Positions 1 to 64,000 of a DNA stretch of 64,000 nucleotides are shown in pieces. The notes beneath the pieces were generated by a model. The model was not told the DNA's origin and did not search any database. It saw only the letters and a program-made list of their open reading frames with translations. How positions within the stretch are numbered: position 1 is the first letter of the stretch; every line of letters begins with the position of its first letter. The DNA comes from a virus, in IMG/VR virus record IMGVR_UViG_3300009034_000001, positions 124,001 through 188,000 of that record; one strand, 5' to 3'. Position numbers and translations under genes: made by a program.

Positions 1-13
1 AAGTATGCTCATT

Positions 14-529
14 TCAAATTTTTGATAAGCCCATACCTTTGGTGATACTTTCAACTAATGACTTATACGTTTGACAAGTATCACGGAAAGCTCGATGTGG
101 CGGAATTGGCTCTCTAGTTTTTAATACCTCAAATAACAAACTAGTATCCCAGCCACAATAATGAAACGGCCAATCAAGATTGGCGTGTTTCAAAAGTTTC
201 TGCATAAAAGACCACTCGAAGACAATACAATCAGACATCAAAATGGGTCTCGCCCCCGCGCACTTTTCAACAACCAACTTTGCAACATCTGTGTAAATTT
301 GAGCTTTTTCGATGTATTCAAGTTTACTTATCCTATGTACAACACTAGCATTCCAATGTTGGTTTTCCCAGTATGTTGCATTAGTCACTTGAGGCCAAAG
401 AATCAAGGTATCAATAGTGTGTACAATTTCCCAACTTGCATTAAGATATAAGCCGCCAATTTCAATCGGATAGTCTTCATCTGAAACCAGGCCGGTGGTT
501 TCAAAATCAACTAGGAAGTACTTTATCAT
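14..529 (-). CDS. DnaQ-like DEDD 3'-5' exonuclease
   Basis: The protein has 171 residues. Exo I motif DFETTG is at about residues 8-13, an exo II-like segment SDCIVFEWSFM is near 99-109, and exo III HRAFRDT is near 146-152, which is the DEDDh arrangement. Members degrade DNA or RNA 3' to 5' with two metal ions. It is too short to carry a polymerase. A GGAGGTG precedes the ATG. It could be a proofreading subunit, an RNase T/oligoribonuclease-type enzyme or a nucleotide-scavenging exonuclease; the sequence does not decide. A second DEDD exonuclease lies at 2704-3249. Confidence 0.8.
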   Translation of the reverse strand: MIKYFLVDFETTGLVSDEDYPIEIGGLYLNASWEIVHTIDTLILWPQVTNATYWENQHWNASVVHRISKLEYIEKAQIYTDVAKLVVEKCAGARPILMSDCIVFEWSFMQKLLKHANLDWPFHYCGWDTSLLFEVLKTREPIPPHRAFRDTCQTYKSLVESITKGMGLSKI

Positions 530-558
530 ATCATATCACCTCCGAGGGAGCCTAGCTA

Positions 559-741
559 CTAAAGCTCCACTTTAATATCTCTAACAACAGTACGTCCAAA
601 GTACACGCCGTTCAAACATTTATCCTTAGTAATTTCGATCTTTACTACGTCACAATTGGTATTATCTTCAAAGTTCCGAAGTAACTGCTGAACTTGATGG
701 ATCAAATCTGTTTTCAATTTTTTAGCATCCATAAGTAGCAT
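559..741 (-). CDS. Small hypothetical protein
   Basis: This 60-residue protein is not recognised. Its ATG is preceded by GGAGG at normal spacing. It has no cysteine pair or membrane segment and a mixed charged composition with a predicted amphipathic helix near residues 8-25. Confidence 0.6.
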   Translation of the reverse strand: MLLMDAKKLKTDLIHQVQQLLRNFEDNTNCDVVKIEITKDKCLNGVYFGRTVVRDIKVEL

Positions 742-765
742 CTAAAACCTCCATGTGAAATTATT

Positions 766-842
766 TGGTGGAACCGGAGGGATTTGAACCCTCAACTTCC
801 TGCTTGCAAGGCAGGTGCTCTCCCAAATTGAGCTACGGCCCC
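766..842 (-). tRNA. tRNA-Ala (anticodon TGC)
   Basis: On the minus strand the cloverleaf starts GGGGCCG and ends CGGTTCC-A-CCA, giving a 7-bp acceptor stem with two G-T pairs and a genome-encoded CCA. The anticodon stem CCTGC/GCAGG closes the loop CTTGCAA, so the anticodon is TGC. The T loop TTCAAAT is flanked by GAGGG/CCCTC. Length is 77 nt including CCA. It sits between small protein genes and so is probably cut from a long mRNA. Confidence 0.95.
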
Positions 843-848
843 ATACTT

Positions 849-929
849 TCAACTCGGTGGCATTGGAACATTCCAAAAGAGATAAACCAAAATTACGCCA
901 GTAATAGCCAAAACAACAAAACCCGCCAT
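849..929 (-). CDS. 26-residue membrane peptide
   Basis: A very short ORF with one hydrophobic segment covering about residues 3-20 (GFVVLAITGVILVYLFW) and a PMPPS tail. An AGGGG stands about 10 nt before the ATG, partly inside the end of the upstream CCC1-like gene. Function is unknown; position and size match the other tiny membrane ORFs in this window. Confidence 0.45.
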   Translation of the reverse strand: MAGFVVLAITGVILVYLFWNVPMPPS

Positions 930-934
930 TTTTA

Positions 935-1426
935 CTATACCCCTAATAAAAACATACCACTAATCCAGATGCCAAGGAAATAAGTTGAGGTTAAAACACA
1001 AGTAGCAATTCCTACATGTTCTAATATGACTTTCCAAGGCTCAAGATTTTGTGTTCTTGCAATATAGAAACTGAATACTGCAAGTAACACCATACCAAAC
1101 ATAATATTAACTATGATAGCAACTTGCAATGAAAAGAGTAAACACGGTATAATAAACAATAAAGTAAACAAGAACTTTGATAAAACAGTCGAAATTGTAG
1201 ATTCCCAAACTGACTTCATACATCTACCCTTTGACTCTTCTGATAGATGAATCCCAAGTGCATCAGAAACGGAATCAGCAACAGCAATCATTAATATAAC
1301 GCCAATAACCGCAAGTTGCAAGTGCGTTCCAGAATACATACCGACCATTAATCCTAACGTTGTTATTACGCTAGAGGTCAATCCAAAACCAAAGCCTGTT
1401 TTTACGGAACGTTTCATAATAACCAA
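935..1426 (-). CDS. CCC1/VIT1-like membrane transporter
   Basis: About 163 residues with five hydrophobic segments. The motif TSSVITTLGLMVGMYSG followed by IAVADSVSDALGIHLSEES resembles the first two helices of vacuolar iron transporter/CCC1 family proteins, where acidic residues of the second helix and the SEES segment lie on the metal path. Family members move Fe2+ or Mn2+ across membranes. The start is uncertain: TTG at 1426 or ATG at 1417, neither with a good ribosome site, and the frame stays open about 60 bases further upstream. Substrate is inference. Confidence 0.5.
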   Translation of the reverse strand: MVIMKRSVKTGFGFGLTSSVITTLGLMVGMYSGTHLQLAVIGVILMIAVADSVSDALGIHLSEESKGRCMKSVWESTISTVLSKFLFTLLFIIPCLLFSLQVAIIVNIMFGMVLLAVFSFYIARTQNLEPWKVILEHVGIATCVLTSTYFLGIWISGMFLLGV

Positions 1427-1451
1427 ACGTGTTATTCGAAAACGGATGCTT

Positions 1452-1538
1452 TCATAACTTCGAGGAATAGTTTTTTAATAAGCTTTCCCCTATTCTTTTA
1501 AGTGTTGGTTCAAATGCCATTAAGTGGATTTTCAACAA
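1452..1538 (-). CDS. Possible 28-residue ORF (TTG start)
   Basis: This short frame begins at TTG, 8 nt after a GGAG that directly follows the stem-loop at 1549-1573. The predicted product is basic and amphipathic with no recognisable motif. It may be only a leader for the CCC1-like gene. Confidence 0.25.
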   Translation of the reverse strand: MLKIHLMAFEPTLKRIGESLLKNYSSKL

Positions 1539-1548
1539 ATCATTTTCT

Positions 1549-1573
1549 CCTATCGTGCTCTTGGAACGATAGG
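1549..1573 (-). other. 8-bp perfect stem-loop ahead of a ribosome site
   Basis: CCTATCGT (1549-1556) and ACGATAGG (1566-1573) form a perfect 8-bp stem with a 9-nt loop. On the minus strand the 3' arm runs straight into GGAG, so the hairpin could hide or expose that ribosome site. No U-run follows on the minus strand, which argues against an intrinsic terminator. Confidence 0.5.
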
Positions 1574-1652
1574 GTGCATTTTAATTATCAGATATACTAA
1601 ATGGCACTACTTCTGCCAATATAATCAAACTCTTTAACAATTCCTTGAAGAA

Positions 1653-1910
1653 TTACCGGGAGACTGTATCGCCAAAACATTGTTGTAAATTAACTTCCTT
1701 CAATTTTTCAGTTCTTCCAGCGTACAAATCACAACTGCTACAACGGAAATGAATACAGTGTTGAAACTCATGCATTACAAGGTGGCCAATACACTCTGGA
1801 TGCTGTGGACACCAAATGGTAGTGGCCAATAACCTAATTGGCTTCTCCCCCATACAGCCATACACAGGATCCACAATGTGATCAAAAGCAGGCTTACACT
1901 TTGACATCAT
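1653..1910 (-). CDS. Small HExxH putative metallopeptidase
   Basis: 85 residues with the zinc-metallopeptidase motif HEFQH at about residues 47-51 and several cysteines on both sides (WCPQHPEC, FRCSSC), which could form a second metal site. The HExxH helix and a preceding strand (IGHLVM) resemble minimal gluzincin or SprT-like cores, but the third ligand cannot be assigned. GGAGG precedes a double ATG. It lies just downstream of the ClpP-like gene. Confidence 0.5.
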   Translation of the reverse strand: MMSKCKPAFDHIVDPVYGCMGEKPIRLLATTIWCPQHPECIGHLVMHEFQHCIHFRCSSCDLYAGRTEKLKEVNLQQCFGDTVSR

Positions 1911-1920
1911 ATGCCTCCGA

Positions 1921-2655
1921 TTAAATTATTTCGTCCAACAAACCAAATTCTTTTGCTTGTTCTGCTGAAAACCACAGGTCTTTCCGTTCCCACTTTTGTT
2001 CGATTTCTTCTGGAGACTTTTTCGTACGCAACGCTAATTCATCACGCAACATTACATTCAACTTTTTCAATTCTGCTATTTCGTCTTCCAACTTGAAAAG
2101 GTCGCCCTCTAGGCCGGCCTTACCACAAACGTGAATCAATATCCTGGACATCTTATAAGCAATTCGTCTTGTACAAGCCTGTAAAATATCAGCTGCCATA
2201 GATGCCGCAAGACCTCTAACCTCTCCAATTATAACCTTCCCATTACGTTGGGCATGTTTTATGGTATTAAAGATCAACAGTCCTGGAAAAACTTCGCCTC
2301 CTCTCGAGTTTATAATAATCACAATCTTATCACGGAACTTGGAAACGTAATTGAAATCCCTCAAGAAATCTTTGGCAACATCATCGTCGATATCACCAAG
2401 TAAAGGCACATACCCATCGTCTAACAGGAGCTTCTGTTGATAATCATGCAACATGTAACGTGGAGTACCATCTGCGCCAATTTGTGGCTTCAAACGTTCT
2501 TGCTCTTCGTCATCATCCACCTCCGCTTCAATCTGTTCTACTACCACCTGTGGGCACATGGGATTAGGATCATGCCTTTTGTGAACATCACTGCACATAA
2601 CAAAACCCCCTTTATCGGACAATATTAGTTTACTTATATCAAATTTTAACTGCAT
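1921..2655 (-). CDS. ClpP-like serine protease
   Basis: 244 residues. A ClpP/crotonase-fold core runs from about residue 75 to the end: IVIIINSRGGEVFPG, then the nucleophile Ser in GEVRGLAASMAAD, then the catalytic His in RILIHVCG, and a C-terminal SAEQAKEFGLLDEI typical of ClpP. The Asp of the triad is expected after the helical SPEEIEQKW part. The acidic N-terminal 70 residues are not part of ClpP. Phage ClpP homologues often act as prohead proteases, but no capsid genes are nearby. An internal ATG at 2598 has a stronger GGGGG ribosome site and may be the true start. Confidence 0.8.
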   Translation of the reverse strand: MQLKFDISKLILSDKGGFVMCSDVHKRHDPNPMCPQVVVEQIEAEVDDDEEQERLKPQIGADGTPRYMLHDYQQKLLLDDGYVPLLGDIDDDVAKDFLRDFNYVSKFRDKIVIIINSRGGEVFPGLLIFNTIKHAQRNGKVIIGEVRGLAASMAADILQACTRRIAYKMSRILIHVCGKAGLEGDLFKLEDEIAELKKLNVMLRDELALRTKKSPEEIEQKWERKDLWFSAEQAKEFGLLDEII

Positions 2656-2703
2656 TGATAAGGAACCTTCAACAAGAAACTAACCACATAGTTAAAAAGG
2701 CAA

Positions 2704-3249
2704 TTATGACCTTCCAAAGTAGGCCAGAACTCTTACTGTTTGAATTGCATCGTCTAAAGCATCATGATGTTTTCCATCAATGGGAAGTTGTAACCTTTTT
2801 GATACGTTCTTCAAGCCCCAAGACTTTGGCTTTAGTCCACGTTTACACATTTCCCACATTACAATACTTTTCAAATCCACACACCGCCGGTAAAAAGGAC
2901 AATTGCGGTTAATCTTTTCATATTGTACACGGAGAAAACCGGCATCAAAGGATACGCCCCAGGCTGCAAACTGTACGGACTTTGGATCCGTTAAAGCTTC
3001 CACCTTTTCCAATACTGGTTCCAGGGATGGCGCATTTAACAATACCTCTTCGGGAATTTGGTGTACCATCATAGACTTAGGCCTTCTAGTAGCTTCCAGG
3101 GGCTTCACGTAACTGCCAAATGACTTAATGATAGTTAATGTTTGTTTACAAACCAACACCGCGCCAATCTGACAGATACTGTAAGCTGACATCGGATCAA
3201 CGCCTGTTGCTTCAACGTCAATCACCAATAAATTCGTAGGAAAGTACAT
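2704..3249 (-). CDS. DEDDh 3'-5' exonuclease
   Basis: About 181 residues. Exo I is DVEATGVDP, exo II is WGVSFDAGFL and exo III is HHDALDDA, the order and spacing of DnaQ/RNase T-type DEDDh enzymes. It removes 3' nucleotides with two divalent ions. The ATG at 3249 is chosen because GAGGTG lies 6 nt before it; a GTG three codons upstream overlaps that site. It is a distinct paralogue of the exonuclease at 14-529. Confidence 0.82.
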   Translation of the reverse strand: MYFPTNLLVIDVEATGVDPMSAYSICQIGAVLVCKQTLTIIKSFGSYVKPLEATRRPKSMMVHQIPEEVLLNAPSLEPVLEKVEALTDPKSVQFAAWGVSFDAGFLRVQYEKINRNCPFYRRCVDLKSIVMWEMCKRGLKPKSWGLKNVSKRLQLPIDGKHHDALDDAIQTVRVLAYFGRS

Positions 3250-3273
3250 ATCTAACACCTCAAAACCGGTTTT

Positions 3274-3489
3274 CTACCGGTGAAAGTTAACAAAAGGGTA
3301 TCCAATCGTAAGCAATACCCAAAGTAGCAATACAATCCATATAGGACTTAAAACCCAAATCCATGGCCAGCTAACAACATTTAGAACTTTTAATAAGACA
3401 AACAAGACGGCAACAATAACAGACAACTTAATATAAGTATGCACAAATATAGCAAGTTCAGCAAGTACGAAGTAAATTTGGGATATCAA
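3274..3489 (-). CDS. Membrane protein, three hydrophobic segments
   Basis: 71 residues, almost entirely hydrophobic, with segments near 4-15, 23-37 and 42-64. It starts at TTG with GGAGG 7 nt upstream; the TTG overlaps the stop of the preceding Cys-rich gene. Not recognised. Confidence 0.6.
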   Translation of the reverse strand: MISQIYFVLAELAIFVHTYIKLSVIVAVLFVLLKVLNVVSWPWIWVLSPIWIVLLLWVLLTIGYPFVNFHR

Positions 3490-3680
3490 TCTTCTACCTC
3501 CTTACATCTAGTATGATCAAAACAAATAATACATTCCCGACAAATGGTACAAGGACGGTGTCGGTCAGCATACTCCTTGAACTTGCACTTCTGCTCATCA
3601 TCACAACCAAAAAGCCCTCCGCCACCTTCACAACTAACTAAACAGCCACACTCTAACGGTGTCCAAAATTCTCTGGCCAA
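3486..3680 (-). CDS. Cysteine-rich small protein
   Basis: 64 residues with eleven cysteines, including CGCLVSC, CTICRECIIC and a C-terminal HTRC. The pattern suggests two zinc sites or a metal cluster. TTG start with GGAGGTG upstream. Not recognised; the stop overlaps the next gene's start. Confidence 0.6.
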   Translation of the reverse strand: MAREFWTPLECGCLVSCEGGGGLFGCDDEQKCKFKEYADRHRPCTICRECIICFDHTRCKEVED

Positions 3681-3683
3681 CGT

Positions 3684-3884
3684 TCACACCTCCTTTAACA
3701 TATTTTTTACCGCCTTCCTAAATGTCTTATCACTTCGCATAGCATCTAAAAACTCTCTCTTTGTAGTACTCAACTTAATGTTTTTCCTCATTCCTTCAAT
3801 AGTGACAGCATCGTACTTCCTCCAACAAGGTGGAACGCCACCTGGCCTTCCGTCCCTTTCCCACTGTATACACCCCATACACAT
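3684..3884 (-). CDS. Small hypothetical protein
   Basis: The start is placed at 3884 because GGAGGTG stands 7 nt before this ATG; a longer reading would begin upstream inside that site. The product is about 66 residues with MCMGCIQWE at the N-terminus and a basic helical C-terminal half. Not recognised. Confidence 0.55.
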   Translation of the reverse strand: MCMGCIQWERDGRPGGVPPCWRKYDAVTIEGMRKNIKLSTTKREFLDAMRSDKTFRKAVKNMLKEV

Positions 3885-3913
3885 TACGTTCACCTCCATA
3901 GTCATTATTTTAT

Positions 3914-6343
3914 TCATTCTACGATAGACGTATGGAACCCTTTATAACCTTCAGCAAGCTCTATAAGCCGTTTGTTCACTAAGTAATTCACGGTGCCTTT
4001 GGGATAGGTATTATCCTTCCGTTGTGTGCCAGCAGACAATCCAGTCAAGATTTCAATACCTTCATTGATCGAATTTATCTTATAAATATGAAATTGGCCT
4101 TTTTTAACGGCTTGTGTCACATCCTCACGAAGCATCAAATTCCTTATATTCCGTGCCGGAATTAAAACGCCTTGTTCTCCCGTCAGACCTTTTTCTTTAC
4201 ATACATCAAAGAATCCTTCGATCTTTTGATTTACACCACCAATTGGCTGAATTTCACCTTGTTGGTTAACCGAGCCGGTCACGGCTATATACTGCTTAAT
4301 TGGAATATCGGCAAGGCTTGACAGTACGGCGTAAAGTTCAGTAGAAGAGGCACTATCCCCATCTACGCCAGTATAAGTTTGTTCAAAGCAAAGACTTGCT
4401 GTAAGAGACAAAGGCTTATCTTGTGCAAATTTCGATCCCAAGTAGCCAGATAAGATAAGCACGCCTTTATCATGAATTCGTCCGCTGAGTTTTGACTCTC
4501 TTTCAATATTAATCACACCACGTTTACCCAAGAAGGTTTTTGCTGTAATGCGTGAAGGGAAACCGAAACTAAATATTCCAAAGTCATAAACAGCTAATCC
4601 GTTAACCTGTCCAACAACTGACCCTTCAACATCAACCATAAGTGTTCCTTCGGAAATTAGTTGCCGGATATTCTCAGCTACAAGATCAAGTCGATGAATC
4701 TTCTTTTTAACAGCCATATCAACATGTGTTCCAGTAATCATTCGGCTTTCAGACTTCTTTGCCCAGTAGTCCGCCTCAATTGCCAAATCTTTCAACTGTC
4801 CAAAACGAGAAGATAACTTCTCCTGGTCACTTACCGCTCTTGAAGCATATTCCATAACCTTAGCAACACCTGCGCGGTCAAAGGGCAGTAACTTTTCACT
4901 GTCGCAACACTTTCGCAGAAACTGCGCATAACACACCAAATTTTCATCAGTTCGCTTGACTTTGTTGTTAAAATCAGCCTTTACCTTAAACATTTCCCAG
5001 AAATCTTCTTCATACAACGCCAGGAGTTGATAGATACGCTCCTCCCCGGTCATTACTATTTTGACGTTTAAAGGCACGGGCTGCGGTCTGATCCCTTGTG
5101 GAACAAGGAAACCAAATTGTTCAAGAGGGTCTTCAAGTCTAACTTCCTTTGTTTTGATAGCCCTCTTAAGTCCATCCCAAACTCCAGGACTAAACAAAAC
5201 ATCGCGTACGTTAAGAATTAAGTACCCACCGTTGGCCAATTGAAGGGATCCTGGTTTAATCATTGTGTGATCACTTATATAAGCGCCCATTACAGCCTTC
5301 CTTTCAATTTTGCCAAACATATTAAACCAACTGGGATTAGATTCAATAACTATTGGTGGCCCTTGAGAACAACTATTATCTACAAGCACATTCACCTTGA
5401 AGACAATAAACGGATCTGTTTGTATTGGAAAGGTAACTTCTTGTGAACTGTTTTTTGTTGGCTTGAAAAATAGTTGCAATTTTGTGAGTACAAATTCTTT
5501 AACCTCGTTTAAGAAATTTCTCACTTCCAGATATTCGCCATAGACTTCAAACAATTCAGTAAAAGGTCCAGTTATTACAAATTCGGCCACTCTTTTGCCC
5601 ATCTTGTTCAACTTAATGTCCGCCTCTTTTTCGAGACCGCTTACTAGTCTAGCGGTTGCATCAACCTTTTTCATCATCAGCCTTCGCTTTGTTTCAATGG
5701 CTTCCCTTTCTTCATCCTTTAGGCTTAAGAAATCCTCTCTGGATAAAGGCTTGCCGTCAGCCAAAGGAACTACTGTTGAGCCAGACATCGAAAGTTCAAC
5801 CATTAAGCCATCCTTCTTTGCTTCCATATCTAAAACGTGCAGTACTTCGCGATATTCCTTCTGTTTAGCTTCCAAAATTTCCTGCTTACGGTTCTGGACT
5901 TCTTCACTAGTAAAAGCCTTGGGTATTTCCACTTGCAAAGTCTTTAGAAGCCATTCCATATGATTCTTAAAGGACTTACCACACCCCTTTGATAATTTTA
6001 AAATCCGGGGCCGATCCGGATCGGTAAAGTTGTGTACGTAGCACCAATCACAGGGCTGAAAATTTATACCATGCGACCGTTTATCATTAACAAATTTTTC
6101 CACGCAAGACTTGATAGTGGTAGCCTTTCCGGTTCCAGTAAGTCCAGTTAGAAAGAGGTTATAACCCTGACTGTCAACATCTAGTCCAAAGTTAATGGAA
6201 TCTAATGCACGCTCTTGGCCAATAAATTCTTTAAGTGGCTCTAGGTTCGAGGTATCCTTGAACTTGAAATGTGTGGACGGACATCTCCATCGTAGTTCCT
6301 TAAGGGGAACTTTAAATTTTTTAAGCCTAATTTTATTTGACAT
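3914..6343 (-). CDS. Lon-family ATP-dependent protease (AAA_32 type)
   Basis: 809 residues, the usual size of the Lon-related proteases that carry a diverged AAA domain split by a long coiled-coil insert. Walker A is GLTGTGKAT near residues 67-75; the charged insert covers about 160-280. The C-terminal S16 domain has the catalytic Ser in GVDGDSASS and the Lys in GGVNQKIEGFF, the Lon Ser-Lys dyad. It should unfold and degrade proteins in the cytoplasm. Targets could be host regulators or defence proteins. The N-terminal LAN domain of classical Lon is absent, as expected for this subfamily. The ATG follows AGGAGG. Confidence 0.88.
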   Translation of the reverse strand: MSNKIRLKKFKVPLKELRWRCPSTHFKFKDTSNLEPLKEFIGQERALDSINFGLDVDSQGYNLFLTGLTGTGKATTIKSCVEKFVNDKRSHGINFQPCDWCYVHNFTDPDRPRILKLSKGCGKSFKNHMEWLLKTLQVEIPKAFTSEEVQNRKQEILEAKQKEYREVLHVLDMEAKKDGLMVELSMSGSTVVPLADGKPLSREDFLSLKDEEREAIETKRRLMMKKVDATARLVSGLEKEADIKLNKMGKRVAEFVITGPFTELFEVYGEYLEVRNFLNEVKEFVLTKLQLFFKPTKNSSQEVTFPIQTDPFIVFKVNVLVDNSCSQGPPIVIESNPSWFNMFGKIERKAVMGAYISDHTMIKPGSLQLANGGYLILNVRDVLFSPGVWDGLKRAIKTKEVRLEDPLEQFGFLVPQGIRPQPVPLNVKIVMTGEERIYQLLALYEEDFWEMFKVKADFNNKVKRTDENLVCYAQFLRKCCDSEKLLPFDRAGVAKVMEYASRAVSDQEKLSSRFGQLKDLAIEADYWAKKSESRMITGTHVDMAVKKKIHRLDLVAENIRQLISEGTLMVDVEGSVVGQVNGLAVYDFGIFSFGFPSRITAKTFLGKRGVINIERESKLSGRIHDKGVLILSGYLGSKFAQDKPLSLTASLCFEQTYTGVDGDSASSTELYAVLSSLADIPIKQYIAVTGSVNQQGEIQPIGGVNQKIEGFFDVCKEKGLTGEQGVLIPARNIRNLMLREDVTQAVKKGQFHIYKINSINEGIEILTGLSAGTQRKDNTYPKGTVNYLVNKRLIELAEGYKGFHTSIVE

Positions 6344-6354
6344 CCTCTTTCCTC

Positions 6355-7068
6355 CTATTTCTCTTCACCTTCAAAATAACCGTCAATGGCCGAACGACAC
6401 TTTGAAAACTCTGGAGCCGCTGACGAACGCCAACCAAAGTGTTGGTAAACAAAGATGCCGTTCTTCCACTCGTTGGACAACTTCGACCAATTAACCCCTT
6501 TACCGTATAACATTTCGTGTATATCCGACTGATTCTTATTCATTAACTCATTATGCGAAAAGTGTGACTGAGCTAACATATGTATACTGTTACGTTCCCA
6601 ATCCTTCTGACGCCAAATGAAGTAGTTACAAACTTCTTCCTTTGGGATATTAAATACTCTACAATCAAACAGGGCTAATTGGGGAGGCAAAACCACACCA
6701 TACCCATCAATGAAGAAATTTTTCGTAAATGTTACAGAAGCAATACTAGCTGCGATAGAAGTCATCTTTTGAATGTTATAATCAAACCAAGCTGAGGTAT
6801 TTAACTTATCAAAATCCGAAATCAAGATCGAAATTTCATCGGATTGGACATATGCACATTTTGAACCTTGGATTTCACTACACAACGCAATTGCGGTCTT
6901 TTTCATACAATCCGAAAAGATGTTATCAAACGGTTTTTCACATCTTCGTGTCAGGGTATGAAATGCTTTCCCATCCAGTCTCATAATAACAGGCGTTCTG
7001 CGACATAGTTTAATCCTGTAACGATTTTCGTAGTTCTCCTTCATTCTATCGCCTATCGACTGAGTCAT
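6355..7068 (-). CDS. thg1: tRNA(His) guanylyltransferase family protein (Thg1-like)
   Basis: About 237 residues. It has the Thg1 hallmarks: a GDRMKENYENRYR-like N-terminus, RLDGKAFHTLTRR with the first metal-binding Asp, and QSDEISILISDF with the second acidic pair. Thg1 adds G to the 5' end of tRNA-His; bacterial and phage Thg1-like proteins repair 5'-truncated tRNAs by 3'-5' templated addition. The ATG at 7068 is preferred, with GGAGG 5 nt before it; a TTG four codons upstream overlaps that site. It goes with the CCA-adding enzyme and RNA ligase as tRNA repair functions. Confidence 0.85.
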   Translation of the reverse strand: MTQSIGDRMKENYENRYRIKLCRRTPVIMRLDGKAFHTLTRRCEKPFDNIFSDCMKKTAIALCSEIQGSKCAYVQSDEISILISDFDKLNTSAWFDYNIQKMTSIAASIASVTFTKNFFIDGYGVVLPPQLALFDCRVFNIPKEEVCNYFIWRQKDWERNSIHMLAQSHFSHNELMNKNQSDIHEMLYGKGVNWSKLSNEWKNGIFVYQHFGWRSSAAPEFSKCRSAIDGYFEGEEK

Positions 7069-7091
7069 GAGGTCCTCCAAATTTATTTGAG

Positions 7092-7388
7092 CTATAACTT
7101 TTTTTCTTCAATCCATTCAACGGTTACCAAATTACCAAATAATTTATTAATGTTTTTCTCAATTGACTTTAGGTTTTTCTGCCATGGCCCAAAACTTTTA
7201 ACCATAGTTACGGTCACTTCGGAACTAACATAAGTTGCATAGGCCAAATCCTTTAGAAACTTACCATTGGCAAACTCCCATGCTCGGTTTTCCTTTGTAA
7301 AATACATTCGTACTTTACAATGATGTGGTTCGTAGTATTCCCACTTTACCTCAAAGTGAATTGGTTTCTTCGACTTCGTCATCCTCAT
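7092..7388 (-). CDS. Hypothetical protein
   Basis: About 98 residues. Start at 7388 fits AAGGGGG 5 nt upstream; an earlier ATG lies before that site. Basic and aromatic-rich (KWEYYEPHHCKVRMYF) with an alternating strand/helix pattern. Not recognised. Confidence 0.55.
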   Translation of the reverse strand: MRMTKSKKPIHFEVKWEYYEPHHCKVRMYFTKENRAWEFANGKFLKDLAYATYVSSEVTVTMVKSFGPWQKNLKSIEKNINKLFGNLVTVEWIEEKKL

Positions 7389-7429
7389 CGCTACCCCCTT
7401 CATGCCAATTGTTTAAACCTAAAAAAGCT

Positions 7430-7651
7430 TCACTTATGTGTGTCTTCATCTTCATTATCAGTCGATTCTTCAATCAAATCTGATACCTCGTCACGTAAGC
7501 TAGTGATTGGCAGTTCAAGCTCATAACCTAGTAGCCACTCCAATGCAGCTTTCACGCCCTTGTTGTACGGACTGGCCACTTTGTCAGACTCGTCACATTC
7601 AAGCATCTTCAAAACAACATCATCTCGACTTCTCCTAAATTGTTCACACAT
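7430..7651 (-). CDS. YNKGV-AALEW family protein, tandem copy A
   Basis: 73 residues. It closely matches the next gene (7689-7916): both start MCE-F-RSRD and share YNKGV-AALEW-LGYE followed by an acidic tail. The GGAGG ribosome site and the bases around it are also duplicated, including a remnant of the 3' end of the gene at 7909. A third, diverged member is at 33658-33813. Function unknown. Confidence 0.65.
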   Translation of the reverse strand: MCEQFRRSRDDVVLKMLECDESDKVASPYNKGVKAALEWLLGYELELPITSLRDEVSDLIEESTDNEDEDTHK

Positions 7652-7688
7652 TTACCTTTCCCTCCATTGCAGAAATTATTGTGTATAC

Positions 7689-7916
7689 TTACCTTAACCT
7701 CACGTCTTCATTTTCACTATCAGATGATTCTTCATCAAAATCCAAGTTTACCAAGTCGCGTGGGTCAATAATAGATAGTTCATCCTCATAACCTAAAATC
7801 CACTCCAAAGCCGCGTTCACTCCCTTGTTGTAAGGAACAAAAGATTTGGCAGACTCTTCACATTCAAACATCTTTGCGACAACTTCATCTCGACTTCTCT
7901 TAAAATGTTCACACAT
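7689..7916 (-). CDS. YNKGV-AALEW family protein, tandem copy B
   Basis: 75 residues, paralogue of the following gene. The ATG overlaps the last codons of the upstream ligase-like gene by 8 bases, and its GGAGG lies within that gene's coding end, so translation is probably coupled. It ends in a run of Glu, Asp and Ser. Function unknown. Confidence 0.65.
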   Translation of the reverse strand: MCEHFKRSRDEVVAKMFECEESAKSFVPYNKGVNAALEWILGYEDELSIIDPRDLVNLDFDEESSDSENEDVRLR

Positions 7917-9036
7917 TTACCTTTCCCTCCATTGCAGAAATTATTGAATATACATACCGCATTTTATCCTTTGGACAAAACTGCGACATATACCTCATTA
8001 CCTGTCGTTTGTCTTCCATTAACTTAACGCCAAACTCCTTATACTTTTGTAAAACTTCATTCCTTAACTTTACTTCAAATTTAACGTCGTTGATACACTT
8101 CCATACAAGATCCTGGCGAGCTTCAACTTCGCGGTCTGTAATTTCTTCCAATAACAGCTCCTTAACAAATGTATAGGTAAGTTCTTCAACAGATACGTTT
8201 TCAAGCGCGTTATAACATGTTGTTAAAATGTCTTGCTTATTTAAACCTGGCTTAGCATGAACTGCCATCACACTTTCGGGTTTACATTTCCATTGAACCC
8301 AGCCCAACTCAGGATCTTTGACATACACCACAGAACCTTCGGAGCCTTCAATGCCAAAATCTGTTGTTTTATTAGTATTTTCAAGTTCACCACGTATCCT
8401 CTTGTAAAAGTCTTCGAAGTTGTTCTCGGGTTTAATTTGATAATAAACTGTAGCAGTCGGAACTTCCGTTGTGAATGATTCTGGCAGCAGTATTTGTTCG
8501 GACTTCCTGTCAATTCCAAATATCAATGCAGTATCAAGCGGCGTGGGATAAATTATTAAATGTTTATTTCTTATCCCATAAAGTTCACAAACAGCGGTAC
8601 GTTCCATACTGGGTAAACGCTTAATAGCGGGATAACGTTCTAACATTTCACGCCACATCTTTACGAAGTCGTAAGATTCAAAACTGTGCATGACTGGCGT
8701 CATCCTAGTCTTATAAGTTACATATTCTTTCCTTCTGAAACGGTAAACGTAACAAATAATAGCTGTGCCGTCATACTTTTGATAAGCAGGCGAAACTTCA
8801 AGAGTATGATGGAAGAAAAATTTGCCAAACCTATTATGAGGATAGTACATCTTTGGCGCACTCATTATAAACTGAGCTTCGCATTGCATTCCGTTTATAT
8901 GTGTTAACCAAAGTGATCCATAGTATTTGCCAGACTCCGTGCACATATATCCGGAAAGGAGATGATCCGGATTAAAAACATCAACTACATCTTTAAATTC
9001 ACGACGTGGCTTCGTAAGAAATTCAGTAAATTCCAA
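7909..9036 (-). CDS. RNA/DNA ligase-like nucleotidyltransferase (candidate)
   Basis: About 375 residues. Several segments match covalent nucleotidyltransferase motifs in order: KYYGSL (motif I, KxxGS, as in T4 Rnl1-like KEDGSL), ELYGIRN (motif III-like), EGSVVY (motif IV, EGxV) and WKCKP (motif V, KxK). This would be an enzyme that adenylates itself and joins RNA or nicked duplexes. The start is a TTG at 9036 because GGAGG lies 7 nt before it; a longer reading would begin inside the transketolase gene. The assignment rests on motif order only. Confidence 0.5.
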   Translation of the reverse strand: MEFTEFLTKPRREFKDVVDVFNPDHLLSGYMCTESGKYYGSLWLTHINGMQCEAQFIMSAPKMYYPHNRFGKFFFHHTLEVSPAYQKYDGTAIICYVYRFRRKEYVTYKTRMTPVMHSFESYDFVKMWREMLERYPAIKRLPSMERTAVCELYGIRNKHLIIYPTPLDTALIFGIDRKSEQILLPESFTTEVPTATVYYQIKPENNFEDFYKRIRGELENTNKTTDFGIEGSEGSVVYVKDPELGWVQWKCKPESVMAVHAKPGLNKQDILTTCYNALENVSVEELTYTFVKELLLEEITDREVEARQDLVWKCINDVKFEVKLRNEVLQKYKEFGVKLMEDKRQVMRYMSQFCPKDKMRYVYSIISAMEGKVNV

Positions 9037-9040
9037 TTCG

Positions 9041-9982
9041 CTACCTCCTTGGTTTGTGCCGCATAAATGTTTCAATAGTAGCCACAATACTACGCGGTGT
9101 TAAATTATATTTCTTTAATAACGATTCTGGAGAACCCGAGCGAGTAAATATATCAGGAATACCAATACGTAACATTGAAACAAGTTTGTGTTCCATTAAA
9201 CATTCTGACACAGCATCACCTAAACCGCCAATTACTGAATGATCCTCGACGGTAACTACCGAGCCAGTACTTCCAGCACAATGCAACAATAATTCAGTAT
9301 CCAATGGTTTAACTGTTGACATAGCAACAATACTACTGGAAACACCAGACATTTGAAGATAGTTTGCAACTTGTAAACATGTATGAGTTAAATAACCTGT
9401 TGTCACAATTGTGACATCTTTACCGTCACGCAAACAGCTACCCTTCCCAATTTCAAAATGGTTACGCTTTTCAACAATCTCTGGCATATCAATTCTACAA
9501 CCTCTAATATACACCGGGCCTGGATGTGCTACAACAGTTTCAACAACCTGTTCCATTTCGGTGCTATCTATTGGAGCAATCACGGTCATATTTGGTATTA
9601 CTCGCATTAATGCAAGATCTTCCAACGCGTGGTGTGATACACCGTCGGGTCCAACGGTTATTCCGCCATGGCTACCAAAGATTTTTACATTCAAGTTGTC
9701 CAACGCAATTGTTTGTCTTATTTGTTCCCATCCCCTACAAACAAAGATTGCAAAGGTAGCCAGGAAAACAATCTTACCAGTTAGTGCAAGTCCCGCAGCT
9801 ACGGACATCATATTTTGTTCTTGTACCCCAACGTTAAAAAACCGATCCGGGAAAGTCTTCGCAAAGTAATGGGTCTTTGTTGATGATGAAAGGTCAGCAT
9901 CGAGCACGACAACGTCTTTATTTAATGTACCTACTTCTTGTAGTTTCTTTCCGAAAGCATCTCGCGGATTACGCTTTTCCAT
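9041..9982 (-). CDS. Transketolase, C-terminal half
   Basis: 313 residues with the pyrimidine-binding and C-terminal domains of split transketolases: DADLSSST, then NVGVQEQNMMSVAAGLA (the catalytic Glu that activates thiamine diphosphate), SHGGITVGPDGVSHHALEDLA, and TVEDHSVIGGLGDAV. With the next gene it forms a complete enzyme that moves two-carbon ketol units in the pentose phosphate pathway. It overlaps the N-terminal half by 14 bases. The ATG follows GGAGG. A phage copy would feed ribose-5-phosphate or erythrose-4-phosphate supply. Confidence 0.88.
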   Translation of the reverse strand: MEKRNPRDAFGKKLQEVGTLNKDVVVLDADLSSSTKTHYFAKTFPDRFFNVGVQEQNMMSVAAGLALTGKIVFLATFAIFVCRGWEQIRQTIALDNLNVKIFGSHGGITVGPDGVSHHALEDLALMRVIPNMTVIAPIDSTEMEQVVETVVAHPGPVYIRGCRIDMPEIVEKRNHFEIGKGSCLRDGKDVTIVTTGYLTHTCLQVANYLQMSGVSSSIVAMSTVKPLDTELLLHCAGSTGSVVTVEDHSVIGGLGDAVSECLMEHKLVSMLRIGIPDIFTRSGSPESLLKKYNLTPRSIVATIETFMRHKPRR

Positions 9983-10823
9983 TTAACTCCTCCAACGCTT
10001 TAATATACTCTGCATACGTAGGTGCAACCCCATGATACTTTACTCGATTTTCCATAAAAGAAACGCCTTTACCTTTGACGGTCTTTGCAATAACGCACAA
10101 TGGTCTGTGATGAGTTCGTGGGTATTGAAGTACGCGTTTTAACTGAACAAAGTCGTGTCCATCAACTGAAAACGTTTCCCAACCAAAGGATTGAAACTTG
10201 AGATAAAGTGGATAGATATTCATAACATCAGTAATACGCCCGTCTATCTGGAGGTCGTTATTATCCACAATAACAACAAGATTATCAAGTTCATAGTGAC
10301 TCGCACACATAGCGGCCTCCCAAATTTGTCCAGACTGTAACTCGCCATCACCAGTTACTACAAACACTCTGTTCGGATCCTGATTGAGTTTAAGTCCTAG
10401 TGCAATTCCAACGCCAACTGATAGCCCTTGTCCAAGTGAGCCAGTAGAAACTTCAATACCTGGAGTAAACTTCCTCCTTGGATGCCCTTGAAGCTGGCCA
10501 AAAATTGTCCTTAACTCTAACAAATCCTTAATTGGAAAATAACCTAATCTAGCAAGGATAGAATAAAGCGTTGGACAACCATGACCCTTCGATAATATAA
10601 AATAATCGTGCGGAACATTTACATCAGTTGCAGACAACGGAGGTAAACTCATTACATGACAGAAGAGTGTAGCTAGTATTTCTACACAGGATAATGCGCC
10701 GCCCGTGTGTCCAGAGCCTGCAACACACAACATAGTAAGTACATCTTCCCTTATCCTCTTGACCAGTTTCGGAAATGGCAAAGTACGGAATGTTTCACTA
10801 CTACTAATTATATCTATTGCCAT
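9969..10823 (-). CDS. Transketolase, N-terminal half
   Basis: 284 residues with the thiamine-diphosphate pyrophosphate domain: SGHTGGALSCVEI, LSKGHGCPTLYS, TGSLGQGLSVGVGIALG and the metal-binding GDGELQSGQIWEAAM ... NNDLQIDG. This two-gene organisation is common in archaea and some bacteria. Start ATG with AAGGAG. Not DXS, because the halves are separate and the GDGELQ-GQ-WEA pattern is that of transketolase. Confidence 0.9.
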   Translation of the reverse strand: MAIDIISSSETFRTLPFPKLVKRIREDVLTMLCVAGSGHTGGALSCVEILATLFCHVMSLPPLSATDVNVPHDYFILSKGHGCPTLYSILARLGYFPIKDLLELRTIFGQLQGHPRRKFTPGIEVSTGSLGQGLSVGVGIALGLKLNQDPNRVFVVTGDGELQSGQIWEAAMCASHYELDNLVVIVDNNDLQIDGRITDVMNIYPLYLKFQSFGWETFSVDGHDFVQLKRVLQYPRTHHRPLCVIAKTVKGKGVSFMENRVKYHGVAPTYAEYIKALEELNGKA

Positions 10824-10835
10824 AGTCTTGTCTCC

Positions 10836-11162
10836 TTACCAATGAAAACCAACCACATGTCCAAACTTTTTTATTTCCCATTCCTTGGTTTTCCATCCCG
10901 CATCTAGCCACCTTTTTTGCTTTGCCTTACAACCCTTTCTTGTACATTTTCGATAGATTGCATTAAACATGTAATTGTGATAGTATTTCCATTTATGAAG
11001 CTTTAACCTGCACAATAACTTGTTTAGCATTGGAACCTCAAATACTCTCTTTTCACAAGGTAATTTATAATAATCAACCAATAAATTACCTTTATATTTC
11101 TCTTTAGCACCTTTACAAGAGGTTATAAATTCTGGACAAGTGGCACATTTATGATGCATCAT
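10836..11162 (-). CDS. Zinc-ribbon protein, DUF1660-like
   Basis: 108 residues. The middle part, LLCRLKLHKWKYYHNY followed by RKCTRKGCKAKQK, resembles small phage proteins of the DUF1660 type (CR-L-GHKW ... C..C). The N-terminus has HKCATCPEF. AAAGGAG precedes the ATG. Function unknown. Confidence 0.5.
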   Translation of the reverse strand: MMHHKCATCPEFITSCKGAKEKYKGNLLVDYYKLPCEKRVFEVPMLNKLLCRLKLHKWKYYHNYMFNAIYRKCTRKGCKAKQKRWLDAGWKTKEWEIKKFGHVVGFHW

Positions 11163-11210
11163 TGTACATCTCCTTTAAAATTGAATCAATTTATTTTTAT
11201 GTAACCATAG

Positions 11211-12308
11211 TCATACCTTTATCAATAAGATATCCTTGGTGGTTGGCACTTTTACCGGAAAGAACGTGCCAAGTCCCTTACTCACAATAGATTCAAACGC
11301 GTCAGACTCATTGAGAAGTGCAAGTACACGCGGACCTTTATGTAAATAAAACTCATTCCAATTTATATCAAATGTGCTTGGAAACTCAATTCCGCCAATT
11401 ATTCTATCAATATGCCTCAAAAGCTTCTTCTGTATAACAGTTGAGTACAACACAGCAACACGCTTGCAACTATCAAATGGTGAAACACCGAAGTTACAAT
11501 TACGGAACTTTTCCACTTGTTCAGTAAAGTCATGAATAAACTCATAAATTGAACAGTGAAAATGTTTAAACATCCCTCTTAACGAACAGTTAGATAACGA
11601 CTTTAAACAAGCAACAATATTAACAGGGTTGCCGGTTTTCATTTGTGACCAAATGAATCGTGACCACATTTTATCCGGGAAGAATTTATTGTAAATACTT
11701 GGATAATCCGAAAATATTTCCCACGATGTAACGTGGTTGTGAGATAACATGCGACTATACTGCAAAAAGTAAGCGGAATTATCTTCTATGGTTTCAGCAA
11801 GCGGTAACCGTGCAATGTCGGTTTCAGACCTAATTGATTGTGCTTTAATTGGATATACTTTACAATCAGCTCGTGAACAATATACCTTGATCAACGCAAC
11901 AGTAACATCTGGCGTGTCAATCAAAATCCCGTCTGGTACATTGTCAATCTTTTTTGGAGTCACTTGTAACACCCTAGGCTGCTTCTTAATATTAAAGCCA
12001 ACACTTGAACGTCTAAGAAATCCAACTTCATGCCTACTTGCCCAGTAGCTACCAAAGTCCCATTTACTATCCCGCCATCGTCTTATTGGTTCCCAGGTTA
12101 TGTTAGGTATCAACATAAGTTGAAGTGACGCCAGATGTTCAACATTATACTTCTTGAACATTGAAGGCTCTGACTCACACAAGCAAGCAAGGTTTGAATC
12201 ACAAATAAAACACGCGGCTACAGACTTCCATCTTCCAAAACATCTCGGCGTGAACTTAAAAATTCTAGAGTACCAAGACCTCTCTTTATGTCTATAAGTT
12301 CTTTTCAC
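11211..12308 (-). CDS. Hypothetical protein, 365 residues
   Basis: It begins at GTG with AAGGA upstream. The N-terminal 80 residues are basic with CFICDSNLACLCE, a possible metal site. The rest is mixed alpha/beta without a motif I can place. There is no membrane segment. It is one of the larger unrecognised genes here. Confidence 0.6.
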   Translation of the reverse strand: MKRTYRHKERSWYSRIFKFTPRCFGRWKSVAACFICDSNLACLCESEPSMFKKYNVEHLASLQLMLIPNITWEPIRRWRDSKWDFGSYWASRHEVGFLRRSSVGFNIKKQPRVLQVTPKKIDNVPDGILIDTPDVTVALIKVYCSRADCKVYPIKAQSIRSETDIARLPLAETIEDNSAYFLQYSRMLSHNHVTSWEIFSDYPSIYNKFFPDKMWSRFIWSQMKTGNPVNIVACLKSLSNCSLRGMFKHFHCSIYEFIHDFTEQVEKFRNCNFGVSPFDSCKRVAVLYSTVIQKKLLRHIDRIIGGIEFPSTFDINWNEFYLHKGPRVLALLNESDAFESIVSKGLGTFFPVKVPTTKDILLIKV

Positions 12309-12315
12309 AAATCCT

Positions 12316-12483
12316 TCACCCAGTTTCTTTAATAATTGACTTTAACTTTTCCCGGTCACGTTTCCTGTTGTATTTCTTTTTTTTAACAACATGAACCTGT
12401 GTTGGCCTCCCGACTGGAATGCGTATCTTAACATCATCAAGATTAATTTCAATCCGTATCTTCTTTTTCCTTTGTTTACTCAT
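12316..12483 (-). CDS. Small basic protein
   Basis: 55 residues, about one-third Lys and Arg, with a VGRPTQVHVVKKKK core. Its ATG overlaps the stop of the upstream exonuclease-like gene (ATGA). A nucleic-acid-binding role is plausible from charge only. Confidence 0.55.
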   Translation of the reverse strand: MSKQRKKKIRIEINLDDVKIRIPVGRPTQVHVVKKKKYNRKRDREKLKSIIKETG

Positions 12484-13088
12484 GGCACTTGTGAAAAACG
12501 AAATAACCCTTTTCCAGGGACAATTATATATTTATGTTCGAATATGAACAAATATAAATCCCTAGTCAACTTAACGTCATTGATACAATAAGAAACTAAC
12601 TCACCCCACCTGCCAGCACGCCACAGCAATGGAGCATCAGCTCCATGACCAGTCTTTCCAGACTTGTTTAAGGTGCCTTTCACGCAAGCATCCAAGCCAA
12701 AACCGCCATGAGTTTTATGTACATATTCAACCCCAAGACCTGCTGCTAACCAAGTTTGCCTGAGAATATCAAAATCAACAGGGCCAATATCCGGATTAGT
12801 GGTACGACTTATAATTGGATATCCCGAGTGTTTCATCACGTTATAATCAAAATGAATATGATTAAATCCAATAATTACATCAGCAGAATTAAGTCGGTTT
12901 TGTAATCCATCTAATGTATGTTCATCAAATACTATAAAACGATCAAATGCAAGCTCGTATATTACAGCACAAGATATTCCCATCTCATCATGTGATTGCC
13001 AGCCTCGCGAACACTCCTCAATGGGCTTCTTAATCTCCAAATCAAAAATCACTCTGTCCTTAGTACCTAACGAGTTATGAAATTTCAT
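12480..13088 (-). CDS. RNase H-like DEDDy exonuclease
   Basis: 202 residues. FDLEIKKPI gives the D-E pair of exo I, IIGFNHIHFDYNVM matches exo II (N-x3-FD), and YCINDVKLTRDLY matches the exo III Tyr/Asp signature of DEDDy enzymes and predicted RNase H-like exonucleases. It probably degrades nucleic acid 3' to 5'. No polymerase domain is present. Third DEDD enzyme in the window. Confidence 0.65.
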   Translation of the reverse strand: MKFHNSLGTKDRVIFDLEIKKPIEECSRGWQSHDEMGISCAVIYELAFDRFIVFDEHTLDGLQNRLNSADVIIGFNHIHFDYNVMKHSGYPIISRTTNPDIGPVDFDILRQTWLAAGLGVEYVHKTHGGFGLDACVKGTLNKSGKTGHGADAPLLWRAGRWGELVSYCINDVKLTRDLYLFIFEHKYIIVPGKGLFRFSQVP

Positions 13089-13115
13089 GCTTCACCCCTC
13101 CAAATATTATCAAAT

Positions 13116-13349
13116 CTATTTTCTTAATTCACGTATCATTCGTATCTTGAATTGATTTTCAAGATACTCACGCCAACACTTCCATGGTGCAGAACAATCT
13201 TCTGACTCACATCGTCCAGTGAAATAGTCATGTAAACTCAACGGACATTCGCCACATTGGTCAAACACATATTTACAAGCTTCTACCAATATCTTCCCTG
13301 TTGTAACTTTTACATTCGGAACTATATCTTTTAGTTTACGCTTTTCCAT
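13116..13349 (-). CDS. Cysteine-rich hypothetical protein
   Basis: 77 residues with CGECPL, CESEDC and CW spaced as a possible four-ligand metal site in the centre, flanked by charged helices. Not recognised. Confidence 0.55.
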   Translation of the reverse strand: MEKRKLKDIVPNVKVTTGKILVEACKYVFDQCGECPLSLHDYFTGRCESEDCSAPWKCWREYLENQFKIRMIRELRK

Positions 13350-13366
13350 ATCATCACCCCACTAAA

Positions 13367-14623
13367 TTATCGTTTTGCGAGGAATGGGTCACTAGAGTTT
13401 TCACTGCACATTTCTTTGGGTGAATCTATTTCTGTGGATTCTTCAACACCTTTATTAAAGCCAATTGATGGCTTGAAGATATGAAAGTTTTCTTTAACAA
13501 TCTCAACTGCTGATTCAACATACTTTGTTATACCATTAGAATTATGTTTCGCAGCCAACAACTTAGCGGTATCAGCAATTTCACTTACATGAGCTCCAGT
13601 CAATTGAGTTAAATCCTTCGCATTCGAAGGCATTTCAACGCCAACAAACTTCTTGAAAAGTTGATTCAATTCCTCTTTTGTAGGATATTCAAACCGTAAC
13701 CGTCTATCAAATCTACAAGGTCTTACAATTGCTTTATCAAGGACGTCAAACCTGTTTGTTGTTGCTACGATTACAATCGGCAGCTCGTAAGGCTCAATGC
13801 CACTCAACGAAGATAGTAACGGGCCAATTGTTTCGGATATACCAACACGCCTATCGTAAGCAATTAAATCAATGTCTTCAAGTACAATTAACGCCGGAGT
13901 TAAATATTGATTTACAAATGTAAACAATTGATCCACGGAAGCTTCTTTACCACGAAAACAGCTTTCGTCGCTAATGTAAATACATGTTATATTGTTACTT
14001 GTAAGCATGTTAAAAGCAGCTGAGACTAATGAAGTCTTTCCTAACCCGGGATCTCCATGCAGTAAGACGCTCCGTTTCTTTACAACGTTGTGCAATCGAG
14101 GTTCCATTAGAAAGTCCATTACATTTAACTTAAATTCTTCCTTCAACTTTGGCTTCAAAATTACCCCTGCTAACGTCTCATTTGGCGTTTTTGCAAATTG
14201 GAATGTGAGTCCTGGACCAACCTTTAAACACTTACCTTTGTAGAAGTTAGATTCTTTAAACGCATCGACATACCAGCGTTCTAATGCCTCCAAGTCATGA
14301 GCAGTTTTGCCCATAAGTTCAACATGATATGTGTTATATCTGGCGTCATAAATAGCAGTCAGCACACCCGGCTTAAAGACTGCTAGGATGTCCTGAAAAA
14401 CCTTTGTCCTTTCATTCAAACCGGTTTGAATCGATGTTGAAGACGGAGGATCAGTGGGCTTCCTGACGTCGCCACACACAATACAATGTTTGTTAATCAT
14501 CTTTGTAATTGCATAACAAGCAATGGTAATTTCGGCCTTAAAGTAGGTAAAAGACATTGAATGGTTTGATGTATCCTTCGTTAAATCAACTAACTGACTT
14601 TTGAAATCTCTCTCCTTTATCAT
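13367..14623 (-). CDS. AAA+ ATPase (BCS1/Cdc48-like)
   Basis: 418 residues. Walker A is HGDPGLGKTS near residue 190, Walker B is ALIVLEDIDLI, sensor 1 is VVATTNR and the second region of homology has PCRFDRRLRFEYP, all typical of the classical AAA clade. The N-terminal 180 residues are unlike FtsH (no membrane segment, no HExxH) and may bind substrate. It probably remodels proteins or nucleoprotein complexes; its stop abuts the SbcC-like gene. Confidence 0.82.
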   Translation of the reverse strand: MIKERDFKSQLVDLTKDTSNHSMSFTYFKAEITIACYAITKMINKHCIVCGDVRKPTDPPSSTSIQTGLNERTKVFQDILAVFKPGVLTAIYDARYNTYHVELMGKTAHDLEALERWYVDAFKESNFYKGKCLKVGPGLTFQFAKTPNETLAGVILKPKLKEEFKLNVMDFLMEPRLHNVVKKRSVLLHGDPGLGKTSLVSAAFNMLTSNNITCIYISDESCFRGKEASVDQLFTFVNQYLTPALIVLEDIDLIAYDRRVGISETIGPLLSSLSGIEPYELPIVIVATTNRFDVLDKAIVRPCRFDRRLRFEYPTKEELNQLFKKFVGVEMPSNAKDLTQLTGAHVSEIADTAKLLAAKHNSNGITKYVESAVEIVKENFHIFKPSIGFNKGVEESTEIDSPKEMCSENSSDPFLAKR

Positions 14624-16069
14624 TTAAACCTCCTTCAATTCAATTACTTGTTCACATGGAAGTGACAGTTGATGATGACTTGTAAGTATTACCTGACTAA
14701 AATCCCTAACACGATCTGCCAAAGCAGAAGTAGCAAGGTCAAAGTTTTTATCATCTAATGAATCAAAAGCGCTATCTAGCACCAATGTAAAATCCTTACC
14801 CCCAAAGTGTAACCTTGCAAGTACCCGTGAAATTACAACGCGTAGCAATGTTGCAATTAAATCAATTTGACCGCCAGAATACGTATCAAGCGGTCTACCG
14901 CCAACAATGAGTTCAAAATCATTAGTAAGTTCTAGCCTTCCAAAGTTTGTATATGAAAGGAGTACCTCCGTTGCAGATTGTGAAATGTACTTCGAGTAGC
15001 CATACAGTAACCAACTCCTAAACTCTGTCAAAGCAACACGTAAATCCGACTGTCTCTTACGTTCCGTCCACTGTTCAATTTCGGAAAGTAAGTACTTTAT
15101 TTCAGTTTCGAGTGACGAAGCTTTCTTAATGTCCTCAAACATTTTATCCGTAGTTGATTGTGCTAACCTTTTTAATGTAGCTATATCCTCATTAGGAATT
15201 GAAGACAACACAGTATTAATATTATAAACCTTCCTTTGATATTCAGCACATTTTTGACTGAGTAGTACCAGTTTCTCCTCAATCTTTTGCCTACTTATAT
15301 CTTTGTTCAAACACACGGGACAAACCTTACAGCCAAGTCTTAACGTAAGTTTTAACAAACCTTCTAGGCCTGACAACATATTTACCGTCTTTGTCAACTT
15401 TGTTGCAGAAGTATTCAATTCATCCTTTCGGCCAAGCCATTCTTTATACAACTCGGCACGTTTTAGTTTCCTCCGAGCGTCTTCAGCTGTAAGTGCGTCC
15501 TCTACTGTAAAACCAGCAATAAGATGTTTCAAACCTTCCAATTCGGAACGCTTCTGTGACAACGACCCCCCCATATCTGGCGGTGAGCCTCTTAACAGCC
15601 TTAACTTTTGAGTACACCGGTCAACAATATCCACACCCAACAGTTTTGACAAAACTTGTTTCCTCATGCCTTCGGTTGCCTTTGCAAGTAGATCGCATTC
15701 CTTCTGTTTGCACAAAAATGTGTGATGAAAGAGCTTTTCATCAACAAGGAACTTCATAAATGTCTTTGTAACTTGCGCTAATCCTTTAACTTCTTCTCCG
15801 CCAATCGTTGCATGAGCTTTACTCAAACCCCTTGTTGCATCAAAAGGATGTCCAAAGATGTCGCCAATCATTCGTACTTCCAAATCCTTTGCGTAATTAT
15901 CCTTACTTGAACGTAGTGCAGTTGTGCCTGCAAGTAAAAAGTGAATTGCTTCCGTTATATTCGATTTACCACTCCCATTGGGCCCGTATATAAAAATCAA
16001 TCCAGGTTTCAAATTAAACTCTCGGATCCCCGGAAGTCCAAAGTTTGTCGTTTTCAAATATTTAATCAT
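14624..16069 (-). CDS. SbcC/Rad50-like (T4 gp46-type) ATPase
   Basis: 481 residues. Walker A is IYGPNGSGKSN near residue 28, the ABC signature is YSGGQIDL and Walker B is FTLVLDSAFDSLDD. A zinc-hook motif CPVC lies mid-protein between two coiled-coil stretches that are much shorter than in cellular Rad50. With the neighbouring SbcD-like nuclease it should form the complex that processes double-strand ends for recombination-dependent replication and host DNA breakdown in large phages. Confidence 0.88.
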   Translation of the reverse strand: MIKYLKTTNFGLPGIREFNLKPGLIFIYGPNGSGKSNITEAIHFLLAGTTALRSSKDNYAKDLEVRMIGDIFGHPFDATRGLSKAHATIGGEEVKGLAQVTKTFMKFLVDEKLFHHTFLCKQKECDLLAKATEGMRKQVLSKLLGVDIVDRCTQKLRLLRGSPPDMGGSLSQKRSELEGLKHLIAGFTVEDALTAEDARRKLKRAELYKEWLGRKDELNTSATKLTKTVNMLSGLEGLLKLTLRLGCKVCPVCLNKDISRQKIEEKLVLLSQKCAEYQRKVYNINTVLSSIPNEDIATLKRLAQSTTDKMFEDIKKASSLETEIKYLLSEIEQWTERKRQSDLRVALTEFRSWLLYGYSKYISQSATEVLLSYTNFGRLELTNDFELIVGGRPLDTYSGGQIDLIATLLRVVISRVLARLHFGGKDFTLVLDSAFDSLDDKNFDLATSALADRVRDFSQVILTSHHQLSLPCEQVIELKEV

Positions 16070-16088
16070 AGCTATTCCATCCCGTAAA

Positions 16089-17036
16089 TTAAATTTTCTC
16101 TAATTCTTCCTTTAACATGGCAGCGCCGGGCTCCAAAAATTCGACTTTGCCAGCTTCCTGACACCAAGTTGCATATCGTTCTAGTAATGTTCCATGAGTA
16201 ACTTGAGCTTCTTCCACAAGCATTTCCTCACTTTCGGTATCACAAATTACATGAAAAGCCCTCTTTTTTAATGTGCCAATATCTAAATCAAACTCAAACG
16301 AGCCAAGAAGTCTAATAATCTTCCCATCTAATTTCTGTGGCAAGTCTTTAATGTTCCTAACTGTCAATAATTCCCTAGAACGAACGGGATAAAAAGTTGG
16401 CTTCCAATCATGAATCATTACGTAACCGCCCACAAATCCTTCCTCCGAAAAGTTACGCCGTTCTAGCGAACCAGGATAAACCAATTTCCCTTTCACAAAG
16501 TGCCTATGTAAATGTCCACCAGCAATATATTTATATCGATCCTGATCAATCTTATGAATACTGTCAACATGCTTAAACTCCTCAACACCCGAAGTTGCAC
16601 AGTGTATAAGTAAGATGTCAGCATTTCCTGGCGGAATTGGTTTACCATATGGAACGCATATAATTGACACCGGACCCTTACTGGTATTAACTTTTATACG
16701 TTGAGACTCAGTTACTACAGTAATATTTTCACCTGCCAACACTTCCACCGGCGACTTATCAAATGGACTAGCATCATCATGGTTCCCAGGTATTACAACA
16801 ATTGGAATGTTGAGCTGTTTCAACTTGCCGGCAACAATTTGTGCAAGATTCGGTGGCTTACGTTTGTCGTAGAGATCGCCAGCAATTAACATAAGGTCTG
16901 GATGACATTGACGAATTTCCTTCACCGTCTGGATGAAAGTCCGGTAGAAATCGGCCTCTCTTGCATTCATTTGTTGGGTATACTTACCATAAGCCCGGAA
17001 ACCGAGATGGGCATCAGCAATGTGTGCAATTATCAT
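16089..17036 (-). CDS. SbcD/Mre11-like (T4 gp47-type) nuclease
   Basis: 315 residues. The calcineurin-like phosphoesterase motifs are in order: ADAHLGF, AGDLYDKR, PGNHDDA, LIHC and AGGHLHRHF, giving the two-metal site. It is the nuclease partner of the adjacent Rad50-like ATPase. Its ATG overlaps the stop of the upstream small gene. Confidence 0.9.
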   Translation of the reverse strand: MIIAHIADAHLGFRAYGKYTQQMNAREADFYRTFIQTVKEIRQCHPDLMLIAGDLYDKRKPPNLAQIVAGKLKQLNIPIVVIPGNHDDASPFDKSPVEVLAGENITVVTESQRIKVNTSKGPVSIICVPYGKPIPPGNADILLIHCATSGVEEFKHVDSIHKIDQDRYKYIAGGHLHRHFVKGKLVYPGSLERRNFSEEGFVGGYVMIHDWKPTFYPVRSRELLTVRNIKDLPQKLDGKIIRLLGSFEFDLDIGTLKKRAFHVICDTESEEMLVEEAQVTHGTLLERYATWCQEAGKVEFLEPGAAMLKEELEKI

Positions 17037-17293
17037 TTTGGAATTTCCTCCAATGCAATCTTTCTTTTCACATAGTAAATTTTTTGGTTAACATTCGCTA
17101 TTATTAAGTCATCAATTATAACAGAAAAACATTCCCAACCATAACGTGACAAATAGGACAATAATGGTTTAACATCGGAATAGCCTGTAAAGTCTTGAAC
17201 AACAACCGATATTTCTTTCCTTTCACTTGTAACCAATCGATATCCTTCTGGAGATTTAACCACTATTCCATATTCCCAGCCCCACACATCCAT
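17033..17293 (-). CDS. Hypothetical protein
   Basis: 86 residues. The start at 17293 is set by AAGGAGG 6 nt upstream; a longer frame would start 17 codons earlier. Strand-rich (YGIVVKSPEGYRLVT), no motif. It overlaps the Mre11-like start by 4 bases, so it may be co-translated. Confidence 0.55.
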   Translation of the reverse strand: MDVWGWEYGIVVKSPEGYRLVTSERKEISVVVQDFTGYSDVKPLLSYLSRYGWECFSVIIDDLIIANVNQKIYYVKRKIALEEIPK

Positions 17294-17313
17294 TTTAATC
17301 CTCCTTACCAGTT

Positions 17314-17589
17314 TTAATATACTTCTTTGCTTATTTCCGCACAAGCCTCATGTCCATCTACATCCTCATGAAACAAAAATGTCCTTCCATATAACTCAAA
17401 GTATACCCAACCATTTCCAAGATTCTTAATAATTTTTGCATCACATGGTAACGTGTCAGGATAAAACTGTACTGAACTTGCCTGTGCCAACTGGTTCTGT
17501 TTATGAACATCAAAACCGTAAGCAAAAAACACAATAAAACCTAAAACCACTATCAACAATGCTTCCTCTATAAGCCAACTTCGATTCAT
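17314..17589 (-). CDS. Membrane-anchored small protein
   Basis: 91 residues with one N-terminal hydrophobic helix (about 7-24, EALLIVVLGFIVFFAYGF) and a soluble, probably extracytoplasmic, remainder containing two cysteines. No lipobox. Not recognised. Confidence 0.55.
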   Translation of the reverse strand: MNRSWLIEEALLIVVLGFIVFFAYGFDVHKQNQLAQASSVQFYPDTLPCDAKIIKNLGNGWVYFELYGRTFLFHEDVDGHEACAEISKEVY

Positions 17590-17606
17590 ATATTTACCTC
17601 TAAACT

Positions 17607-18635
17607 TTATTTTGCAAAGTTGTCATATTTCCTCAAAACGGAATCATCCATCAGATGATTTAAAACGAGATCCGAAACACTTTTTATACGCTTGTTTGAC
17701 CACCTTAGATAAGTTCCCAGTTTAAGTACAAACTCCTTTCCAAGAGCTTCGTGATGCACGTAGGTACTTCTATCAAGTTTATGAACCCGCACAAACGGTT
17801 TTGCAATGTCATGGAGCAATAAAGCCCACGCTACCTCAATATCCAACGAATCGCATACTGAAGAATAAGCATCAAGCGCAGTTAAAGTATGTTCCCATAA
17901 ATCACGGTTGTGCCATTTGTTATTCTGATCGTAATCTACTTGAACTGAGAGTTCAGGTAAAATATAATTGAGTACTTCAGTTCTATCCAAGAAACTTAAT
18001 CCTCTTGAAGGTTTATAACTCAGTAACAATTTGTCAATTTCTCCAACCCAACGTTCCTTACTAACACCCAATATCTTATAATTCACTTTTTTTGCACAAT
18101 CTTCCGTCTTAGCATCAACATGAAAGCCAAGTTGTGAAGCAAAACGTGCAGCTCTTAACAGTCTCAATGGATCCTCGCGAAAACGAGACGTGGGATTACC
18201 TACAGCACGAATTAATTGCTTTTCAATATCTCGACTACCACCAAAGGGGTCTATATACCTATTACCTCTTTTAGCAATTGCGTTCATAGTGAAATCTCTT
18301 CTACTAAGGTCAGCCGTGATATTATTAACAAATTCAACTTGAGGTTTACGAGATCCAGTAATATACTTCTCTTTTCGGAACGTAGTTATTTCCACCATCC
18401 TTCCATCTACCTTCACTCCCAAAGTTCCAAATTTCTTGCCAACTAAATATGGCCTTCTTTGAGCCTTTCTAATACGGTTTTCAATTTCATCCGGAGGCAG
18501 AGGTGTAGTGAAATCGTAATCCTTCGGATCAACACCCATCAGCTCATCCCTAACGGAACCACCTACGAGATAGACAGGACAAACCAAGCCTTCAACGTAT
18601 TTAACAATCTCTTTATGTGTCATCCTCTTTGCCAC
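17607..18635 (-). CDS. cca: CCA-adding enzyme / poly(A) polymerase family
   Basis: 342 residues. Class II nucleotidyltransferase motifs: YLVGGSVRDELMG, KDYDFTT (metal Asp pair), SRRDFTMNAIA and EDPLRLLRAARFASQLGF; a C-terminal HD motif is seen in LLHDIAKP. It should add or repair CCA at tRNA 3' ends. GTG start overlaps the TAG of the upstream nucleotidyltransferase gene by 1 base with GGAG before it, so the two are translationally coupled. Both phage tRNAs here already encode CCA, so repair is the likelier role. Confidence 0.87.
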   Translation of the reverse strand: MAKRMTHKEIVKYVEGLVCPVYLVGGSVRDELMGVDPKDYDFTTPLPPDEIENRIRKAQRRPYLVGKKFGTLGVKVDGRMVEITTFRKEKYITGSRKPQVEFVNNITADLSRRDFTMNAIAKRGNRYIDPFGGSRDIEKQLIRAVGNPTSRFREDPLRLLRAARFASQLGFHVDAKTEDCAKKVNYKILGVSKERWVGEIDKLLLSYKPSRGLSFLDRTEVLNYILPELSVQVDYDQNNKWHNRDLWEHTLTALDAYSSVCDSLDIEVAWALLLHDIAKPFVRVHKLDRSTYVHHEALGKEFVLKLGTYLRWSNKRIKSVSDLVLNHLMDDSVLRKYDNFAK

Positions 18636-19438
18636 TATGCCCGCTCCTTCCAGAAGTCCTTAATGATACTTGTGCACAACTCGTTTGCCTTATTAAAATT
18701 TGGCTTTGCAGGTAACTTGCTCCTTACAAATGCTTCTTCGGCTAACTTGAATAAATGTTGTGCTTCATCTTGCACCTTTTCAAGTGGCCATTCCCCTCGT
18801 TTAATAGCAATTAACTGTTGTCTATCGTGTCTCAGCACATTGAGTTCACCTGTAATCAATAGTTCTATTCCCATCTTGAGTAACCTAATCAAGTGGCCAG
18901 CATTCTTACAGTCATAGCCAAACTTCTCAACCAACTCTTTCCTCTTTTGTCCCATGTAGCCTTCAAATCTGAAATGTGTCATCCGTCGTAACTGTCCGTA
19001 AGCATAGCCAGTAAAAGACTTATAACATTGTTTAGATATGAACATATCACGGTTTTCGATAAGTCGGTTTCCCAAATCAGTTTTTAGGATGTAATGGTTT
19101 GGACTAAGCCATAATAAACCAAGCACATTAGGATTTCCCTTAAGCAACAACCGTATATATTTCTTAATGTCGTATACAACCAAATCGATACTTCCTTCGA
19201 AACAGTCATAACTCTCAAACTTCTTTAATCCAAGATAGTAATCTTTTGGAGAAACAGAAACGCCTATAATGTCAATATCATCAATATGACTTGGCACGTA
19301 GGTTCCATGTGCTTTACTACCACGGTATCCTCTAAGAATACAATCTTTATGGTATGGACAGAAGCCGAGTTGAACTGCACGAGAACAAAAGCTAGAATTT
19401 CTACTGTCACATAGACTACAATCTTTCCATCTGTCCAT
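18635..19438 (-). CDS. RlaP-like nucleotidyltransferase
   Basis: 267 residues. GSKAHGTYVPSHIDDIDIIGV near residues 40-60 is the GS...DxD signature of the RlaP/YcgL-type nucleotidyltransferases; the following YDIKKY and GQLRRM helices fit that family. The N-terminus adds a cysteine cluster (CSLCDSRNSSFCS, C, C). The family is linked to RNA ligase operons and RNA repair. It overlaps the CCA-adding gene by one base. Confidence 0.7.
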   Translation of the reverse strand: MDRWKDCSLCDSRNSSFCSRAVQLGFCPYHKDCILRGYRGSKAHGTYVPSHIDDIDIIGVSVSPKDYYLGLKKFESYDCFEGSIDLVVYDIKKYIRLLLKGNPNVLGLLWLSPNHYILKTDLGNRLIENRDMFISKQCYKSFTGYAYGQLRRMTHFRFEGYMGQKRKELVEKFGYDCKNAGHLIRLLKMGIELLITGELNVLRHDRQQLIAIKRGEWPLEKVQDEAQHLFKLAEEAFVRSKLPAKPNFNKANELCTSIIKDFWKERA

Positions 19439-19440
19439 AA

Positions 19441-19521
19441 CTACCCTTTCTTCTTATTAACCTTACTTTGTCCAATCCAAATAAAAATTACTATCAGTAT
19501 ATACCAACCAATTGAGCCCAT
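19441..19521 (-). CDS. 26-residue membrane peptide
   Basis: One hydrophobic helix (WYILIVIFIWIG) with a basic KVNKKKG tail; GAGGTG precedes the ATG. It fills the space between QueE and the RlaP-like gene. Unknown function. Confidence 0.5.
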   Translation of the reverse strand: MGSIGWYILIVIFIWIGQSKVNKKKG

Positions 19522-19526
19522 ACCCT

Positions 19527-20576
19527 TCACCTCATTTGAACAAATTTGTGTATCTGAGTACCAAGGATGACGTCCTTACCTTTCCAAAAGTTAGACATCA
19601 AAATATCCGCAACGTTACTCAATCGTTTAAGGTATTCATTAACATCAAACGGGACCGGAGACACTGGAGACAAAACAAAGGCTGCGGTTGACATTTTTTC
19701 TACTACATACTTTGCAAACTCTAGATCTTCAATGCCGTCCAGAAGTAACTTGAACTGAACGAAAGGCCGAGGATGTTGTGGATCAAAGAAATGCTGTCTT
19801 TGGTCTAGCCAGAAACGTTTGTAAATCTTCATGGGAACGTCCAAATTGTTTTTAACCTTTGAACTCGGTCCTTTTATATCTACGGAAATCAAGCCATTCA
19901 CCAAGTCAAACACCTCAGGGTTCCAAATTGTGCCATTGGTTTGTAGCATTATTTGGCAACCAAATCGACGTAACATATTTATCAAATACTTAGCGGCTGA
20001 AGGTTGATGTAGCACCTCACCGCCAGTAAGGAAAATCACACTATTTCTTAACGGACTATATTCATCATGTGCGTTAACACAATGAACTTCATCAAGTAAC
20101 CGACGAATCGACCAATTCTGACCTTTTCCCCAACTATACTTTGTGTCGCAATATGGACACTGGAGGTTACACCCCGAAAATCTAATAAATGTAGCAGGGG
20201 TTCCCACCTCATGTCCTTCGCCACAAACGGACCGGAACACATCTTCAGCAAGCCTTACTGGAACCGTTCTTTCAAACCAAGCTTGTGGCAAATCATTCAA
20301 ATCTTCTTCATACAAACCTAAATACTCTATCTTATGAGAACGGTAACTGTTTACCGCGTCAACAAAATATTTAAAGTATCCAGGAATGTCAAATCCGCCA
20401 AAATATTCAATAAAAAGTTGTGGGTGTTTAATATAACAATCCGGACTGATTATACCATCAGGTTGTGGATAGCAATTCTCAAAATCCAAACCCAAATCGT
20501 GGAAAAAGTAAATAATCTTGTCAATTTGATTAGCAAACATATCTTGGAATTTTATTTCGATCTTTTTTCCAGTCAT
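19527..20576 (-). CDS. queE: 7-carboxy-7-deazaguanine synthase (QueE), N-terminally extended
   Basis: 349 residues. Canonical QueE starts near residue 108: SVCGEGHEVGTPATFIRFSG, then the radical SAM cluster CNLQCPYC followed by DTKYSW. The enzyme turns 6-carboxytetrahydropterin into CDG with SAM and Mg2+. The first ~105 residues are an unrecognised extra domain not needed in ordinary QueE. With QueD (42270) and QueC (22142) it supplies preQ0 for DpdA-type DNA modification. Confidence 0.88.
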   Translation of the reverse strand: MTGKKIEIKFQDMFANQIDKIIYFFHDLGLDFENCYPQPDGIISPDCYIKHPQLFIEYFGGFDIPGYFKYFVDAVNSYRSHKIEYLGLYEEDLNDLPQAWFERTVPVRLAEDVFRSVCGEGHEVGTPATFIRFSGCNLQCPYCDTKYSWGKGQNWSIRRLLDEVHCVNAHDEYSPLRNSVIFLTGGEVLHQPSAAKYLINMLRRFGCQIMLQTNGTIWNPEVFDLVNGLISVDIKGPSSKVKNNLDVPMKIYKRFWLDQRQHFFDPQHPRPFVQFKLLLDGIEDLEFAKYVVEKMSTAAFVLSPVSPVPFDVNEYLKRLSNVADILMSNFWKGKDVILGTQIHKFVQMR

Positions 20577-20590
20577 AATATTTCTCCCAA

Positions 20591-20800
20591 TTAAAACTTA
20601 ATGTGCGTAATGTAATTTACGGCAACCCATTTAACAGCTGTGTACACCCCAAGAACAAAAAATGCCAACAAGGAAAGACTCATCAAAAACGACTTGAAAT
20701 TAACATCTCGAGGTTCAATTTCGGTATGACCACATTTTTTACAAGTTTGAACTGGCTCAGAATGTAATTGCAAACATTTTACACACTCATAAATTTTCAT
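20591..20800 (-). CDS. Zinc-ribbon membrane protein
   Basis: 69 residues: an N-terminal zinc ribbon (ECVKCLQL ... CKKCGH) and one C-terminal transmembrane helix (MSLSLLAFFVLGVYTAVKW). Function unknown. Confidence 0.6.
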   Translation of the reverse strand: MKIYECVKCLQLHSEPVQTCKKCGHTEIEPRDVNFKSFLMSLSLLAFFVLGVYTAVKWVAVNYITHIKF

Positions 20801-20803
20801 TTA

Positions 20804-21265
20804 TTAACCTCCCCAAGACTTCTTTTTTTTGAAATGTGGACACTGTGAGCATGTAAAGGAAACAAAGCTGGTTTCCAATGCAACCCAACTCAAACATAAA
20901 TTATAATGCTTACAATCCAAATATCGATGATTACGAACATCTGGAACCGCCAAAGCGTCAAATAACTCAGTGGGCTTACAGCCAAACTTCTTTAATTCAT
21001 GAAAGATAGACTTCATTTCTCCGGCATCGATCTTACTACTTACGCTTAGTATAATCCTTCGGAGATCGTAAGCAATTATCCTAAATACTGTAAACACCGA
21101 ATACCGACCATGAAATCTACGAGGATGTTCACCATTAAGAAACCGTTTCACAAAATCTTCACGTTCCGGAACAGAAACAACAGATTTATCAATACGCCTA
21201 TTCACGTGTCCCTCTACTGTGGCACTACTCTCTTCAGTATGATTCTGAATTTCCGACATAGACAC
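20804..21265 (-). CDS. Hypothetical protein with C-terminal Cys cluster
   Basis: 153 residues. CKHYNLC and FTCSQCPHF near the C-terminus could bind zinc. The N-terminal half is helical and charged. GGAGGTG precedes the ATG. Not recognised. Confidence 0.55.
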   Translation of the reverse strand: MSMSEIQNHTEESSATVEGHVNRRIDKSVVSVPEREDFVKRFLNGEHPRRFHGRYSVFTVFRIIAYDLRRIILSVSSKIDAGEMKSIFHELKKFGCKPTELFDALAVPDVRNHRYLDCKHYNLCLSWVALETSFVSFTCSQCPHFKKKKSWGG

Positions 21266-21332
21266 ACCTCCTACGAGAAGTGAGTTATCACAATTTTTAT
21301 TATTTTTTGTAGTTGAGTTGACATAAATAATA

Positions 21333-21563
21333 TTAGTGTATCTTTTTACGTGCCTTCATGGTCCATTCAACTAAATTAATCCAAGTTTCCACTCGCTCAT
21401 TGTAGCACATCTCCTTACCAGCGATGGCTTTCCAGTAGAGGCTATAAAGTGAGTTTAGACAATCCGGACAAAACCAATGTTTTGCAGTAAAGTCAAAAAT
21501 TAAGCCGCCTTCACTCCAATCGGCACAACAAACTTCACAAATTGTCCTATTTGGATTTAACAT
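21333..21563 (-). CDS. Zinc-binding small protein
   Basis: 76 residues. CEVCCADW ... WFCPDCL forms a treble-clef-like CxxC-x(n)-CxxC. Function unknown. Confidence 0.6.
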   Translation of the reverse strand: MLNPNRTICEVCCADWSEGGLIFDFTAKHWFCPDCLNSLYSLYWKAIAGKEMCYNERVETWINLVEWTMKARKKIH

Positions 21564-21588
21564 ATAAAATCCTCACACACTTATTAGG

Positions 21589-22170
21589 TTAAAGTAAATC
21601 AAATTTGTTAATATACCTATACCATTTATTCCGAGGTGTTATTGGATACAATAACGACGTTCGTCTATCCCGTTTGCCAACTGGAAGCAAATACGTAGGC
21701 ACAATAACATTCAGAGTCAAACTTTTATCTTGTAAAATAAAAATGGTAATGTTACTGTCATACCGCGCGACATACGGACAAAATTTGTAACCTCTAGGAT
21801 CTAATTGTACCTTTGAAGCCAAAAGTCTTACAATTTTATCATTAACACGAATGTAGCTACCACGCGAGACTCTCGTAACCACAAATCCTTTCCTTTTTAG
21901 AAGTTGTGTAAATTCCTCCTTTGCACGTGAAAACCAACACTTGCCCCACGAGAAAGTCTTACACCTATTTACTACTCTTTCGCGTTTCTGACTTAAACCT
22001 AACTTATCAATAACTTGTCGAGCGTACTCCCTTGTAAAACCAAAGTATCTACCAATATCTGCCTTAGAACACAGTGGATCGTGATACATCCGCATAAACT
22101 GTTGCATAGCGCCGGGACCATAAAGTTCCTCAAATTTATCCTTAAAAGTTTGGCTCCTTCGCCTTCGCAT
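21589..22170 (-). CDS. HTH-containing hypothetical protein
   Basis: 193 residues. An N-terminal helix-turn-helix (SKADIGRYFGFTREYARQVI near 36-55) resembles the DNA-binding helix of sigma region 4 or phage HTH proteins. The C-terminal ~110 residues are strand-rich and may hold a nuclease-like fold but no catalytic motif is certain. It overlaps QueC by 29 bases. A regulator or HTH-linked endonuclease are both possible. Confidence 0.5.
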   Translation of the reverse strand: MRRRRSQTFKDKFEELYGPGAMQQFMRMYHDPLCSKADIGRYFGFTREYARQVIDKLGLSQKRERVVNRCKTFSWGKCWFSRAKEEFTQLLKRKGFVVTRVSRGSYIRVNDKIVRLLASKVQLDPRGYKFCPYVARYDSNITIFILQDKSLTLNVIVPTYLLPVGKRDRRTSLLYPITPRNKWYRYINKFDLL

Positions 22171-23227
22171 TGTACGCCTCCTTCAGTTCGTTCAAACTAA
22201 TTACCCCCTTTTTATACGCTTCCCACTTTAGCCAGAAGAAGTAGGTGTAACACACATGATCTCGCAACTCCTCCGATCCAAATTCAAACATGTCATCCTT
22301 AAGGAAATGTGCTGAATCAAACTTTCTCAAACCAGCTCGCAGTCCATCAATACAAAAGTTCATAAATTCCTTAAACCTTTTCTCATCAAAAGAGTTCAAG
22401 CCTTCGTATTTACTATCCCTATCAAACAAGCTAACCAACTGTGCAAATGGAATACGAAGAAGGTTAGGTCTATTCTTGAAAACCCAGATAAGTCCTGGCA
22501 TGTACCGCATTTGAACACAATATTCAGGGAAAAGTGGACTTTCCCGTGGATCTTTATCATAAGTCGTTTTATCTTCCCCAAGCGCAGACAACATTGCAAC
22601 GTTGCGCTCAACACATAAATAACATTGGCCACAATGTAACTTATATGGAATACTTCTACCCTTTATTGTACCTCTATCATAGTAAAAACAGCTGTTCGTT
22701 TCATATATCAAATCGCCAACTTGGTCATGACACAGTTTAACACGATCACACTTTATGGTTGCATTTCCAATGTCATCCAACGTCCAAAGTTTGCACTGAG
22801 GATCTTTCCCATGAATGTAGTTCTGTAACTCTTCAGTATTGCTGTCTTTTGTTGACACCGACCACCAATTTACCCAAGTTTCTGGCCCACCACCTTTATA
22901 CTCGCCCATTCCAATGTCAGCACCCGGGAACCGTTCCAATGTCCAATCAATCATATACTGATTCCTTTTAGGTAGCATATCTCGCGTCATCATGTATTTC
23001 CGATCTGAAAAAATAAGCGGTTTCGGAATATCAAAACCTTCCTTAGTGCACTTATTCCATAAGTTCATAACGGTTCGAACTTCGCGTACACAATAGCCTT
23101 CACCTTTCCACCTAACGTATATTGGCTGTGGTTTAATTAATCCAAGAGTCTGATTGCAACGAGCAAGCCAAGTCAACACGGCCAGTGAATCCAATCCGCC
23201 TGAAAATAGCACAATAGCTTTTTTCAA
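22142..23227 (-). CDS. queC: 7-cyano-7-deazaguanine synthase (QueC)
   Basis: 361 residues, longer than typical QueC (about 230). The PP-loop is LFSGGLDSLAVL at residues 7-18 and the zinc-binding CGQCYLC is near 206-212. QueC converts CDG with ammonia and ATP to preQ0. The extra C-terminal part has helices of unknown role; phage QueC proteins fused or elongated are known. The gene overlaps the next gene by 4 bases. Confidence 0.85.
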   Translation of the reverse strand: MKKAIVLFSGGLDSLAVLTWLARCNQTLGLIKPQPIYVRWKGEGYCVREVRTVMNLWNKCTKEGFDIPKPLIFSDRKYMMTRDMLPKRNQYMIDWTLERFPGADIGMGEYKGGGPETWVNWWSVSTKDSNTEELQNYIHGKDPQCKLWTLDDIGNATIKCDRVKLCHDQVGDLIYETNSCFYYDRGTIKGRSIPYKLHCGQCYLCVERNVAMLSALGEDKTTYDKDPRESPLFPEYCVQMRYMPGLIWVFKNRPNLLRIPFAQLVSLFDRDSKYEGLNSFDEKRFKEFMNFCIDGLRAGLRKFDSAHFLKDDMFEFGSEELRDHVCYTYFFWLKWEAYKKGVISLNELKEAYNAKAKEPNF

Positions 23228-23763
23228 TTCACTTCCCCCTCATTTTTAAGAATTTCCTCAAGGTTATCTTTCTCTTGAGGCCAATGTTCTAAAATTTTAA
23301 TATGTGCTCGATATGCAAAACCGAACGTCTGTTTGCCGTTGACAGGATCATTTAACGTAAAATCGCCGCGTTCTGAAACATTTAATACTAACCTGATAGC
23401 ACCCGCCTTCTGGGAAGTCGATAACCCTTTCACAATTTGAATGTACATTCCATGTTGCAAATCCGGAAGAGCAAATTTGGACTCTTCAGCAACAGTTTTT
23501 GTTATGTTATCCTGTAGTTGTTGTTCCAATTTATCAAACTTATCAAGGAGAACCGCACAACAGGTCCGGTCGTCGGTAAATGCTTTTCCAAGTTTAAATT
23601 GTTCCAATGGCAAATCAACCATAATTTGCAGAAAACTATGAAATGCATCATCTGTAGAAACATTTTTATGAATACGGAACTCTTTAATCCACAGGTTAAG
23701 CTGAAAACTAGTCGCAATTTTCCTAAGGAATGACAATTCTGGATACCCAATTTCAAGTAGCAT
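23224..23763 (-). CDS. Hypothetical protein coupled to queC
   Basis: 179 residues, unrecognised. The stop overlaps the queC start (ATGA), so it is probably made together with QueC. Strand-rich C-terminal half (IRLVLNVSERGDFTLND). A role in the deazaguanine pathway is only inferred from position. Confidence 0.55.
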   Translation of the reverse strand: MLLEIGYPELSFLRKIATSFQLNLWIKEFRIHKNVSTDDAFHSFLQIMVDLPLEQFKLGKAFTDDRTCCAVLLDKFDKLEQQLQDNITKTVAEESKFALPDLQHGMYIQIVKGLSTSQKAGAIRLVLNVSERGDFTLNDPVNGKQTFGFAYRAHIKILEHWPQEKDNLEEILKNEGEVN

Positions 23764-23808
23764 GATAATTTTCTCCTCGTATTAAAGCTTCGTTAATCCA
23801 GCTTGTGA

Positions 23809-24132
23809 CTACTTTGTTTGATTGGCCTCTCCCGGTAAACAATACCAAATCTCGATATATCGAATTTGACCGGTGAAGTAGACGGGCTTAATTAAAATTA
23901 CTACGTGCGACTTAATAAAAGCATTTGCATCGCGTGTGAGATTATTTACATCGCCGCATACTGGAATCGATGTGTTCCGAGAAAAAATCTTTATGCCGAC
24001 TTTTGGACATTTTCCCGCACTTAACACACTACTTTCCAATGGAACCTTATCAGAACAAGCAGAGGTATGACCTTCATAATATCCAAACACTAATCCCACT
24101 ACTAAACAGAAAACAGCAATTGTGTTTTTCAC
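23809..24132 (-). CDS. Secreted or periplasmic small protein
   Basis: 107 residues with a signal peptide (NTIAVFCLVVGLVFGYYEG) and four cysteines in the mature part that could pair as disulfides. No lipobox. Unknown function. Confidence 0.55.
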   Translation of the reverse strand: MKNTIAVFCLVVGLVFGYYEGHTSACSDKVPLESSVLSAGKCPKVGIKIFSRNTSIPVCGDVNNLTRDANAFIKSHVVILIKPVYFTGQIRYIEIWYCLPGEANQTK

Positions 24133-24151
24133 GTACTATCACCTCCTAATA

Positions 24152-24400
24152 TCACGGGCGAGGATCTTTTTTTGATGCCAATTTGTAACGTCTTTCAAAA
24201 TCGTTACATATTGGACTGTCAACTAACGGATTTAGCCAAAATTCTCCTGTCATTACCAACTCAACATCTTCCGGTCTGTAGCACATAATATGTTCTGGAA
24301 GACAACAGTAACGTGCATTACGAGGATCAATGTTGTTGACCTGGCAATAATACTTAAACTGCTTATACGTGCCTGTAAGAACTAAGACCACCTTCTTCAT
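24152..24400 (-). CDS. Hypothetical protein
   Basis: 82 residues with a Rossmann-like start (KKVVLVLTGTYKQFKYYC) and cysteines, followed by a PEHIMCYRPEDVELVMTGEF segment. Pattern resembles small phage proteins that mimic a nucleotide-binding half fold; not assigned. Confidence 0.5.
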   Translation of the reverse strand: MKKVVLVLTGTYKQFKYYCQVNNIDPRNARYCCLPEHIMCYRPEDVELVMTGEFWLNPLVDSPICNDFERRYKLASKKDPRP

Positions 24401-24401
24401 A

Positions 24402-24614
24402 TTATTTCGTCTCCTTGATTACCTTTCGAAGCCTCTTTTCGAGAATGTTAAACATCTGCGGTAAAACTTGTTTAACATTTGATACAGAATGGGTAACTGT
24501 AGATAAGTCACAGTAGAAGCAATACTTCATTACAACTCCATTTTCTTCAATAGTGTCAGCAATAGGAACATTAGCCGAGCCACAAAAGGCACAATCCCCA
24601 AGTTCTTCAGTCAT
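24402..24614 (-). CDS. Zinc-ribbon small protein
   Basis: 70 residues: CAFCGSAN ... YCFYCDL is a clear two-CxxC ribbon, followed by a helical tail. AAGGAGG precedes the ATG. Confidence 0.6.
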   Translation of the reverse strand: MTEELGDCAFCGSANVPIADTIEENGVVMKYCFYCDLSTVTHSVSNVKQVLPQMFNILEKRLRKVIKETK

Positions 24615-24629
24615 GATATCTCGACCTCC

Positions 24630-24998
24630 TTAACAACCGACGTCACTGACGTCCGTTTGTTGTTCTTCAACTTCAAGTTGTTCTTCAACAGCGTGTATTC
24701 CTACACATTCCGAAGGTAAATCTAATGTAGTTATTCTGTGGTAAGCATCACTCTTTGAATTAATTCCATCTTTCCGACATCTTATCTGACCCTGACCTAA
24801 CTCACATTCCCAACCGTCATTCATCAATTTACCAACCGAGTCAGCAACATGTTCAAGTCGTCGCTTTAACTCTTCGCCAAGCTCTTTAAGAGCCTCACAG
24901 AAAACAATTGGCTTTGCGTTTTGTTCTTTATAATTATTCCACCATTTATCAAGTTCTGCGCCTGCCGTCCTAAACAAATACAAACTAACGTAAATCAT
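24630..24998 (-). CDS. Hypothetical protein
   Basis: 122 residues; helical N-terminal half, acidic Glu-rich C-terminus ending in a cysteine. Not recognised. Confidence 0.55.
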   Translation of the reverse strand: MIYVSLYLFRTAGAELDKWWNNYKEQNAKPIVFCEALKELGEELKRRLEHVADSVGKLMNDGWECELGQGQIRCRKDGINSKSDAYHRITTLDLPSECVGIHAVEEQLEVEEQQTDVSDVGC

Positions 24999-25034
24999 CT
25001 CAATCTCCTTACTTTTTAATCTTTACTCGTTTAT

Positions 25035-25202
25035 TCATCCCTCCCTTCTTGCTAGATCTGTTTCAACACACTCCATTAGTAATTCAAGCTCATCTCGTAA
25101 CCCTTTTAACATATCAAATGTTGTCTCCAATGGGACAGAGGTATCTGTATGTACTTCATTAATGGCTTTAATTGCTTTCTTATATGCTATGGAATCTATC
25201 AT
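25035..25202 (-). CDS. Small helical protein
   Basis: 55 residues, mostly alpha-helical and charged (KKAIKAINEV, MLKGLRDELELL). AAGGAGG stands just before the ATG. Unknown. Confidence 0.6.
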   Translation of the reverse strand: MIDSIAYKKAIKAINEVHTDTSVPLETTFDMLKGLRDELELLMECVETDLARREG

Positions 25203-25213
25203 TATCTACCTCC

Positions 25214-25519
25214 TTACCGTCTTCTTTTCAATATAATTCTACCTGTTTTACAATTCTTGCACTTAAACTTTAACTTATAAGCACATTTCCTACAGTAGGC
25301 CGAATCGTTAGAAATATAGCAACTGTAGTAGTCATATTTCAAATAGACTCGTTTCCCAGCTTTTGTCAATTTAGAAACTGTGCTTGGTGCAACCTTTCTT
25401 CTTATACGAGCGTTATTACACCCCCACTCTTCTTCATGTTGAATGTTGTGTCCTAATCCACTCCACCAAGCTAAAGCTTTTCTACAGTTACAACAAAGAA
25501 CATCATGTGTTGAAACCAT
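25214..25519 (-). CDS. Cysteine-rich hypothetical protein
   Basis: 101 residues with CCNCRK, a mid CNN, CRKC, CKNC and a basic C-terminus. Two zinc knuckles are likely. It precedes the radical SAM gene in coordinate but is downstream in transcription. Confidence 0.55.
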   Translation of the reverse strand: MVSTHDVLCCNCRKALAWWSGLGHNIQHEEEWGCNNARIRRKVAPSTVSKLTKAGKRVYLKYDYYSCYISNDSAYCRKCAYKLKFKCKNCKTGRIILKRRR

Positions 25520-25531
25520 AACATCCCCCTT

Positions 25532-26404
25532 TTACATAATCCTAGACGCCTTACTACTCCAACTCGTATACAAGTGTCCATCTGGTAAATGTATAACGCT
25601 CTTGAAGCCATCTTTGTACTCATTTACAACACATGTTGCAACGGTAACTTGCAATCCACTGTTGAAAACGTCATAGACCACTTCGCCCCAAGGTAGCCAA
25701 ATAATACTTCTGGCCTTCTTGTGTAAAACTAACCATTCTAAAGCATCTCTAGCAACTTGAATATCAACAAAGTTGTCTCGACTCCATTGAGTTACCGAGT
25801 TCTCTTTCGAATTTTCAGGTATCCACAATTCCCTAAAGACAATTGAATCCACTCCAAGTGAAATTGCACGCTTAATATAGTTGATTATTGTTGTTTCATT
25901 ATAAACGCCTTGTTTATTCATCACGCACGAAAGTCGGACAGTTACATCCGCTTTCTCTTTTAAAAACTTAAACAATTGTGTATAATCTAGATGAATTCCC
26001 ATCAATTCATAATTGAGTTCAAAATCTAACGAAGCAACTGTTATTGTAACGTTTGTTAAGCCATACCTCGGCTTTATAAGCCATTCCAAAAATTCATCCT
26101 GTCTATCCAGAACCAAAGACATGTTGCTATGTAAATCTCGTTGCCCGAATCCAACTAAGGAACACTCGAGTAAAATATTACTCAAATAAACCCAATCAAC
26201 TCCCAAGAGAGTTTCGCCTTTACTAGTGAGAATTGCGGTTTGTGCATTGCCAGCCCTTGCCCACATCAACGAGTTTCGTAACTTAGCAAAGTCTAAGTCG
26301 TTCCTACCAGACTTTGGAGTCTGTGACATCGCGGAAATGCAATATTTACACTTGGCATTACACCCTTGAACTGCAGGAACAATGGAAATGGATTGAACAT
26401 CCAT
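25532..26404 (-). CDS. Radical SAM protein (MoaA-like fold)
   Basis: 290 residues. The cluster motif is QGCNAKCKYC (CxxxCxxC) at about residues 13-22, followed by AILTSKGETLL (a GGEP-like strand). It binds a 4Fe-4S cluster and SAM. No additional iron-sulfur SPASM cysteines are evident. Substrate unknown; QueE is a different gene (19527). Confidence 0.7.
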   Translation of the reverse strand: MDVQSISIVPAVQGCNAKCKYCISAMSQTPKSGRNDLDFAKLRNSLMWARAGNAQTAILTSKGETLLGVDWVYLSNILLECSLVGFGQRDLHSNMSLVLDRQDEFLEWLIKPRYGLTNVTITVASLDFELNYELMGIHLDYTQLFKFLKEKADVTVRLSCVMNKQGVYNETTIINYIKRAISLGVDSIVFRELWIPENSKENSVTQWSRDNFVDIQVARDALEWLVLHKKARSIIWLPWGEVVYDVFNSGLQVTVATCVVNEYKDGFKSVIHLPDGHLYTSWSSKASRIM

Positions 26405-26408
26405 AACT

Positions 26409-26786
26409 TTACCCCTTTAATTTTGGTAAATTTACTTCTTGCGTTTCGTGCATGATCTTTTCGATGTCTCTTTGTAAGAATTTAGACTCTTCGAGTTTCT
26501 TCCTTACAAGGAAATCATGTATTTGTGCTATTCTTTGGATAAGTTCAACAACCTCGTTGTATAAGTTATTAAGTTCTTTGTCTTGTGGAAAAGTCCTTAC
26601 TAAAGTAGGTAGATTTAGTAATTCCTGTGCATAGTATACCAATTTGGACACTTCATTCGTCCAAACTTGTATGTATTTTGGATCTGCAATCCAAGTCGGA
26701 AGAGGTACTTTTATAATAAATTCCAGGTTACTACTTTTTTTACAAAGGTCAATAATACTTTGTACTCTTTTATCTTGGTATGTCAT
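26409..26786 (-). CDS. Helical hypothetical protein
   Basis: 125 residues, mostly helix with long charged stretches. It lies just upstream of the radical SAM gene, 4 bases apart. Unrecognised. Confidence 0.55.
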   Translation of the reverse strand: MTYQDKRVQSIIDLCKKSSNLEFIIKVPLPTWIADPKYIQVWTNEVSKLVYYAQELLNLPTLVRTFPQDKELNNLYNEVVELIQRIAQIHDFLVRKKLEESKFLQRDIEKIMHETQEVNLPKLKG

Positions 26787-26827
26787 AAACTTTACTCCTT
26801 ACTCAGTCGAGTATACATCTAAACAAC

Positions 26828-27031
26828 CTACCACCACGAATTTATATCATTCCAAACCTCTTGTCTAAGTTCCTCCATCGACTCCGCAGAAACCGAACCA
26901 TCGCTACTTTTCAAATGGTACAAACTACCGACTCCTCTAGAAAATAAACGTTGGAAAAACGTACTCATTGCAATCCTAGCAACCGCTTTATTATGTTCTT
27001 GAAATTTTTTCTCAGTAAGAAAAATCTTCAT
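26828..27031 (-). CDS. Small hypothetical protein
   Basis: About 67 residues. The start at 27031 follows AAGGAGG. Basic N-terminus, acidic C-terminal helix (SMEELRQEVWNDI). Unrecognised. Confidence 0.5.
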   Translation of the reverse strand: MKIFLTEKKFQEHNKAVARIAMSTFFQRLFSRGVGSLYHLKSSDGSVSAESMEELRQEVWNDINSWW

Positions 27032-27078
27032 CTTTCCCTCCTTAATCCGAATCACACATAACAGTATTTCTTAACATA

Positions 27079-28254
27079 CTATATAACCCTTTTAAGCCTT
27101 ATTGTGTTAAAGTTATACTTCCTTCCCTTCTTGGCACAATTAATCCACATTCCAAGTGACCTTTGAACAATATCCGCGGTAAAGTCAAACTTGCCATCAA
27201 ACATAGACGAGCCAACACCATAAGCATAAACCGGCAAATCTAACCTTTCAAATTTGGAAATCTTCTCCGGCGTAAATCCGCCACTAACTACAATCTTAAT
27301 ATCACTAAAGAATTGACGTCCTACGCTCCCTACCTTAAAGTCCAAAGACCTGTTTCGTAATGCTAAAAAAACATTTTTTACCAATTGTGGGTTGACTCCA
27401 GTTATTTCATGTAAATTATGCGGCACAAATGTACCTTCATCATCTATAGAATCCAACACCGACTTATCCACCATCGTTCCAGATGTATCTAGTCTTACAC
27501 CAAACAGTTTGTATCGTGGATCTCTTGTTTCCTGATATTTTAACCACATTGCATTTGCAACATCCAAAGATGTCTTTACGGAATCGTTGTCAAAATCAAC
27601 AAGCACAACTCTCTTTACCATTGGATCAATAAATTGACAAAACTTAAGTGTAGCCGTTACTGTATCTCCGCCATAGGCAGCAATTAATCCATGAGGCATC
27701 GTTCCAATGCCTTTTTCTCCCCACCACCAACCTTGGGCGTCAGTCGACACGCCTCCGCATAATGGCAGACCAGCAGCTTCTCTGCCAACAGAATAAGAGT
27801 ACCCATCTTTAGGCTGTACAGTATAACTATCAAATCTGGCAGGAAAGAAAAGAATTGGTTTACCCTTCGCAGCTTTCACGCACCTATAAACATTAGTTGC
27901 AACCTTAGTACCTCTCGCTAAAGTGCCCAAGTATACAGTCTCAAGATGTGCAAACAGTGAATAATCGCCCTCAATTAACATTACCGTTTCCCAAGCGTTT
28001 ATAATATCGCCATCACGTAAAGACCTAATCGTAAGCTTTTCAAAACTTGTGTTTAAAATTTGTTTCATTATATGAATTGACTCATCAATGCCACACAAGC
28101 ATGCGTTATTATTCTTCTGGAAAATCTGAATCCTGACAATGGGACGATGATGATCCCACTCCAAAATTCGTTTGGTATTGTTGAAGTATTCGTCGGTGTA
28201 GCTTCCAAACTTTATCACAGGTTCAACTTTTACACGATTACAATTTAATTTCAT
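27079..28254 (-). CDS. Nicotinate phosphoribosyltransferase
   Basis: About 391 residues. It shows the NAPRTase features: EGDYSLFAHLETVYLGTLARGT, the ARRFD-like FFPARFD segment, the GTMPH motif (IGTMPHGLIAAYGGD) carrying the phosphorylated His, and the C-terminal SGGFTPEKI and YGVGSSMF. It makes nicotinate mononucleotide from nicotinate and PRPP, the entry to NAD salvage. A start at 28254 with AAGGA upstream is chosen over a longer frame. A macro domain is found at 32654. Confidence 0.87.
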   Translation of the reverse strand: MKLNCNRVKVEPVIKFGSYTDEYFNNTKRILEWDHHRPIVRIQIFQKNNNACLCGIDESIHIMKQILNTSFEKLTIRSLRDGDIINAWETVMLIEGDYSLFAHLETVYLGTLARGTKVATNVYRCVKAAKGKPILFFPARFDSYTVQPKDGYSYSVGREAAGLPLCGGVSTDAQGWWWGEKGIGTMPHGLIAAYGGDTVTATLKFCQFIDPMVKRVVLVDFDNDSVKTSLDVANAMWLKYQETRDPRYKLFGVRLDTSGTMVDKSVLDSIDDEGTFVPHNLHEITGVNPQLVKNVFLALRNRSLDFKVGSVGRQFFSDIKIVVSGGFTPEKISKFERLDLPVYAYGVGSSMFDGKFDFTADIVQRSLGMWINCAKKGRKYNFNTIRLKRVI

Positions 28255-28480
28255 ATTCCTTACCCTTTTTATCTGGTTTGTAGGTTGTCTCACATTGAGG
28301 ACTAGACAAACTCATATCGTTGTTTATACAAAGCTCCTTCATAGCCTGACAAATTATCCAACGAGGATACGTCAAATCCGTAGCAAACATCATAAACATT
28401 TGTCTACGTTCACTATCAGACTTTGCAACTGAGAAACAATCCTTAACATACTTAAGCTGTACTTTCTCCTTGTCCGTCAT
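28238..28480 (-). CDS. Small hypothetical protein
   Basis: 80 residues, helical, with cysteines at positions spaced irregularly. It overlaps the NAPRTase start by 17 bases. Not recognised. Confidence 0.55.
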   Translation of the reverse strand: MTDKEKVQLKYVKDCFSVAKSDSERRQMFMMFATDLTYPRWIICQAMKELCINNDMSLSSPQCETTYKPDKKGKEYEIKL

Positions 28481-28512
28481 TGTACATCTCCCCCCTTAAG
28501 TGTTTGTAACAT

Positions 28513-28731
28513 TTATGGCCTGTCACATTCAATGTGATCACGGAACCACTGGTCATAATTTTCGGAAATTATTCTCTTGCAACGTTTACACTGAAGGTCA
28601 CTCGGTCCACCGGCTCTCTTATGAACTACTTGTTTCAACTTTAATCCACAAACAGTTTTGAGTTGATTCTTCAACGAGTGATACTTTCCGTTAATTACAA
28701 TCTGTGCCCAGTAAACTGTTATATCAAACAT
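28513..28731 (-). CDS. Zinc-finger small protein
   Basis: 72 residues; CKRCKRI and H..C near the C-terminus resemble a C2HC pattern. Its ATG directly follows the stop of the gene at 28732-28950 (TAAATG). Confidence 0.55.
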   Translation of the reverse strand: MFDITVYWAQIVINGKYHSLKNQLKTVCGLKLKQVVHKRAGGPSDLQCKRCKRIISENYDQWFRDHIECDRP

Positions 28732-28950
28732 TTATGGTAGCCCCCCTTCTTCAAATAAACGATTCAAGAATTCAAGTGCAAACCAATACGTATGTGAAAA
28801 CTCAACAAAACACGTGCTACAGAATTGTTCTACTGACGGTTTACTTGGCTTTATCGGCTCAGGCCTTAAATTCAGCCAGTTATGATATGTATTTAGTATG
28901 TAAGATTCCTTTTTTGTAAACTCAACCGCTCCATCACTAGGACTAGTCAC
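28732..28950 (-). CDS. Small hypothetical protein
   Basis: 72 residues with CSTCF in the middle and a helical core (LNTYHNWLNL). GTG start. Unknown. Confidence 0.5.
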   Translation of the reverse strand: MTSPSDGAVEFTKKESYILNTYHNWLNLRPEPIKPSKPSVEQFCSTCFVEFSHTYWFALEFLNRLFEEGGLP

Positions 28951-28985
28951 TTAACCCCCTCACTTTCATATCAAGCTCGCAAGCC

Positions 28986-29567
28986 TCATGGTTCCGGCGT
29001 GGTTATAACACGATCTCCGGTCACTAGGCCAGTCAGGTTGAGTTCATTATGCTCACCGCCAGAGCTACAAACTAGTGGAGCCTGAAAGTGTAAAGAAGCC
29101 GATTGTTGCAAGGCCCGCCACGCTTTAAATTGATGTTCATCAAACATATTAAAACCCACACAGTGAGTAATTACATCCACCGTCACATCTTGAGTCCACC
29201 ACAAATGAGGTTGAAGTATTTCAGCACAAAGAAGTGGTAGAACTGCTATCTGATTACGACCTTGCGGATTATTAACAGTAATTACCCTAATTGGACCCAT
29301 TGGCGCAATAATTCCTTCAGCGATGTCCCAACTTGTTAGTACTCTTTTTGTGCGAGAAAAACTACTGGTACAAGTGTTAATATAAATTTCGCGTGAAGGC
29401 CTCTTCCTATCATATACGCCAAATACCCATACCGAATCATGCCAATCCTTTGGAATTTTAAAATCCGGGTTTGCAAAATCTTCAGAACCAACAACTAATT
29501 TCATATCGCCAAACTGAACGGCAATAAGATTTTTCCTACTTATGTCCAGGATTTCCATATCTTTCAC
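28986..29567 (-). CDS. Carbon-nitrogen hydrolase-like protein (tentative)
   Basis: 193 residues. Three segments fit the nitrilase Glu-Lys-Cys triad: LVVGSEDF (Glu), a TKRVL strand (Lys) and IAVLPLLCAEI (nucleophile Cys), then AWRALQQSASLHFQAPLVCSS, similar to the helix and strand after the nucleophile. The protein is shorter than ordinary nitrilases (260-300), so it may be partial or diverged. If correct it would hydrolyse an amide or nitrile; the nearby NAPRTase gives only weak support for a nicotinamide-related substrate. Confidence 0.4.
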   Translation of the reverse strand: MKDMEILDISRKNLIAVQFGDMKLVVGSEDFANPDFKIPKDWHDSVWVFGVYDRKRPSREIYINTCTSSFSRTKRVLTSWDIAEGIIAPMGPIRVITVNNPQGRNQIAVLPLLCAEILQPHLWWTQDVTVDVITHCVGFNMFDEHQFKAWRALQQSASLHFQAPLVCSSGGEHNELNLTGLVTGDRVITTPEP

Positions 29568-29890
29568 TCTTTACTAATAAGCCCTGTTGAATTACATCGA
29601 GTACAAGATTTAACTGAAATGTTATCATGAGATATAATATCTTTAATTTTCCCATTGCCCTCACATATAGGACACACAGGAAAACTTTCAAGCCAACGTT
29701 GTAACCCCGCTTCATATGTTTCTAGGATTCTTACTCTATTTAGTAAATCATCCATCTCCTGTCTAAGTGCATGACGAAGTCGTTTAACCATCTTATACCG
29801 AAACGGCTCTCCCTTGTCGTAGTACGGGAATTTGGTATCCAAATCTTTTATATTAGACGTGTTAAATATAAGTTTCCAATAGTCACTCAT
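29564..29890 (-). CDS. DnaJ-type zinc-finger protein
   Basis: About 108 residues. The C-terminus has CPICEGNGKI ... CTRCNSTGLI, the CxxCxGxG repeat of DnaJ central domains; there is no J domain. The start at 29890 follows GGAGGG. A long helix precedes the ribbon. Confidence 0.6.
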   Translation of the reverse strand: MSDYWKLIFNTSNIKDLDTKFPYYDKGEPFRYKMVKRLRHALRQEMDDLLNRVRILETYEAGLQRWLESFPVCPICEGNGKIKDIISHDNISVKSCTRCNSTGLISKE

Positions 29891-29910
29891 TTTTGACCCT
29901 CCACCCTTCA

Positions 29911-30033
29911 TTACTTAAACAAAAAGTGTAGACAGACAGGTGAAATCTCCTTGCCGCCAATAGAGAATAGTAATGCCATAAAGGCAACCGCGGCCGTAAT
30001 TGAAATTATTATTGTAATTATTTCAGCTCTCAT
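29911..30033 (-). CDS. 40-residue membrane protein
   Basis: Single hydrophobic helix (IITIIISITAAVAFMALLF) and a short tail with one Cys. AAGGAAC precedes the ATG, which directly follows the stop of the upstream gene. Unknown. Confidence 0.55.
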   Translation of the reverse strand: MRAEIITIIISITAAVAFMALLFSIGGKEISPVCLHFLFK

Positions 30034-30231
30034 TTATGTTCCTTTACATGAGTCTTCACAAGACTCAAGAAGTTCAATTTTAATATATTTACCTTGTATT
30101 TGTGATTGACACTTTTCACAAACAAAAAGCCAGCCACAAACTTGGTCTGTAGAACCTCTATGTGCTAACATCCTAAGACTCTCTTGACCATTACATAAAA
30201 CACAACACATTATATAGTCAATTTTTTTCAT
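30034..30231 (-). CDS. Zinc-ribbon small protein
   Basis: About 65 residues. CCVLCNG ... FVCEKCQS is a two-CxxC ribbon. AGGAG before the ATG at 30231 decides the start. Confidence 0.55.
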   Translation of the reverse strand: MKKIDYIMCCVLCNGQESLRMLAHRGSTDQVCGWLFVCEKCQSQIQGKYIKIELLESCEDSCKGT

Positions 30232-30254
30232 TTGAACTCCTATAAATCCAATCA

Positions 30255-30590
30255 TTATTTTACTTTTGTTTCAAGATACTTAACAAACATGTTTGTAACG
30301 TGATCTAGTTCCTCTTCAAGCTTCTTCACGCGCGATGACAACTTAAACAGGGTTTCAAACATCAAGCCGTACCTAGCGGGGTCTAACTTAAAATCCCGGC
30401 ACGATTCAGATGTTAACATATCATGCAAGGCCGGCTCATCCGGAGTAAAACGTTTGCAACCTGACCCTGAACGTTTTGTAATCTTCCGTTTAGAACAATA
30501 CAAACACATTCGTTCCTTACCTGGGATAACACTTTCTGTATTTACTTCTTTTTCCCAGTCGTCAATGTGAACTCGTTCGCTGCTTTTCAT
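30255..30590 (-). CDS. Hypothetical protein with Cys motif and helix
   Basis: 111 residues with CLYCSKRKIT and further cysteines (GSGCKRF, SCRDF), then a long C-terminal helix. Possible zinc binding plus coiled coil. ATGA overlap with the upstream gene. Confidence 0.55.
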   Translation of the reverse strand: MKSSERVHIDDWEKEVNTESVIPGKERMCLYCSKRKITKRSGSGCKRFTPDEPALHDMLTSESCRDFKLDPARYGLMFETLFKLSSRVKKLEEELDHVTNMFVKYLETKVK

Positions 30591-31051
30591 AAACTTGCCT
30601 CCTCACGAGTAGAAACTGGCATTCCATCTTCAAGCCAGTCAATCACACCTGAAATATAATATTTACAGTTATCCTGAAAACAGAGCCAATCCTCATTAGA
30701 CTTTGCATCGACCATTTCGAGTACAAAACCTGCAATTGTTGGATTTATAACCCGCCACGCGTCGTAAATGTGATTGATATAATGTTCAATCCAAGTTTCA
30801 TTCCAAAGTTTTTCAATCATGTTATTTCTAAATTCCGGACCAACCCGAAAGGCGCCCAAAAAGTCGACCGCGTCTAAAACCCAACGATTACGGCCACGTA
30901 GAGGGCCAGTAAACAAACACTTTGTAGACCAAGCCGTTCCCCTTTCGACTACGCCATCCGGTCCTCGAAGTGCCGTTAAATAATGCCAACAATTATGTGG
31001 ATTAATTTCATATAACTCCTGTGCGAGTTGCCAAAATGTCTTGAACTTCAT
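30587..31051 (-). CDS. Hypothetical protein, 154 residues
   Basis: Tryptophan-rich, mostly helical, acidic C-terminus. No motif I recognise. The stop overlaps the next gene (ATGA). Confidence 0.55.
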   Translation of the reverse strand: MKFKTFWQLAQELYEINPHNCWHYLTALRGPDGVVERGTAWSTKCLFTGPLRGRNRWVLDAVDFLGAFRVGPEFRNNMIEKLWNETWIEHYINHIYDAWRVINPTIAGFVLEMVDAKSNEDWLCFQDNCKYYISGVIDWLEDGMPVSTREEASL

Positions 31052-31055
31052 ACGG

Positions 31056-31259
31056 TTATCCTCCTTTTTTCAAGTTAGCAAGTCCCGGAAGTACTTTTTT
31101 CTCTACTACTTTCGAAAGCTTTGAAATTTCCTTTTCAAGTGACTGAAGATTCTTTACCATCTTCGGAAGCATGGAAATACATCTAATAAGCTCAGGTAGG
31201 TCTTCAGGCATTGATTTTAACAGTTCCTTTTGTGCTTTCAACTTATCCAAAAGTTCCAT
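31056..31259 (-). CDS. Coiled-coil small protein
   Basis: 67 residues of heptad-like leucines (MELLDKLKAQKELLK ... LQSLEKEISKLSKVV). A start at 31259 is preferred to a TTG/ATG upstream that extends into the preceding gap. Unknown. Confidence 0.5.
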   Translation of the reverse strand: MELLDKLKAQKELLKSMPEDLPELIRCISMLPKMVKNLQSLEKEISKLSKVVEKKVLPGLANLKKGG

Positions 31260-31283
31260 GATACAACCCACAAGAAAATACAA

Positions 31284-31475
31284 CTATACAATTTTAGTAA
31301 AACTTAAACTTCCAGATTTCATATAATCCGTCATACCTCGATAGGTGCCACATATGAGACAAATATTACACTGAAAATTTGACTTATGACCGCAGATTAA
31401 GCTCGGTAACATCATATATCGTGGTCCATCCTTGACACTTCTAAATTTTGATTCCTTCCTCTTAGGTCTCGGCAT
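31284..31475 (-). CDS. Basic zinc-binding small protein
   Basis: 63 residues: a basic N-terminus, then CGHKSNFQCNICLICG, a likely CxH/CxxCxxC metal site. GAGGTG precedes the ATG. Confidence 0.5.
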   Translation of the reverse strand: MPRPKRKESKFRSVKDGPRYMMLPSLICGHKSNFQCNICLICGTYRGMTDYMKSGSLSFTKIV

Positions 31476-31484
31476 CAATCACCT

Positions 31485-32399
31485 CTAAACGCCTAAATCA
31501 ATCTTGTAAGAATCCACTGTCTTTTGTAGACCATCTTTAAACGGGCTTGGTAAATACCCAAGAATATTCTTTGAATTTGTAATATCAAAACTGACATCTC
31601 TAATGTCACCAAGCCTTTGTTGAACATGTCGAGCTTCCATAGATGCGCCGGTAATTTGTTTTAAATAACTAAAGAGTTCATTTACAGTATGTGACCGGCC
31701 ACTTCCAATGGGAAAGGATTTGCCACAAACAAGTTGCTTTGGTACAAAAGCAGCTAACACGTTTGCAGTAACAACATCTTCAACATAAACAAAGTCCCTA
31801 GTTTGTTCTCCATCACCATAAATTTCAACTGGCTCGCCAGTTAAAAGCGCCCTAGTAAATTTCGGCACTACGGCAGCATATTCTAAATGTGGATTCTGCC
31901 TTGGTCCAAACACATTTGAATAACGCAGTGAAACGGTTTCCAGGCCATACAATTCATAGAAAAGTCTCAAATAATGTTCGCAAGTCAGTTTTGTTACTCC
32001 ATATGGCGACGCAGGCTTAAAGTTGTTGTTGGCACCGTAAACCGAGCCCGAGGATGCAAAAATAAAACGTTTCACGTCAAATTCTCGAGATGCTATCAAC
32101 ATATTCAAAGTGCCCAATACGTTATTTGCATGACTTTCTATTGGATTATCGACGGAACGTTTTACAGAACCAATTGCAGCAAGATGTAACACAAAGTCCA
32201 TTCCATAGCACATAAAACGACAGGCCTCAAGGTCTTTAATGTCGCCACGCCAAAACCGAGCTTTCGAATTTACATTTTCAATTTTTCCATTGGATAGATT
32301 ATCCAAAACGGCAACAAGTTGGCTATTATCGCACAAATAGTCCACAAGGTGTGAGCCAATAAAGCCCGCTCCACCAGTCACTAGCCACTTATATTTCAT
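31485..32399 (-). CDS. NAD-dependent sugar epimerase/dehydratase (GalE-like)
   Basis: 304 residues. Extended SDR features: GGAGFIGSHLVDYL nucleotide-binding loop at residues 8-21, DNLSNG acidic end of strand 2, SSGSVYG and the catalytic YGVTK (Tyr-x3-Lys). It probably acts on a UDP- or CDP-sugar. It may change host surface sugars or make a sugar for DNA or virion decoration; no glycosyltransferase is seen nearby. ATG start. Confidence 0.85.
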   Translation of the reverse strand: MKYKWLVTGGAGFIGSHLVDYLCDNSQLVAVLDNLSNGKIENVNSKARFWRGDIKDLEACRFMCYGMDFVLHLAAIGSVKRSVDNPIESHANNVLGTLNMLIASREFDVKRFIFASSGSVYGANNNFKPASPYGVTKLTCEHYLRLFYELYGLETVSLRYSNVFGPRQNPHLEYAAVVPKFTRALLTGEPVEIYGDGEQTRDFVYVEDVVTANVLAAFVPKQLVCGKSFPIGSGRSHTVNELFSYLKQITGASMEARHVQQRLGDIRDVSFDITNSKNILGYLPSPFKDGLQKTVDSYKIDLGV

Positions 32400-32400
32400 G

Positions 32401-32637
32401 CTACATCAACTCCTTATTTGATTTATCTGGAGTCATATCCACTAATACAACCAAAGCGCCAAACATAGGATGTGATTCATCAGCCCTTGCAGCCAATAAC
32501 CTACCTGCGATAATTTCGCTATCAGTAAAGAACACCTTTACATCTTTCTTAAACAAATGTGGATCCAGCCTGGCCAATTCGTTCAACTTTAGCCTTACAA
32601 CATCTTTGTTATTATCCTCCATAAGCAAATCTTTCAT
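32401..32637 (-). CDS. Hypothetical protein
   Basis: About 78 residues; a start at 32637 follows GGAGGTG. It lies 2 bases from the epimerase start. Helical N-terminal half and a strand-rich C-terminal half. Unrecognised. Confidence 0.55.
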   Translation of the reverse strand: MKDLLMEDNNKDVVRLKLNELARLDPHLFKKDVKVFFTDSEIIAGRLLAARADESHPMFGALVVLVDMTPDKSNKELM

Positions 32638-32653
32638 GTCTTGCACACCTCCT

Positions 32654-33091
32654 TTACTTGTATACAACTATAAACCTGTCATCCCAAATTTTCAACACTG
32701 GCTTAACCGTGGTTTCCCAATTCAAACGTCCATATCCACAACCAGGTCGAGGAATATAAATCTCCTTAATATCTGGAGATTCATTAACATATTGTAACAG
32801 TTCCCATGCACTCCTCTCAATTAACTGAATATCTGCAGGGCCCATAAAATTTCGAGGTTTAACAGGGAAAGTAAAGATTGAATACTTTCCGTACTGACCA
32901 AGAAACCATACATGGTTACCTCCCATGGTTATCTTAAATCCAATGTCATGTGCAATCTCCGGGAACCTTTCCTTAGCCTCAAGTGCACATCCTCTCCCCA
33001 TGACGCATTGATTATAGCGAGTAACATATCCATTTGTGGTTATAGCAATATAAGGACCAAGACTCCAAATATTTCGTTTAAGTTCAAGCAT
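32654..33091 (-). CDS. Macro domain protein (ADP-ribose binding)
   Basis: About 145 residues. AITTNG, VMGRGCALEAKERFP and PRPGCGYGRLNWE follow the phage/yeast Poa1-type macro domain, which binds ADP-ribose and often removes phosphate or ADP-ribose groups. The GRGCALEA loop and the final WDDRFIVVYK are typical. Start at ATG 33091 with AGGGGTGA upstream; a TTG 7 codons earlier is possible. It may reverse ADP-ribosylation by host or phage enzymes or clear ADP-ribose-1''-phosphate after RNA ligation. Confidence 0.8.
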   Translation of the reverse strand: MLELKRNIWSLGPYIAITTNGYVTRYNQCVMGRGCALEAKERFPEIAHDIGFKITMGGNHVWFLGQYGKYSIFTFPVKPRNFMGPADIQLIERSAWELLQYVNESPDIKEIYIPRPGCGYGRLNWETTVKPVLKIWDDRFIVVYK

Positions 33092-33125
33092 AAGCTTTAT
33101 ATCACCCCTCAATTTTCATACAATC

Positions 33126-33623
33126 TTAGTGGTCTATTCTGGTAATTCCAAATTTCTGACAATGTTCACATCTACATGGGCCTTTCCACCGCCACCGATC
33201 TTCAGCTCCCATAAGGCAATAAGTTTTAATTTTGTCTCGCTTTCGGCGTTCATTAGGAATAGCCAAATTCATGTGAAGATGGAATTTTCGAGTTACGAAG
33301 TCATCAAAACTTTTCAATAATTGTTGATCCGATAAATGAATGTTGTAAGTACAATGAGAAAACCAAGTTAAACACCAAGTTTCAAGTTCAAAAAACACAC
33401 AACCCAATCTTTTTAATTTCGGATTTTTACTTAATAAAGTAACCTTTGTTCTTGGATGTTCTTTCCTTAGATGGTCTTCCCACCAGTCAATAGTATCCTG
33501 TCTTGCTTGATTCATACCAGGGTCCTCTCGGTACATCCTGTTAAAACTTACAAAGCCATCCTTGAAATCATCGTGGTCATACCAAGCAGAGACTATGTAA
33601 ATAGGGTATCTTTTCTCATTCAT
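33126..33623 (-). CDS. Hypothetical protein, 165 residues
   Basis: Aromatic and charged, with PCRCEHCQKF (C-x1-C-x2-C) at the C-terminus, a probable zinc site. Not recognised. Confidence 0.55.
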   Translation of the reverse strand: MNEKRYPIYIVSAWYDHDDFKDGFVSFNRMYREDPGMNQARQDTIDWWEDHLRKEHPRTKVTLLSKNPKLKRLGCVFFELETWCLTWFSHCTYNIHLSDQQLLKSFDDFVTRKFHLHMNLAIPNERRKRDKIKTYCLMGAEDRWRWKGPCRCEHCQKFGITRIDH

Positions 33624-33657
33624 ATCTTAATCTCCATTTATAAACACGTCAAAGATG

Positions 33658-33813
33658 CTACTCCTCAACAGGAAGGTCATCCGTATCACCAAGTACCCAT
33701 TCCAATGCGGTTCTAACGCCTTCCTCGTAGGACAAGCCAAAACACTTCCCTTCCGTTTCATGACTTACATTAATCTGCTGAACAATCTCAGATTCAGTTC
33801 TTGGGACAAACAT
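33658..33813 (-). CDS. YNKGV-AALEW family, third member
   Basis: 51 residues. FGLSYEEGVRTALEWVLGDTDDLP matches the conserved core of the tandem pair at 7430 and 7689 (Y-KGV-AALEW-LG). The N-terminus differs. It shows that the family spread within this genome. Confidence 0.6.
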   Translation of the reverse strand: MFVPRTESEIVQQINVSHETEGKCFGLSYEEGVRTALEWVLGDTDDLPVEE

Positions 33814-33861
33814 TACAACATCCTCCTTCAATTGAATGAATATAAACCTACAATAAAATGA

Positions 33862-34101
33862 CTATCCGCGTATCAAGCCAACAATCTCGCCTAATATATG
33901 GTCAACCGAAGCAGTATCCAAAGCTCCAAGTTTCCTCCACTTGTTTATAACCATCTTAAATCTGTAACTACAATCGTAAACCACTTCAGCAAGTTCAATT
34001 TTCGCCCTTTTTAACTCTTGAAGTTCCTTTTCGTCTTCAGGCTCGTATAACGCGAAGCAATTGCTATCTTTTGCGTACTTTATATACTCGCGTTTTCTCA
34101 T
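33862..34101 (-). CDS. Small hypothetical protein
   Basis: About 79 residues; start at 34101 follows GGAGGG. Helical, charged. Unknown. Confidence 0.5.
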   Translation of the reverse strand: MRKREYIKYAKDSNCFALYEPEDEKELQELKRAKIELAEVVYDCSYRFKMVINKWRKLGALDTASVDHILGEIVGLIRG

Positions 34102-34120
34102 GTTACCCTCCAATTTTTTT

Positions 34121-34360
34121 TCAAACTTTATTATATAATACCTTTGCCAGAGTTAGCAAATTCCTAAGACCTTGCCAAATTGTTAATTTCTGTTCAAAAT
34201 ATTTACACTCGCCGTGAATGTTTTCTAACTTGTGGCTAAGGCCTCTACGTTCGCGTGTGTAACGATTTGTTATTATCACTTTTGAACATGTTTCTATCCC
34301 AAATATCCCCATTAAATATACCTTGAAAAATTTACACTCTTCACAATATACTTTTTCCAT
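34121..34360 (-). CDS. Small protein with N-terminal Cys pair
   Basis: 79 residues: VYCEECKFF at the N-terminus and CKYFEQ later suggest a zinc site (CxxC...CxxF). The ATG at 34360 follows GGTGAAGGAG. Unknown. Confidence 0.5.
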   Translation of the reverse strand: MEKVYCEECKFFKVYLMGIFGIETCSKVIITNRYTRERRGLSHKLENIHGECKYFEQKLTIWQGLRNLLTLAKVLYNKV

Positions 34361-34374
34361 CTCCTTCACCTCGA

Positions 34375-35307
34375 TCAAAATGCATAATTTACTATGCTGC
34401 CTTTAGAAACCTTCTTTATATTCAAACGTTTCTTACTTCCAAAAATCACCCAATCATCAAAGCCAACAAAAGGTTTGTAAATATAGCCAACATAAGTGTA
34501 GTACTGTTTTAATACCTTAACAGTATCACCCAACGTGCGACTTCCCGTGCCTAAACCGGTTATAACATATGGAACGGTAAAATGACAAAAGTAAACAAGC
34601 TCCCTGAACTTAGCTAATTCATTCCCTTCATGCCAATCGTCAGGTTGACAAAAGAACACATCGTTATATAGTAACGCTTCCAGAACGTCATAACGTTTAT
34701 GAAAAACTTTATAACGTTTCTCCGGCATAACCGTTGGCATACCAAGATAGACAAGTTGTATAACATCTGGATTCAAAACATTTTGTAAAAACATATTTGC
34801 ATCGCCAAATCGGAAGTCAACCTGGTTAGGCTTAATCCTTGAAGTCATCCTCTCTAAATACTTCTGATTCTTCTTCACAAGTTCATTTACCGGAACTTGT
34901 AAGTCATGAACATAAATATGTTCCAACCATGCCATAATCTGTGCAGCACGAGAAAAACTTTGTGGCTGTTTCTTAAATATATAGTCAGCAATGGCCTTTA
35001 CAGTCTTCATTCTATCGCAGCATATCACATTGAGACCTTTTCTAGCACATCCATAAGGTAAGTCCAACCCACACGCAAAAGGTATAACAACTTGTTCAAC
35101 ATCAGGTGGGATATTTTCAACAATTTCATCTAAGATTAACCGTTGGGAACCCAAGATGCGAGTATCAAATATAATATCACGATCGAACTCCGGCTTATTC
35201 TTTACAGTTAATTCAAGCCTTTCATAGTTATCCGACTCTAATGATCTCACAAATTGTTTTAATCTGTCAATCCAAAGTTGATTCGCTTTATTTCTTGGTT
35301 TCTTCAT
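34375..35307 (-). CDS. Rossmann methyltransferase-like protein coupled to dpdA
   Basis: 310 residues. VIPFACGLDLPYGCARKGLNVI (in two parts of the same motif) followed by CDRM looks like the SAM-binding motif I and II of a D12-type DNA adenine methylase, in which F-x-G-...-D-N is expected. Where such enzymes have DPPY, this protein has YLGMPT (about 188-193), so the usual catalytic motif is altered. It overlaps the DpdA-like gene by 4 bases (ATGA). A role in altering or placing the deazaguanine is inferred from this coupling only. Confidence 0.5.
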   Translation of the reverse strand: MKKPRNKANQLWIDRLKQFVRSLESDNYERLELTVKNKPEFDRDIIFDTRILGSQRLILDEIVENIPPDVEQVVIPFACGLDLPYGCARKGLNVICCDRMKTVKAIADYIFKKQPQSFSRAAQIMAWLEHIYVHDLQVPVNELVKKNQKYLERMTSRIKPNQVDFRFGDANMFLQNVLNPDVIQLVYLGMPTVMPEKRYKVFHKRYDVLEALLYNDVFFCQPDDWHEGNELAKFRELVYFCHFTVPYVITGLGTGSRTLGDTVKVLKQYYTYVGYIYKPFVGFDDWVIFGSKKRLNIKKVSKGSIVNYAF

Positions 35308-36086
35308 CGTACATACACCTCACTAGCAAAGGCACGTAACTTCATACAATTGTTCCAAATCTGGAGTAACACTTTCGGACCAACCTTGATCGAAAAGTCG
35401 AGATCAAATGGACTTGGTTTTTCAAAAGTGCCAAACTGACTAATTTCCTTACCGGCTAACGCAAGTTTGGTTGGATCTCCAGTATCAAGACGTAAGTACA
35501 AACCAGCGTGTCGATATCCCATTAATTCCAATCCACCATCTGAAGGCATACCTAGTAAATGAATAACCTTGTTTATTGTTAATTTACTTAACAGGTAACT
35601 TAAAAACCTCAAACGATTTATGCCAGGATGAGTTGAAAACAACGCGGGCAATAAACCTCTATAGCCAAACCCGATCGAGTAAATCTCAGGGTGTTGATTA
35701 AACCAATTAAAACTTTGAACTAGAGATTCAAGTTCCAAACCTTGAACAACGCCCATGAACTTTATATCTGGACCAAAGGCATCACGAAATAATTTTATTG
35801 AACGATCGGCTGTGCGAATTGTCTTCTGTGCATCCTTCCAAATGTCAGGCAATACTACTTCATTAGGCTGTGTCAACTCAATCTTTTCGCACATCTTTTC
35901 AGCTTCCATTGCAACGCCGCACTCAACCGCGCCGTTATCCAAAACTTTCCACTTTGAATTCTGTGAGTAGAACTTGGTATAAGCATTACTTGGTTCTACT
36001 AAGTGTGCCAGTAACAAATGAAAATCTTGCAAACTGTCAAAGTCGTCCAAATATGCAGTTGGCACACAAAAACTAAACTCTATCAT
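35304..36086 (-). CDS. dpdA: DpdA-like DNA transglycosylase (TGT fold)
   Basis: 260 residues. Strands and turns follow the tRNA-guanine transglycosylase barrel: VLDNGAVEC, EVVLPDIWKD (general catalytic Asp region), KFMGVVQG, IGFGYRG, HLLGMPSDGG and LRLDTGDP. It is shorter than TGT and lacks its zinc cysteines, as in phage DpdA proteins that swap guanine in DNA for preQ0 or derivatives. QueD, QueE and QueC in the same window support this. A DNA-free test could not be made; confidence rests on pattern and context. Confidence 0.72.
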   Translation of the reverse strand: MIEFSFCVPTAYLDDFDSLQDFHLLLAHLVEPSNAYTKFYSQNSKWKVLDNGAVECGVAMEAEKMCEKIELTQPNEVVLPDIWKDAQKTIRTADRSIKLFRDAFGPDIKFMGVVQGLELESLVQSFNWFNQHPEIYSIGFGYRGLLPALFSTHPGINRLRFLSYLLSKLTINKVIHLLGMPSDGGLELMGYRHAGLYLRLDTGDPTKLALAGKEISQFGTFEKPSPFDLDFSIKVGPKVLLQIWNNCMKLRAFASEVYVR

Positions 36087-36325
36087 AATACACCTCCGTC
36101 TCGTGTCTCCTGTCCTTCCTTCACGACAGATTGCAACCTTTTGTACATAAGTTCACTTGTTAAAAAGCCACTCCCCAGTTTTGCAAATAGTAGAACTAAA
36201 GCCGGAATCCAAGCTTCTCTACCAAGGTAAAATCCACAAAGGAATAGGGTAACTGTAGAAAGCCTACCAACAACTTGCAACCCGTTTTGATAAAAACGAG
36301 AAGATTTAAGTGCCGTCCTTTCCAT
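36083..36325 (-). CDS. Membrane protein
   Basis: 80 residues with two hydrophobic helices (about 22-36 and 40-58) and a charged C-terminus. Its stop overlaps the dpdA start (ATGA-like). Unknown. Confidence 0.55.
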   Translation of the reverse strand: MERTALKSSRFYQNGLQVVGRLSTVTLFLCGFYLGREAWIPALVLLFAKLGSGFLTSELMYKRLQSVVKEGQETRDGGVL

Positions 36326-36665
36326 TACTAAGCTTTAATAGTAAAAATTCTCCTTTAGTATTGAGATAAATGCCAATTTCACCTTTATCAATGCTTTCGA
36401 ACCAAATTTTAATCAGTGGCGGCGGTGGCATTAGTTTCCACACAGACAAAATCACAGCCCACTTAAAAGCACGTTTTTCGTCCACGGATACCTCTTCGGA
36501 AGTGTCCACCACACCACTAATGGCCTGAGTCCCAGGTAAGATGTTGAGGATATCCGTTGATTCAACTTGTGTAGATTTCGAAACATTTTGTTCACTTTTA
36601 CGGCTAAAATATAACAGTGCTATTACAATAACGACAGTTATAATTATAATAGAAATTTCGCTCAC
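36306..36665 (-). CDS. Membrane-anchored hypothetical protein
   Basis: 119 residues; N-terminal helix IIIITVVIVIALLYF, basic stop-transfer KSEQ, then a soluble domain. Overlaps the next gene by 20 bases. Unknown. Confidence 0.55.
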   Translation of the reverse strand: MSEISIIIITVVIVIALLYFSRKSEQNVSKSTQVESTDILNILPGTQAISGVVDTSEEVSVDEKRAFKWAVILSVWKLMPPPPLIKIWFESIDKGEIGIYLNTKGEFLLLKLSNGKDGT

Positions 36666-36725
36666 CGGCCTCGATTTTTCTGTGGACTATACTAGAATTT
36701 TAAACATACGGGTATAATGAAGACA

Positions 36726-37229
36726 CTATATAAGTACAACAACAAGAAGTATTGTGGTTACTATTTGGACAATTGTTCCAAGTGCGTCTCTTATTACCTT
36801 CTGCCTTTCCATCTTAATCAACTGGTTCTGGGTATCAACAAAAATCTTGTAATATGTATCTCCTCTAGCCTGTTCTAATTGCAACAAATCAATCATAGAA
36901 TTAAGTAATCTTGTCTGGATACCAAGTTTTTCAAAATATAACTTAGCAACTTCGTGATATTCCTTGCCTTGCCGTACCTTAGCCACCAGCTTATCATGTT
37001 CCTTAACCAAATAGCCAATCACTTCCTTGCCATCAGGTGTCTGCATTTCTATTGGTATTGGCTTTTCTATCTTCCGCTGTTCGATTTCAGTCAGCAAGTC
37101 CTTCGTCTGAGCAGACTTTTGAATTTCGATGTGGTTAAGTGGAATATGCTTTAAATAAGCAGGGCCGCAACCACTAATCCCAAGAGTCATTAAGACTATC
37201 AATAGACTCCTTAGCATCTTTGCTATCAT
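36726..37229 (-). CDS. Spanin-like lipoprotein with C-terminal membrane helix
   Basis: 167 residues. The N-terminus is a lipoprotein signal with lipobox LGISGC at about 16-21. The C-terminus is a membrane helix (IVQIVTTILLVVVLI). Lipid anchor in the outer membrane and helix in the inner membrane is the topology of unimolecular spanins, which fuse the two membranes at the end of Gram-negative lysis. It overlaps the next upstream gene by 56 bases, an overlap reminiscent of Rz/Rz1. AGGAGG precedes the ATG. Confidence 0.6.
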   Translation of the reverse strand: MIAKMLRSLLIVLMTLGISGCGPAYLKHIPLNHIEIQKSAQTKDLLTEIEQRKIEKPIPIEMQTPDGKEVIGYLVKEHDKLVAKVRQGKEYHEVAKLYFEKLGIQTRLLNSMIDLLQLEQARGDTYYKIFVDTQNQLIKMERQKVIRDALGTIVQIVTTILLVVVLI

Positions 37230-37533
37230 GTTTCCCTCCTAACCTTTCTTTGACCCTCTTGTCGAAGTTGTTGATTCGATCATCAACCTCTTTCAATTGA
37301 TCTTGAAGATATAATATTTCTTCTTCTTTACTTTCGATTTCACTTGTGGTCTTAGCTACTTTTTTCAAGTCTTCGGTAATAGCCAATTTGTGTTCCAAGC
37401 GTTGTTTCTCATGTTTCTGGTTAAGCTTGCCGATTAAATACCAAAACACAATAAGAAGTCCCACAAGAAAAGGTATGAACTTGTAACCTTTCTTAATGGT
37501 ACTTTTAATTATGTTCCACAAACTTTTCAACAT
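37174..37533 (-). CDS. Inner-membrane spanin-like (Rz-type) protein
   Basis: 119 residues: N-terminal signal-anchor FIPFLVGLLIVFWYLIG, then a long charged coiled coil (LEHKLAITEDLKKVAK ... QLKEVDDRINNF). That is i-spanin architecture. It overlaps the lipoprotein gene by 56 bases. If the neighbour is a u-spanin, this protein may be redundant or have another lysis role. Confidence 0.5.
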   Translation of the reverse strand: MLKSLWNIIKSTIKKGYKFIPFLVGLLIVFWYLIGKLNQKHEKQRLEHKLAITEDLKKVAKTTSEIESKEEEILYLQDQLKEVDDRINNFDKRVKERLGGKHDSKDAKESIDSLNDSWD

Positions 37534-37564
37534 AACACCTCCTGACGTTATTCCTGAACTGCGG

Positions 37565-37864
37565 TTACACCTTTATTCGTCCGCCACCTAACTGTTTTAT
37601 CTTTTTTGCAACGTGCACGCCACTACTCGTTAACCAAGTACGTACAGTTGCTGTTTTAAAGACTTCACGCATTCCGTAAATAACGCCATAATTAGCCACA
37701 TTAAAGGTTGTCCAATTACCTCCCGAGATGTGACTATGTGTAACCAACCACGTTGAAACCCAAAGGCCACTTATGATGCCCCAAGTTTTCAAACTGATTA
37801 CATTTTCAACAATCTTGTATAAAGCAGCTTTCCAAAATGATTCTTCCACTTTCTTTTCTGCCAT
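37565..37864 (-). CDS. Holin-like membrane protein
   Basis: 99 residues with hydrophobic helices near 27-43 (TWGIISGLWVSTWLVTH) and about 51-66, and a basic C-terminus (KKIKQLGGGRIKV), next to the endolysin and spanins. Size, charge and position suggest a holin; no family-specific motif was checked. Confidence 0.5.
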   Translation of the reverse strand: MAEKKVEESFWKAALYKIVENVISLKTWGIISGLWVSTWLVTHSHISGGNWTTFNVANYGVIYGMREVFKTATVRTWLTSSGVHVAKKIKQLGGGRIKV

Positions 37865-37959
37865 TGTTACCCCCTTTACTTCGTTATATCATCTTAATAG
37901 TTAGTCCAATTACTAAGGAAAATTACAGTTAAAAACACATCTCTTATGTTAAGAAATAT

Positions 37960-38475
37960 TTAAACTCTATTCAACCAGCCTTTTAAATACTTTGTAAGCT
38001 CTGGCCTACGTTCAGATAGCTTGATATATCTGACAACTTCCTCACAACGATATATCTTAAGTAAGGCTTTAGACCAACCATCCTCAATAAGCAAATTCAA
38101 ATTGTACAATGTTTTAGGGCCAATATCTCCATCCAGCATCAAATACGCTGGTTCCCCAAGTACCATAGTAAGTTTATTTACTGTACGTTGTAAGGTAACG
38201 GATGCTGTCTTTACGCCTACGTTCACAGCATAATCCAAAATTTCTGTTGCTAAATCCTGATCCTCAATGTAAACACCTTTTATTGGACACCAGTAATCGC
38301 AGTCATAAATTTCAGTTGCTTCATCCTTGGTTAAACTTTTAATGTCAACAGCTGGATGTGCACGTTTAGAGATTCCATATTTTGTTTCTCCACCCGGATC
38401 GTCGGGATCATTTACATATCCGCCTTCATGTTCAAAGATTACAGGCATTGCTTTCTCTAGTCTGGCCATAAACAT
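37960..38475 (-). CDS. GH108-type endolysin (N-acetylmuramidase)
   Basis: 171 residues. The Glu in FEHEGGYVNDPDDPGGETKYG is the GH108 catalytic signature. A C-terminal peptidoglycan-binding-3-like part follows (LMLDGDIGPKTL). It should cut the glycan strands of the host wall from the periplasm after holin pores open. No signal peptide is visible. GGAGGTAA precedes the ATG. Confidence 0.9.
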   Translation of the reverse strand: MFMARLEKAMPVIFEHEGGYVNDPDDPGGETKYGISKRAHPAVDIKSLTKDEATEIYDCDYWCPIKGVYIEDQDLATEILDYAVNVGVKTASVTLQRTVNKLTMVLGEPAYLMLDGDIGPKTLYNLNLLIEDGWSKALLKIYRCEEVVRYIKLSERRPELTKYLKGWLNRV

Positions 38476-39135
38476 TTACCTCCTGAAGTCTTTGTGTTTC
38501 AACTTAGTTACTATACGTTTACCCGACCGAGCTTTTAATTCAACCAATGGCTTCAACACAAGTCCCTCAGCAAGAAAGTCGCCAAAGCTCGATTTAAGTC
38601 CACGTTTAACAGTCATTATAGCATCATCAATAGTTCCTATGCTAAGGATTTGGACAATATCAATTCCAAGCTTCGTTGCAATATCTACCATATTTCCCCT
38701 TTCAAGCCACCAATCATTAATTAATATGTCAAATAGTATGAAACTCTGTCCATCGCGTATGTAATTGCCCCCTTTCTGAATTCCGGCGCCATAACCTTCG
38801 CCATACAAAGTCACGTCCTGCATTCCAAACATTTTCTTAAACTTTTCAACAGGGAACATTTTATTAAGTACCTCTAGCAATAGTGGGGGCATATTCGCAT
38901 TATCGGTTTTTCCTCTAAACGAAACTTTATCCGCATCGTTAATTTCAATCCCGTTGTTTGCAACGGTTCTGTAAATTACCCTGATGTTCATTCCGTCAAT
39001 TTTCTCGGTCCCAACCCAGAAGTTATCCTTCAAGTATTGAAATTCAGGCCGAGTCCAATCACCTTCGATGAAGTAATTTGGTTTCTGTGACATATCGCGT
39101 TTGAAGATACTTTGAATTTTAGGATACTCCTTCAC
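38476..39135 (-). CDS. ATP-dependent RNA ligase (Rnl2-like)
   Basis: 219 residues. Motif I is EKIDGMNIRV (Lys nucleophile) near residue 43, motif III LYGEGYGAGIQKGG, motif IV LAEGLVLKP and motif V VTKLKHKDF. It seals nicks or breaks in RNA, for example tRNA cut by host anticodon nucleases. GTG start. It is adjacent to the lysis cassette but functionally belongs with Thg1, CCA-adding and RlaP-like genes. Confidence 0.85.
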   Translation of the reverse strand: MKEYPKIQSIFKRDMSQKPNYFIEGDWTRPEFQYLKDNFWVGTEKIDGMNIRVIYRTVANNGIEINDADKVSFRGKTDNANMPPLLLEVLNKMFPVEKFKKMFGMQDVTLYGEGYGAGIQKGGNYIRDGQSFILFDILINDWWLERGNMVDIATKLGIDIVQILSIGTIDDAIMTVKRGLKSSFGDFLAEGLVLKPLVELKARSGKRIVTKLKHKDFRR

Positions 39136-39147
39136 TTGCGTAACCCC

Positions 39148-39306
39148 CTATATACAAAGTATTATTGTCATTATTACAATTACGCCAACAACCAGGCTCA
39201 TTAAAAGGAAGACCTTATCATCCTGATCAGCTATTTTCTCTTTTTCCAATGCCTCCTCGTATGTAATGTCTCCTTTTTGCCATTTATCCCTAATTTCCTT
39301 TCTCAT
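39148..39306 (-). CDS. Small C-tail membrane protein
   Basis: 52 residues: a charged helix, then a C-terminal membrane helix (VFLLMSLVVGVIVIMTIIL). Unknown. It fills the gap between the RNA ligase and the next gene. Confidence 0.55.
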   Translation of the reverse strand: MRKEIRDKWQKGDITYEEALEKEKIADQDDKVFLLMSLVVGVIVIMTIILCI

Positions 39307-39331
39307 TTTCTAACTCCCTCATCACTACACG

Positions 39332-39544
39332 TCAATCTTCTTCAGAATTATCCTCGTCCTCTTCAAGTATTGACTTCTTATACTCTTCAGTACAAATCAC
39401 ACAGCCACGACTGCCATAGTCATGATAATACTCATCAATACTAGTATCAACCTTCTCGCCTTTATTCACCTGCTCTACCGCATGATTAAAGCATAATGAG
39501 CCATACTTCTTTGTTGAAAAGACCACCTCCCACGGACTACTCAT
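39332..39544 (-). CDS. Small acidic protein with Cys pair
   Basis: 70 residues; GCVICTEEY and an acidic C-terminus. Stop of the upstream gene overlaps its start. Confidence 0.5.
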   Translation of the reverse strand: MSSPWEVVFSTKKYGSLCFNHAVEQVNKGEKVDTSIDEYYHDYGSRGCVICTEEYKKSILEEDEDNSEED

Positions 39545-39753
39545 ACCTTAGCCTCCTCAAATGCTTGCTTAACATCTGTTATGCACTTCCTGACTGACTT
39601 TTCAGCTCTAACCCAAAACTTTAGTTTCTTTTCAAGATATACAAGATCACAATCTTTATCGCAATGTTCATCTTTAATCTGGTCAGTTATCGATACCTGA
39701 GATATCAATATTCGTGTCAATACTTCCTGTAAGTCGTAAAAAATTCCGCCCAT
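39541..39753 (-). CDS. Small helical protein
   Basis: 70 residues; the start at 39753 is set by AGGAGG 9 nt upstream. A longer reading would overlap the bL27 gene and is rejected. Charged, with CDKDCD in the middle. Confidence 0.55.
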   Translation of the reverse strand: MGGIFYDLQEVLTRILISQVSITDQIKDEHCDKDCDLVYLEKKLKFWVRAEKSVRKCITDVKQAFEEAKV

Positions 39754-39766
39754 AACTATTATCCTC

Positions 39767-40003
39767 CTACACCACGGAAACGTAGCCGTTTGAAAATTTA
39801 ACTGTGCCTCGTTTCTTAGCAAATAGTGTAAAATCTCTTCCAACACCGACGTTGGAACCCAGCTTTATTTTTGTGCCAACTTGTCTCACCAAAATTGTTC
39901 CTACGTTTACAAGTTGGCCATCTCCTCGTCTCACGCCTCTACGCTTTCCCCGCGTATGACACCCTTGATGGGCTCTACTGCCGCCAGCTTTCTTGTGTGC
40001 CAT
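39767..40003 (-). CDS. rpmA: Ribosomal protein bL27
   Basis: 78 residues, slightly shorter than bacterial bL27 (about 85). The start MAHKKAGGS is the conserved N-terminal arm that reaches the peptidyl-transferase centre, and the body GTILVRQ-GTK-...[14 protein letters not shown] matches bL27 strand by strand; only the extreme C-terminus is trimmed. AGGAG precedes the ATG. A phage copy could replace the host protein in ribosomes during infection. The gene is intact and its base composition resembles its neighbours. Confidence 0.95.
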
Positions 40004-40005
40004 TG

Positions 40006-40527
40006 TTACTCCTGTAACATAAGCGTGTTCTGGCCTAACAATTTAAAATGTTCTGGTTTGAATGTTGCAAAGAAGTCAACTGAACTACACAACCACCAAT
40101 TGGTATCTAAAAGTATGAAAGGTTTGTCCCAAAGTATGTTAGAAAGCCGCTGAGATAATTCAATAAACTCGAACTTCATGCCGATGTAGGGTTTTCGGTT
40201 ATCACGTTTAATCACCAATATTGGTATCCGGTTGGTTTCCCTAGCGTCACGTTCACATTGTGCAGCATATTCAAGGAATCTAACATTTTTGTTATGGTCC
40301 AAAAGTTTTAGTATATCAAATTCTTTCGGCGCTTTCAACTCAATATTAAAATGATCAATTAATGGTAAACCAAGTTTATAGTGAGGATGATTAAGATTAA
40401 CCGTAACGTCCCCTTGGTGGGACTGACCAGGAATGCGTTTAAAGATACCTGTGTATTGTCCATTTGTCCACCAACGACTCAACGACTTTTTCGGCCACTC
40501 TCTTTCAAAACTTTTCCACGATTTCAT
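40006..40527 (-). CDS. Possible PD-(D/E)XK-type nuclease
   Basis: 173 residues. [15 protein letters not shown] gives an ExK motif after a strand, and [15 protein letters not shown] fits the next strand, with an Asp candidate upstream (QGDVTVNL). This resembles RecU/VRR-NUC or other PDDEXK nucleases, but the catalytic Asp is not certain. The gene starts 2 bases upstream of bL27. Confidence 0.4.
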
Positions 40528-40787
40528 CCTATATCACCTTCTATAACCTTCCGTTCCTCATGAATTACCTGAATGTGTGGCCGCCATTCAAATGGAATTT
40601 CAGCATTAACTTGAGCTTCTGTAGCACCCATAGACTCAAGGAGTGCTACAATCCCAAGGCATTCAATTGGAGTATGTTGTTTGTAATCCTTATTCAAGTT
40701 TCCCAATTTACTTAAAGTGCAATTCGCCCTAAGTAACTTAATAAACTCGTTGTCAAGTTCTATCGTTATCCTAACCTTCCTAGACAT
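40524..40787 (-). CDS. Small hypothetical protein
   Basis: 87 residues; begins MSRKVRITIELDNEF, a ribbon-helix-helix-like strand, then helices. Could be a small regulator; stop overlaps the next start (ATGA). Not assigned. Confidence 0.5.
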   Translation of the reverse strand: MSRKVRITIELDNEFIKLLRANCTLSKLGNLNKDYKQHTPIECLGIVALLESMGATEAQVNAEIPFEWRPHIQVIHEERKVIEGDIG

Positions 40788-40806
40788 AAAGCCTCCTTAA
40801 GAAACA

Positions 40807-41079
40807 TCACCATACTGTTGGATTTACATCACCGTGCTGTTTGATTTTTGTATCTTCATATAGACCGTGGTTTTTACGATATATCTCCAAGATAGCCATT
40901 ATTAACGATCCAACCCCAAGAGCTCTCTCCCAGTATTTCCCGTTAAATGTGTCAAGTAGTCTATAAATCACATAAGTAAATTCACCTGCGGCTTTAGTCT
41001 GATCATCAGGAAGTCTCGAAAGAATTGTGTTTATTGCAACATCATATTCTTCTCTTCGTTCTTGTGGTATATACGGCAT
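40807..41079 (-). CDS. Hypothetical protein
   Basis: 90 residues, helical, AAGGAGG upstream. Unrecognised. Confidence 0.55.
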   Translation of the reverse strand: MPYIPQERREEYDVAINTILSRLPDDQTKAAGEFTYVIYRLLDTFNGKYWERALGVGSLIMAILEIYRKNHGLYEDTKIKQHGDVNPTVW

Positions 41080-41275
41080 TTTTTACCTCCTTCATCTCTC
41101 CATACGGTTTCACCGTAGGATATACATAACTAGCTGCTTGCAACTTTGGACAATTAATACAGCATCTCGACCACGAAAGTGTCCACGGTTTCCCACTAAA
41201 ATCCCAATTATGAAAGCCAACAAAACAAAAGAACCTTCTAAACCGTTCCCATATACTATCAACCAATTTCTTCAT
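41042..41275 (-). CDS. Zinc-binding hypothetical protein
   Basis: 77 residues from the ATG at 41275, preceded by GAGGA. FFCFVGFHNWDF ... CCINCPKL is again the 'C..GFH-W ... C..C' layout seen at 10836. It overlaps the next gene by 38 bases, a longer overlap than usual. Confidence 0.5.
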   Translation of the reverse strand: MKKLVDSIWERFRRFFCFVGFHNWDFSGKPWTLSWSRCCINCPKLQAASYVYPTVKPYGEMKEVKNAVYTTRTKRRI

Positions 41276-41435
41276 ATGTAGTTCCTCGTTCGATATAAGT
41301 TGGTATTTCATACACATCTGGAAACTCTTTAAATAACTCAAATTCCAAACGTCTTAAGAACGATTCGCGTTCCACTCTTTCGCTCCAACGTCGCAGGTAA
41401 TGCCCAAGGTAAATTATTGCAAACCACATAGCCAT
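41259..41435 (-). CDS. Small membrane-associated protein
   Basis: 58 residues: hydrophobic N-terminus (WFAIIYLGHYL), then a charged helix. The last codons contain the ribosome site of the following gene. Unknown. Confidence 0.5.
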   Translation of the reverse strand: MAMWFAIIYLGHYLRRWSERVERESFLRRLEFELFKEFPDVYEIPTYIERGTTYEEIG

Positions 41436-41448
41436 TTTCTATTACTCC

Positions 41449-41670
41449 TTATGTTTTTAAATTTTTTAAAGCTTTTTCAACCTTCTCGATACTCTCCTTA
41501 GTAACAAATTCTTCGTTGCAAATGTCACAACGTTTTACGGTAAAATCAAACACCGTAACATGAAAAAATTCCTTTCCGCGCGTGAATGGCTTCGGAAACT
41601 TAAAAGTTTCACGCGCTTTCACCGTCAAGTGTAAAATGCCCTCGTCACAAACGTAACACTTCTCTTCCAT
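41449..41670 (-). CDS. YgiT/MqsA-type zinc-finger protein
   Basis: 73 residues; CYVCDEG ... VKRCDICNEEFVT and a following helix match YgiT-type (MqsA N-terminal) zinc domains. No HTH follows and no MqsR-like toxin is adjacent, so it is probably not a toxin-antitoxin system. ATG overlaps the upstream stop (TAATG). Confidence 0.6.
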   Translation of the reverse strand: MEEKCYVCDEGILHLTVKARETFKFPKPFTRGKEFFHVTVFDFTVKRCDICNEEFVTKESIEKVEKALKNLKT

Positions 41671-41891
41671 TAATCTTCCTTTATCAAACCATCCAACAAG
41701 CCCCAGCGTGTCTTCGTCCAACAGCGTTCATACAGCCAATAGAAAAGTGTTTTAGTCACTGCAACACCGGCCGTAATTTCTAATGATGTAAGCCAAGCCC
41801 CGGTAACAGCTTCACAGACAAGAAAAGTTATAACTATTGCGCCAACCCGATAACCAACGGTTTTAACTAATGTTCTTTTATGTGTTTCCAT
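41670..41891 (-). CDS. DUF2061-like membrane protein
   Basis: 73 residues. KRTLVKTVGYRVGAIVITFL ... SLEITAGVAVTKTLFYWLYERCW matches the DUF2061 pattern: two helices with a K-R-L-KT start and an YxxxExxW end. Function unknown. Confidence 0.7.
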   Translation of the reverse strand: METHKRTLVKTVGYRVGAIVITFLVCEAVTGAWLTSLEITAGVAVTKTLFYWLYERCWTKTRWGLLDGLIKED

Positions 41892-41901
41892 TTCGATTTA
41901 T

Positions 41902-42165
41902 TTAAAAAATAACTTTACCGACTTTAACACGTTTAATTAATTGTTTAATTTCGTCAAGTAGTTCCATCCTTTCACTGCACAAAATCGGAGAGTAATAATT
42001 CCAGTAGTCTGGACTACTATGGTTCATATAATAAACACATCTGTTCAGAATATCTAATAGCTCAGACTTCTTACGCTGTTGTGTAACTTTTTTTACGGCC
42101 TTCCGGATAACACTACGCTTAACAGTGCCCTTACCCGGATGATTTTTAACAATTCGTTTCCTCAT
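41902..42165 (-). CDS. Basic hypothetical protein
   Basis: 87 residues, N-terminal 35 strongly basic, then a helical part. A weak promoter-like pair (TTGAAT 17 nt before TAATTT) lies upstream around 42200. Unknown. Confidence 0.5.
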   Translation of the reverse strand: MRKRIVKNHPGKGTVKRSVIRKAVKKVTQQRKKSELLDILNRCVYYMNHSSPDYWNYYSPILCSERMELLDEIKQLIKRVKVGKVIF

Positions 42166-42269
42166 GGAGTCACCTCGGAAACCTACTAGATACTTTTAAA
42201 TTAAACTATTTTCATCAATAATTCAACGCTTGACAATTGAATCAGGAAAAGAACATTCTAAGTGCCAAT

Positions 42270-42680
42270 TTAACCAAAAGTAGCCCAATTGGTTGGAGTT
42301 TCGTACACTGTAACCTCCTTAACAATAAGAGACTGTGTATTTAACTGACTTGATAGAATGTTATAGATATATCTCGACATAACTTCTGCTGTTGGCTGAT
42401 CCTCTGGTAATAAAACAACTTCATTGCCAAGATTATATAAATGTCGAAACAGCTCATCATCGGAAGACGATAAAATTGTAGCATGATCAAACTTTTCAAG
42501 GATCTTCTTTAATTCCATTTTCAAAATACCAAAATCAATAACCATTCCCTGATTCAAAGTACCTTTACAAACCGTTGCAATAACCTTATAAGTGTGGCCA
42601 TGAAGATTCTTGCATTTACCGTCGTATTCCGGTAATCGATGTGCAGCGTCAAAAGTCATCTCAATACTAACGCAATACAT
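42270..42680 (-). CDS. queD: 6-carboxytetrahydropterin synthase (QueD)
   Basis: 136 residues. FDAAHRLPEYDGKCKNLHGHTYKV holds the zinc histidines and the catalytic Cys (split here as FDAAHRL and CKNLHGHTYK). The C-terminal Glu is in VYETPTN. QueD turns dihydroneopterin triphosphate into CPH4, the QueE substrate. GTP cyclohydrolase (FolE) is not seen in the window, so host FolE or another phage gene is expected. Confidence 0.92.
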   Translation of the reverse strand: MYCVSIEMTFDAAHRLPEYDGKCKNLHGHTYKVIATVCKGTLNQGMVIDFGILKMELKKILEKFDHATILSSSDDELFRHLYNLGNEVVLLPEDQPTAEVMSRYIYNILSSQLNTQSLIVKEVTVYETPTNWATFG

Positions 42681-43029
42681 TAGTCCACCCCCTAACCTTT
42701 TTTACAGCTGTTAACACCAAATCACCTATTTTAATTATTCCCACCATCATCCAAAGAAATATTACCGCAAGCATCACCACTGAAAAGAATCCAATACGTT
42801 TACAATGTAAACTCAAACTAAGATTTTTATGCTGAAAGTTACCGGGACCTTCATCGGACTCATGTAATCCAGTTTCAAGAATATACAGAGCATCGCGCTT
42901 CGTGCGTTCAACAGAAGTGATAGAATTAAGGGTTTCTCCATTGTGCCAAACGTTTGGCCAAACTATTTTAGTTCTTAGGAGTTGTCTAATTTTCTTAACA
43001 TCCTCATCGGATATCAACCACCAATCCAT
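42667..43029 (-). CDS. Membrane protein with one helix
   Basis: 120 residues; membrane helix FFSVVMLAVIFLWMMVGIIKI near 80-100 and a soluble N-terminal part. It overlaps queD by 14 bases. Unknown. Confidence 0.55.
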   Translation of the reverse strand: MDWWLISDEDVKKIRQLLRTKIVWPNVWHNGETLNSITSVERTKRDALYILETGLHESDEGPGNFQHKNLSLSLHCKRIGFFSVVMLAVIFLWMMVGIIKIGDLVLTAVKKVRGWTNVLR

Positions 43030-43035
43030 AATATT

Positions 43036-43230
43036 TCACCTCCTGTACGATTTCCTCCAAGCTCTAATAAATTCCTTATCTTTTTCCTTTACACACCCGA
43101 CACTACACAGACGGGCTTCATAGTTTATTTCCACTAAATGGGTTAGCTCACCGCAGTTCCAACAAGGTTGTAAATCTGGCGCTATCACAAATTCTTCATT
43201 ATCTATGCGAAGGTTCTCTACTATACTCAT
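43036..43230 (-). CDS. Zinc-ribbon small protein
   Basis: 64 residues from the ATG at 43230 (TGATG overlap with the upstream stop, AAGGAGG before). CWNCGEL ... LCSVGC suggests a metal site. Confidence 0.55.
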   Translation of the reverse strand: MSIVENLRIDNEEFVIAPDLQPCWNCGELTHLVEINYEARLCSVGCVKEKDKEFIRAWRKSYRR

Positions 43231-43397
43231 CACCAACCCTCCTTGCCAAATATCCAATCTCCTACCTTTACAAATGTTACCTTGAGTAAAGTTAAAGAAA
43301 TGCCTAGTGCGAAAATCATAACAACCAGTCCAATGGAACTAGCCATTCCAGCGTGACCGTGAGATAAATACATCAGTAGATTCTCAAACCATTCCAT
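43230..43397 (-). CDS. 55-residue membrane protein
   Basis: One central hydrophobic helix (MASSIGLVVMIFALGISLTLL) and a short aromatic tail. Its TGA overlaps the next ATG. Unknown. Confidence 0.55.
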   Translation of the reverse strand: MEWFENLLMYLSHGHAGMASSIGLVVMIFALGISLTLLKVTFVKVGDWIFGKEGW

Positions 43398-43422
43398 TAC
43401 CAACCTCCTACCATTATTTAAT

Positions 43423-43611
43423 TCACACCTCGGCTGTGTTGATCTTTTGGTTTAGTACACCCATGAGATAATTCGTGAACTTAACAACCTCTTCTTTCCC
43501 AAACCTCTTCTCAAAAGTCTCTGAACAGTCAACATCATATGCGAAAGAGACAAACTCGTAATTTGAAACTGCCTTCTTGAGATTACGTTTTATCGTTTTT
43601 TCATTTAACAT
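43423..43611 (-). CDS. Small hypothetical protein
   Basis: 62 residues, alpha/beta, no motif. Unknown. Confidence 0.5.
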   Translation of the reverse strand: MLNEKTIKRNLKKAVSNYEFVSFAYDVDCSETFEKRFGKEEVVKFTNYLMGVLNQKINTAEV

Positions 43612-43620
43612 AACGTCACC

Positions 43621-43884
43621 TCACAACTTGGCTTTTCGAGCAAGTGCAATTAATGTTGCCAGATTAAACGTTTCTACCATTAGTTTCCCCGGCAACCTCC
43701 TTTCAAGAATTACAACAAACTCTTGACAGCCATTCATAATAAAATTAGGCAAAACCTGGTCGCCATAGGCATTATCAAGATTATAACCAACAACTCTCGC
43801 TTCGAGTTCTTGCTCATCTGGCTCATGCATATCATCACGACACCCTCGACAAATCTTTAAAAGTCTTGCTTTTGTTTCTTTCAT
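43621..43884 (-). CDS. Hypothetical protein
   Basis: 87 residues; starts MKETKARLLKICRGCRDD and has a conserved-looking DNAYGDQVLP segment. Possibly a zinc pair at CRGC. ATGA overlap with the upstream gene. Unknown. Confidence 0.5.
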   Translation of the reverse strand: MKETKARLLKICRGCRDDMHEPDEQELEARVVGYNLDNAYGDQVLPNFIMNGCQEFVVILERRLPGKLMVETFNLATLIALARKAKL

Positions 43885-44162
43885 AATTTAACCTCCACTT
43901 TGGGAAAAGGATCGTCGTTACCAAACCAATGACGCCATTCATCATTGGTCATATTTGGCCCCGGATAAGAGTAGTACAAGCCATGATAATCATGCCACAT
44001 TAACTTACCGCCATCAACACGAATACTATAAAATGTACTTCGGGTCCAAAAGTTTCGCCAGTGGTACCTTAACTTTGTATACTTAAACCAATGTGGAATA
44101 CCAAACCAATTCATTCTAAAATCCCAAGAACAACCGCAACCAACATAAATTAAATACTTCAC
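43881..44162 (-). CDS. Aromatic-rich hypothetical protein
   Basis: 93 residues, unusually rich in Trp, Tyr and Phe (WRNFWTRSTFYSI). Unknown. Confidence 0.5.
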   Translation of the reverse strand: MKYLIYVGCGCSWDFRMNWFGIPHWFKYTKLRYHWRNFWTRSTFYSIRVDGGKLMWHDYHGLYYSYPGPNMTNDEWRHWFGNDDPFPKVEVKL

Positions 44163-44177
44163 TTCAAACCGTCTCCT

Positions 44178-44705
44178 TTATACTTGACCTCTGATAAAAG
44201 GCCGGATTATCTCGGGATGCTCTTCACCCTCATCTACTGGCTTTCGAATCTTTTTTTCCGCAGTACCGGACTTTGGAATAATATAAAATCTCACAAAACA
44301 TTTAGCAAATTCAACTTGATAAGCCTCTTGTGGACATTCCATTAAGTAAACCATGTGCCTTTCCGATATCCATTCTAACAAATCATCAAGATCGGTCTCA
44401 TCCATCCTCTTCCAATGTTTATGTTTTTCTGCAGAAACATAAACCAACCCATTTCTTTTTAACCTACGCTTTCGACTTTTATGTACCGAAGAAGCTACTT
44501 GGATTGACTGCGGACCTTTGCGTTTCTTCCGAGACTGCTTCTTCTTAGGTTTAGATTTCTCGTTTGTCCGCGTGGAAATGTTAGGAACGTTTTGTTCTGG
44601 CTCAATAACAGGTTTCCTAAGTTTTGCATCATTTTCCTGTGTGGGTTGGACAATGTCCTGGCCATTCCCTTTTAGTACATCCTGCATCTTAATAATCTTT
44701 GTCAT
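44178..44705 (-). CDS. Lysine-rich hypothetical protein
   Basis: About 175 residues; start at 44705 with GGAGG. The middle is strongly basic (KSKPKKKQSRKKRKG and KSRKRRLKRNG), then a folded C-terminal part. Nucleic-acid binding is plausible. Confidence 0.55.
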   Translation of the reverse strand: MTKIIKMQDVLKGNGQDIVQPTQENDAKLRKPVIEPEQNVPNISTRTNEKSKPKKKQSRKKRKGPQSIQVASSVHKSRKRRLKRNGLVYVSAEKHKHWKRMDETDLDDLLEWISERHMVYLMECPQEAYQVEFAKCFVRFYIIPKSGTAEKKIRKPVDEGEEHPEIIRPFIRGQV

Positions 44706-44725
44706 ACAAGCCTCCGACAAAACAT

Positions 44726-45379
44726 TTATAATACAACAACACTGTCCTCAACGGACAACTCGACAAATTTTTCTTCAATCTTAAGCTGTGGAAATGGATG
44801 TAAACACAAATAGTAACGTCCATAAACGAGCCACACCCAAGTTACATGCAATTTCTTAAAGAGTTTCTTTGAAAACCACTTATTTATACGCCGTTTAGCT
44901 TCATCAAACACCGTGATATACTTAATTCTAACAACACGCCTTAGATGGTTTGAAATAACAACTTCAAGGTCCGCAATTTTAATAGGAGGACATGTCATCG
45001 GCATGTCAGTTGTACTAGTTAAATCCTTATACAAGTCATGTACCTTCTTTGGACTCACCAAAACCTTCGTTGGGGTAAAACCTTTAAGTGATAACCACGT
45101 CCTCTGGGCTTCAATTTCAGCAATTACTCTTGAACCAAAACTCACCGTCTCAAATGTCAAATCTTCAAACTCAGGTGGAACACTCGAAATGGAATCAACT
45201 ATTTCAACACTTGGTCTAAACACAACAAATCTAACCTGTTGTTCAACAGGTTCAAGTCCAGAACGCATAATGAAGCTTAAACCTCGTTCAAAAGCAGACT
45301 TTACAATATCAAGTCTAAATGAATGTCTAAGCTCACCCCAAACCTGTTCTGTCATCTTTAAACAATGAATAGACTCCAA
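44726..45379 (-). CDS. Hypothetical protein, 217 residues
   Basis: Mixed alpha/beta with a basic C-terminal half. No motif recognised. Neighbours give no clue. Confidence 0.55.
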   Translation of the reverse strand: MESIHCLKMTEQVWGELRHSFRLDIVKSAFERGLSFIMRSGLEPVEQQVRFVVFRPSVEIVDSISSVPPEFEDLTFETVSFGSRVIAEIEAQRTWLSLKGFTPTKVLVSPKKVHDLYKDLTSTTDMPMTCPPIKIADLEVVISNHLRRVVRIKYITVFDEAKRRINKWFSKKLFKKLHVTWVWLVYGRYYLCLHPFPQLKIEEKFVELSVEDSVVVL

Positions 45380-45397
45380 CGGTTAAATCACCTCCCA

Positions 45398-45610
45398 TTA
45401 CCAATCCTCTTTTTTTACCTCATTAACGCCAAATGGCCTTTGGCCTTTGTACCACTTTGCATCTTCTGGAGCATCGGCTAATATTTTCTCCTTCAATTCC
45501 TCGTACTTACCATGATACTCAGGCTTTTCTTGCCCATCAGGCCCAAAAGCTGAAACAGTATCATCATCCCAATGAATTACCTCATTAATTGGAACGTTAG
45601 TCTCTACCAT
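45398..45610 (-). CDS. Small acidic protein
   Basis: 70 residues with FGPDGQEKPEYHGKY and a helical end. Its gene lies just downstream of the tRNA-Pro in transcription. Confidence 0.5.
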   Translation of the reverse strand: MVETNVPINEVIHWDDDTVSAFGPDGQEKPEYHGKYEELKEKILADAPEDAKWYKGQRPFGVNEVKKEDW

Positions 45611-45636
45611 CTTGCAACACCTCCTTACTTTCTGGT

Positions 45637-45714
45637 TGGTCTGGAAGGGAGGATTTGAACCTCCAACAACCTGGCTCCAAACCAGGGGCTCTATCCAGAC
45701 TGAGCTACTTCCAG
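45637..45714 (-). tRNA. tRNA-Pro (anticodon TGG)
   Basis: On the minus strand the acceptor CTGGAAG pairs with CTTCCAG, followed by A and an encoded CCA. The anticodon stem CCTGG/CCAGG closes TTTGGAG, so the anticodon is TGG. D arm GCTC...GAGC and T arm GGAGG/CCTCC are present. 78 nt with CCA. Its 5' end lies 2 nt after the stop codon of the upstream gene. Confidence 0.96.
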
Positions 45715-45715
45715 A

Positions 45716-45937
45716 TTAAACATCTTCCCACCCACAAGGCCACCAATCATCCAAATCAAACCAACTGTTGACTGGGTTAAGTTCAATAATCTCAGCGCCA
45801 TCGTGTGGATAAGAATAAGCCTGCAACTGACAAACCCGATCGACATCACAAACCATAAGTGCTTCTTTATACTCAAATGTAATAAAACGTTTAGCTTTGT
45901 TGTAACCCGATATCCGACAAGCATCTTCAAATCTCAT
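45716..45937 (-). CDS. Small hypothetical protein
   Basis: 73 residues; strand-rich start, acidic/aromatic C-terminus (WFDLDDWWPCGW). GAGGTG before the ATG. Its stop codon nearly abuts tRNA-Pro. Unknown. Confidence 0.55.
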   Translation of the reverse strand: MRFEDACRISGYNKAKRFITFEYKEALMVCDVDRVCQLQAYSYPHDGAEIIELNPVNSWFDLDDWWPCGWEDV

Positions 45938-45948
45938 TGTAATTCACC

Positions 45949-46197
45949 TCAGAATGGATTACTCCTTCTACGAATTTTCCTTTTATTAACTTTACCCTTT
46001 CTTTTACCGGCTCGAGCCTCTCTTAAAGCTTTAAGGACAGCCTCTTCTGGATACAATCGGTCGTAGCCATAGTGATCAAGTGCATCATACCGGCCAGTAC
46101 TATAAAGTTCGTATTCCTGTAGTAAACAAACATCACACAAATCATACTCGTCTGGCATATAACTGCCACATTTACACAACTTTGTCCAACCCTTCAT
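45949..46197 (-). CDS. Zinc-binding basic protein
   Basis: 82 residues: CKCGSYMPDEYDLCDVC at the N-terminus (CxC...CxxC), basic C-terminus. Unknown. Confidence 0.55.
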   Translation of the reverse strand: MKGWTKLCKCGSYMPDEYDLCDVCLLQEYELYSTGRYDALDHYGYDRLYPEEAVLKALREARAGKRKGKVNKRKIRRRSNPF

Positions 46198-46218
46198 ATT
46201 ACACCGCCTTAAGATTAA

Positions 46219-47208
46219 TTACCTAAAGAAACAAAACCGTTCTAATTCAAATTCACTTTCTGACATTAACTTGCGGTAAATTTGAGCAGCACAGAAAATG
46301 TCTTGAATAGCCAACCCGGTTGAATCAAATACTGTTATTGTATCTAATGAAGGAATAACCGACTTCCTACCGGTAACAATTTCGCCAATATCCGCGTATA
46401 TATATGTTATATCAATTAAGCCTTTTGCAAGAGGCACATTAATTTCTCCACTTATTGATGCCTGTTCCCGATCATCAACAACTACCGTAGCAACATCAAG
46501 AATTGAGATATCTAATTCACGTTTGCCGGGTGCATCCGCGCCAATTGCGTTAATATGCATTCCATTCCGCAACCACTCCAGTCTAACTATTGGAATTAAA
46601 GACGGCGTTGTTGTAATAACGACATCAGCCACACGTAAAGTGTCTTGAACTGTAGAAGAAAGTTCACCTTTTATACCAAATTTGAAATGTGCCCATTGTA
46701 AAAACGTCACAGTATTTTTCTCATTAATATCCCAAGCAGTAACTTTCTCAATTCCAGGTCTGACAACCAACAAAGCTTCTAGTTGCGTCCTTGCTTGGAC
46801 TCCCGCGCCAATAAAAGCGGCTACCTTTGAATCTTTGCGAGCAAGATACTTCACTGCAACACCACCCGCAGCTCCAGTTCGCATGTTTGTAATATGTGTT
46901 CCATCCATAATTGCGATTGGAAAGCCAGTCTCCGGATCAAATAATGTTATAGTTGCCATTACTGTAGGCAAACGTTCATTCCGAGGATGAACACTCACAT
47001 TCTTTACGCCTGCAAGGTTGACCGATGGAATATAAGCAGGCATACAACGTAAGTCGCCTTTTAAAAATTGTAAATAAACCTTGGGCGGAGCTTGCACTTG
47101 ACCCCGGCCAAATTGTTTAAATACGCTTTCCACGGCATCTATATATTCCGGCATACTAAAAGCCTTTTCAATTTGGGAACGCGTAATTATATAGGTTGTC
47201 TTGTTCAT
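46219..47208 (-). CDS. Ornithine cyclodeaminase / mu-crystallin family
   Basis: 329 residues. The Rossmann loop is AAFIGAGVQARTQ and the family segments KNVSVHP (catalytic Lys region), MDGTHITNMRTGAAGGVA and IGADAPGKRELD are all present. Members include ornithine cyclodeaminase, alanine dehydrogenase and ketimine reductases, all NAD(P)-linked; the substrate cannot be decided. It ends with a short nonconserved tail. ATG start. An amino-acid metabolism gene is unusual for a phage. Confidence 0.85.
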   Translation of the reverse strand: MNKTTYIITRSQIEKAFSMPEYIDAVESVFKQFGRGQVQAPPKVYLQFLKGDLRCMPAYIPSVNLAGVKNVSVHPRNERLPTVMATITLFDPETGFPIAIMDGTHITNMRTGAAGGVAVKYLARKDSKVAAFIGAGVQARTQLEALLVVRPGIEKVTAWDINEKNTVTFLQWAHFKFGIKGELSSTVQDTLRVADVVITTTPSLIPIVRLEWLRNGMHINAIGADAPGKRELDISILDVATVVVDDREQASISGEINVPLAKGLIDITYIYADIGEIVTGRKSVIPSLDTITVFDSTGLAIQDIFCAAQIYRKLMSESEFELERFCFFR

Positions 47209-47228
47209 TTACACCTTCAAAGTAGAAA

Positions 47229-47339
47229 TTAGAAAACAGGCCGGAAGAACTTGCACGCGGCGTAACCAATCGCACACAACAAAAGCGCCATTACTATAAG
47301 ACACATACCAGCTATTAAGTAACAATCCTTTGAATCCAA
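47229..47339 (-). CDS. 36-residue membrane protein (TTG start)
   Basis: One helix (YLIAGMCLIVMALLLCAIGYAA), Cys-rich. TTG start with GAGGTG 6 nt upstream. Unknown. Confidence 0.45.
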   Translation of the reverse strand: MDSKDCYLIAGMCLIVMALLLCAIGYAACKFFRPVF

Positions 47340-47349
47340 TATGTTCACC

Positions 47350-47688
47350 TCAAATCAACTTTCTCCTGAGTCTACACAACTGTTTCATTAATTGTTTAAA
47401 TTTAGGCCCGGCTGAAGCTCCATAACCACCCCGCCTTGACCCTAAACCTTTTAAAACGCCAATCTGTTTTAAATGTTCGCCCATGCGATGATTAGTAATT
47501 TGAACCTCATCACTTTCAACAGCCTCTAGTGTATCTATCAAATCCCAGAACTCAAACCTTTCGCCTTCAACCCAGACAAAATCAACTTGTCTGGTTACCG
47601 GTTCCCGCTTATGTCTAACGTCTAAAGGCTTATAACTCAAATCAAAACTAAGTTGTTTATCTCTCATAATTTTCACTTTTTGCACCAT
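47350..47688 (-). CDS. Hypothetical protein
   Basis: 112 residues; a helical middle and a C-terminus rich in Gly, Ser and Arg (GSRRGGYGASAGPK). Stop and start overlap the next gene by 16 bases. Unknown. Confidence 0.5.
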   Translation of the reverse strand: MVQKVKIMRDKQLSFDLSYKPLDVRHKREPVTRQVDFVWVEGERFEFWDLIDTLEAVESDEVQITNHRMGEHLKQIGVLKGLGSRRGGYGASAGPKFKQLMKQLCRLRRKLI

Positions 47689-47870
47689 ACATAGGATTTA
47701 TTATCCTCTAAGTCTAAACCAATTAAGGATAACCTGAGACACTTTTTACAATACTCTACAGCCATTTCTCTGCTACAGTCGGTACAGTCTACCCACCTAG
47801 ATCCTGTTTTGTTTACTTTTATAGCTCTCTTTGTGACAAATCCAAAAAATTCTACTGCGATATTTTTCAT
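47673..47870 (-). CDS. Zinc-ribbon small protein
   Basis: 65 residues with CTDCSR, CKKC and VWCKK, consistent with a ribbon. Unknown. Confidence 0.55.
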   Translation of the reverse strand: MKNIAVEFFGFVTKRAIKVNKTGSRWVDCTDCSREMAVEYCKKCLRLSLIGLDLEDNKSYVWCKK

Positions 47871-47880
47871 GTTTCACCAA

Positions 47881-48099
47881 CTACCTCTTGGTGTTCAAAA
47901 ACTTTGGGTTAAAATTTGGCATGTGGATAATAGCGTGTAACCCACATACTGGACAAGACCAAATTTCGCGTACGCCCATATCATCAAACCACGTCATAGT
48001 ACTTCCACAGATGCACTTAAACCCAAAAATTCTATGCCAAACACGTTGCGCCCACGTTAAGTATACATATTTAGTTATTCCAACATCAGTTGGAGCCAT
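47881..48099 (-). CDS. Zinc-ribbon small protein
   Basis: 72 residues; CICGSTM ... WSCPVCGLHA is a clear zinc ribbon. Unknown. Confidence 0.55.
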   Translation of the reverse strand: MAPTDVGITKYVYLTWAQRVWHRIFGFKCICGSTMTWFDDMGVREIWSCPVCGLHAIIHMPNFNPKFLNTKR

Positions 48100-48130
48100 A
48101 GTTACAACCTCGTCATTAAACTAATAGTCA

Positions 48131-48403
48131 TTAACTCAAAAGCTCAAAGGCTTCACCCGACTTCTGCAAGATCCATTCACTTTCACTCTCGGTATCATAA
48201 ATCTCGATTTGTTGAGACTCAAAACCGAATAATTTTTCTAAGAAAGTCCTCTTGACTTCAATCATCTTTTTGAAAGTTGGTATTCGAAAGTAAATACCAC
48301 GCCTTCGATCGTTCGATTTAAAATAGATCTTTCTGTTTATACGATCAACTTTGTACTGTAAGTTTAACGAATTTGACAAAGTGTTTGAAATGAAAAGGTC
48401 CAC
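48131..48403 (-). CDS. Hypothetical protein
   Basis: 90 residues; strand-rich, basic first half and acidic end. Unknown. Confidence 0.5.
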   Translation of the reverse strand: MDLFISNTLSNSLNLQYKVDRINRKIYFKSNDRRRGIYFRIPTFKKMIEVKRTFLEKLFGFESQQIEIYDTESESEWILQKSGEAFELLS

Positions 48404-48438
48404 AACGTTTCCTTATTTGTTAAATGTAACGTCTTGGT

Positions 48439-48561
48439 TTAAAGTCCATTGCTTATGCCAACATACTCACTTGCAGCTGTCTCCAAAATTGGCTCGATTT
48501 GACTCAAAAATGCTCCCATAAAGAAAATACCTGAAAATATTTTTAACAAAGCAACCCACAT
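48439..48561 (-). CDS. 40-residue hydrophobic ORF
   Basis: N-terminal hydrophobic stretch (MWVALLKIFSGIFFMGAF) then an acidic helix. GAGGGG lies upstream of an in-frame TTG three codons before the ATG, so the start may be there. Unknown. Confidence 0.4.
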   Translation of the reverse strand: MWVALLKIFSGIFFMGAFLSQIEPILETAASEYVGISNGL

Positions 48562-48646
48562 AAATGCCAACCCAAATAACCCCTCACATTTTCACATTAC
48601 AGACCAAACTTAAATAAGTCAGTTCCAAACGGTCCATATTGGATTA

Positions 48647-49063
48647 TTAAATACATCTTTCCCTCACGATATTGTTTGGGCATCTTAGTAAGTCCGTTTC
48701 AGTAATGCCACTTATTACACCGGGCATGTAACCATGCCAACGAGTCTCAAATTTCTTTTCCCAAACATTCAAATAGCGCAACAGCTCTTCAGACTCAAAT
48801 TCACGCCACAAATGTGAATGCTTTTTAAGAAAGACCTCAGGCTCAACTGGCGACTTCTGAATGCAATATAATGGTTTAGCTGTACCATGAAATTCATTTG
48901 AATCCCAATGTAACTCTTCAAATAAATAATTGTGTCCAAACTTAACACGAGAAATAACAAAACTAGTGCGTTCTGAAATCCAAATACCGACTTTAGCTCT
49001 CCTAGCGACGATTCGGTACAAGTAGCCGTCCTTCAATTCACACATCTTCATGTAGTCATTCAT
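48647..49063 (-). CDS. Hypothetical protein
   Basis: About 138 residues from the ATG at 49063, which has AAGGGAG upstream. The frame is open to a TTG at 49150 (29 residues more), so the N-terminus is uncertain. Aromatic-rich, no motif. Confidence 0.5.
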   Translation of the reverse strand: MNDYMKMCELKDGYLYRIVARRAKVGIWISERTSFVISRVKFGHNYLFEELHWDSNEFHGTAKPLYCIQKSPVEPEVFLKKHSHLWREFESEELLRYLNVWEKKFETRWHGYMPGVISGITETDLLRCPNNIVRERCI

Positions 49064-49153
49064 ATTAATCTCCCTTACTTTGGAGGTTGTTGTCCAACGC
49101 CTTCCAGTTCTTCCTTTCACCCAAACATACCCACGAAAAGTATCGTGCAACCT

Positions 49154-49228
49154 TTAAAGACCATTGATGTAACTTAAAAAAAGATCAGACAAACTTAAAA
49201 AGAAAATTACTAACTTTAACGCTCGCAT
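49154..49228 (-). CDS. 24-residue membrane peptide
   Basis: Hydrophobic peptide (LKLVIFFLSLSDLFLSYI) with GGAGG 7 nt before the ATG, immediately after the structured region 49236-49380. Could be a leader or a small membrane peptide. Confidence 0.45.
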   Translation of the reverse strand: MRALKLVIFFLSLSDLFLSYINGL

Positions 49229-49235
49229 ATTTCAA

Positions 49236-49380
49236 CCTCCGCACAATTAAGGCCCCCGTCTTGGTGTAGTATATAGTCTAGCGGGTTCTGGCGGACTTAC
49301 ACTGTTGGACTAGCTTTCGTTTCCTACTAGCTTATACGCCCTGTGGGGAGCTCTTATGTCTCCTGTGCAGTCCGCGACAA
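49236..49380 (-). ncRNA. Structured intergenic RNA, candidate 1
   Basis: No ORF fits this stretch after the DUF932 gene stop. On the minus strand GCGGACT (49369-49375 region) pairs with AGTCCGC (49291-49297) in a perfect 7-bp stem; GCAC then pairs with GTGT past one bulged A, giving about 11 pairs around a 70-nt interior with a GGAG/CTCC hairpin. Downstream of the stem a GGGGGCC lies before the next ribosome site. It is not a tRNA. Strand is inferred from gene direction. Confidence 0.4.
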
Positions 49381-50196
49381 TTAATGAACTATATCAATTT
49401 CGTCATGATCAAGTACAAGTCTCGGTTCGTTAATATACTTATGCAGCACATTCCTACTGTCAAGACTTCTACTTAACGGCCTTCCAGAATGTGATAGAAC
49501 TTCGGTAAATGCATTAAAGACATCCCACTTAGTTGGATCTGGTTCCAACTTCCCAAGAATTTGTGTTCTGCCTTTCTGAGAAATTCCAAGCCGATTTACA
49601 ATATATTCAACGAGAGGTTGAGCTGTTAGTTCTGGTAAAGTAAACTGAGACCAATTTTTATAAAGTGCTACAAGGTCGTCAAGATTTTTCACGCCATCTT
49701 CAATTCTCTTCTGTAACACTTCACCACCAAGAAGATTGTGTTCCATGATCAACGGAAGAACGAAATCCTTCCTCTGGCCTATCATCCCATTTTCGCACAA
49801 TAGTCGCCACAAGCCAAAGAAAATTGCAGTTTTAAAGTGTTGTGTGTAATCATTTACAACAGTCATAGTTGTTTGTACCACATCGCCAACAACAACCTCA
49901 TGTTCAGCCTTATAGAACTTAAACAAAATGCACATCCTGCCGGCATTCTTTGAAAGTTCCCAGGACGGTTCAAAATCTCTTCCTGTGGCCACAAGACCAT
50001 TCAGTGCGGTATCGAGTACTTGAGCATGTGGAAAAACTGCTTTTTTCTTACTAATTGTGCCTAAGATTATCTTCCCATCCTTAACATCTCGCAAGATTGT
50101 ATCATACTTCGATCTCTTATGGGAATCCTCAGAAATTAATGGCTCACGATAAATCGGAAAGTCAATAACTTTCCGTAAAGGCTCAAATATTTCCAT
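49381..50196 (-). CDS. DUF932 family protein
   Basis: About 271 residues from the ATG at 50196 (GGAGG upstream; a longer frame begins earlier). The segment VVGDVVQTTMTVVNDY ... GLWRLLCENGMI matches the DUF932 signature (D-V ... N ... RL-C-NGM). Found on phages and plasmids; biochemical role unknown, single-strand DNA or recombination roles are sometimes guessed. Confidence 0.65.
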   Translation of the reverse strand: MEIFEPLRKVIDFPIYREPLISEDSHKRSKYDTILRDVKDGKIILGTISKKKAVFPHAQVLDTALNGLVATGRDFEPSWELSKNAGRMCILFKFYKAEHEVVVGDVVQTTMTVVNDYTQHFKTAIFFGLWRLLCENGMIGQRKDFVLPLIMEHNLLGGEVLQKRIEDGVKNLDDLVALYKNWSQFTLPELTAQPLVEYIVNRLGISQKGRTQILGKLEPDPTKWDVFNAFTEVLSHSGRPLSRSLDSRNVLHKYINEPRLVLDHDEIDIVH

Positions 50197-50212
50197 AACG
50201 TTATCCTCCATT

Positions 50213-50404
50213 TTAATTACGTGCCCGGCGTAAAAGTCGTGGAAACCGCAGAAGCTCATGAGCATTGTGATTACAAATTGTGTTTAAAAACAAATCAATA
50301 CCTTTCGATGTTGAACTAACAGATACCCTTATGGAGAGTCCACACATACATAGTAAAACTTTTGTACCTCCTAGTAATCTCCTTCTTGTTTCTCTAGTTA
50401 ATTT
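50213..50404 (-). CDS. Doubtful small ORF
   Basis: A frame of about 64 residues from an ATG near 50404 that overlaps the end of the CPxC gene. The sequence is basic with no motif and no good ribosome site. It may be untranslated. Confidence 0.25.
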   Translation of the reverse strand, partial: KLTRETRRRLLGGTKVLLCMCGLSIRVSVSSTSKGIDLFLNTICNHNAHELLRFPRLLRRARN

Positions 50405-50603
50405 CATCTGCCACAACCTCACGAATTTTATACGTAACAGCTTGGAATTGCAACTTAGATTTCTTCTCAATCGAGCAAGACACCCTCGGGGGGCCGGAAC
50501 AAAACTTGTGGGCCTTGACTTTGTAAACACGATTTTGTTTACATCTCAAAATCACACGACTGTTACTACGTTTTATTTTGAAATGACAAATTGGACAAAT
50601 CAT
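50394..50603 (-). CDS. Zinc-binding small protein
   Basis: 69 residues; CPICHFKI at the start and two more Cys (RCKQN, FCSGPP) make a ribbon-like pattern. GTGAGG precedes the ATG. It follows the structured RNA at 50625-50749. Confidence 0.5.
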   Translation of the reverse strand: MICPICHFKIKRSNSRVILRCKQNRVYKVKAHKFCSGPPRVSCSIEKKSKLQFQAVTYKIREVVADEIN

Positions 50604-50624
50604 ACAAACCTCACGTTATCTAAT

Positions 50625-50749
50625 GCAGCCCTTACCCAAACCCAGATTATGCACAACGGAAAGCGCACTGGACGGTACCTGACCAACCATACAAGAGCGG
50701 GCACTACTTTCTTATATGGCCCGTTGTTCTACCGGACGGTAAGGACTGC
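50625..50749 (-). ncRNA. Structured intergenic RNA, candidate 2
   Basis: A 125-nt stretch without a minus-strand gene. Closing stem: 50625-50636 with 50738-50749, 12 pairs. Inside: 50673-50677 with 50730-50734 (5 pairs), 50687-50696 with 50710-50719 (10 pairs), and 50642-50645/50668-50671 plus 50650-50654/50663-50667 (9 pairs). Three of these stems contain a U-G or G-U pair that on the plus strand would be an A-C mismatch, so the minus strand is favoured. A loop GCCC can also meet an upstream GGGC, giving a possible pseudoknot. Family unknown. Confidence 0.65.
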
Positions 50750-50754
50750 TTGAC

Positions 50755-50946
50755 TTATATCAACCAAATTGTCTTGTCCAAATAATCTAAGCCAAACTCT
50801 CCAAGCGTCGAATGAGCAACTTCAACGGATTCGCAACCAAGTAGCCTATCAACTAAATGGACAACTTCAGTATGTTGAAGACGACCAATTACTTCAATCC
50901 AATTTAAGTTGTTCATTGTAAGTACGCCAGCTTTTTGTGCCTCCAT
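50755..50946 (-). CDS. Small hypothetical protein
   Basis: 63 residues, helical, GAGGTT before the ATG. Ends just 5' of the structured RNA. Unknown. Confidence 0.5.
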   Translation of the reverse strand: MEAQKAGVLTMNNLNWIEVIGRLQHTEVVHLVDRLLGCESVEVAHSTLGEFGLDYLDKTIWLI

Positions 50947-50965
50947 TGTTAACCTCGATCGAACG

Positions 50966-51508
50966 TTACTCTTCAGGAAGGTCCAGTTCCGACATCATCT
51001 TATCGAGCTCGTCTATAACCTTGTCTCCATCTTCAGTCGTTTCAACTGGTGTTTCAACAGGTGTTTCATCAAGCGTTTCAACAGGTGTTTCATCAAGCGT
51101 TTCAACAGGTGCTTCAACCGGTTTAGTAACTTCAACATTGGACTCCTTTGGCTTGTCTACTTCGATCTGACCTAATCCAAGATACGCACGCACTGGCTTG
51201 CCACCTTTGAAAACAACACCCCCCAACTTTTTCCACTCGTTCCGTATGGTAAGAACAGTCTGATTTTCTTCCTTCTTTGTTCTCGCCGGATCATTCTCAA
51301 ACACCTTACCGGTCTCTTTATTAACTTCCTGACAAATCTCCCTCACTTCAAGACAATCGTCACCACCCATTTGGGTCTTCAACTCGGTAAGCTTTGTTCG
51401 AACATAAGCAGCAAAGGAAGGCACTTCCCTTCCTTTTATACCTTTGGGAGAAGAAACTGCTTGTGTTGAAACAAACTTTGAATCACTCTTTACATCACCC
51501 TTTGTCAT
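50966..51508 (-). CDS. Hypothetical protein with acidic 8-residue repeats
   Basis: 180 residues: a charged folded N-terminal part (about 1-115) then low-complexity repeats built on ETLDETPV (copies around 135-160) and an acidic end (DELDKMMSELDLPEE). The repeats correspond to 24-nt DNA repeats near 51048-51120. No membrane segment. Function unknown. Confidence 0.6.
   Translation of the reverse strand: MTKGDVKSDSKFVSTQAVSSPKGIKGREVPSFAAYVRTKLTELKTQMGGDDCLEVREICQEVNKETGKVFENDPARTKKEENQTVLTIRNEWKKLGGVVFKGGKPVRAYLGLGQIEVDKPKESNVEVTKPVEAPVETLDETPVETLDETPVETPVETTEDGDKVIDELDKMMSELDLPEE
51048..51120. repeat. 24-nt in-frame tandem repeats
   Basis: Two near-identical 24-nt units (TTTCATCAAGCGTTTCAACA plus GGTG) flanked by partial 12-nt units (GGTGTTTCAACA). 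They encode the ETLDETPV repeats and probably vary in number by slippage. Confidence 0.75.
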
Positions 51509-51956
51509 CTAAATTCACCTCCTTTTCTGTTGTACTTATATGTTTATCAACTTTTTCTTCGGGTAAATATGCTGAACTTCCAAAATAGCAATCGTCCGGC
51601 GGTATGCCATGAAATCGTTCAAAATATTCTTGAATATTACGAACGTCCCGTTCGCGTAAATATACTCTCCACGGATATGCCCAACTGTATGACAGAAAGT
51701 TCCGGATAATCTGCTTACGATTATAGGTTTCTAACGTAGCTTCTCGTCTATTACTTGGACGCATACGTTTACATTTAGGTCGGTCTACCTCACAAAAGAA
51801 ACATTTGTTTAATCTAAAACGGCCAAACACTTGTACAAAGGCTTCAGAACTAAAATGTAAACAAAGTCCGGATAATTCATTTTCCCGTGTAAACATATTA
51901 AATATTTCAATGTTTGTTTCCTTAACCTTGCGTCTCTTTCTATGTTTAAAGCCCAT
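51495..51956 (-). CDS. Hypothetical protein, 153 residues
   Basis: Basic N-terminus (GFKHRKRRKVKE), KCFFCEVDRPKCKR (possible zinc) and a helical C-terminus. Unrecognised. Confidence 0.55.
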   Translation of the reverse strand: MGFKHRKRRKVKETNIEIFNMFTRENELSGLCLHFSSEAFVQVFGRFRLNKCFFCEVDRPKCKRMRPSNRREATLETYNRKQIIRNFLSYSWAYPWRVYLRERDVRNIQEYFERFHGIPPDDCYFGSSAYLPEEKVDKHISTTEKEVNLDDKG

Positions 51957-52176
51957 TAGTACCTCGTACGCTTGTAGTTGTACAACAGTAGTACCGTGTT
52001 AATAATTTGGCAACCAATTTCCGAATTATGCGACACTCCTGTTCAAGTTCGGCTAATCCTGAGGTAACATTTGGTGGTCTGAGTTGACTTTTCGACTTTT
52101 TTGAGGTGGCCTTTTCCTTTTCTAACTTCTTTAATTTCGATTCAGCTAAAATGTCAACAATTTTCTTAATGTTCAA
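51946..52176 (-). CDS. Small basic protein behind a strong promoter
   Basis: 76 residues, TTG start with GAGGG upstream. Charged N-terminal helix (LAESKLKKLEKEKATSK). It is the first gene after the promoter at 52216-52244 and the 11-bp dyad, so probably starts a transcription unit. Unknown. Confidence 0.5.
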   Translation of the reverse strand: MNIKKIVDILAESKLKKLEKEKATSKKSKSQLRPPNVTSGLAELEQECRIIRKLVAKLLTRYYCCTTTSVRGTNGL

Positions 52177-52186
52177 AGTGCCCTCA

Positions 52187-52210
52187 ATGACATAAAAAAT
52201 TTTATGTCAT
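52187..52210 (-). promoter_or_regulatory. 11-bp perfect dyad at the predicted start of transcription
   Basis: ATGACATAAAA (52187-52197) and TTTTATGTCAT (52200-52210) form a perfect inverted repeat with an AA centre. It begins 6 bases downstream of the promoter's -10 box and ends just before the ribosome site. It could be an operator for a dimeric repressor or an RNA hairpin near the 5' end of the transcript. Confidence 0.6.
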
Positions 52211-52215
52211 GCTTA

Positions 52216-52244
52216 ATAATATTAACTATTTTACGCGACGTCAA
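52216..52244 (-). promoter_or_regulatory. Sigma-70-type promoter
   Basis: On the minus strand TTGACG (52239-52244) stands exactly 17 bp from TATTAT (52216-52221), a near-consensus pair. It lies in a 141-bp gap between genes 51946 and 52318 and points to lower coordinates. One of the best promoter matches in the window. Confidence 0.65.
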
Positions 52245-52317
52245 GGGGTATACGTAAATATTTTTGATCCCACAAACAGGATAACCGTATACATCACGTA
52301 CCTTCTACATAACAAAC

Positions 52318-52722
52318 TTATTTGATTCCCAAGTACCTTAATACGTCATCAAATGTATCAACTCTAATTACTAACGGATGCCAATAGAAGATGTTGAAAG
52401 AGTGATCTCCAACCACAAAAATACGCTCGGGCCCCCGATCACTTACCAAACGAACGCCAAGTGCTGTTCCAAGTTCGGTAAACCTCCCACCCGTGCTCTC
52501 TTGTTCATCGGAAAGAAGGACGTATACATCACTAAGTATTACAGCATTAAGTTCATCATTAGCCCACTGCCTAGACAACTCTATGTTATCGCCAGCTTGA
52601 CCCCCCAAAAATTCATGATCTGTCCAATCATAAGTAACGTCATGACCAAGTTCCTTAAGTTGGTTGATAATCTTTTTCACTTCATGTCTGAAGTGAAATC
52701 TAGCGGCTATATAAAACTTCAA
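52318..52722 (-). CDS. Nucleoside 2-deoxyribosyltransferase-like protein
   Basis: 134 residues. MKFYIAARF ... ELGHDVTYDWTDH ... AVILSDVYVLLSDEQESTGGRFTELGTALG is the layout of the NDT/DRTGG fold: the SD and STGGRFTE segments supply binding and the Glu nucleophile. It would cut or exchange the glycosidic bond of nucleosides or NAD-like compounds. Role in nucleotide salvage or base modification is inferred. Confidence 0.68.
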   Translation of the reverse strand: MKFYIAARFHFRHEVKKIINQLKELGHDVTYDWTDHEFLGGQAGDNIELSRQWANDELNAVILSDVYVLLSDEQESTGGRFTELGTALGVRLVSDRGPERIFVVGDHSFNIFYWHPLVIRVDTFDDVLRYLGIK

Positions 52723-52738
52723 TATATCACCTCCATAA

Positions 52739-54022
52739 CTACCTATTGCAACAGCCGTATTCTCCTAACTCAAAGAAGTACTTTGCGTATGTAAAAATTG
52801 CGGAATTCCTGGCTATCCTTGTTTGTTTATGAGGTTGACTTAATACAAACTCATAAACTGACCGAATTCCACGAATTAACTGTAAAGGCATCAAATTATG
52901 AAATCTAAATGTTTGACACATACCATTAAATCTATCCCAATCAACGTCCAGTAATCGACCTTGTGTCTTTAGTCTGTTAAACAAGGCCGAACCCGGAATC
53001 GGTGTTAGGATCCAACAGTAAACGTTGTAGACTTCATTGTCAGCCAGAAATTTGATTGTATCCTTAAACGTCACGGGTGTATCTTGGTCAAACCCAAATA
53101 TTAAACTTAATGCAGGCTCAACCCGATTACGTTTCATTAACGTTATCAAATCTGCATATTTGGAAGGTGTATTTTGTCTCTTTCCAGAGTCCGCTAAAGC
53201 AGCTTCGGACAACGTTTCAAATCCAATAAGTAAGTTTACACATCCACTTTCACCCGCCAACCTAACTAAATCAGGATAATCCAAAATATGAGTTGCGGCC
53301 TGACTAAACCACTTAATCCCTAACTTCTTTACCTCTGTAAATAATTCGCGAGCATAATCCGGAGTGCCGAATATGTTATCATCCACAAAAGCGTAGAACT
53401 TAGCGGGGTTACGACTTATTTCCTCAATAACATTCCTAACTGGCCGAACTCTGCGAGTGCATCCAAAGAATTTTGTAACTGCACAAAAATCACAATTAAA
53501 CGGGCAACCACGCGCAGTTTCAATGGGATAACATATCTTCAATAACCGTTGTACTCGGTTGTCAAAGGAACTGAAATCTGATGGCGGAGTAATAGACAAA
53601 TCACAAAACCTACTATGTCTGTACTTTTGGTTTAAATTAAAACTACTAAAGTCGTTTATTATTCGAGGTAATAGTATTTCAGCTTCGCCACATGCAACTG
53701 AGTCGACAAACTTTGAGGCTTCATCAGAAAACATACTTGCATGCGGCCCACCATAGATAACAGTAGCCCCTTTTTCTTTAAAATAGCTTGAAAGTTCATA
53801 TACTCGAGTACTTTGGCAGGTCAAAGAAGTAAATATTACCAAGCGGTATTTTTTGTTAAAGTTGATATCTGAAAAACTTTCATCAACCGTGTCTACATTC
53901 CAGTCGTTAGGTAAAAGTGCTTTCAATAAGCCAAGTGTCGTTGACAAAAGATAACTCCTTCTGGGTTTGATTATACGTTTACGATTGTCATATATGCCAG
54001 GTCGAACGCACAAAACCTTCAA
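52739..54022 (-). CDS. B12-binding-domain radical SAM protein
   Basis: 427 residues. The N-terminal ~160 residues form a cobalamin-binding-like Rossmann domain (VIFTSLT, VIYGGPHASMFSDEA). The radical SAM cluster is ARGCPFNCDFC near 178-188, then a barrel with SLIFGFD. This arrangement is that of BchE/HpnJ-type methylases or ring-forming enzymes. The base-on DxHxxG motif is not seen, as in many of this class. Substrate unknown. Confidence 0.8.
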   Translation of the reverse strand: MKVLCVRPGIYDNRKRIIKPRRSYLLSTTLGLLKALLPNDWNVDTVDESFSDINFNKKYRLVIFTSLTCQSTRVYELSSYFKEKGATVIYGGPHASMFSDEASKFVDSVACGEAEILLPRIINDFSSFNLNQKYRHSRFCDLSITPPSDFSSFDNRVQRLLKICYPIETARGCPFNCDFCAVTKFFGCTRRVRPVRNVIEEISRNPAKFYAFVDDNIFGTPDYARELFTEVKKLGIKWFSQAATHILDYPDLVRLAGESGCVNLLIGFETLSEAALADSGKRQNTPSKYADLITLMKRNRVEPALSLIFGFDQDTPVTFKDTIKFLADNEVYNVYCWILTPIPGSALFNRLKTQGRLLDVDWDRFNGMCQTFRFHNLMPLQLIRGIRSVYEFVLSQPHKQTRIARNSAIFTYAKYFFELGEYGCCNR

Positions 54023-54047
54023 TACAATACCTCCAAGGTTGTAATTT

Positions 54048-54233
54048 TTACTCTTCTTCTGTTACGACGGTAACAGTTATATTATTGCCCAATTCCGTAT
54101 CTTTCGGAACTGCAAGACGAGTGTGTTTACACAAATTGTTTTTCTTATCGCCATTAATACTTACAGCGACAAAATTCTTTCTCTTCTTGGTTGTTTTTGA
54201 ATATTTCATTTTTATTACCGTTTGAGCTCCCAT
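54048..54233 (-). CDS. Small basic protein
   Basis: 61 residues; KYSKTTKKRKNF then strands. GGAGGG before the ATG at 54233. Unknown. Confidence 0.5.
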   Translation of the reverse strand: MGAQTVIKMKYSKTTKKRKNFVAVSINGDKKNNLCKHTRLAVPKDTELGNNITVTVVTEEE

Positions 54234-54259
54234 GATCAAACCCTCCTTATTTGAAAAAA

Positions 54260-55102
54260 CTAATCTTCCTCTTCAGGTATCCATAACTTCCGCGTAAATG
54301 TAATATTCTGATTACATTTACTAATCCGGTTATTTACCAAACGGTCCATGTTGTTAATTGCCTGAGCAATTTTACTTTTAATCACCTCTACATCTTTAAG
54401 TTCCTTTGGTGAAATTTCTACCTCAAACTTTCGAGACCTTGGCAACTCACCTACCAAGGTAATTCCTAAAATAGCATCACTGTATCTAGGCCGAGGGTAA
54501 GTTACCTCAATAGTATAACTCTTCCAATAGTCAAAAAGTTCGGGCAACTTTTTGTCAGATTCAAATTTATAAATGACTTGTGGACACCATATTCGTGCGC
54601 CCGGCATAATGCCATCAACAGCTTCCTCCAAATACTTCAACACAACCTGTAACTTGCTTTCACAAAACGCAGTCCTGTTCTTACTTACCTTTTCCCTTAG
54701 AGCCTCTGCGGCCTCTTGAAGTTCATATTCCTTGATGGAATTAGCCTTTGAGGCTGACAAAAGTGAGGAGAACGACTGTGTTGAAAACTCGGAAAACTCA
54801 TAACAAAGAAATCGCCTTTCTATTTCCCTCCGTGCGTCATATCCCACATCAGTATACTTTGGACCAAGCGCTTCGGAAATAACTCGTTGAATACAATCTT
54901 GCCAGATTAGAAATTTGCCATTGTTTAAACGTTCAACCAACAATCTAACCCAGCACGTCTTCGACTTAGATTGTGTATAGTAAGACAATCTACCATCAAC
55001 GCGAAGATATTCATCAACTGAACGATCGTGTCGTATCTGTAACCAGACTTCTAAATTTGGATAACCTTGAAGAACTTCTGACAGCCCTTGAATCAAGTCC
55101 AT
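54260..55102 (-). CDS. Hypothetical protein, about 280 residues
   Basis: Helical N-terminal half, then a C-terminal domain (PRPRYSDAILGITLVGELPR). No motif recognised. ATG with AGGAGG. Confidence 0.55.
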   Translation of the reverse strand: MDLIQGLSEVLQGYPNLEVWLQIRHDRSVDEYLRVDGRLSYYTQSKSKTCWVRLLVERLNNGKFLIWQDCIQRVISEALGPKYTDVGYDARREIERRFLCYEFSEFSTQSFSSLLSASKANSIKEYELQEAAEALREKVSKNRTAFCESKLQVVLKYLEEAVDGIMPGARIWCPQVIYKFESDKKLPELFDYWKSYTIEVTYPRPRYSDAILGITLVGELPRSRKFEVEISPKELKDVEVIKSKIAQAINNMDRLVNNRISKCNQNITFTRKLWIPEEED

Positions 55103-55113
55103 CACATTCCTCC

Positions 55114-55620
55114 TTATACTTTATAAGTAGTTTGATTGAAAACATCTTTTATTTTTTTGAAATCACCTGGCCGGTCATCTAAATAGAAACTATTGTAAAC
55201 CGTAAGTTCAATTTGTTTACCCAACTTGATTGGTTCACATTTGCCAAAAATTCTAATCATCCTCCGAATTCGATTTACAAGCGGCTTATGTTTCTGCGAC
55301 CATGCAACTTCGACCATATCTCTAGTTTGCCAAGGTGCAACTTCCAACTTGCCATATCCCAACGCACGATTCAACACTAAAGCAAAGGTTGTAACTCCAA
55401 ACTTAAAGGAGTCTGGCAACCCTTTCCTCTTCCTCGTGCCGTCAATAATTTCAATCTTTCCGCCTTTTAACAGATGAATTACTGAACGATAAGACAACGA
55501 GTCTATCCTGAAGTAACCTTTCTTCTTCGAGTGTCCAAATTGTGATTGAAACATAGACACATCATCATAAGGCTCGAAGTATAAACCGTTTGTGCCGTTT
55601 GCAACGAGTAACGTGTCCAC
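55114..55620 (-). CDS. Hypothetical protein, about 168 residues
   Basis: GTG start at 55620, preceded by AAGGAGG; an earlier reading would overlap the next gene. Begins MDTLLVANGTNGLYFEPYDD. Basic core; unrecognised. Confidence 0.55.
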   Translation of the reverse strand: MDTLLVANGTNGLYFEPYDDVSMFQSQFGHSKKKGYFRIDSLSYRSVIHLLKGGKIEIIDGTRKRKGLPDSFKFGVTTFALVLNRALGYGKLEVAPWQTRDMVEVAWSQKHKPLVNRIRRMIRIFGKCEPIKLGKQIELTVYNSFYLDDRPGDFKKIKDVFNQTTYKV

Positions 55621-55639
55621 AATGTTAACCTCCTTATAC

Positions 55640-55846
55640 TTACAAAGAAGTGTCGCCCCAATCAAAACAAGTAAAGGATGGAATATAACAGTTTCTACCA
55701 TAAATCAAAAAATCTTTTGCTTCCTTGAGATTATCAAAGATCATCGCAAATACATAATTCTTTGGACCAACGTTTGGATTCGTATTTCGATATACAATCC
55801 AAAAATCGCCTTCTTGGACCAATGTTGCGTATTTTATTTCGCGCAT
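55640..55846 (-). CDS. Small hypothetical protein
   Basis: 68 residues from the ATG at 55846 (GAGGTG upstream). Strand/helix pattern (YVFAMIFDNLKEAKDFLIYG) resembles small SHOCT-free phage proteins with a DnaQ-like insertion; not assigned. Confidence 0.5.
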   Translation of the reverse strand: MREIKYATLVQEGDFWIVYRNTNPNVGPKNYVFAMIFDNLKEAKDFLIYGRNCYIPSFTCFDWGDTSL

Positions 55847-55854
55847 GACAACTA

Positions 55855-56250
55855 TCACCTCATGTCATATTCCTTTGCTAAATACGACTCCATATTTTCA
55901 ACAGCGCGGCACACATCTTCCGCGGTATGAGTCCATGCCGGATTAACAGCCCGATCATCCAGATAGATATGGCACATAATTTTTGAACTAGAAGTATCCT
56001 CCTGAGGTTGATATGGATTACAGTTGAAATGATCAATTGGAATTTTATTCGCTTTAATCCAAAGCTTTAATTTTGGAGTAATTATCCGAGTTGTGTCTAA
56101 CACAATAATCCACCCTTTGGATTTCAACATCTTCAAGGCTTTAACTACCTTTTCTATTGGTTTCCCAATCTTACCAGCACTTCGGTAACCTCGTTTGTAC
56201 TCTGCCAGAGTACCATCCAAATCAACTCAACAATACTTCACGTTATACAT
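55855..56250 (-). pseudogene. HAD-family phosphatase with in-frame TGA at codon 8
   Basis: Read from the ATG at 56250 (GGAGG upstream), the protein is MYNVKYC-TGA-VDLDGTLAEY..., so the first aspartate of the HAD nucleophile loop DxDGT lies after a stop at 56227-56229. Downstream the frame is intact: LDTTR (motif II), SSKI (motif III Lys) and YLDDRAVN (motif IV), about 124 residues. Starting at an internal TTG (56220) would lose the nucleophile. TGA is a normal stop in this genome, so this is pseudogenisation, a base error, or readthrough. Confidence 0.6.
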
Positions 56251-56266
56251 TTTTGACCCTCCAAGG

Positions 56267-56479
56267 TTATTTCCGTTTCCACGGAAAGCCAGCATGGATA
56301 AAAGCTATCTCATAATCTACATGACCAGAAACAAATTTACCTACAAAAAACCTTTCGGATTGATTTAAGTTTTTAACTGCCTTTTTGTATTCGTTTCTAA
56401 GAAGTTTATCTATCGGTTTTTCTAACTTCTGTGCTATATCTAATAGTTCTGCATAGGTCTTTGTTGTTTTACTCTTCAT
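56267..56479 (-). CDS. Small helical protein
   Basis: 70 residues, basic, ending AFIHAGFPWKRK. Unknown. Confidence 0.5.
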   Translation of the reverse strand: MKSKTTKTYAELLDIAQKLEKPIDKLLRNEYKKAVKNLNQSERFFVGKFVSGHVDYEIAFIHAGFPWKRK

Positions 56480-56482
56480 TTC

Positions 56483-56854
56483 TCAAACCTCCAAAGCGAG
56501 TGAAATTGTTATTATAAGCGGTTCCGGATCCGCATGAGTATAGCCCTTCTTCGGGCGTTTTACTAAATAGTCACGACGGAAGTACGTTAATCTTATTAAA
56601 CCTCCCTTAATTTCAACTTCATCAGGGATATCCAAATCGAAAGAAACAAGGCGACTCCTATCAGCATACTTCGCACGATATGTCAATTCCCTATACGATT
56701 CAGTACAGTCAAATCTAACCTTTGACCCAAGTGCCCGGATCTCTTGTAGTCGAAGTCTACGTTTTTGTCCCTTGGTTGAAAAGATTACTTCCTTCCCAAC
56801 AAAGGTCTGCAACTTTTGAAATACAGCATCATCAAACTCCGTTGCCCAAGCCAT
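56483..56854 (-). CDS. Hypothetical protein
   Basis: 123 residues from the ATG at 56854 (AAGGAG upstream). Strand-rich, basic C-terminus. First gene after the promoter-like region 56891-56951. Unknown. Confidence 0.55.
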   Translation of the reverse strand: MAWATEFDDAVFQKLQTFVGKEVIFSTKGQKRRLRLQEIRALGSKVRFDCTESYRELTYRAKYADRSRLVSFDLDIPDEVEIKGGLIRLTYFRRDYLVKRPKKGYTHADPEPLIITISLALEV

Positions 56855-56890
56855 TATTCGACTCCTTATGTTCAAATTTTGTTGTTAAAT

Positions 56891-56907
56891 CGGTTGAATT
56901 TCAACCG
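56891..56907 (-). promoter_or_regulatory. 8-bp dyad downstream of a promoter
   Basis: CGGTTGAA (56891-56898) and TTCAACCG (56900-56907) are perfect inverted repeats around one base. It lies about 10-25 bases after the predicted transcription start. A repressor operator is likely. Confidence 0.5.
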
Positions 56908-56922
56908 CTACGGGAGTTAAAT

Positions 56923-56951
56923 GTTAATCAAAACAAAGTTTCATCTGTCAA
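56923..56951 (-). promoter_or_regulatory. Promoter candidate with consensus -35
   Basis: On the minus strand TTGACA (56946-56951) is 17 bp from ATTAAC (56923-56928), a weak -10. It faces the gene at 56483-56854. An additional TGTCA-AAG-TGACA inverted repeat overlaps the -35. Confidence 0.5.
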
Positions 56952-56961
56952 AGTGACAATC

Positions 56962-56986
56962 CCGGAATTTCCGGAATTTCCGGAAA
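56962..56986. repeat. Triple 9-bp repeat CCGGAATTT
   Basis: Three phased units of CCGGAATTT (the last is CCGGAAATT) begin at 56962 and form several overlapping palindromes. They sit directly upstream of the promoter and after the stop of the gene at 56987, a position for an activator or repressor. Confidence 0.6.
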
Positions 56987-57409
56987 TTAATAAACATCTA
57001 CAATTTCGGGCTTTCCATTAAATTCAGTCCATTCTTTACAAGCTTGGTACACAGCCCTTGCAAATCCGGTCCAGTATGAAAACCTAGAATGTAAAAATGT
57101 TTCTTCTCCGGGTTTGAAATCTGATGCAACTTTGTGAATAAGGCTTAAAACTAACTGTTCAAACCCAACTTCAACCGCTGGAACTCCGTCGTAAAGTTTA
57201 GCTACGTTTAACAGGATAATTCGATGAAACCTTTCAACCTCTACCATTTCATCCGGTTCAACACGACAAAATTCGGGATGTAGCCTCAAATCCAAAAGGA
57301 AACGCTGAATTAACATATTGTGAAACTTTATGAAGTGGATTTTACCCTTGTGGGCCAAAGTCATCTTCACACCGGCTTTGGCACTGTTGACATCCTTTTC
57401 CTGTTTCAT
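56987..57409 (-). CDS. Hypothetical protein, up to 140 residues
   Basis: The frame runs to 57409 but overlaps the next gene by 68 bases; a start near 57316 (ATG at residue 32) is possible. Helical with two conserved-looking aromatic patches (FSYWTGFARAVYQ). Unknown. Confidence 0.45.
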   Translation of the reverse strand: MKQEKDVNSAKAGVKMTLAHKGKIHFIKFHNMLIQRFLLDLRLHPEFCRVEPDEMVEVERFHRIILLNVAKLYDGVPAVEVGFEQLVLSLIHKVASDFKPGEETFLHSRFSYWTGFARAVYQACKEWTEFNGKPEIVDVY

Positions 57410-57671
57410 CGCGTTCTATACCCCCATATTTCATGTCGAGCAACTGTTTTTCAGACAAAGCCTCTTTCAATGATTGTTTATCCAGTTTCAAATTGAGATA
57501 CAACTTTCCACCTTTCAAACTAGCACCCGACACATGTCCAATCTTATTAGAAAATTGCATCTCCAATGTCACCTCGGGACCATTTTTATTTAGTTTAGTC
57601 ACAAGTTGATCCGCCGCCCTCTTAGAAAATCGCATCTTACTTAAATCCAAAATTACTGTGTAAACAGTCAT
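57342..57671 (-). CDS. Hypothetical protein
   Basis: 109 residues; strand-helix-strand pattern and a CQQCQSRC near the C-terminus. Unknown. Confidence 0.5.
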   Translation of the reverse strand: MTVYTVILDLSKMRFSKRAADQLVTKLNKNGPEVTLEMQFSNKIGHVSGASLKGGKLYLNLKLDKQSLKEALSEKQLLDMKYGGIERDETGKGCQQCQSRCEDDFGPQG

Positions 57672-57677
57672 TAATTT

Positions 57678-57977
57678 TTACCTCCTTACTAAAGCCATTC
57701 CAACGTCTGGATGATATTCCCACAAATGTTTAACATGGTGTTGTAAGACTGAACGTTTAACATGGTAAATGTGTTTAGAACTCGGTTGAAACTTCAAAGG
57801 TGTTCCGCCAGATGGAGTACTTAAATTTACAGCCAGTACAACAAAAGTGTCATAGTTGCCAAGAATGTCGTAACTAAAATCGTCGGGTAAAGCAGTTTCT
57901 GTTGGCCACTTGCCCCACCGCAAGTAAACACCGGGCACTTCATCTCTAAATGCAATTGTCCGACCCTGTGAAAACAT
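57678..57977 (-). CDS. Hypothetical protein
   Basis: 99 residues; start ATG 57977 with GGAGGTG. Strand-rich. Unknown. Confidence 0.5.
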   Translation of the reverse strand: MFSQGRTIAFRDEVPGVYLRWGKWPTETALPDDFSYDILGNYDTFVVLAVNLSTPSGGTPLKFQPSSKHIYHVKRSVLQHHVKHLWEYHPDVGMALVRR

Positions 57978-57990
57978 AAACGTCACCTCC

Positions 57991-58434
57991 TTATATCAAA
58001 TGTTCTGGAGTTAATTTACCTTCAATCAACATCCAAGAGAGGAACTGTTGAACTCGAAGTTTGTCAAAACCATACCTTTTTGTAAGTGTGAAATCAATTC
58101 TGTCAATATGGACTTTCTTAAATCCACTCTGTTCATCAAATATTTCCTCAAAAGACATTCCCTCGCCCTTCAACTTTACGTCAAATTTGTCAAGAAACTT
58201 CATAGCTAAGTCAATAATTGCACCCTTGATTATCTCCTCCGACTTCCTTCCGAGTTCCGAATACAATGTCATAATCCTATCAACTAACTCTGAATGATCG
58301 AATTCATGCAAGTATTCCACAACTATTCTGTCAGGATCAAAATTAGGTTTCCAACCGCGATCAAGGGCTTTGTCTATTACTACATCTCCAAGTGCACGTA
58401 ACCTTTTAATTAAAAACGTCTTCCTCATTTTCAT
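57991..58434 (-). CDS. Hypothetical protein, 147 residues
   Basis: Helical, charged, GAGGAG before the ATG. Two acidic patches; no motif. Unknown. Confidence 0.55.
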   Translation of the reverse strand: MKMRKTFLIKRLRALGDVVIDKALDRGWKPNFDPDRIVVEYLHEFDHSELVDRIMTLYSELGRKSEEIIKGAIIDLAMKFLDKFDVKLKGEGMSFEEIFDEQSGFKKVHIDRIDFTLTKRYGFDKLRVQQFLSWMLIEGKLTPEHLI

Positions 58435-58477
58435 GTCGCTCTCCTCGACTCAATCTGATAATTGGAATCCAAAAAAT

Positions 58478-58888
58478 CTAGTCTGGAAGAACTTTCATCT
58501 CCGTAAAGACAGAACAACGAGCAAATTCTGTGCCACCGTTAACTACAGTTGCAATGTCTTGTATACCTGTTGCAACAATATCTCTCACTTCAACCCTTCT
58601 TACAGCTAATTTTGTGAGGTCATCTGTCCAAATCTCAGCATGTAACTTTTTGTGGAAGCCATGGAAGCCGTACGGGTACGTTTCGGAAGTACCATCAGTG
58701 TGGATAACTCCTCGTTTTCGAGATTCTCGACACCTGTAGTCCATTTCCGATACCCACTTCCCAACCGGAACAATCTTGTTAGTATTTCCTTGACAATCAA
58801 GAAATAAATTACCTCGAGTGGTTAACCTAAAGACCTTCCAACAATACTTCCTTCTGGCCTTTCTTATTACTAGTTTATGTAAACACAT
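58478..58888 (-). CDS. MCL-start family protein
   Basis: 136 residues. It shares with genes 60792 and 63547 the start MCL, YxWKVF, a GFHGFH segment and the ending VRRVEVRDIVATG. These look like one paralogous family with about 30-45% apparent identity. Function unknown. Confidence 0.6.
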   Translation of the reverse strand: MCLHKLVIRKARRKYCWKVFRLTTRGNLFLDCQGNTNKIVPVGKWVSEMDYRCRESRKRGVIHTDGTSETYPYGFHGFHKKLHAEIWTDDLTKLAVRRVEVRDIVATGIQDIATVVNGGTEFARCSVFTEMKVLPD

Positions 58889-58925
58889 AACTACCTCCTA
58901 CTAGTCAAACTTACAACTAAGGTTA

Positions 58926-59177
58926 TTAAAAATTCATTGCACGATATTCATTTAATTGTGCGCCCATACCCAACGCAAAATTATAAACTTCAACTACGCG
59001 TTGCATATTCTTGCAATGAAACTCTTCAAAAGTTTTATGCACATCTTGGTCAGAACTTACATAAACAGGGTAGTCTTCCATACTAAACTCGTCGCATACG
59101 ACAATCATATGTGTAGCGCCAGACTTCTTCCCGGCTTTAAACCAGGTGATAATGTCTTCTCTCGTAGCTATATCCAT
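58926..59177 (-). CDS. Hypothetical protein
   Basis: About 83 residues from ATG 59177 (GGGGG upstream). The sequence (GKKSGATHMIVVCDEFSMEDYPVYV) has an alpha/beta fold seen in many small phage proteins. Unknown. Confidence 0.55.
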   Translation of the reverse strand: MDIATREDIITWFKAGKKSGATHMIVVCDEFSMEDYPVYVSSDQDVHKTFEEFHCKNMQRVVEVYNFALGMGAQLNEYRAMNF

Positions 59178-59190
59178 ACTATACCCCCAT

Positions 59191-59472
59191 TTACCAATCA
59201 AGATCGAATCTTAAAGACTGGGCCCAATCTAGTCCCCGAACGTAATAGAAGGGATTACCAAAAACAGTTCCAAACACATTCTTTAATGCATCTCGTAAGA
59301 GTGACTCATCAGTTCCAGGGAAATCTCGTTTGAGCTTTTCTAAGATAGAATCCATTTTTGAAGACAATCGAACTTTATGATTCTCAATCAAATTGGTAAC
59401 ATCTTCAGACAAGGTATCCAAAAAGTTGCCTACTTCTTCAATCAGATCATCTTCCATATCACATAGGTTCAT
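59191..59472 (-). CDS. Acidic helical protein
   Basis: 93 residues; ATG 59472 with GGAGGTG. Acidic N-terminus. Unknown. Confidence 0.5.
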   Translation of the reverse strand: MNLCDMEDDLIEEVGNFLDTLSEDVTNLIENHKVRLSSKMDSILEKLKRDFPGTDESLLRDALKNVFGTVFGNPFYYVRGLDWAQSLRFDLDW

Positions 59473-59477
59473 GTTAG

Positions 59478-59933
59478 TCACCTCCTTGACGTTCTGTCTT
59501 TCAGTTTACCTTTAGTGCCAATTTCCTTAATGGAACTAACTAATATGTGATAGTTATTTTCTATTCTTGATCCAAAGACTCTAACAAAGTCAGTAGGATC
59601 AACTTCATCCACCAATGTGCCATGTTCTTCCAAATCTCCTGGTACCAATCCAGCCTCGCCACACGGAATGCACTCAAATGTTAAAAGAGTCCGGCCACCT
59701 CGTTTCGTATTTCCCGGCCCTTGTCGGTAATAGTTAACATTAAAAGGAGTACTAACAGTATGAATAGCTTCGTTGTCAAAAATTACAAATTGATCGCCAC
59801 ATTTAATCAATGCAAGCTTTTCTGGATTTGGCTTTAGTGTATCATATTCGGTTCCGGATAGGTATTTCCTTCCAGTTTCATCATCAAGAGTAAATGAAGG
59901 AATTTTATATACTTTAGCTTTTATTAAAGTCAC
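59478..59933 (-). CDS. Hypothetical protein, 151 residues
   Basis: GTG start with GGAGGTG. Strand-rich with GPGNTKRGGRT; one CIPCG pair. Unknown. Confidence 0.55.
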   Translation of the reverse strand: MTLIKAKVYKIPSFTLDDETGRKYLSGTEYDTLKPNPEKLALIKCGDQFVIFDNEAIHTVSTPFNVNYYRQGPGNTKRGGRTLLTFECIPCGEAGLVPGDLEEHGTLVDEVDPTDFVRVFGSRIENNYHILVSSIKEIGTKGKLKDRTSRR

Positions 59934-59944
59934 ACTACCACCTC

Positions 59945-60151
59945 CTAATCGTCTTCCTCGTCTTTTTCTACTTCTTCAAAGGTTACAGAAGAATGTTCGG
60001 AAACATTAATCCCGCGTTTTTCCAATTCGCGAATAGCACTTTCGAAGAATAACAAATCGCCTGATGCATAACAATCTGAGTTGTGTATCGAGTCGTTAAG
60101 TTCGACTACCATCTCCTTCAATCTTTCGGTTTCAAATTCAGAAACATGCAT
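59945..60151 (-). CDS. Small acidic protein
   Basis: 68 residues; start 60151 with GAGGAGG. Acidic C-terminus. Unknown. Confidence 0.55.
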   Translation of the reverse strand: MHVSEFETERLKEMVVELNDSIHNSDCYASGDLLFFESAIRELEKRGINVSEHSSVTFEEVEKDEEDD

Positions 60152-60162
60152 TTGCCACCTCC

Positions 60163-60429
60163 TCATATACCATTTATCCAGCATAAAAACCTTCTCCAAA
60201 GTCGAGCCCATCTGCCAGTAATAGGAATGTAATACATACAAGTCCCATGACAATTCCAAGTTCTATAATCTCTGGTTTCCCATTCACTTGTAAAAGCATT
60301 CCTCAAGGCATTGAACCGACACCTTTCTTTTGGTTTAAACCTAGGCTCAAAATCAACACATTTAATACAAAAAGACTTTTTTTCCGGGATGTTAAAAGCT
60401 TTGTTTACATCCCATAGGTTTAAGCCCAT
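60163..60429 (-). CDS. Cys-rich small protein
   Basis: 88 residues; FCIKCVDF ... CRFNA and CHGTCMYY give two possible zinc sites, and a basic C-terminus. GGAGGTT before the ATG at 60429. Confidence 0.55.
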   Translation of the reverse strand: MGLNLWDVNKAFNIPEKKSFCIKCVDFEPRFKPKERCRFNALRNAFTSEWETRDYRTWNCHGTCMYYIPITGRWARLWRRFLCWINGI

Positions 60430-60471
60430 CACAGAACCTCCATTTATGTCGATCTTCTTCTGGAAACAATG

Positions 60472-60663
60472 TCAATGTGTTGCTAAGAAAATGCCAAAAG
60501 CTATTCCTAGAATAAGTCCAAGAATGAATCCATTTCCTGGAACAAGCACGAAATTAGCAACCCGTGTGCAAAATGAGATCTTTTCTTCGTAGAAGCGACA
60601 TTTGCCATCTCTATTTTCCTCTGAAGGATTGATTCTTTTCCTTTCGCCTGGATAAGGATTCAT
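60472..60663 (-). CDS. Membrane protein, possibly the second half of a frameshifted gene
   Basis: 63 residues from ATG 60663: GERKRINPSEENRDGKCRFYE, then a helix (FILGLILGIAFGIFLA). In the same frame upstream is TCRLYKIMNPYPG, which would complete a CxxC...C...C zinc motif begun in the overlapping frame of the gene at 60663-60758. See finding. Confidence 0.45.
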   Translation of the reverse strand: MNPYPGERKRINPSEENRDGKCRFYEEKISFCTRVANFVLVPGNGFILGLILGIAFGIFLATH

Positions 60664-60758
60664 TATTTTATAAAGTCTGCAGGTTTCCCAGAAGATCTCC
60701 AATGTCTACAGTTTTTACAATATACCTTATTTTCAGTTCCTTTTTTTGGCATCATCAT
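60663..60758 (-). CDS. Small zinc-ribbon ORF overlapping the next start
   Basis: About 30 residues with VYCKNCRHWRSS; AAGGAG precedes a run of ATGATGATG. Stop TAA overlaps the next ATG. It could be an intact small gene or the N-terminal half of a frameshifted one. Confidence 0.4.
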   Translation of the reverse strand: MMMPKKGTENKVYCKNCRHWRSSGKPADFIK

Positions 60759-60791
60759 CCTCTCCTTAGACATAGTCATGTACTAATATTT

Positions 60792-61178
60792 TCACTCATT
60801 AGTTACCTTTGGCAAAATCCGAATCTTTTTACAAACGAACACGGACAGGTTATTTGACCTATCAACATACTGCAAACCAAAAGCAACCGCCTTACTTATC
60901 TCGACTTTACGAACTACCAAACGTCCAAACATTCGCATTCGGTGTTTCCATTTTAAAGCATCTTTCTTGGTATAAAAACAATGCCAACCATTCTCATATG
61001 TGCCCTGTTCATATCCCAAACTAATACGCTTAGGGCCCTTAGCATTCAGCCAAACGTCTACTGGACGAACGGTGCCACAGCCAAAGTACTCCGACTTCAA
61101 CTTATCTGCCATTACAAAGAAAACTTTATAGCCATACCTCGGTTGATATTCGCTTTTCCTAAGATAATCCAAACACAT
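60792..61178 (-). CDS. MCL-start family protein
   Basis: 128 residues; MCLDYLRKS, YGYKVFFV, GWHCFYTKKDALKW and VVRKVEISKAVAFG align with the family members at 58478 and 63547. Overlaps the next gene by 1 base. Confidence 0.6.
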   Translation of the reverse strand: MCLDYLRKSEYQPRYGYKVFFVMADKLKSEYFGCGTVRPVDVWLNAKGPKRISLGYEQGTYENGWHCFYTKKDALKWKHRMRMFGRLVVRKVEISKAVAFGLQYVDRSNNLSVFVCKKIRILPKVTNE

Positions 61179-61447
61179 TATACCACCCCCGCATCAGATT
61201 TTGAAGTAACAATGCCATCTCTAAGTAACTCTTTGAGTATCAAAGGGTCAAAGATACAGTGTATAACGCCTTCTAAGTCTGAACAAGTACGAATCCTAAC
61301 ATCACAAAGTTCTAATTGATAGGAATAGACTAACTTTACAAATTCTCTGGTGTTTTTAACAAAAAACCCTTTGTCGTATGCTATATCAATCAGTTTGTGA
61401 ATTACATCTTCGGGTATTACGTGTTTAATCCGCAAGCACATTTCCAT
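61178..61447 (-). CDS. Hypothetical protein
   Basis: 89 residues, helical; no motif. Overlaps the MCL-start gene stop/start by 1 base. Confidence 0.5.
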   Translation of the reverse strand: MEMCLRIKHVIPEDVIHKLIDIAYDKGFFVKNTREFVKLVYSYQLELCDVRIRTCSDLEGVIHCIFDPLILKELLRDGIVTSKSDAGVV

Positions 61448-61452
61448 ATAAT

Positions 61453-61620
61453 TTAACTCCTCCTAACACCTTGTTTTGTTGACCCTAGTTGATAACCACC
61501 ACATTCGTTTTGGTTTTTGAGTTGTTTCCACCACCAATTCTTCACCTGCCGTAACGTACCACGGAAGAAAACTGTTCCATCTACACAATCACATACAATA
61601 TACCTTCTTACTCTTTTCAT
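61453..61620 (-). CDS. Small basic protein
   Basis: 55 residues, RVRRYIVCDCVDGTVFF and a Trp-rich segment. A purine run AAAGGAAAT precedes the ATG. Follows the structured region 61621-61798. Confidence 0.5.
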   Translation of the reverse strand: MKRVRRYIVCDCVDGTVFFRGTLRQVKNWWWKQLKNQNECGGYQLGSTKQGVRRS

Positions 61621-61798
61621 ATTCCAAATTTCCTTTCAAAATATGAGGCTGTAGACTGCGGTCTCCCTGTCCCATTTAACTTTCGACAGGACGTTTATGA
61701 ATTATTGAAGTTACCTCTCTCGGTAGAGGCTTTCCGAGTACTTCAACAACCAAGTGTGTCCTACGGGCTACGAAAGCACCTCTTCACAATAAAATCAA
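61621..61798 (-). ncRNA. Structured intergenic RNA, candidate 3
   Basis: 178 nt without a gene. 61702-61711 and 61740-61749 form a 10-bp closing stem with one G-U on the minus strand (A-C on plus). Inside it two overlapping 5-bp complements, 61714-61718/61725-61729 and 61719-61723/61734-61738, can form a pseudoknot or two alternative hairpins. A separate 6-bp hairpin is at 61666-61671/61685-61690. It could be a leader controlling the 61453 gene or a free RNA. Confidence 0.55.
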
Positions 61799-62275
61799 TT
61801 ACAATGTTAGCGTCGTCTTACCTAAAGCTTCTTTCACATCACTCAATAACGAACGAACGCATTTCGAGAAAGTTTGCGCACGACCATAAATTTCGGGATC
61901 AATTGATTTATGATGTGCATGGAGACAATTTGGGCCTGCAACCTTTCTAGTTGCCTCATAAGCCTGATTTATGACTTCGGTAAGGTTATTTGCCCTCTTT
62001 TCATATTCGTCGACCGAAGGTAAATATTCTAATATGTTCCCACACTCTAGCCACAACTGGGTTAGATATGTACGTGGACACATCCTTAATGTTGCAATTG
62101 ACTCTTTGTGAATCCGCTCCATTTCCTTCTGAAACCCATCTGGCTCATCGTAGACAATCATCGTACTACGTTCCGTTTTCAATATAGAATACTTCTTGTC
62201 CGGAATATGCTTACGCGATATAACAGGTAAACCTTCAAACTCAGTAATTTGGTCAGATCGCAATGTAGAGTCCAT
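61799..62275 (-). CDS. Hypothetical protein, about 158 residues
   Basis: Start 62275 fits GGAGGTG. Helical with LHAHHKS; no motif recognised. A longer reading begins in the next gene. Confidence 0.55.
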   Translation of the reverse strand: MDSTLRSDQITEFEGLPVISRKHIPDKKYSILKTERSTMIVYDEPDGFQKEMERIHKESIATLRMCPRTYLTQLWLECGNILEYLPSVDEYEKRANNLTEVINQAYEATRKVAGPNCLHAHHKSIDPEIYGRAQTFSKCVRSLLSDVKEALGKTTLTL

Positions 62276-62298
62276 AATACCACCTCCTAATGTATTTT

Positions 62299-62760
62299 TT
62301 ACTTCCATGGACAATATCTTGTACGGTAGTCTTCTAAAACTGGGCCCCCACAACCGTAGGCATAATCATGCAATAGCCACGGGGCAAAACGAAGTAAGTA
62401 CTCACTCATAGGCATCTCTTGTAAACCGTAACCATAGTAAAGTTCATTTTTCAGCTCTGATTGAAAACGAAATTCAAATTCACCTATACATTTCTCATTG
62501 TTATTAAAGTACTTTCTTATCATCCCGCCGTCATTGTGCCAATACTCTTTAAAATAAATCTTAGTTTCACTTGCATCTTCCTTAATTGAAGGAATCCAAC
62601 CTTCTACAACAAGACAATTTCCAAGATCCGTAACCTTTTCAATAATAGCAAGATTTGGATCGACGGTTAGATCACTAGCAAGCAGATTTACGGCGATAAA
62701 TGTCAAAAAAATCCATAGGATTAATATGATCCATGACATTTTTTTACGCCTATCACACAT
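62299..62760 (-). CDS. Exported or membrane-anchored protein
   Basis: 153 residues; N-terminal hydrophobic segment (WIILILWIFLTFIAVNLLA) after RRKK suggests a signal anchor. Four Cys in the rest. Unknown. Confidence 0.55.
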   Translation of the reverse strand: MCDRRKKMSWIILILWIFLTFIAVNLLASDLTVDPNLAIIEKVTDLGNCLVVEGWIPSIKEDASETKIYFKEYWHNDGGMIRKYFNNNEKCIGEFEFRFQSELKNELYYGYGLQEMPMSEYLLRFAPWLLHDYAYGCGGPVLEDYRTRYCPWK

Positions 62761-62780
62761 AGACTAACCCCCCCAGAAGA

Positions 62781-63059
62781 TTATCGCGGTTCGGTTGAGG
62801 CTTGATCAGCAAAGTTCATGATTACCTCATCCCATATCTCGGCTAACCAACAGGCCTCCGTATATGAAATTCGGCCAACTTTACCTTCCCTAAGTTCATC
62901 TTGCTTATTCCGATAAAACCGCGGGCCAAGTTGTAATTTACGTTTACCATTGCCATACGATCGAATAGAAACTCCTAAAATCGGATCTCGGCCTTCAAAC
63001 CCGGCGCCTTTCAACGTCCAAACTTTATGAACTTTATCTTTACTAGGTTCATAAGGCAT
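62781..63059 (-). CDS. Hypothetical protein
   Basis: 92 residues; compact alpha/beta fold with RISYTEACWLAEIWDEVI. Unknown. Confidence 0.5.
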   Translation of the reverse strand: MPYEPSKDKVHKVWTLKGAGFEGRDPILGVSIRSYGNGKRKLQLGPRFYRNKQDELREGKVGRISYTEACWLAEIWDEVIMNFADQASTEPR

Positions 63060-63073
63060 ACCTATGCCACCTC

Positions 63074-63547
63074 CTAATCATATTCTTTCTTTAATACAGC
63101 CTCAACTTCAAGCATGAAAGTCTCATTGATGTTGTAGTACTTTGTATCAAAAAGATCCAAACCATCAAGATACGAATCGTCATAACACTCCTGATCGGTA
63201 TCATAACGTTGAAATCGACTTGCTTTTTTGTGCTCCTTAAGGATATCTTCAACCCCTTCTAATATCTGAAGTACATCATTGAAGGTTGTTGTTTTACCGT
63301 CATAATTTGTTAAAAACAACTTTATATCATCCAACGCAATACTGTAACCATTATCAAACCACTGCGCGAAACCGCCATTCTCAACCTGATAGTTTAAATT
63401 TCCCAAGATTACAGCATTGTAATGTGCTGGGCTAAACTTTTCGTGTATCTCATCAAGGAATTGACTATAAGAGCAACGACCCTTTTTAGATTTCCAAAAG
63501 TCATAGGCCTCATCCATCAGTTTTTGATGTATATCGCACTTTTCCAT
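63074..63547 (-). CDS. DUF4375-like protein
   Basis: 157 residues. NYQVENGGFAQWFDNGYS is the DUF4375 (DMP19-like) core segment (NGG-QWF-N). Family role is unclear; the DMP19 name refers to DNA-mimic proteins. C-terminus acidic. ATG overlap with the upstream stop. Confidence 0.65.
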   Translation of the reverse strand: MEKCDIHQKLMDEAYDFWKSKKGRCSYSQFLDEIHEKFSPAHYNAVILGNLNYQVENGGFAQWFDNGYSIALDDIKLFLTNYDGKTTTFNDVLQILEGVEDILKEHKKASRFQRYDTDQECYDDSYLDGLDLFDTKYYNINETFMLEVEAVLKKEYD

Positions 63548-63969
63548 TAATGGATCCTCCTTTCTTTCTTCTTTTGTTCCTCCGGAGGTAATACTCTCAT
63601 CTCTTTAAACACAGAAACAGGCACACGACGACGACCGAACATTTCTTGATGTCCGGTTGCCACAATTCGTCTTACCTCCACCAGGCATACAATCTGACCA
63701 TACCCTTTCCAATCTTCTGCATCTGACTTAAGGTGGAAACCGTGGAAACCTGTTTTATACAGCTTTTCAGACCGAAGTGAATATATGAAATTATGTTTTC
63801 GATTTTTATAGCCTCTACGATCTTTCTCGTTAATCCAGACACCATACGGAATGGCTCGTTTCCTCACGCCCTTACAATCTGATAACAATCTATTTCTCAA
63901 TCCCAAAGTGAAAACTTTCCAGAAGTATCGTTTCCTTACACGTTTCTTTACAACAATGTCTAAACACAT
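63547..63969 (-). CDS. MCL-start family protein
   Basis: 140 residues: MCLDIVVKKR, YFWKVFTLG, GFHGFHLKSDAEDW and VEVRRIVATG, as in 58478 and 60792, plus a final SVFKEMRVLPPEE that matches the end of 58478. Overlaps the DUF4375 gene by 1 base. Upstream context is outside the window. Confidence 0.62.
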   Translation of the reverse strand: MCLDIVVKKRVRKRYFWKVFTLGLRNRLLSDCKGVRKRAIPYGVWINEKDRRGYKNRKHNFIYSLRSEKLYKTGFHGFHLKSDAEDWKGYGQIVCLVEVRRIVATGHQEMFGRRRVPVSVFKEMRVLPPEEQKKKERRIH

Positions 63970-64000
63970 GTGGTTACACCTCTCGGCGCAATGTGATTAA

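Follow-up and report, generated by a model that had tools for sequence, protein, structure and literature searches.

A predicted structured RNA in a GC-rich intergenic gap of a probable jumbo phage

Many genes of large phages are uncharacterised, and few structured RNAs have been described in these viruses. GC-rich gaps of AT-rich genomes are an established place to look for structured RNA genes (PMC8632094). In the packaging RNA (pRNA) of phi29, the loops corresponding to those considered below pair between molecules (PMC12670572), and GOLLD and ROOL are structured non-coding RNAs that form homo-oligomers (PMC12286853). The element compared with them here is a predicted structured RNA of 125 nt, which fills the intergenic gap between two ORFs of 63 and 69 aa.

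The window, that is, the whole 64,000-nt stretch that was analysed, comprises bases 124001–188000 of a 241,415-base virus record (IMG/VR record IMGVR_UViG_3300009034_000001), and the genome has a GC content of 39%. Of the 150 non-overlapping ORFs in the whole record that are 150 aa or longer, 148 lie on the minus strand, and we infer from this gene orientation that the minus strand is the transcribed one. A large terminase of the ordinary type (phrog_38, E 7e-51) and a phage-type DNA polymerase (phrog_17) are encoded in the record, which indicates that the virus is probably a tailed phage of jumbo size. Inspection by eye also gave candidate genes of the 7-deazaguanine pathway, QueE-, QueC-, TGT-, and QueD-like (window positions 19527–20576, 22142–23227, 27079–28293, and 42270–42680), as well as two neighbouring genes that may resemble the C- and N-terminal halves of transketolase (9041–10823); a direct repeat with two adjoining copies of ~255 nt each, 79% identical, lies at 7442–7958.

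On the minus strand, the element (window positions 50625–50749; 125 nt, 54% GC) folds with a minimum free energy (MFE) of −53.8 kcal/mol. The architecture predicted from the single sequence is a three-way junction closed by a 12-bp stem, P1, and bearing two composite arms, of which P2 is the long and P3 the short one, with pair probabilities above 0.9 for most pairs. By the predicted fold, the 5′ strand of P1, GCAGUCCUUACC (50738–50749, minus strand), pairs with its 3′ strand, GGUAAGGGCUGC (50625–50636, minus strand), with probabilities of 0.98–1.0; one of the 12 pairs is U-G, and the coordinates of the element coincide with both ends of this helix. The P2 arm (50673–50734, minus strand), whose pair probabilities are mostly above 0.9, is built from P2a (5 bp), an internal loop, and the P2b hairpin of 12 bp (2 + 12 bp as listed) with a 13-nt loop, and the P3 arm (50641–50672, minus strand) is built from P3a (5 bp), a 4-nt bulge, P3b (5 bp), and an 8-nt loop. 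The original prediction had described a 12-bp closing stem and three further stems; the closing stem stands, and the further stems are P2a, P2b, P3a, and P3b, arranged in the two composite arms.

That the 125-nt stretch folds on the minus strand is borne out by comparison with shuffles, whose mean MFE is −37.2 kcal/mol (z = −4.78 for the element): none of 200, and none of a larger set of 2,000, was as stable. The plus strand reaches −38.4 kcal/mol (z = −2.71). Since the element had been picked for its fold, its genome-wide rank is a fairer measure than the shuffle count, and it ranks second among ~19,300 composition-corrected 125-nt windows from both strands of the whole 241-kb record; its z value is the fourth-lowest among the 73 intergenic gaps. 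These figures bear on the explanation that a stable fold without function arose by chance, for which speak the choice offered by 73 gaps and many windows and the fact that no homologue was found (see below). The shuffle count and the window rank argue against it, as do the arms, which taken singly also beat their shuffles in stability (z = −2.7 to −3.2; −2.97 for P2 and −2.72 for P3), the boundaries of the element, which match those of the gap, and the high GC content, and we consider chance very improbable. As a computed prediction resting on one sequence, the fold is solid.

It had also been proposed that strand-specific G-U pairs, one in each of three stems, indicate selection for RNA structure. 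The minimum-energy fold contains six of them (one in P1, three in P2b, one in P3a, and one in P3b), i.e., 14% of the 42 pairs. Dinucleotide-matched shuffles yield as many or more, with 7.6 ± 2.1 G-U pairs and a mean of 7.6 in 38 pairs (20%), so that the count gives no sign of selection and the argument fails. The two strands differ by 15.4 kcal/mol, of which ~8.2 kcal/mol is due to composition alone according to the shuffles; the excess is modest, being attained by 56 of 2,000 shuffles.

The view that the shape fits no known family agrees with the search of the Rfam 15 covariance models, which gave no family match to the element and only chance matches in the region (E 1.2 and 4.2). Identity with a tRNA or tmRNA was rejected, with no match from ARAGORN or Rfam, and so was a retron non-coding RNA, with no RVT_1 match in the record. 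Homologues in related phages, by which the original prediction was to be checked, were found neither in GenBank phages and plasmids nor in IMG/VR or GTDB contigs. In GenBank phages and plasmids, blastn returned nothing or 22–27-nt matches at E 5, and the matches to DNA patterns of 15–17 nt in IMG/VR and GTDB neither fold like the element nor fit its covariance model; with that model, built from the single sequence, no second copy was found in the same record. IMG/VR was queried with the 63-aa and DUF932 proteins that flank the element, with a Lon-like protease, and with the terminase. One contig, IMGVR_UViG_3300009034_000002, is 100% identical and ends at window position 50352, 272 nt short of the element; besides it, no close relative was found in IMG/VR, where the next terminases are at most 32% identical, and the terminase query gave no match in GTDB contigs. 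A match to the 63-aa protein (at L002) was spurious, its frame lying inside a tail-region gene. Judging by these searches, the phage belongs to an isolated lineage. RNA genes can be flagged by their folding energy, their GC content, and the layout of the gap even where a phage is too isolated for covariation analysis.

Upstream of the element, the 63-aa ORF (50755–50946, minus strand; coding score 0.37 bits per codon) ends with its stop codon 5 nt before the element starts. Downstream, the 3′ end of the element lies 21 nt before the ATG of the 69-aa ORF (50394–50603, minus strand), with a GAGG ribosome-binding site in between, and the DUF932 gene is located beyond this ORF. The 69-aa product has an N-terminal CPIC, possibly of a zinc ribbon, and a sub-threshold Pfam zinc-finger match (E 0.014); the coding score of this ORF is weak (0.04), so its reality is uncertain. 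No frame across the element scores as coding, and its GC content of 0.54 compares with a mean of 0.38 for intergenic gaps and 0.54–0.60 for three tRNA genes. Neither an intrinsic terminator nor a sigma-70-like promoter was found at the borders of the element; the phage's own promoters may differ from the sigma-70 type, so that the absence of such a site carries little weight. Taken together, its folding energy and GC content, its position, and the absence of both a coding frame and an Rfam match make a structured minus-strand RNA outside known families a well-supported interpretation, and a compact folded RNA is, on the modelled structure, very likely made from the 125-nt gap.

As to what this RNA does, we see about an even chance that it serves this large phage as a stand-alone structured non-coding RNA, excised from a polycistronic transcript and acting in trans. 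Its position, similar to that of the phage's tRNA genes, speaks for an RNA gene that is cut out of a longer transcript: the tRNA-Pro gene starts 1 nt after the upstream stop codon, and the distance from the end of each of the three tRNA genes to the following ATG is 24–26 nt and includes a ribosome-binding site. The lack of a terminator and a sigma-70-like promoter at the borders is what is expected for a processed RNA. The element would be transcribed together with the minus-strand gene cluster, and host or phage RNases would trim the polycistronic transcript back to the 12-bp helix that joins the ends, a release that would resemble that of the phage's tRNAs; once freed, it would act in trans as a folded RNA, its likeliest target being a phage or host protein. 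Modelled from one sequence only, the element is probably an RNA gene of unknown class and, if expressed, would be one of several candidates in this genome.

The layout of the gap would also suit a 5′ leader for the 69-aa ORF. The main rival, possible but rather doubtful in our judgement, is such a leader acting in cis, in the manner of a riboswitch or by binding a protein, on the translation of this ORF and the DUF932 gene. In the modelled switch, P1 would open and CCUUAC of its 5′ strand would pair with the ribosome-binding site GUGAGG, shutting translation; with the 3′ strand of P1 blocked, the predicted refold indeed puts the 5′ strand across the ribosome-binding site, and the distance of 21 nt to the ATG suits a leader. 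However, the opening of P1 costs ~10 kcal/mol (from −56.8 to −46.5), which is much for a switch, and no promoter-like site lies near the element, which sits within a gene cluster. The spacing to the ATG is similar for the tRNA genes of the phage, and the weak coding score of the 69-aa ORF also speaks against a leader.

An intercistronic mRNA element, i.e., a set of hairpins that shields or marks a site of processing between segments of the transcript and gives no product RNA, would likewise fill a gap in a same-strand cluster, and strong hairpins are present in several other gaps of this phage. A simple hairpin is sufficient for such a role, for which a helix-closed three-way junction would be over-elaborate, so we regard this explanation as improbable and retain the stand-alone RNA as the preferred reading.

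Other minus-strand gaps of the record are also structured. The strongest is a long near-perfect hairpin (z = −4.35) at L017:15637–15765 (record positions 223637–223765). GC-rich hairpin gaps at L018:2915–3002, L018:6948–7091, and L018:7563–7687 (record positions 230915, 234948, and 235563) are each preceded by a similar TGAC-containing stretch and possibly form one regulatory hairpin family. In the GC-rich structured gap at L017:14430–14658 (record positions 222430–222658), the structure is followed by a T-arm-like GAGGG-TTTGATT-CCCTC, and neither ARAGORN with introns allowed nor Rfam gave a tRNA there. After the DUF932 gene, a GC-rich minus-strand stretch at window positions 49250–49375 carries CCACAGGGCG and CCAGAACCCGC, which bear a faint likeness to RNase P RNA core motifs; this stretch has no Rfam match, and its folding energy is not unusual.

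For the stand-alone RNA, a loop contact may be considered, in which the P3 loop would possibly pair with the P2 internal loop of the same copy or of another. ACAACGG, which covers the P2 internal loop on its 5′ side together with the first P2b pairs (50720–50726, minus strand), is a perfect 7-nt complement of CCGUUGU, which covers the P3 loop and the start of the 3′ strand of P3b (50653–50659, minus strand). By chance, such a complement is expected with a probability of 0.0006 between these two loops and of 0.004 between any two loops, the regions having been chosen post hoc; the contact overlaps existing stem pairs, and its energy cost about equals the gain. In favour of an RNA working like phi29 pRNA, copies of which would link into a ring on the portal through P2-loop/P3-loop pairing, are the similar size (125 vs. 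118 nt) and the similar order of parts, with a closing helix, P2 with a loop on the 5′ side, and a short P3 hairpin. We find such an analogue barely credible: RF00044 matched nothing in this record even at E values of up to 10, and the model did find phi29 pRNA, used as the control, at 145 bits; the junction linkers are 3/0/4 nt in the element vs. 1/3/0 in the pRNA structure given by Rfam; the large terminase of the phage is of the ordinary type; and the energy gained by the loop contact is about offset by its cost. The mismatch with the RF00044 model, the differing linkers, and the terminase led us to reject membership in the pRNA family itself. It would be a long shot that the element represents a novel class of small phage RNAs that multimerise through the P2 and P3 loops and serve as a structural component, such as one of a packaging motor, in a large phage with an ordinary terminase.

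Among known systems, the element resembles the phage's own tRNA genes in GC content, in its position after a stop codon (as for tRNA-Pro), and in the gap of 21–26 nt to the next ATG, but it is without a T-arm and is not a tRNA by ARAGORN or Rfam. With riboswitch-type 5′ leaders it shares a multi-stem junction closed by P1 shortly before a ribosome-binding site, and it differs in its very stable 12-bp P1, its intercistronic location, and the lack of a known conserved core and an Rfam match. GOLLD and ROOL are several times larger than the 125-nt element, which differs from them in having no Rfam match; they are alike as structured non-coding RNAs, and loop–loop pairing would allow homo-oligomers for the element too. 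From the phi29 packaging RNA (RF00044), the element is set apart by the lack of a sequence or model match, by other linkers, and by the ordinary terminase and large genome of the phage, whereas the two are, on the predicted fold, alike in their size, in having a three-way junction that is closed by a helix and in which P2 is long and P3 a short hairpin, and in the complementarity of the P2 and P3 loops.
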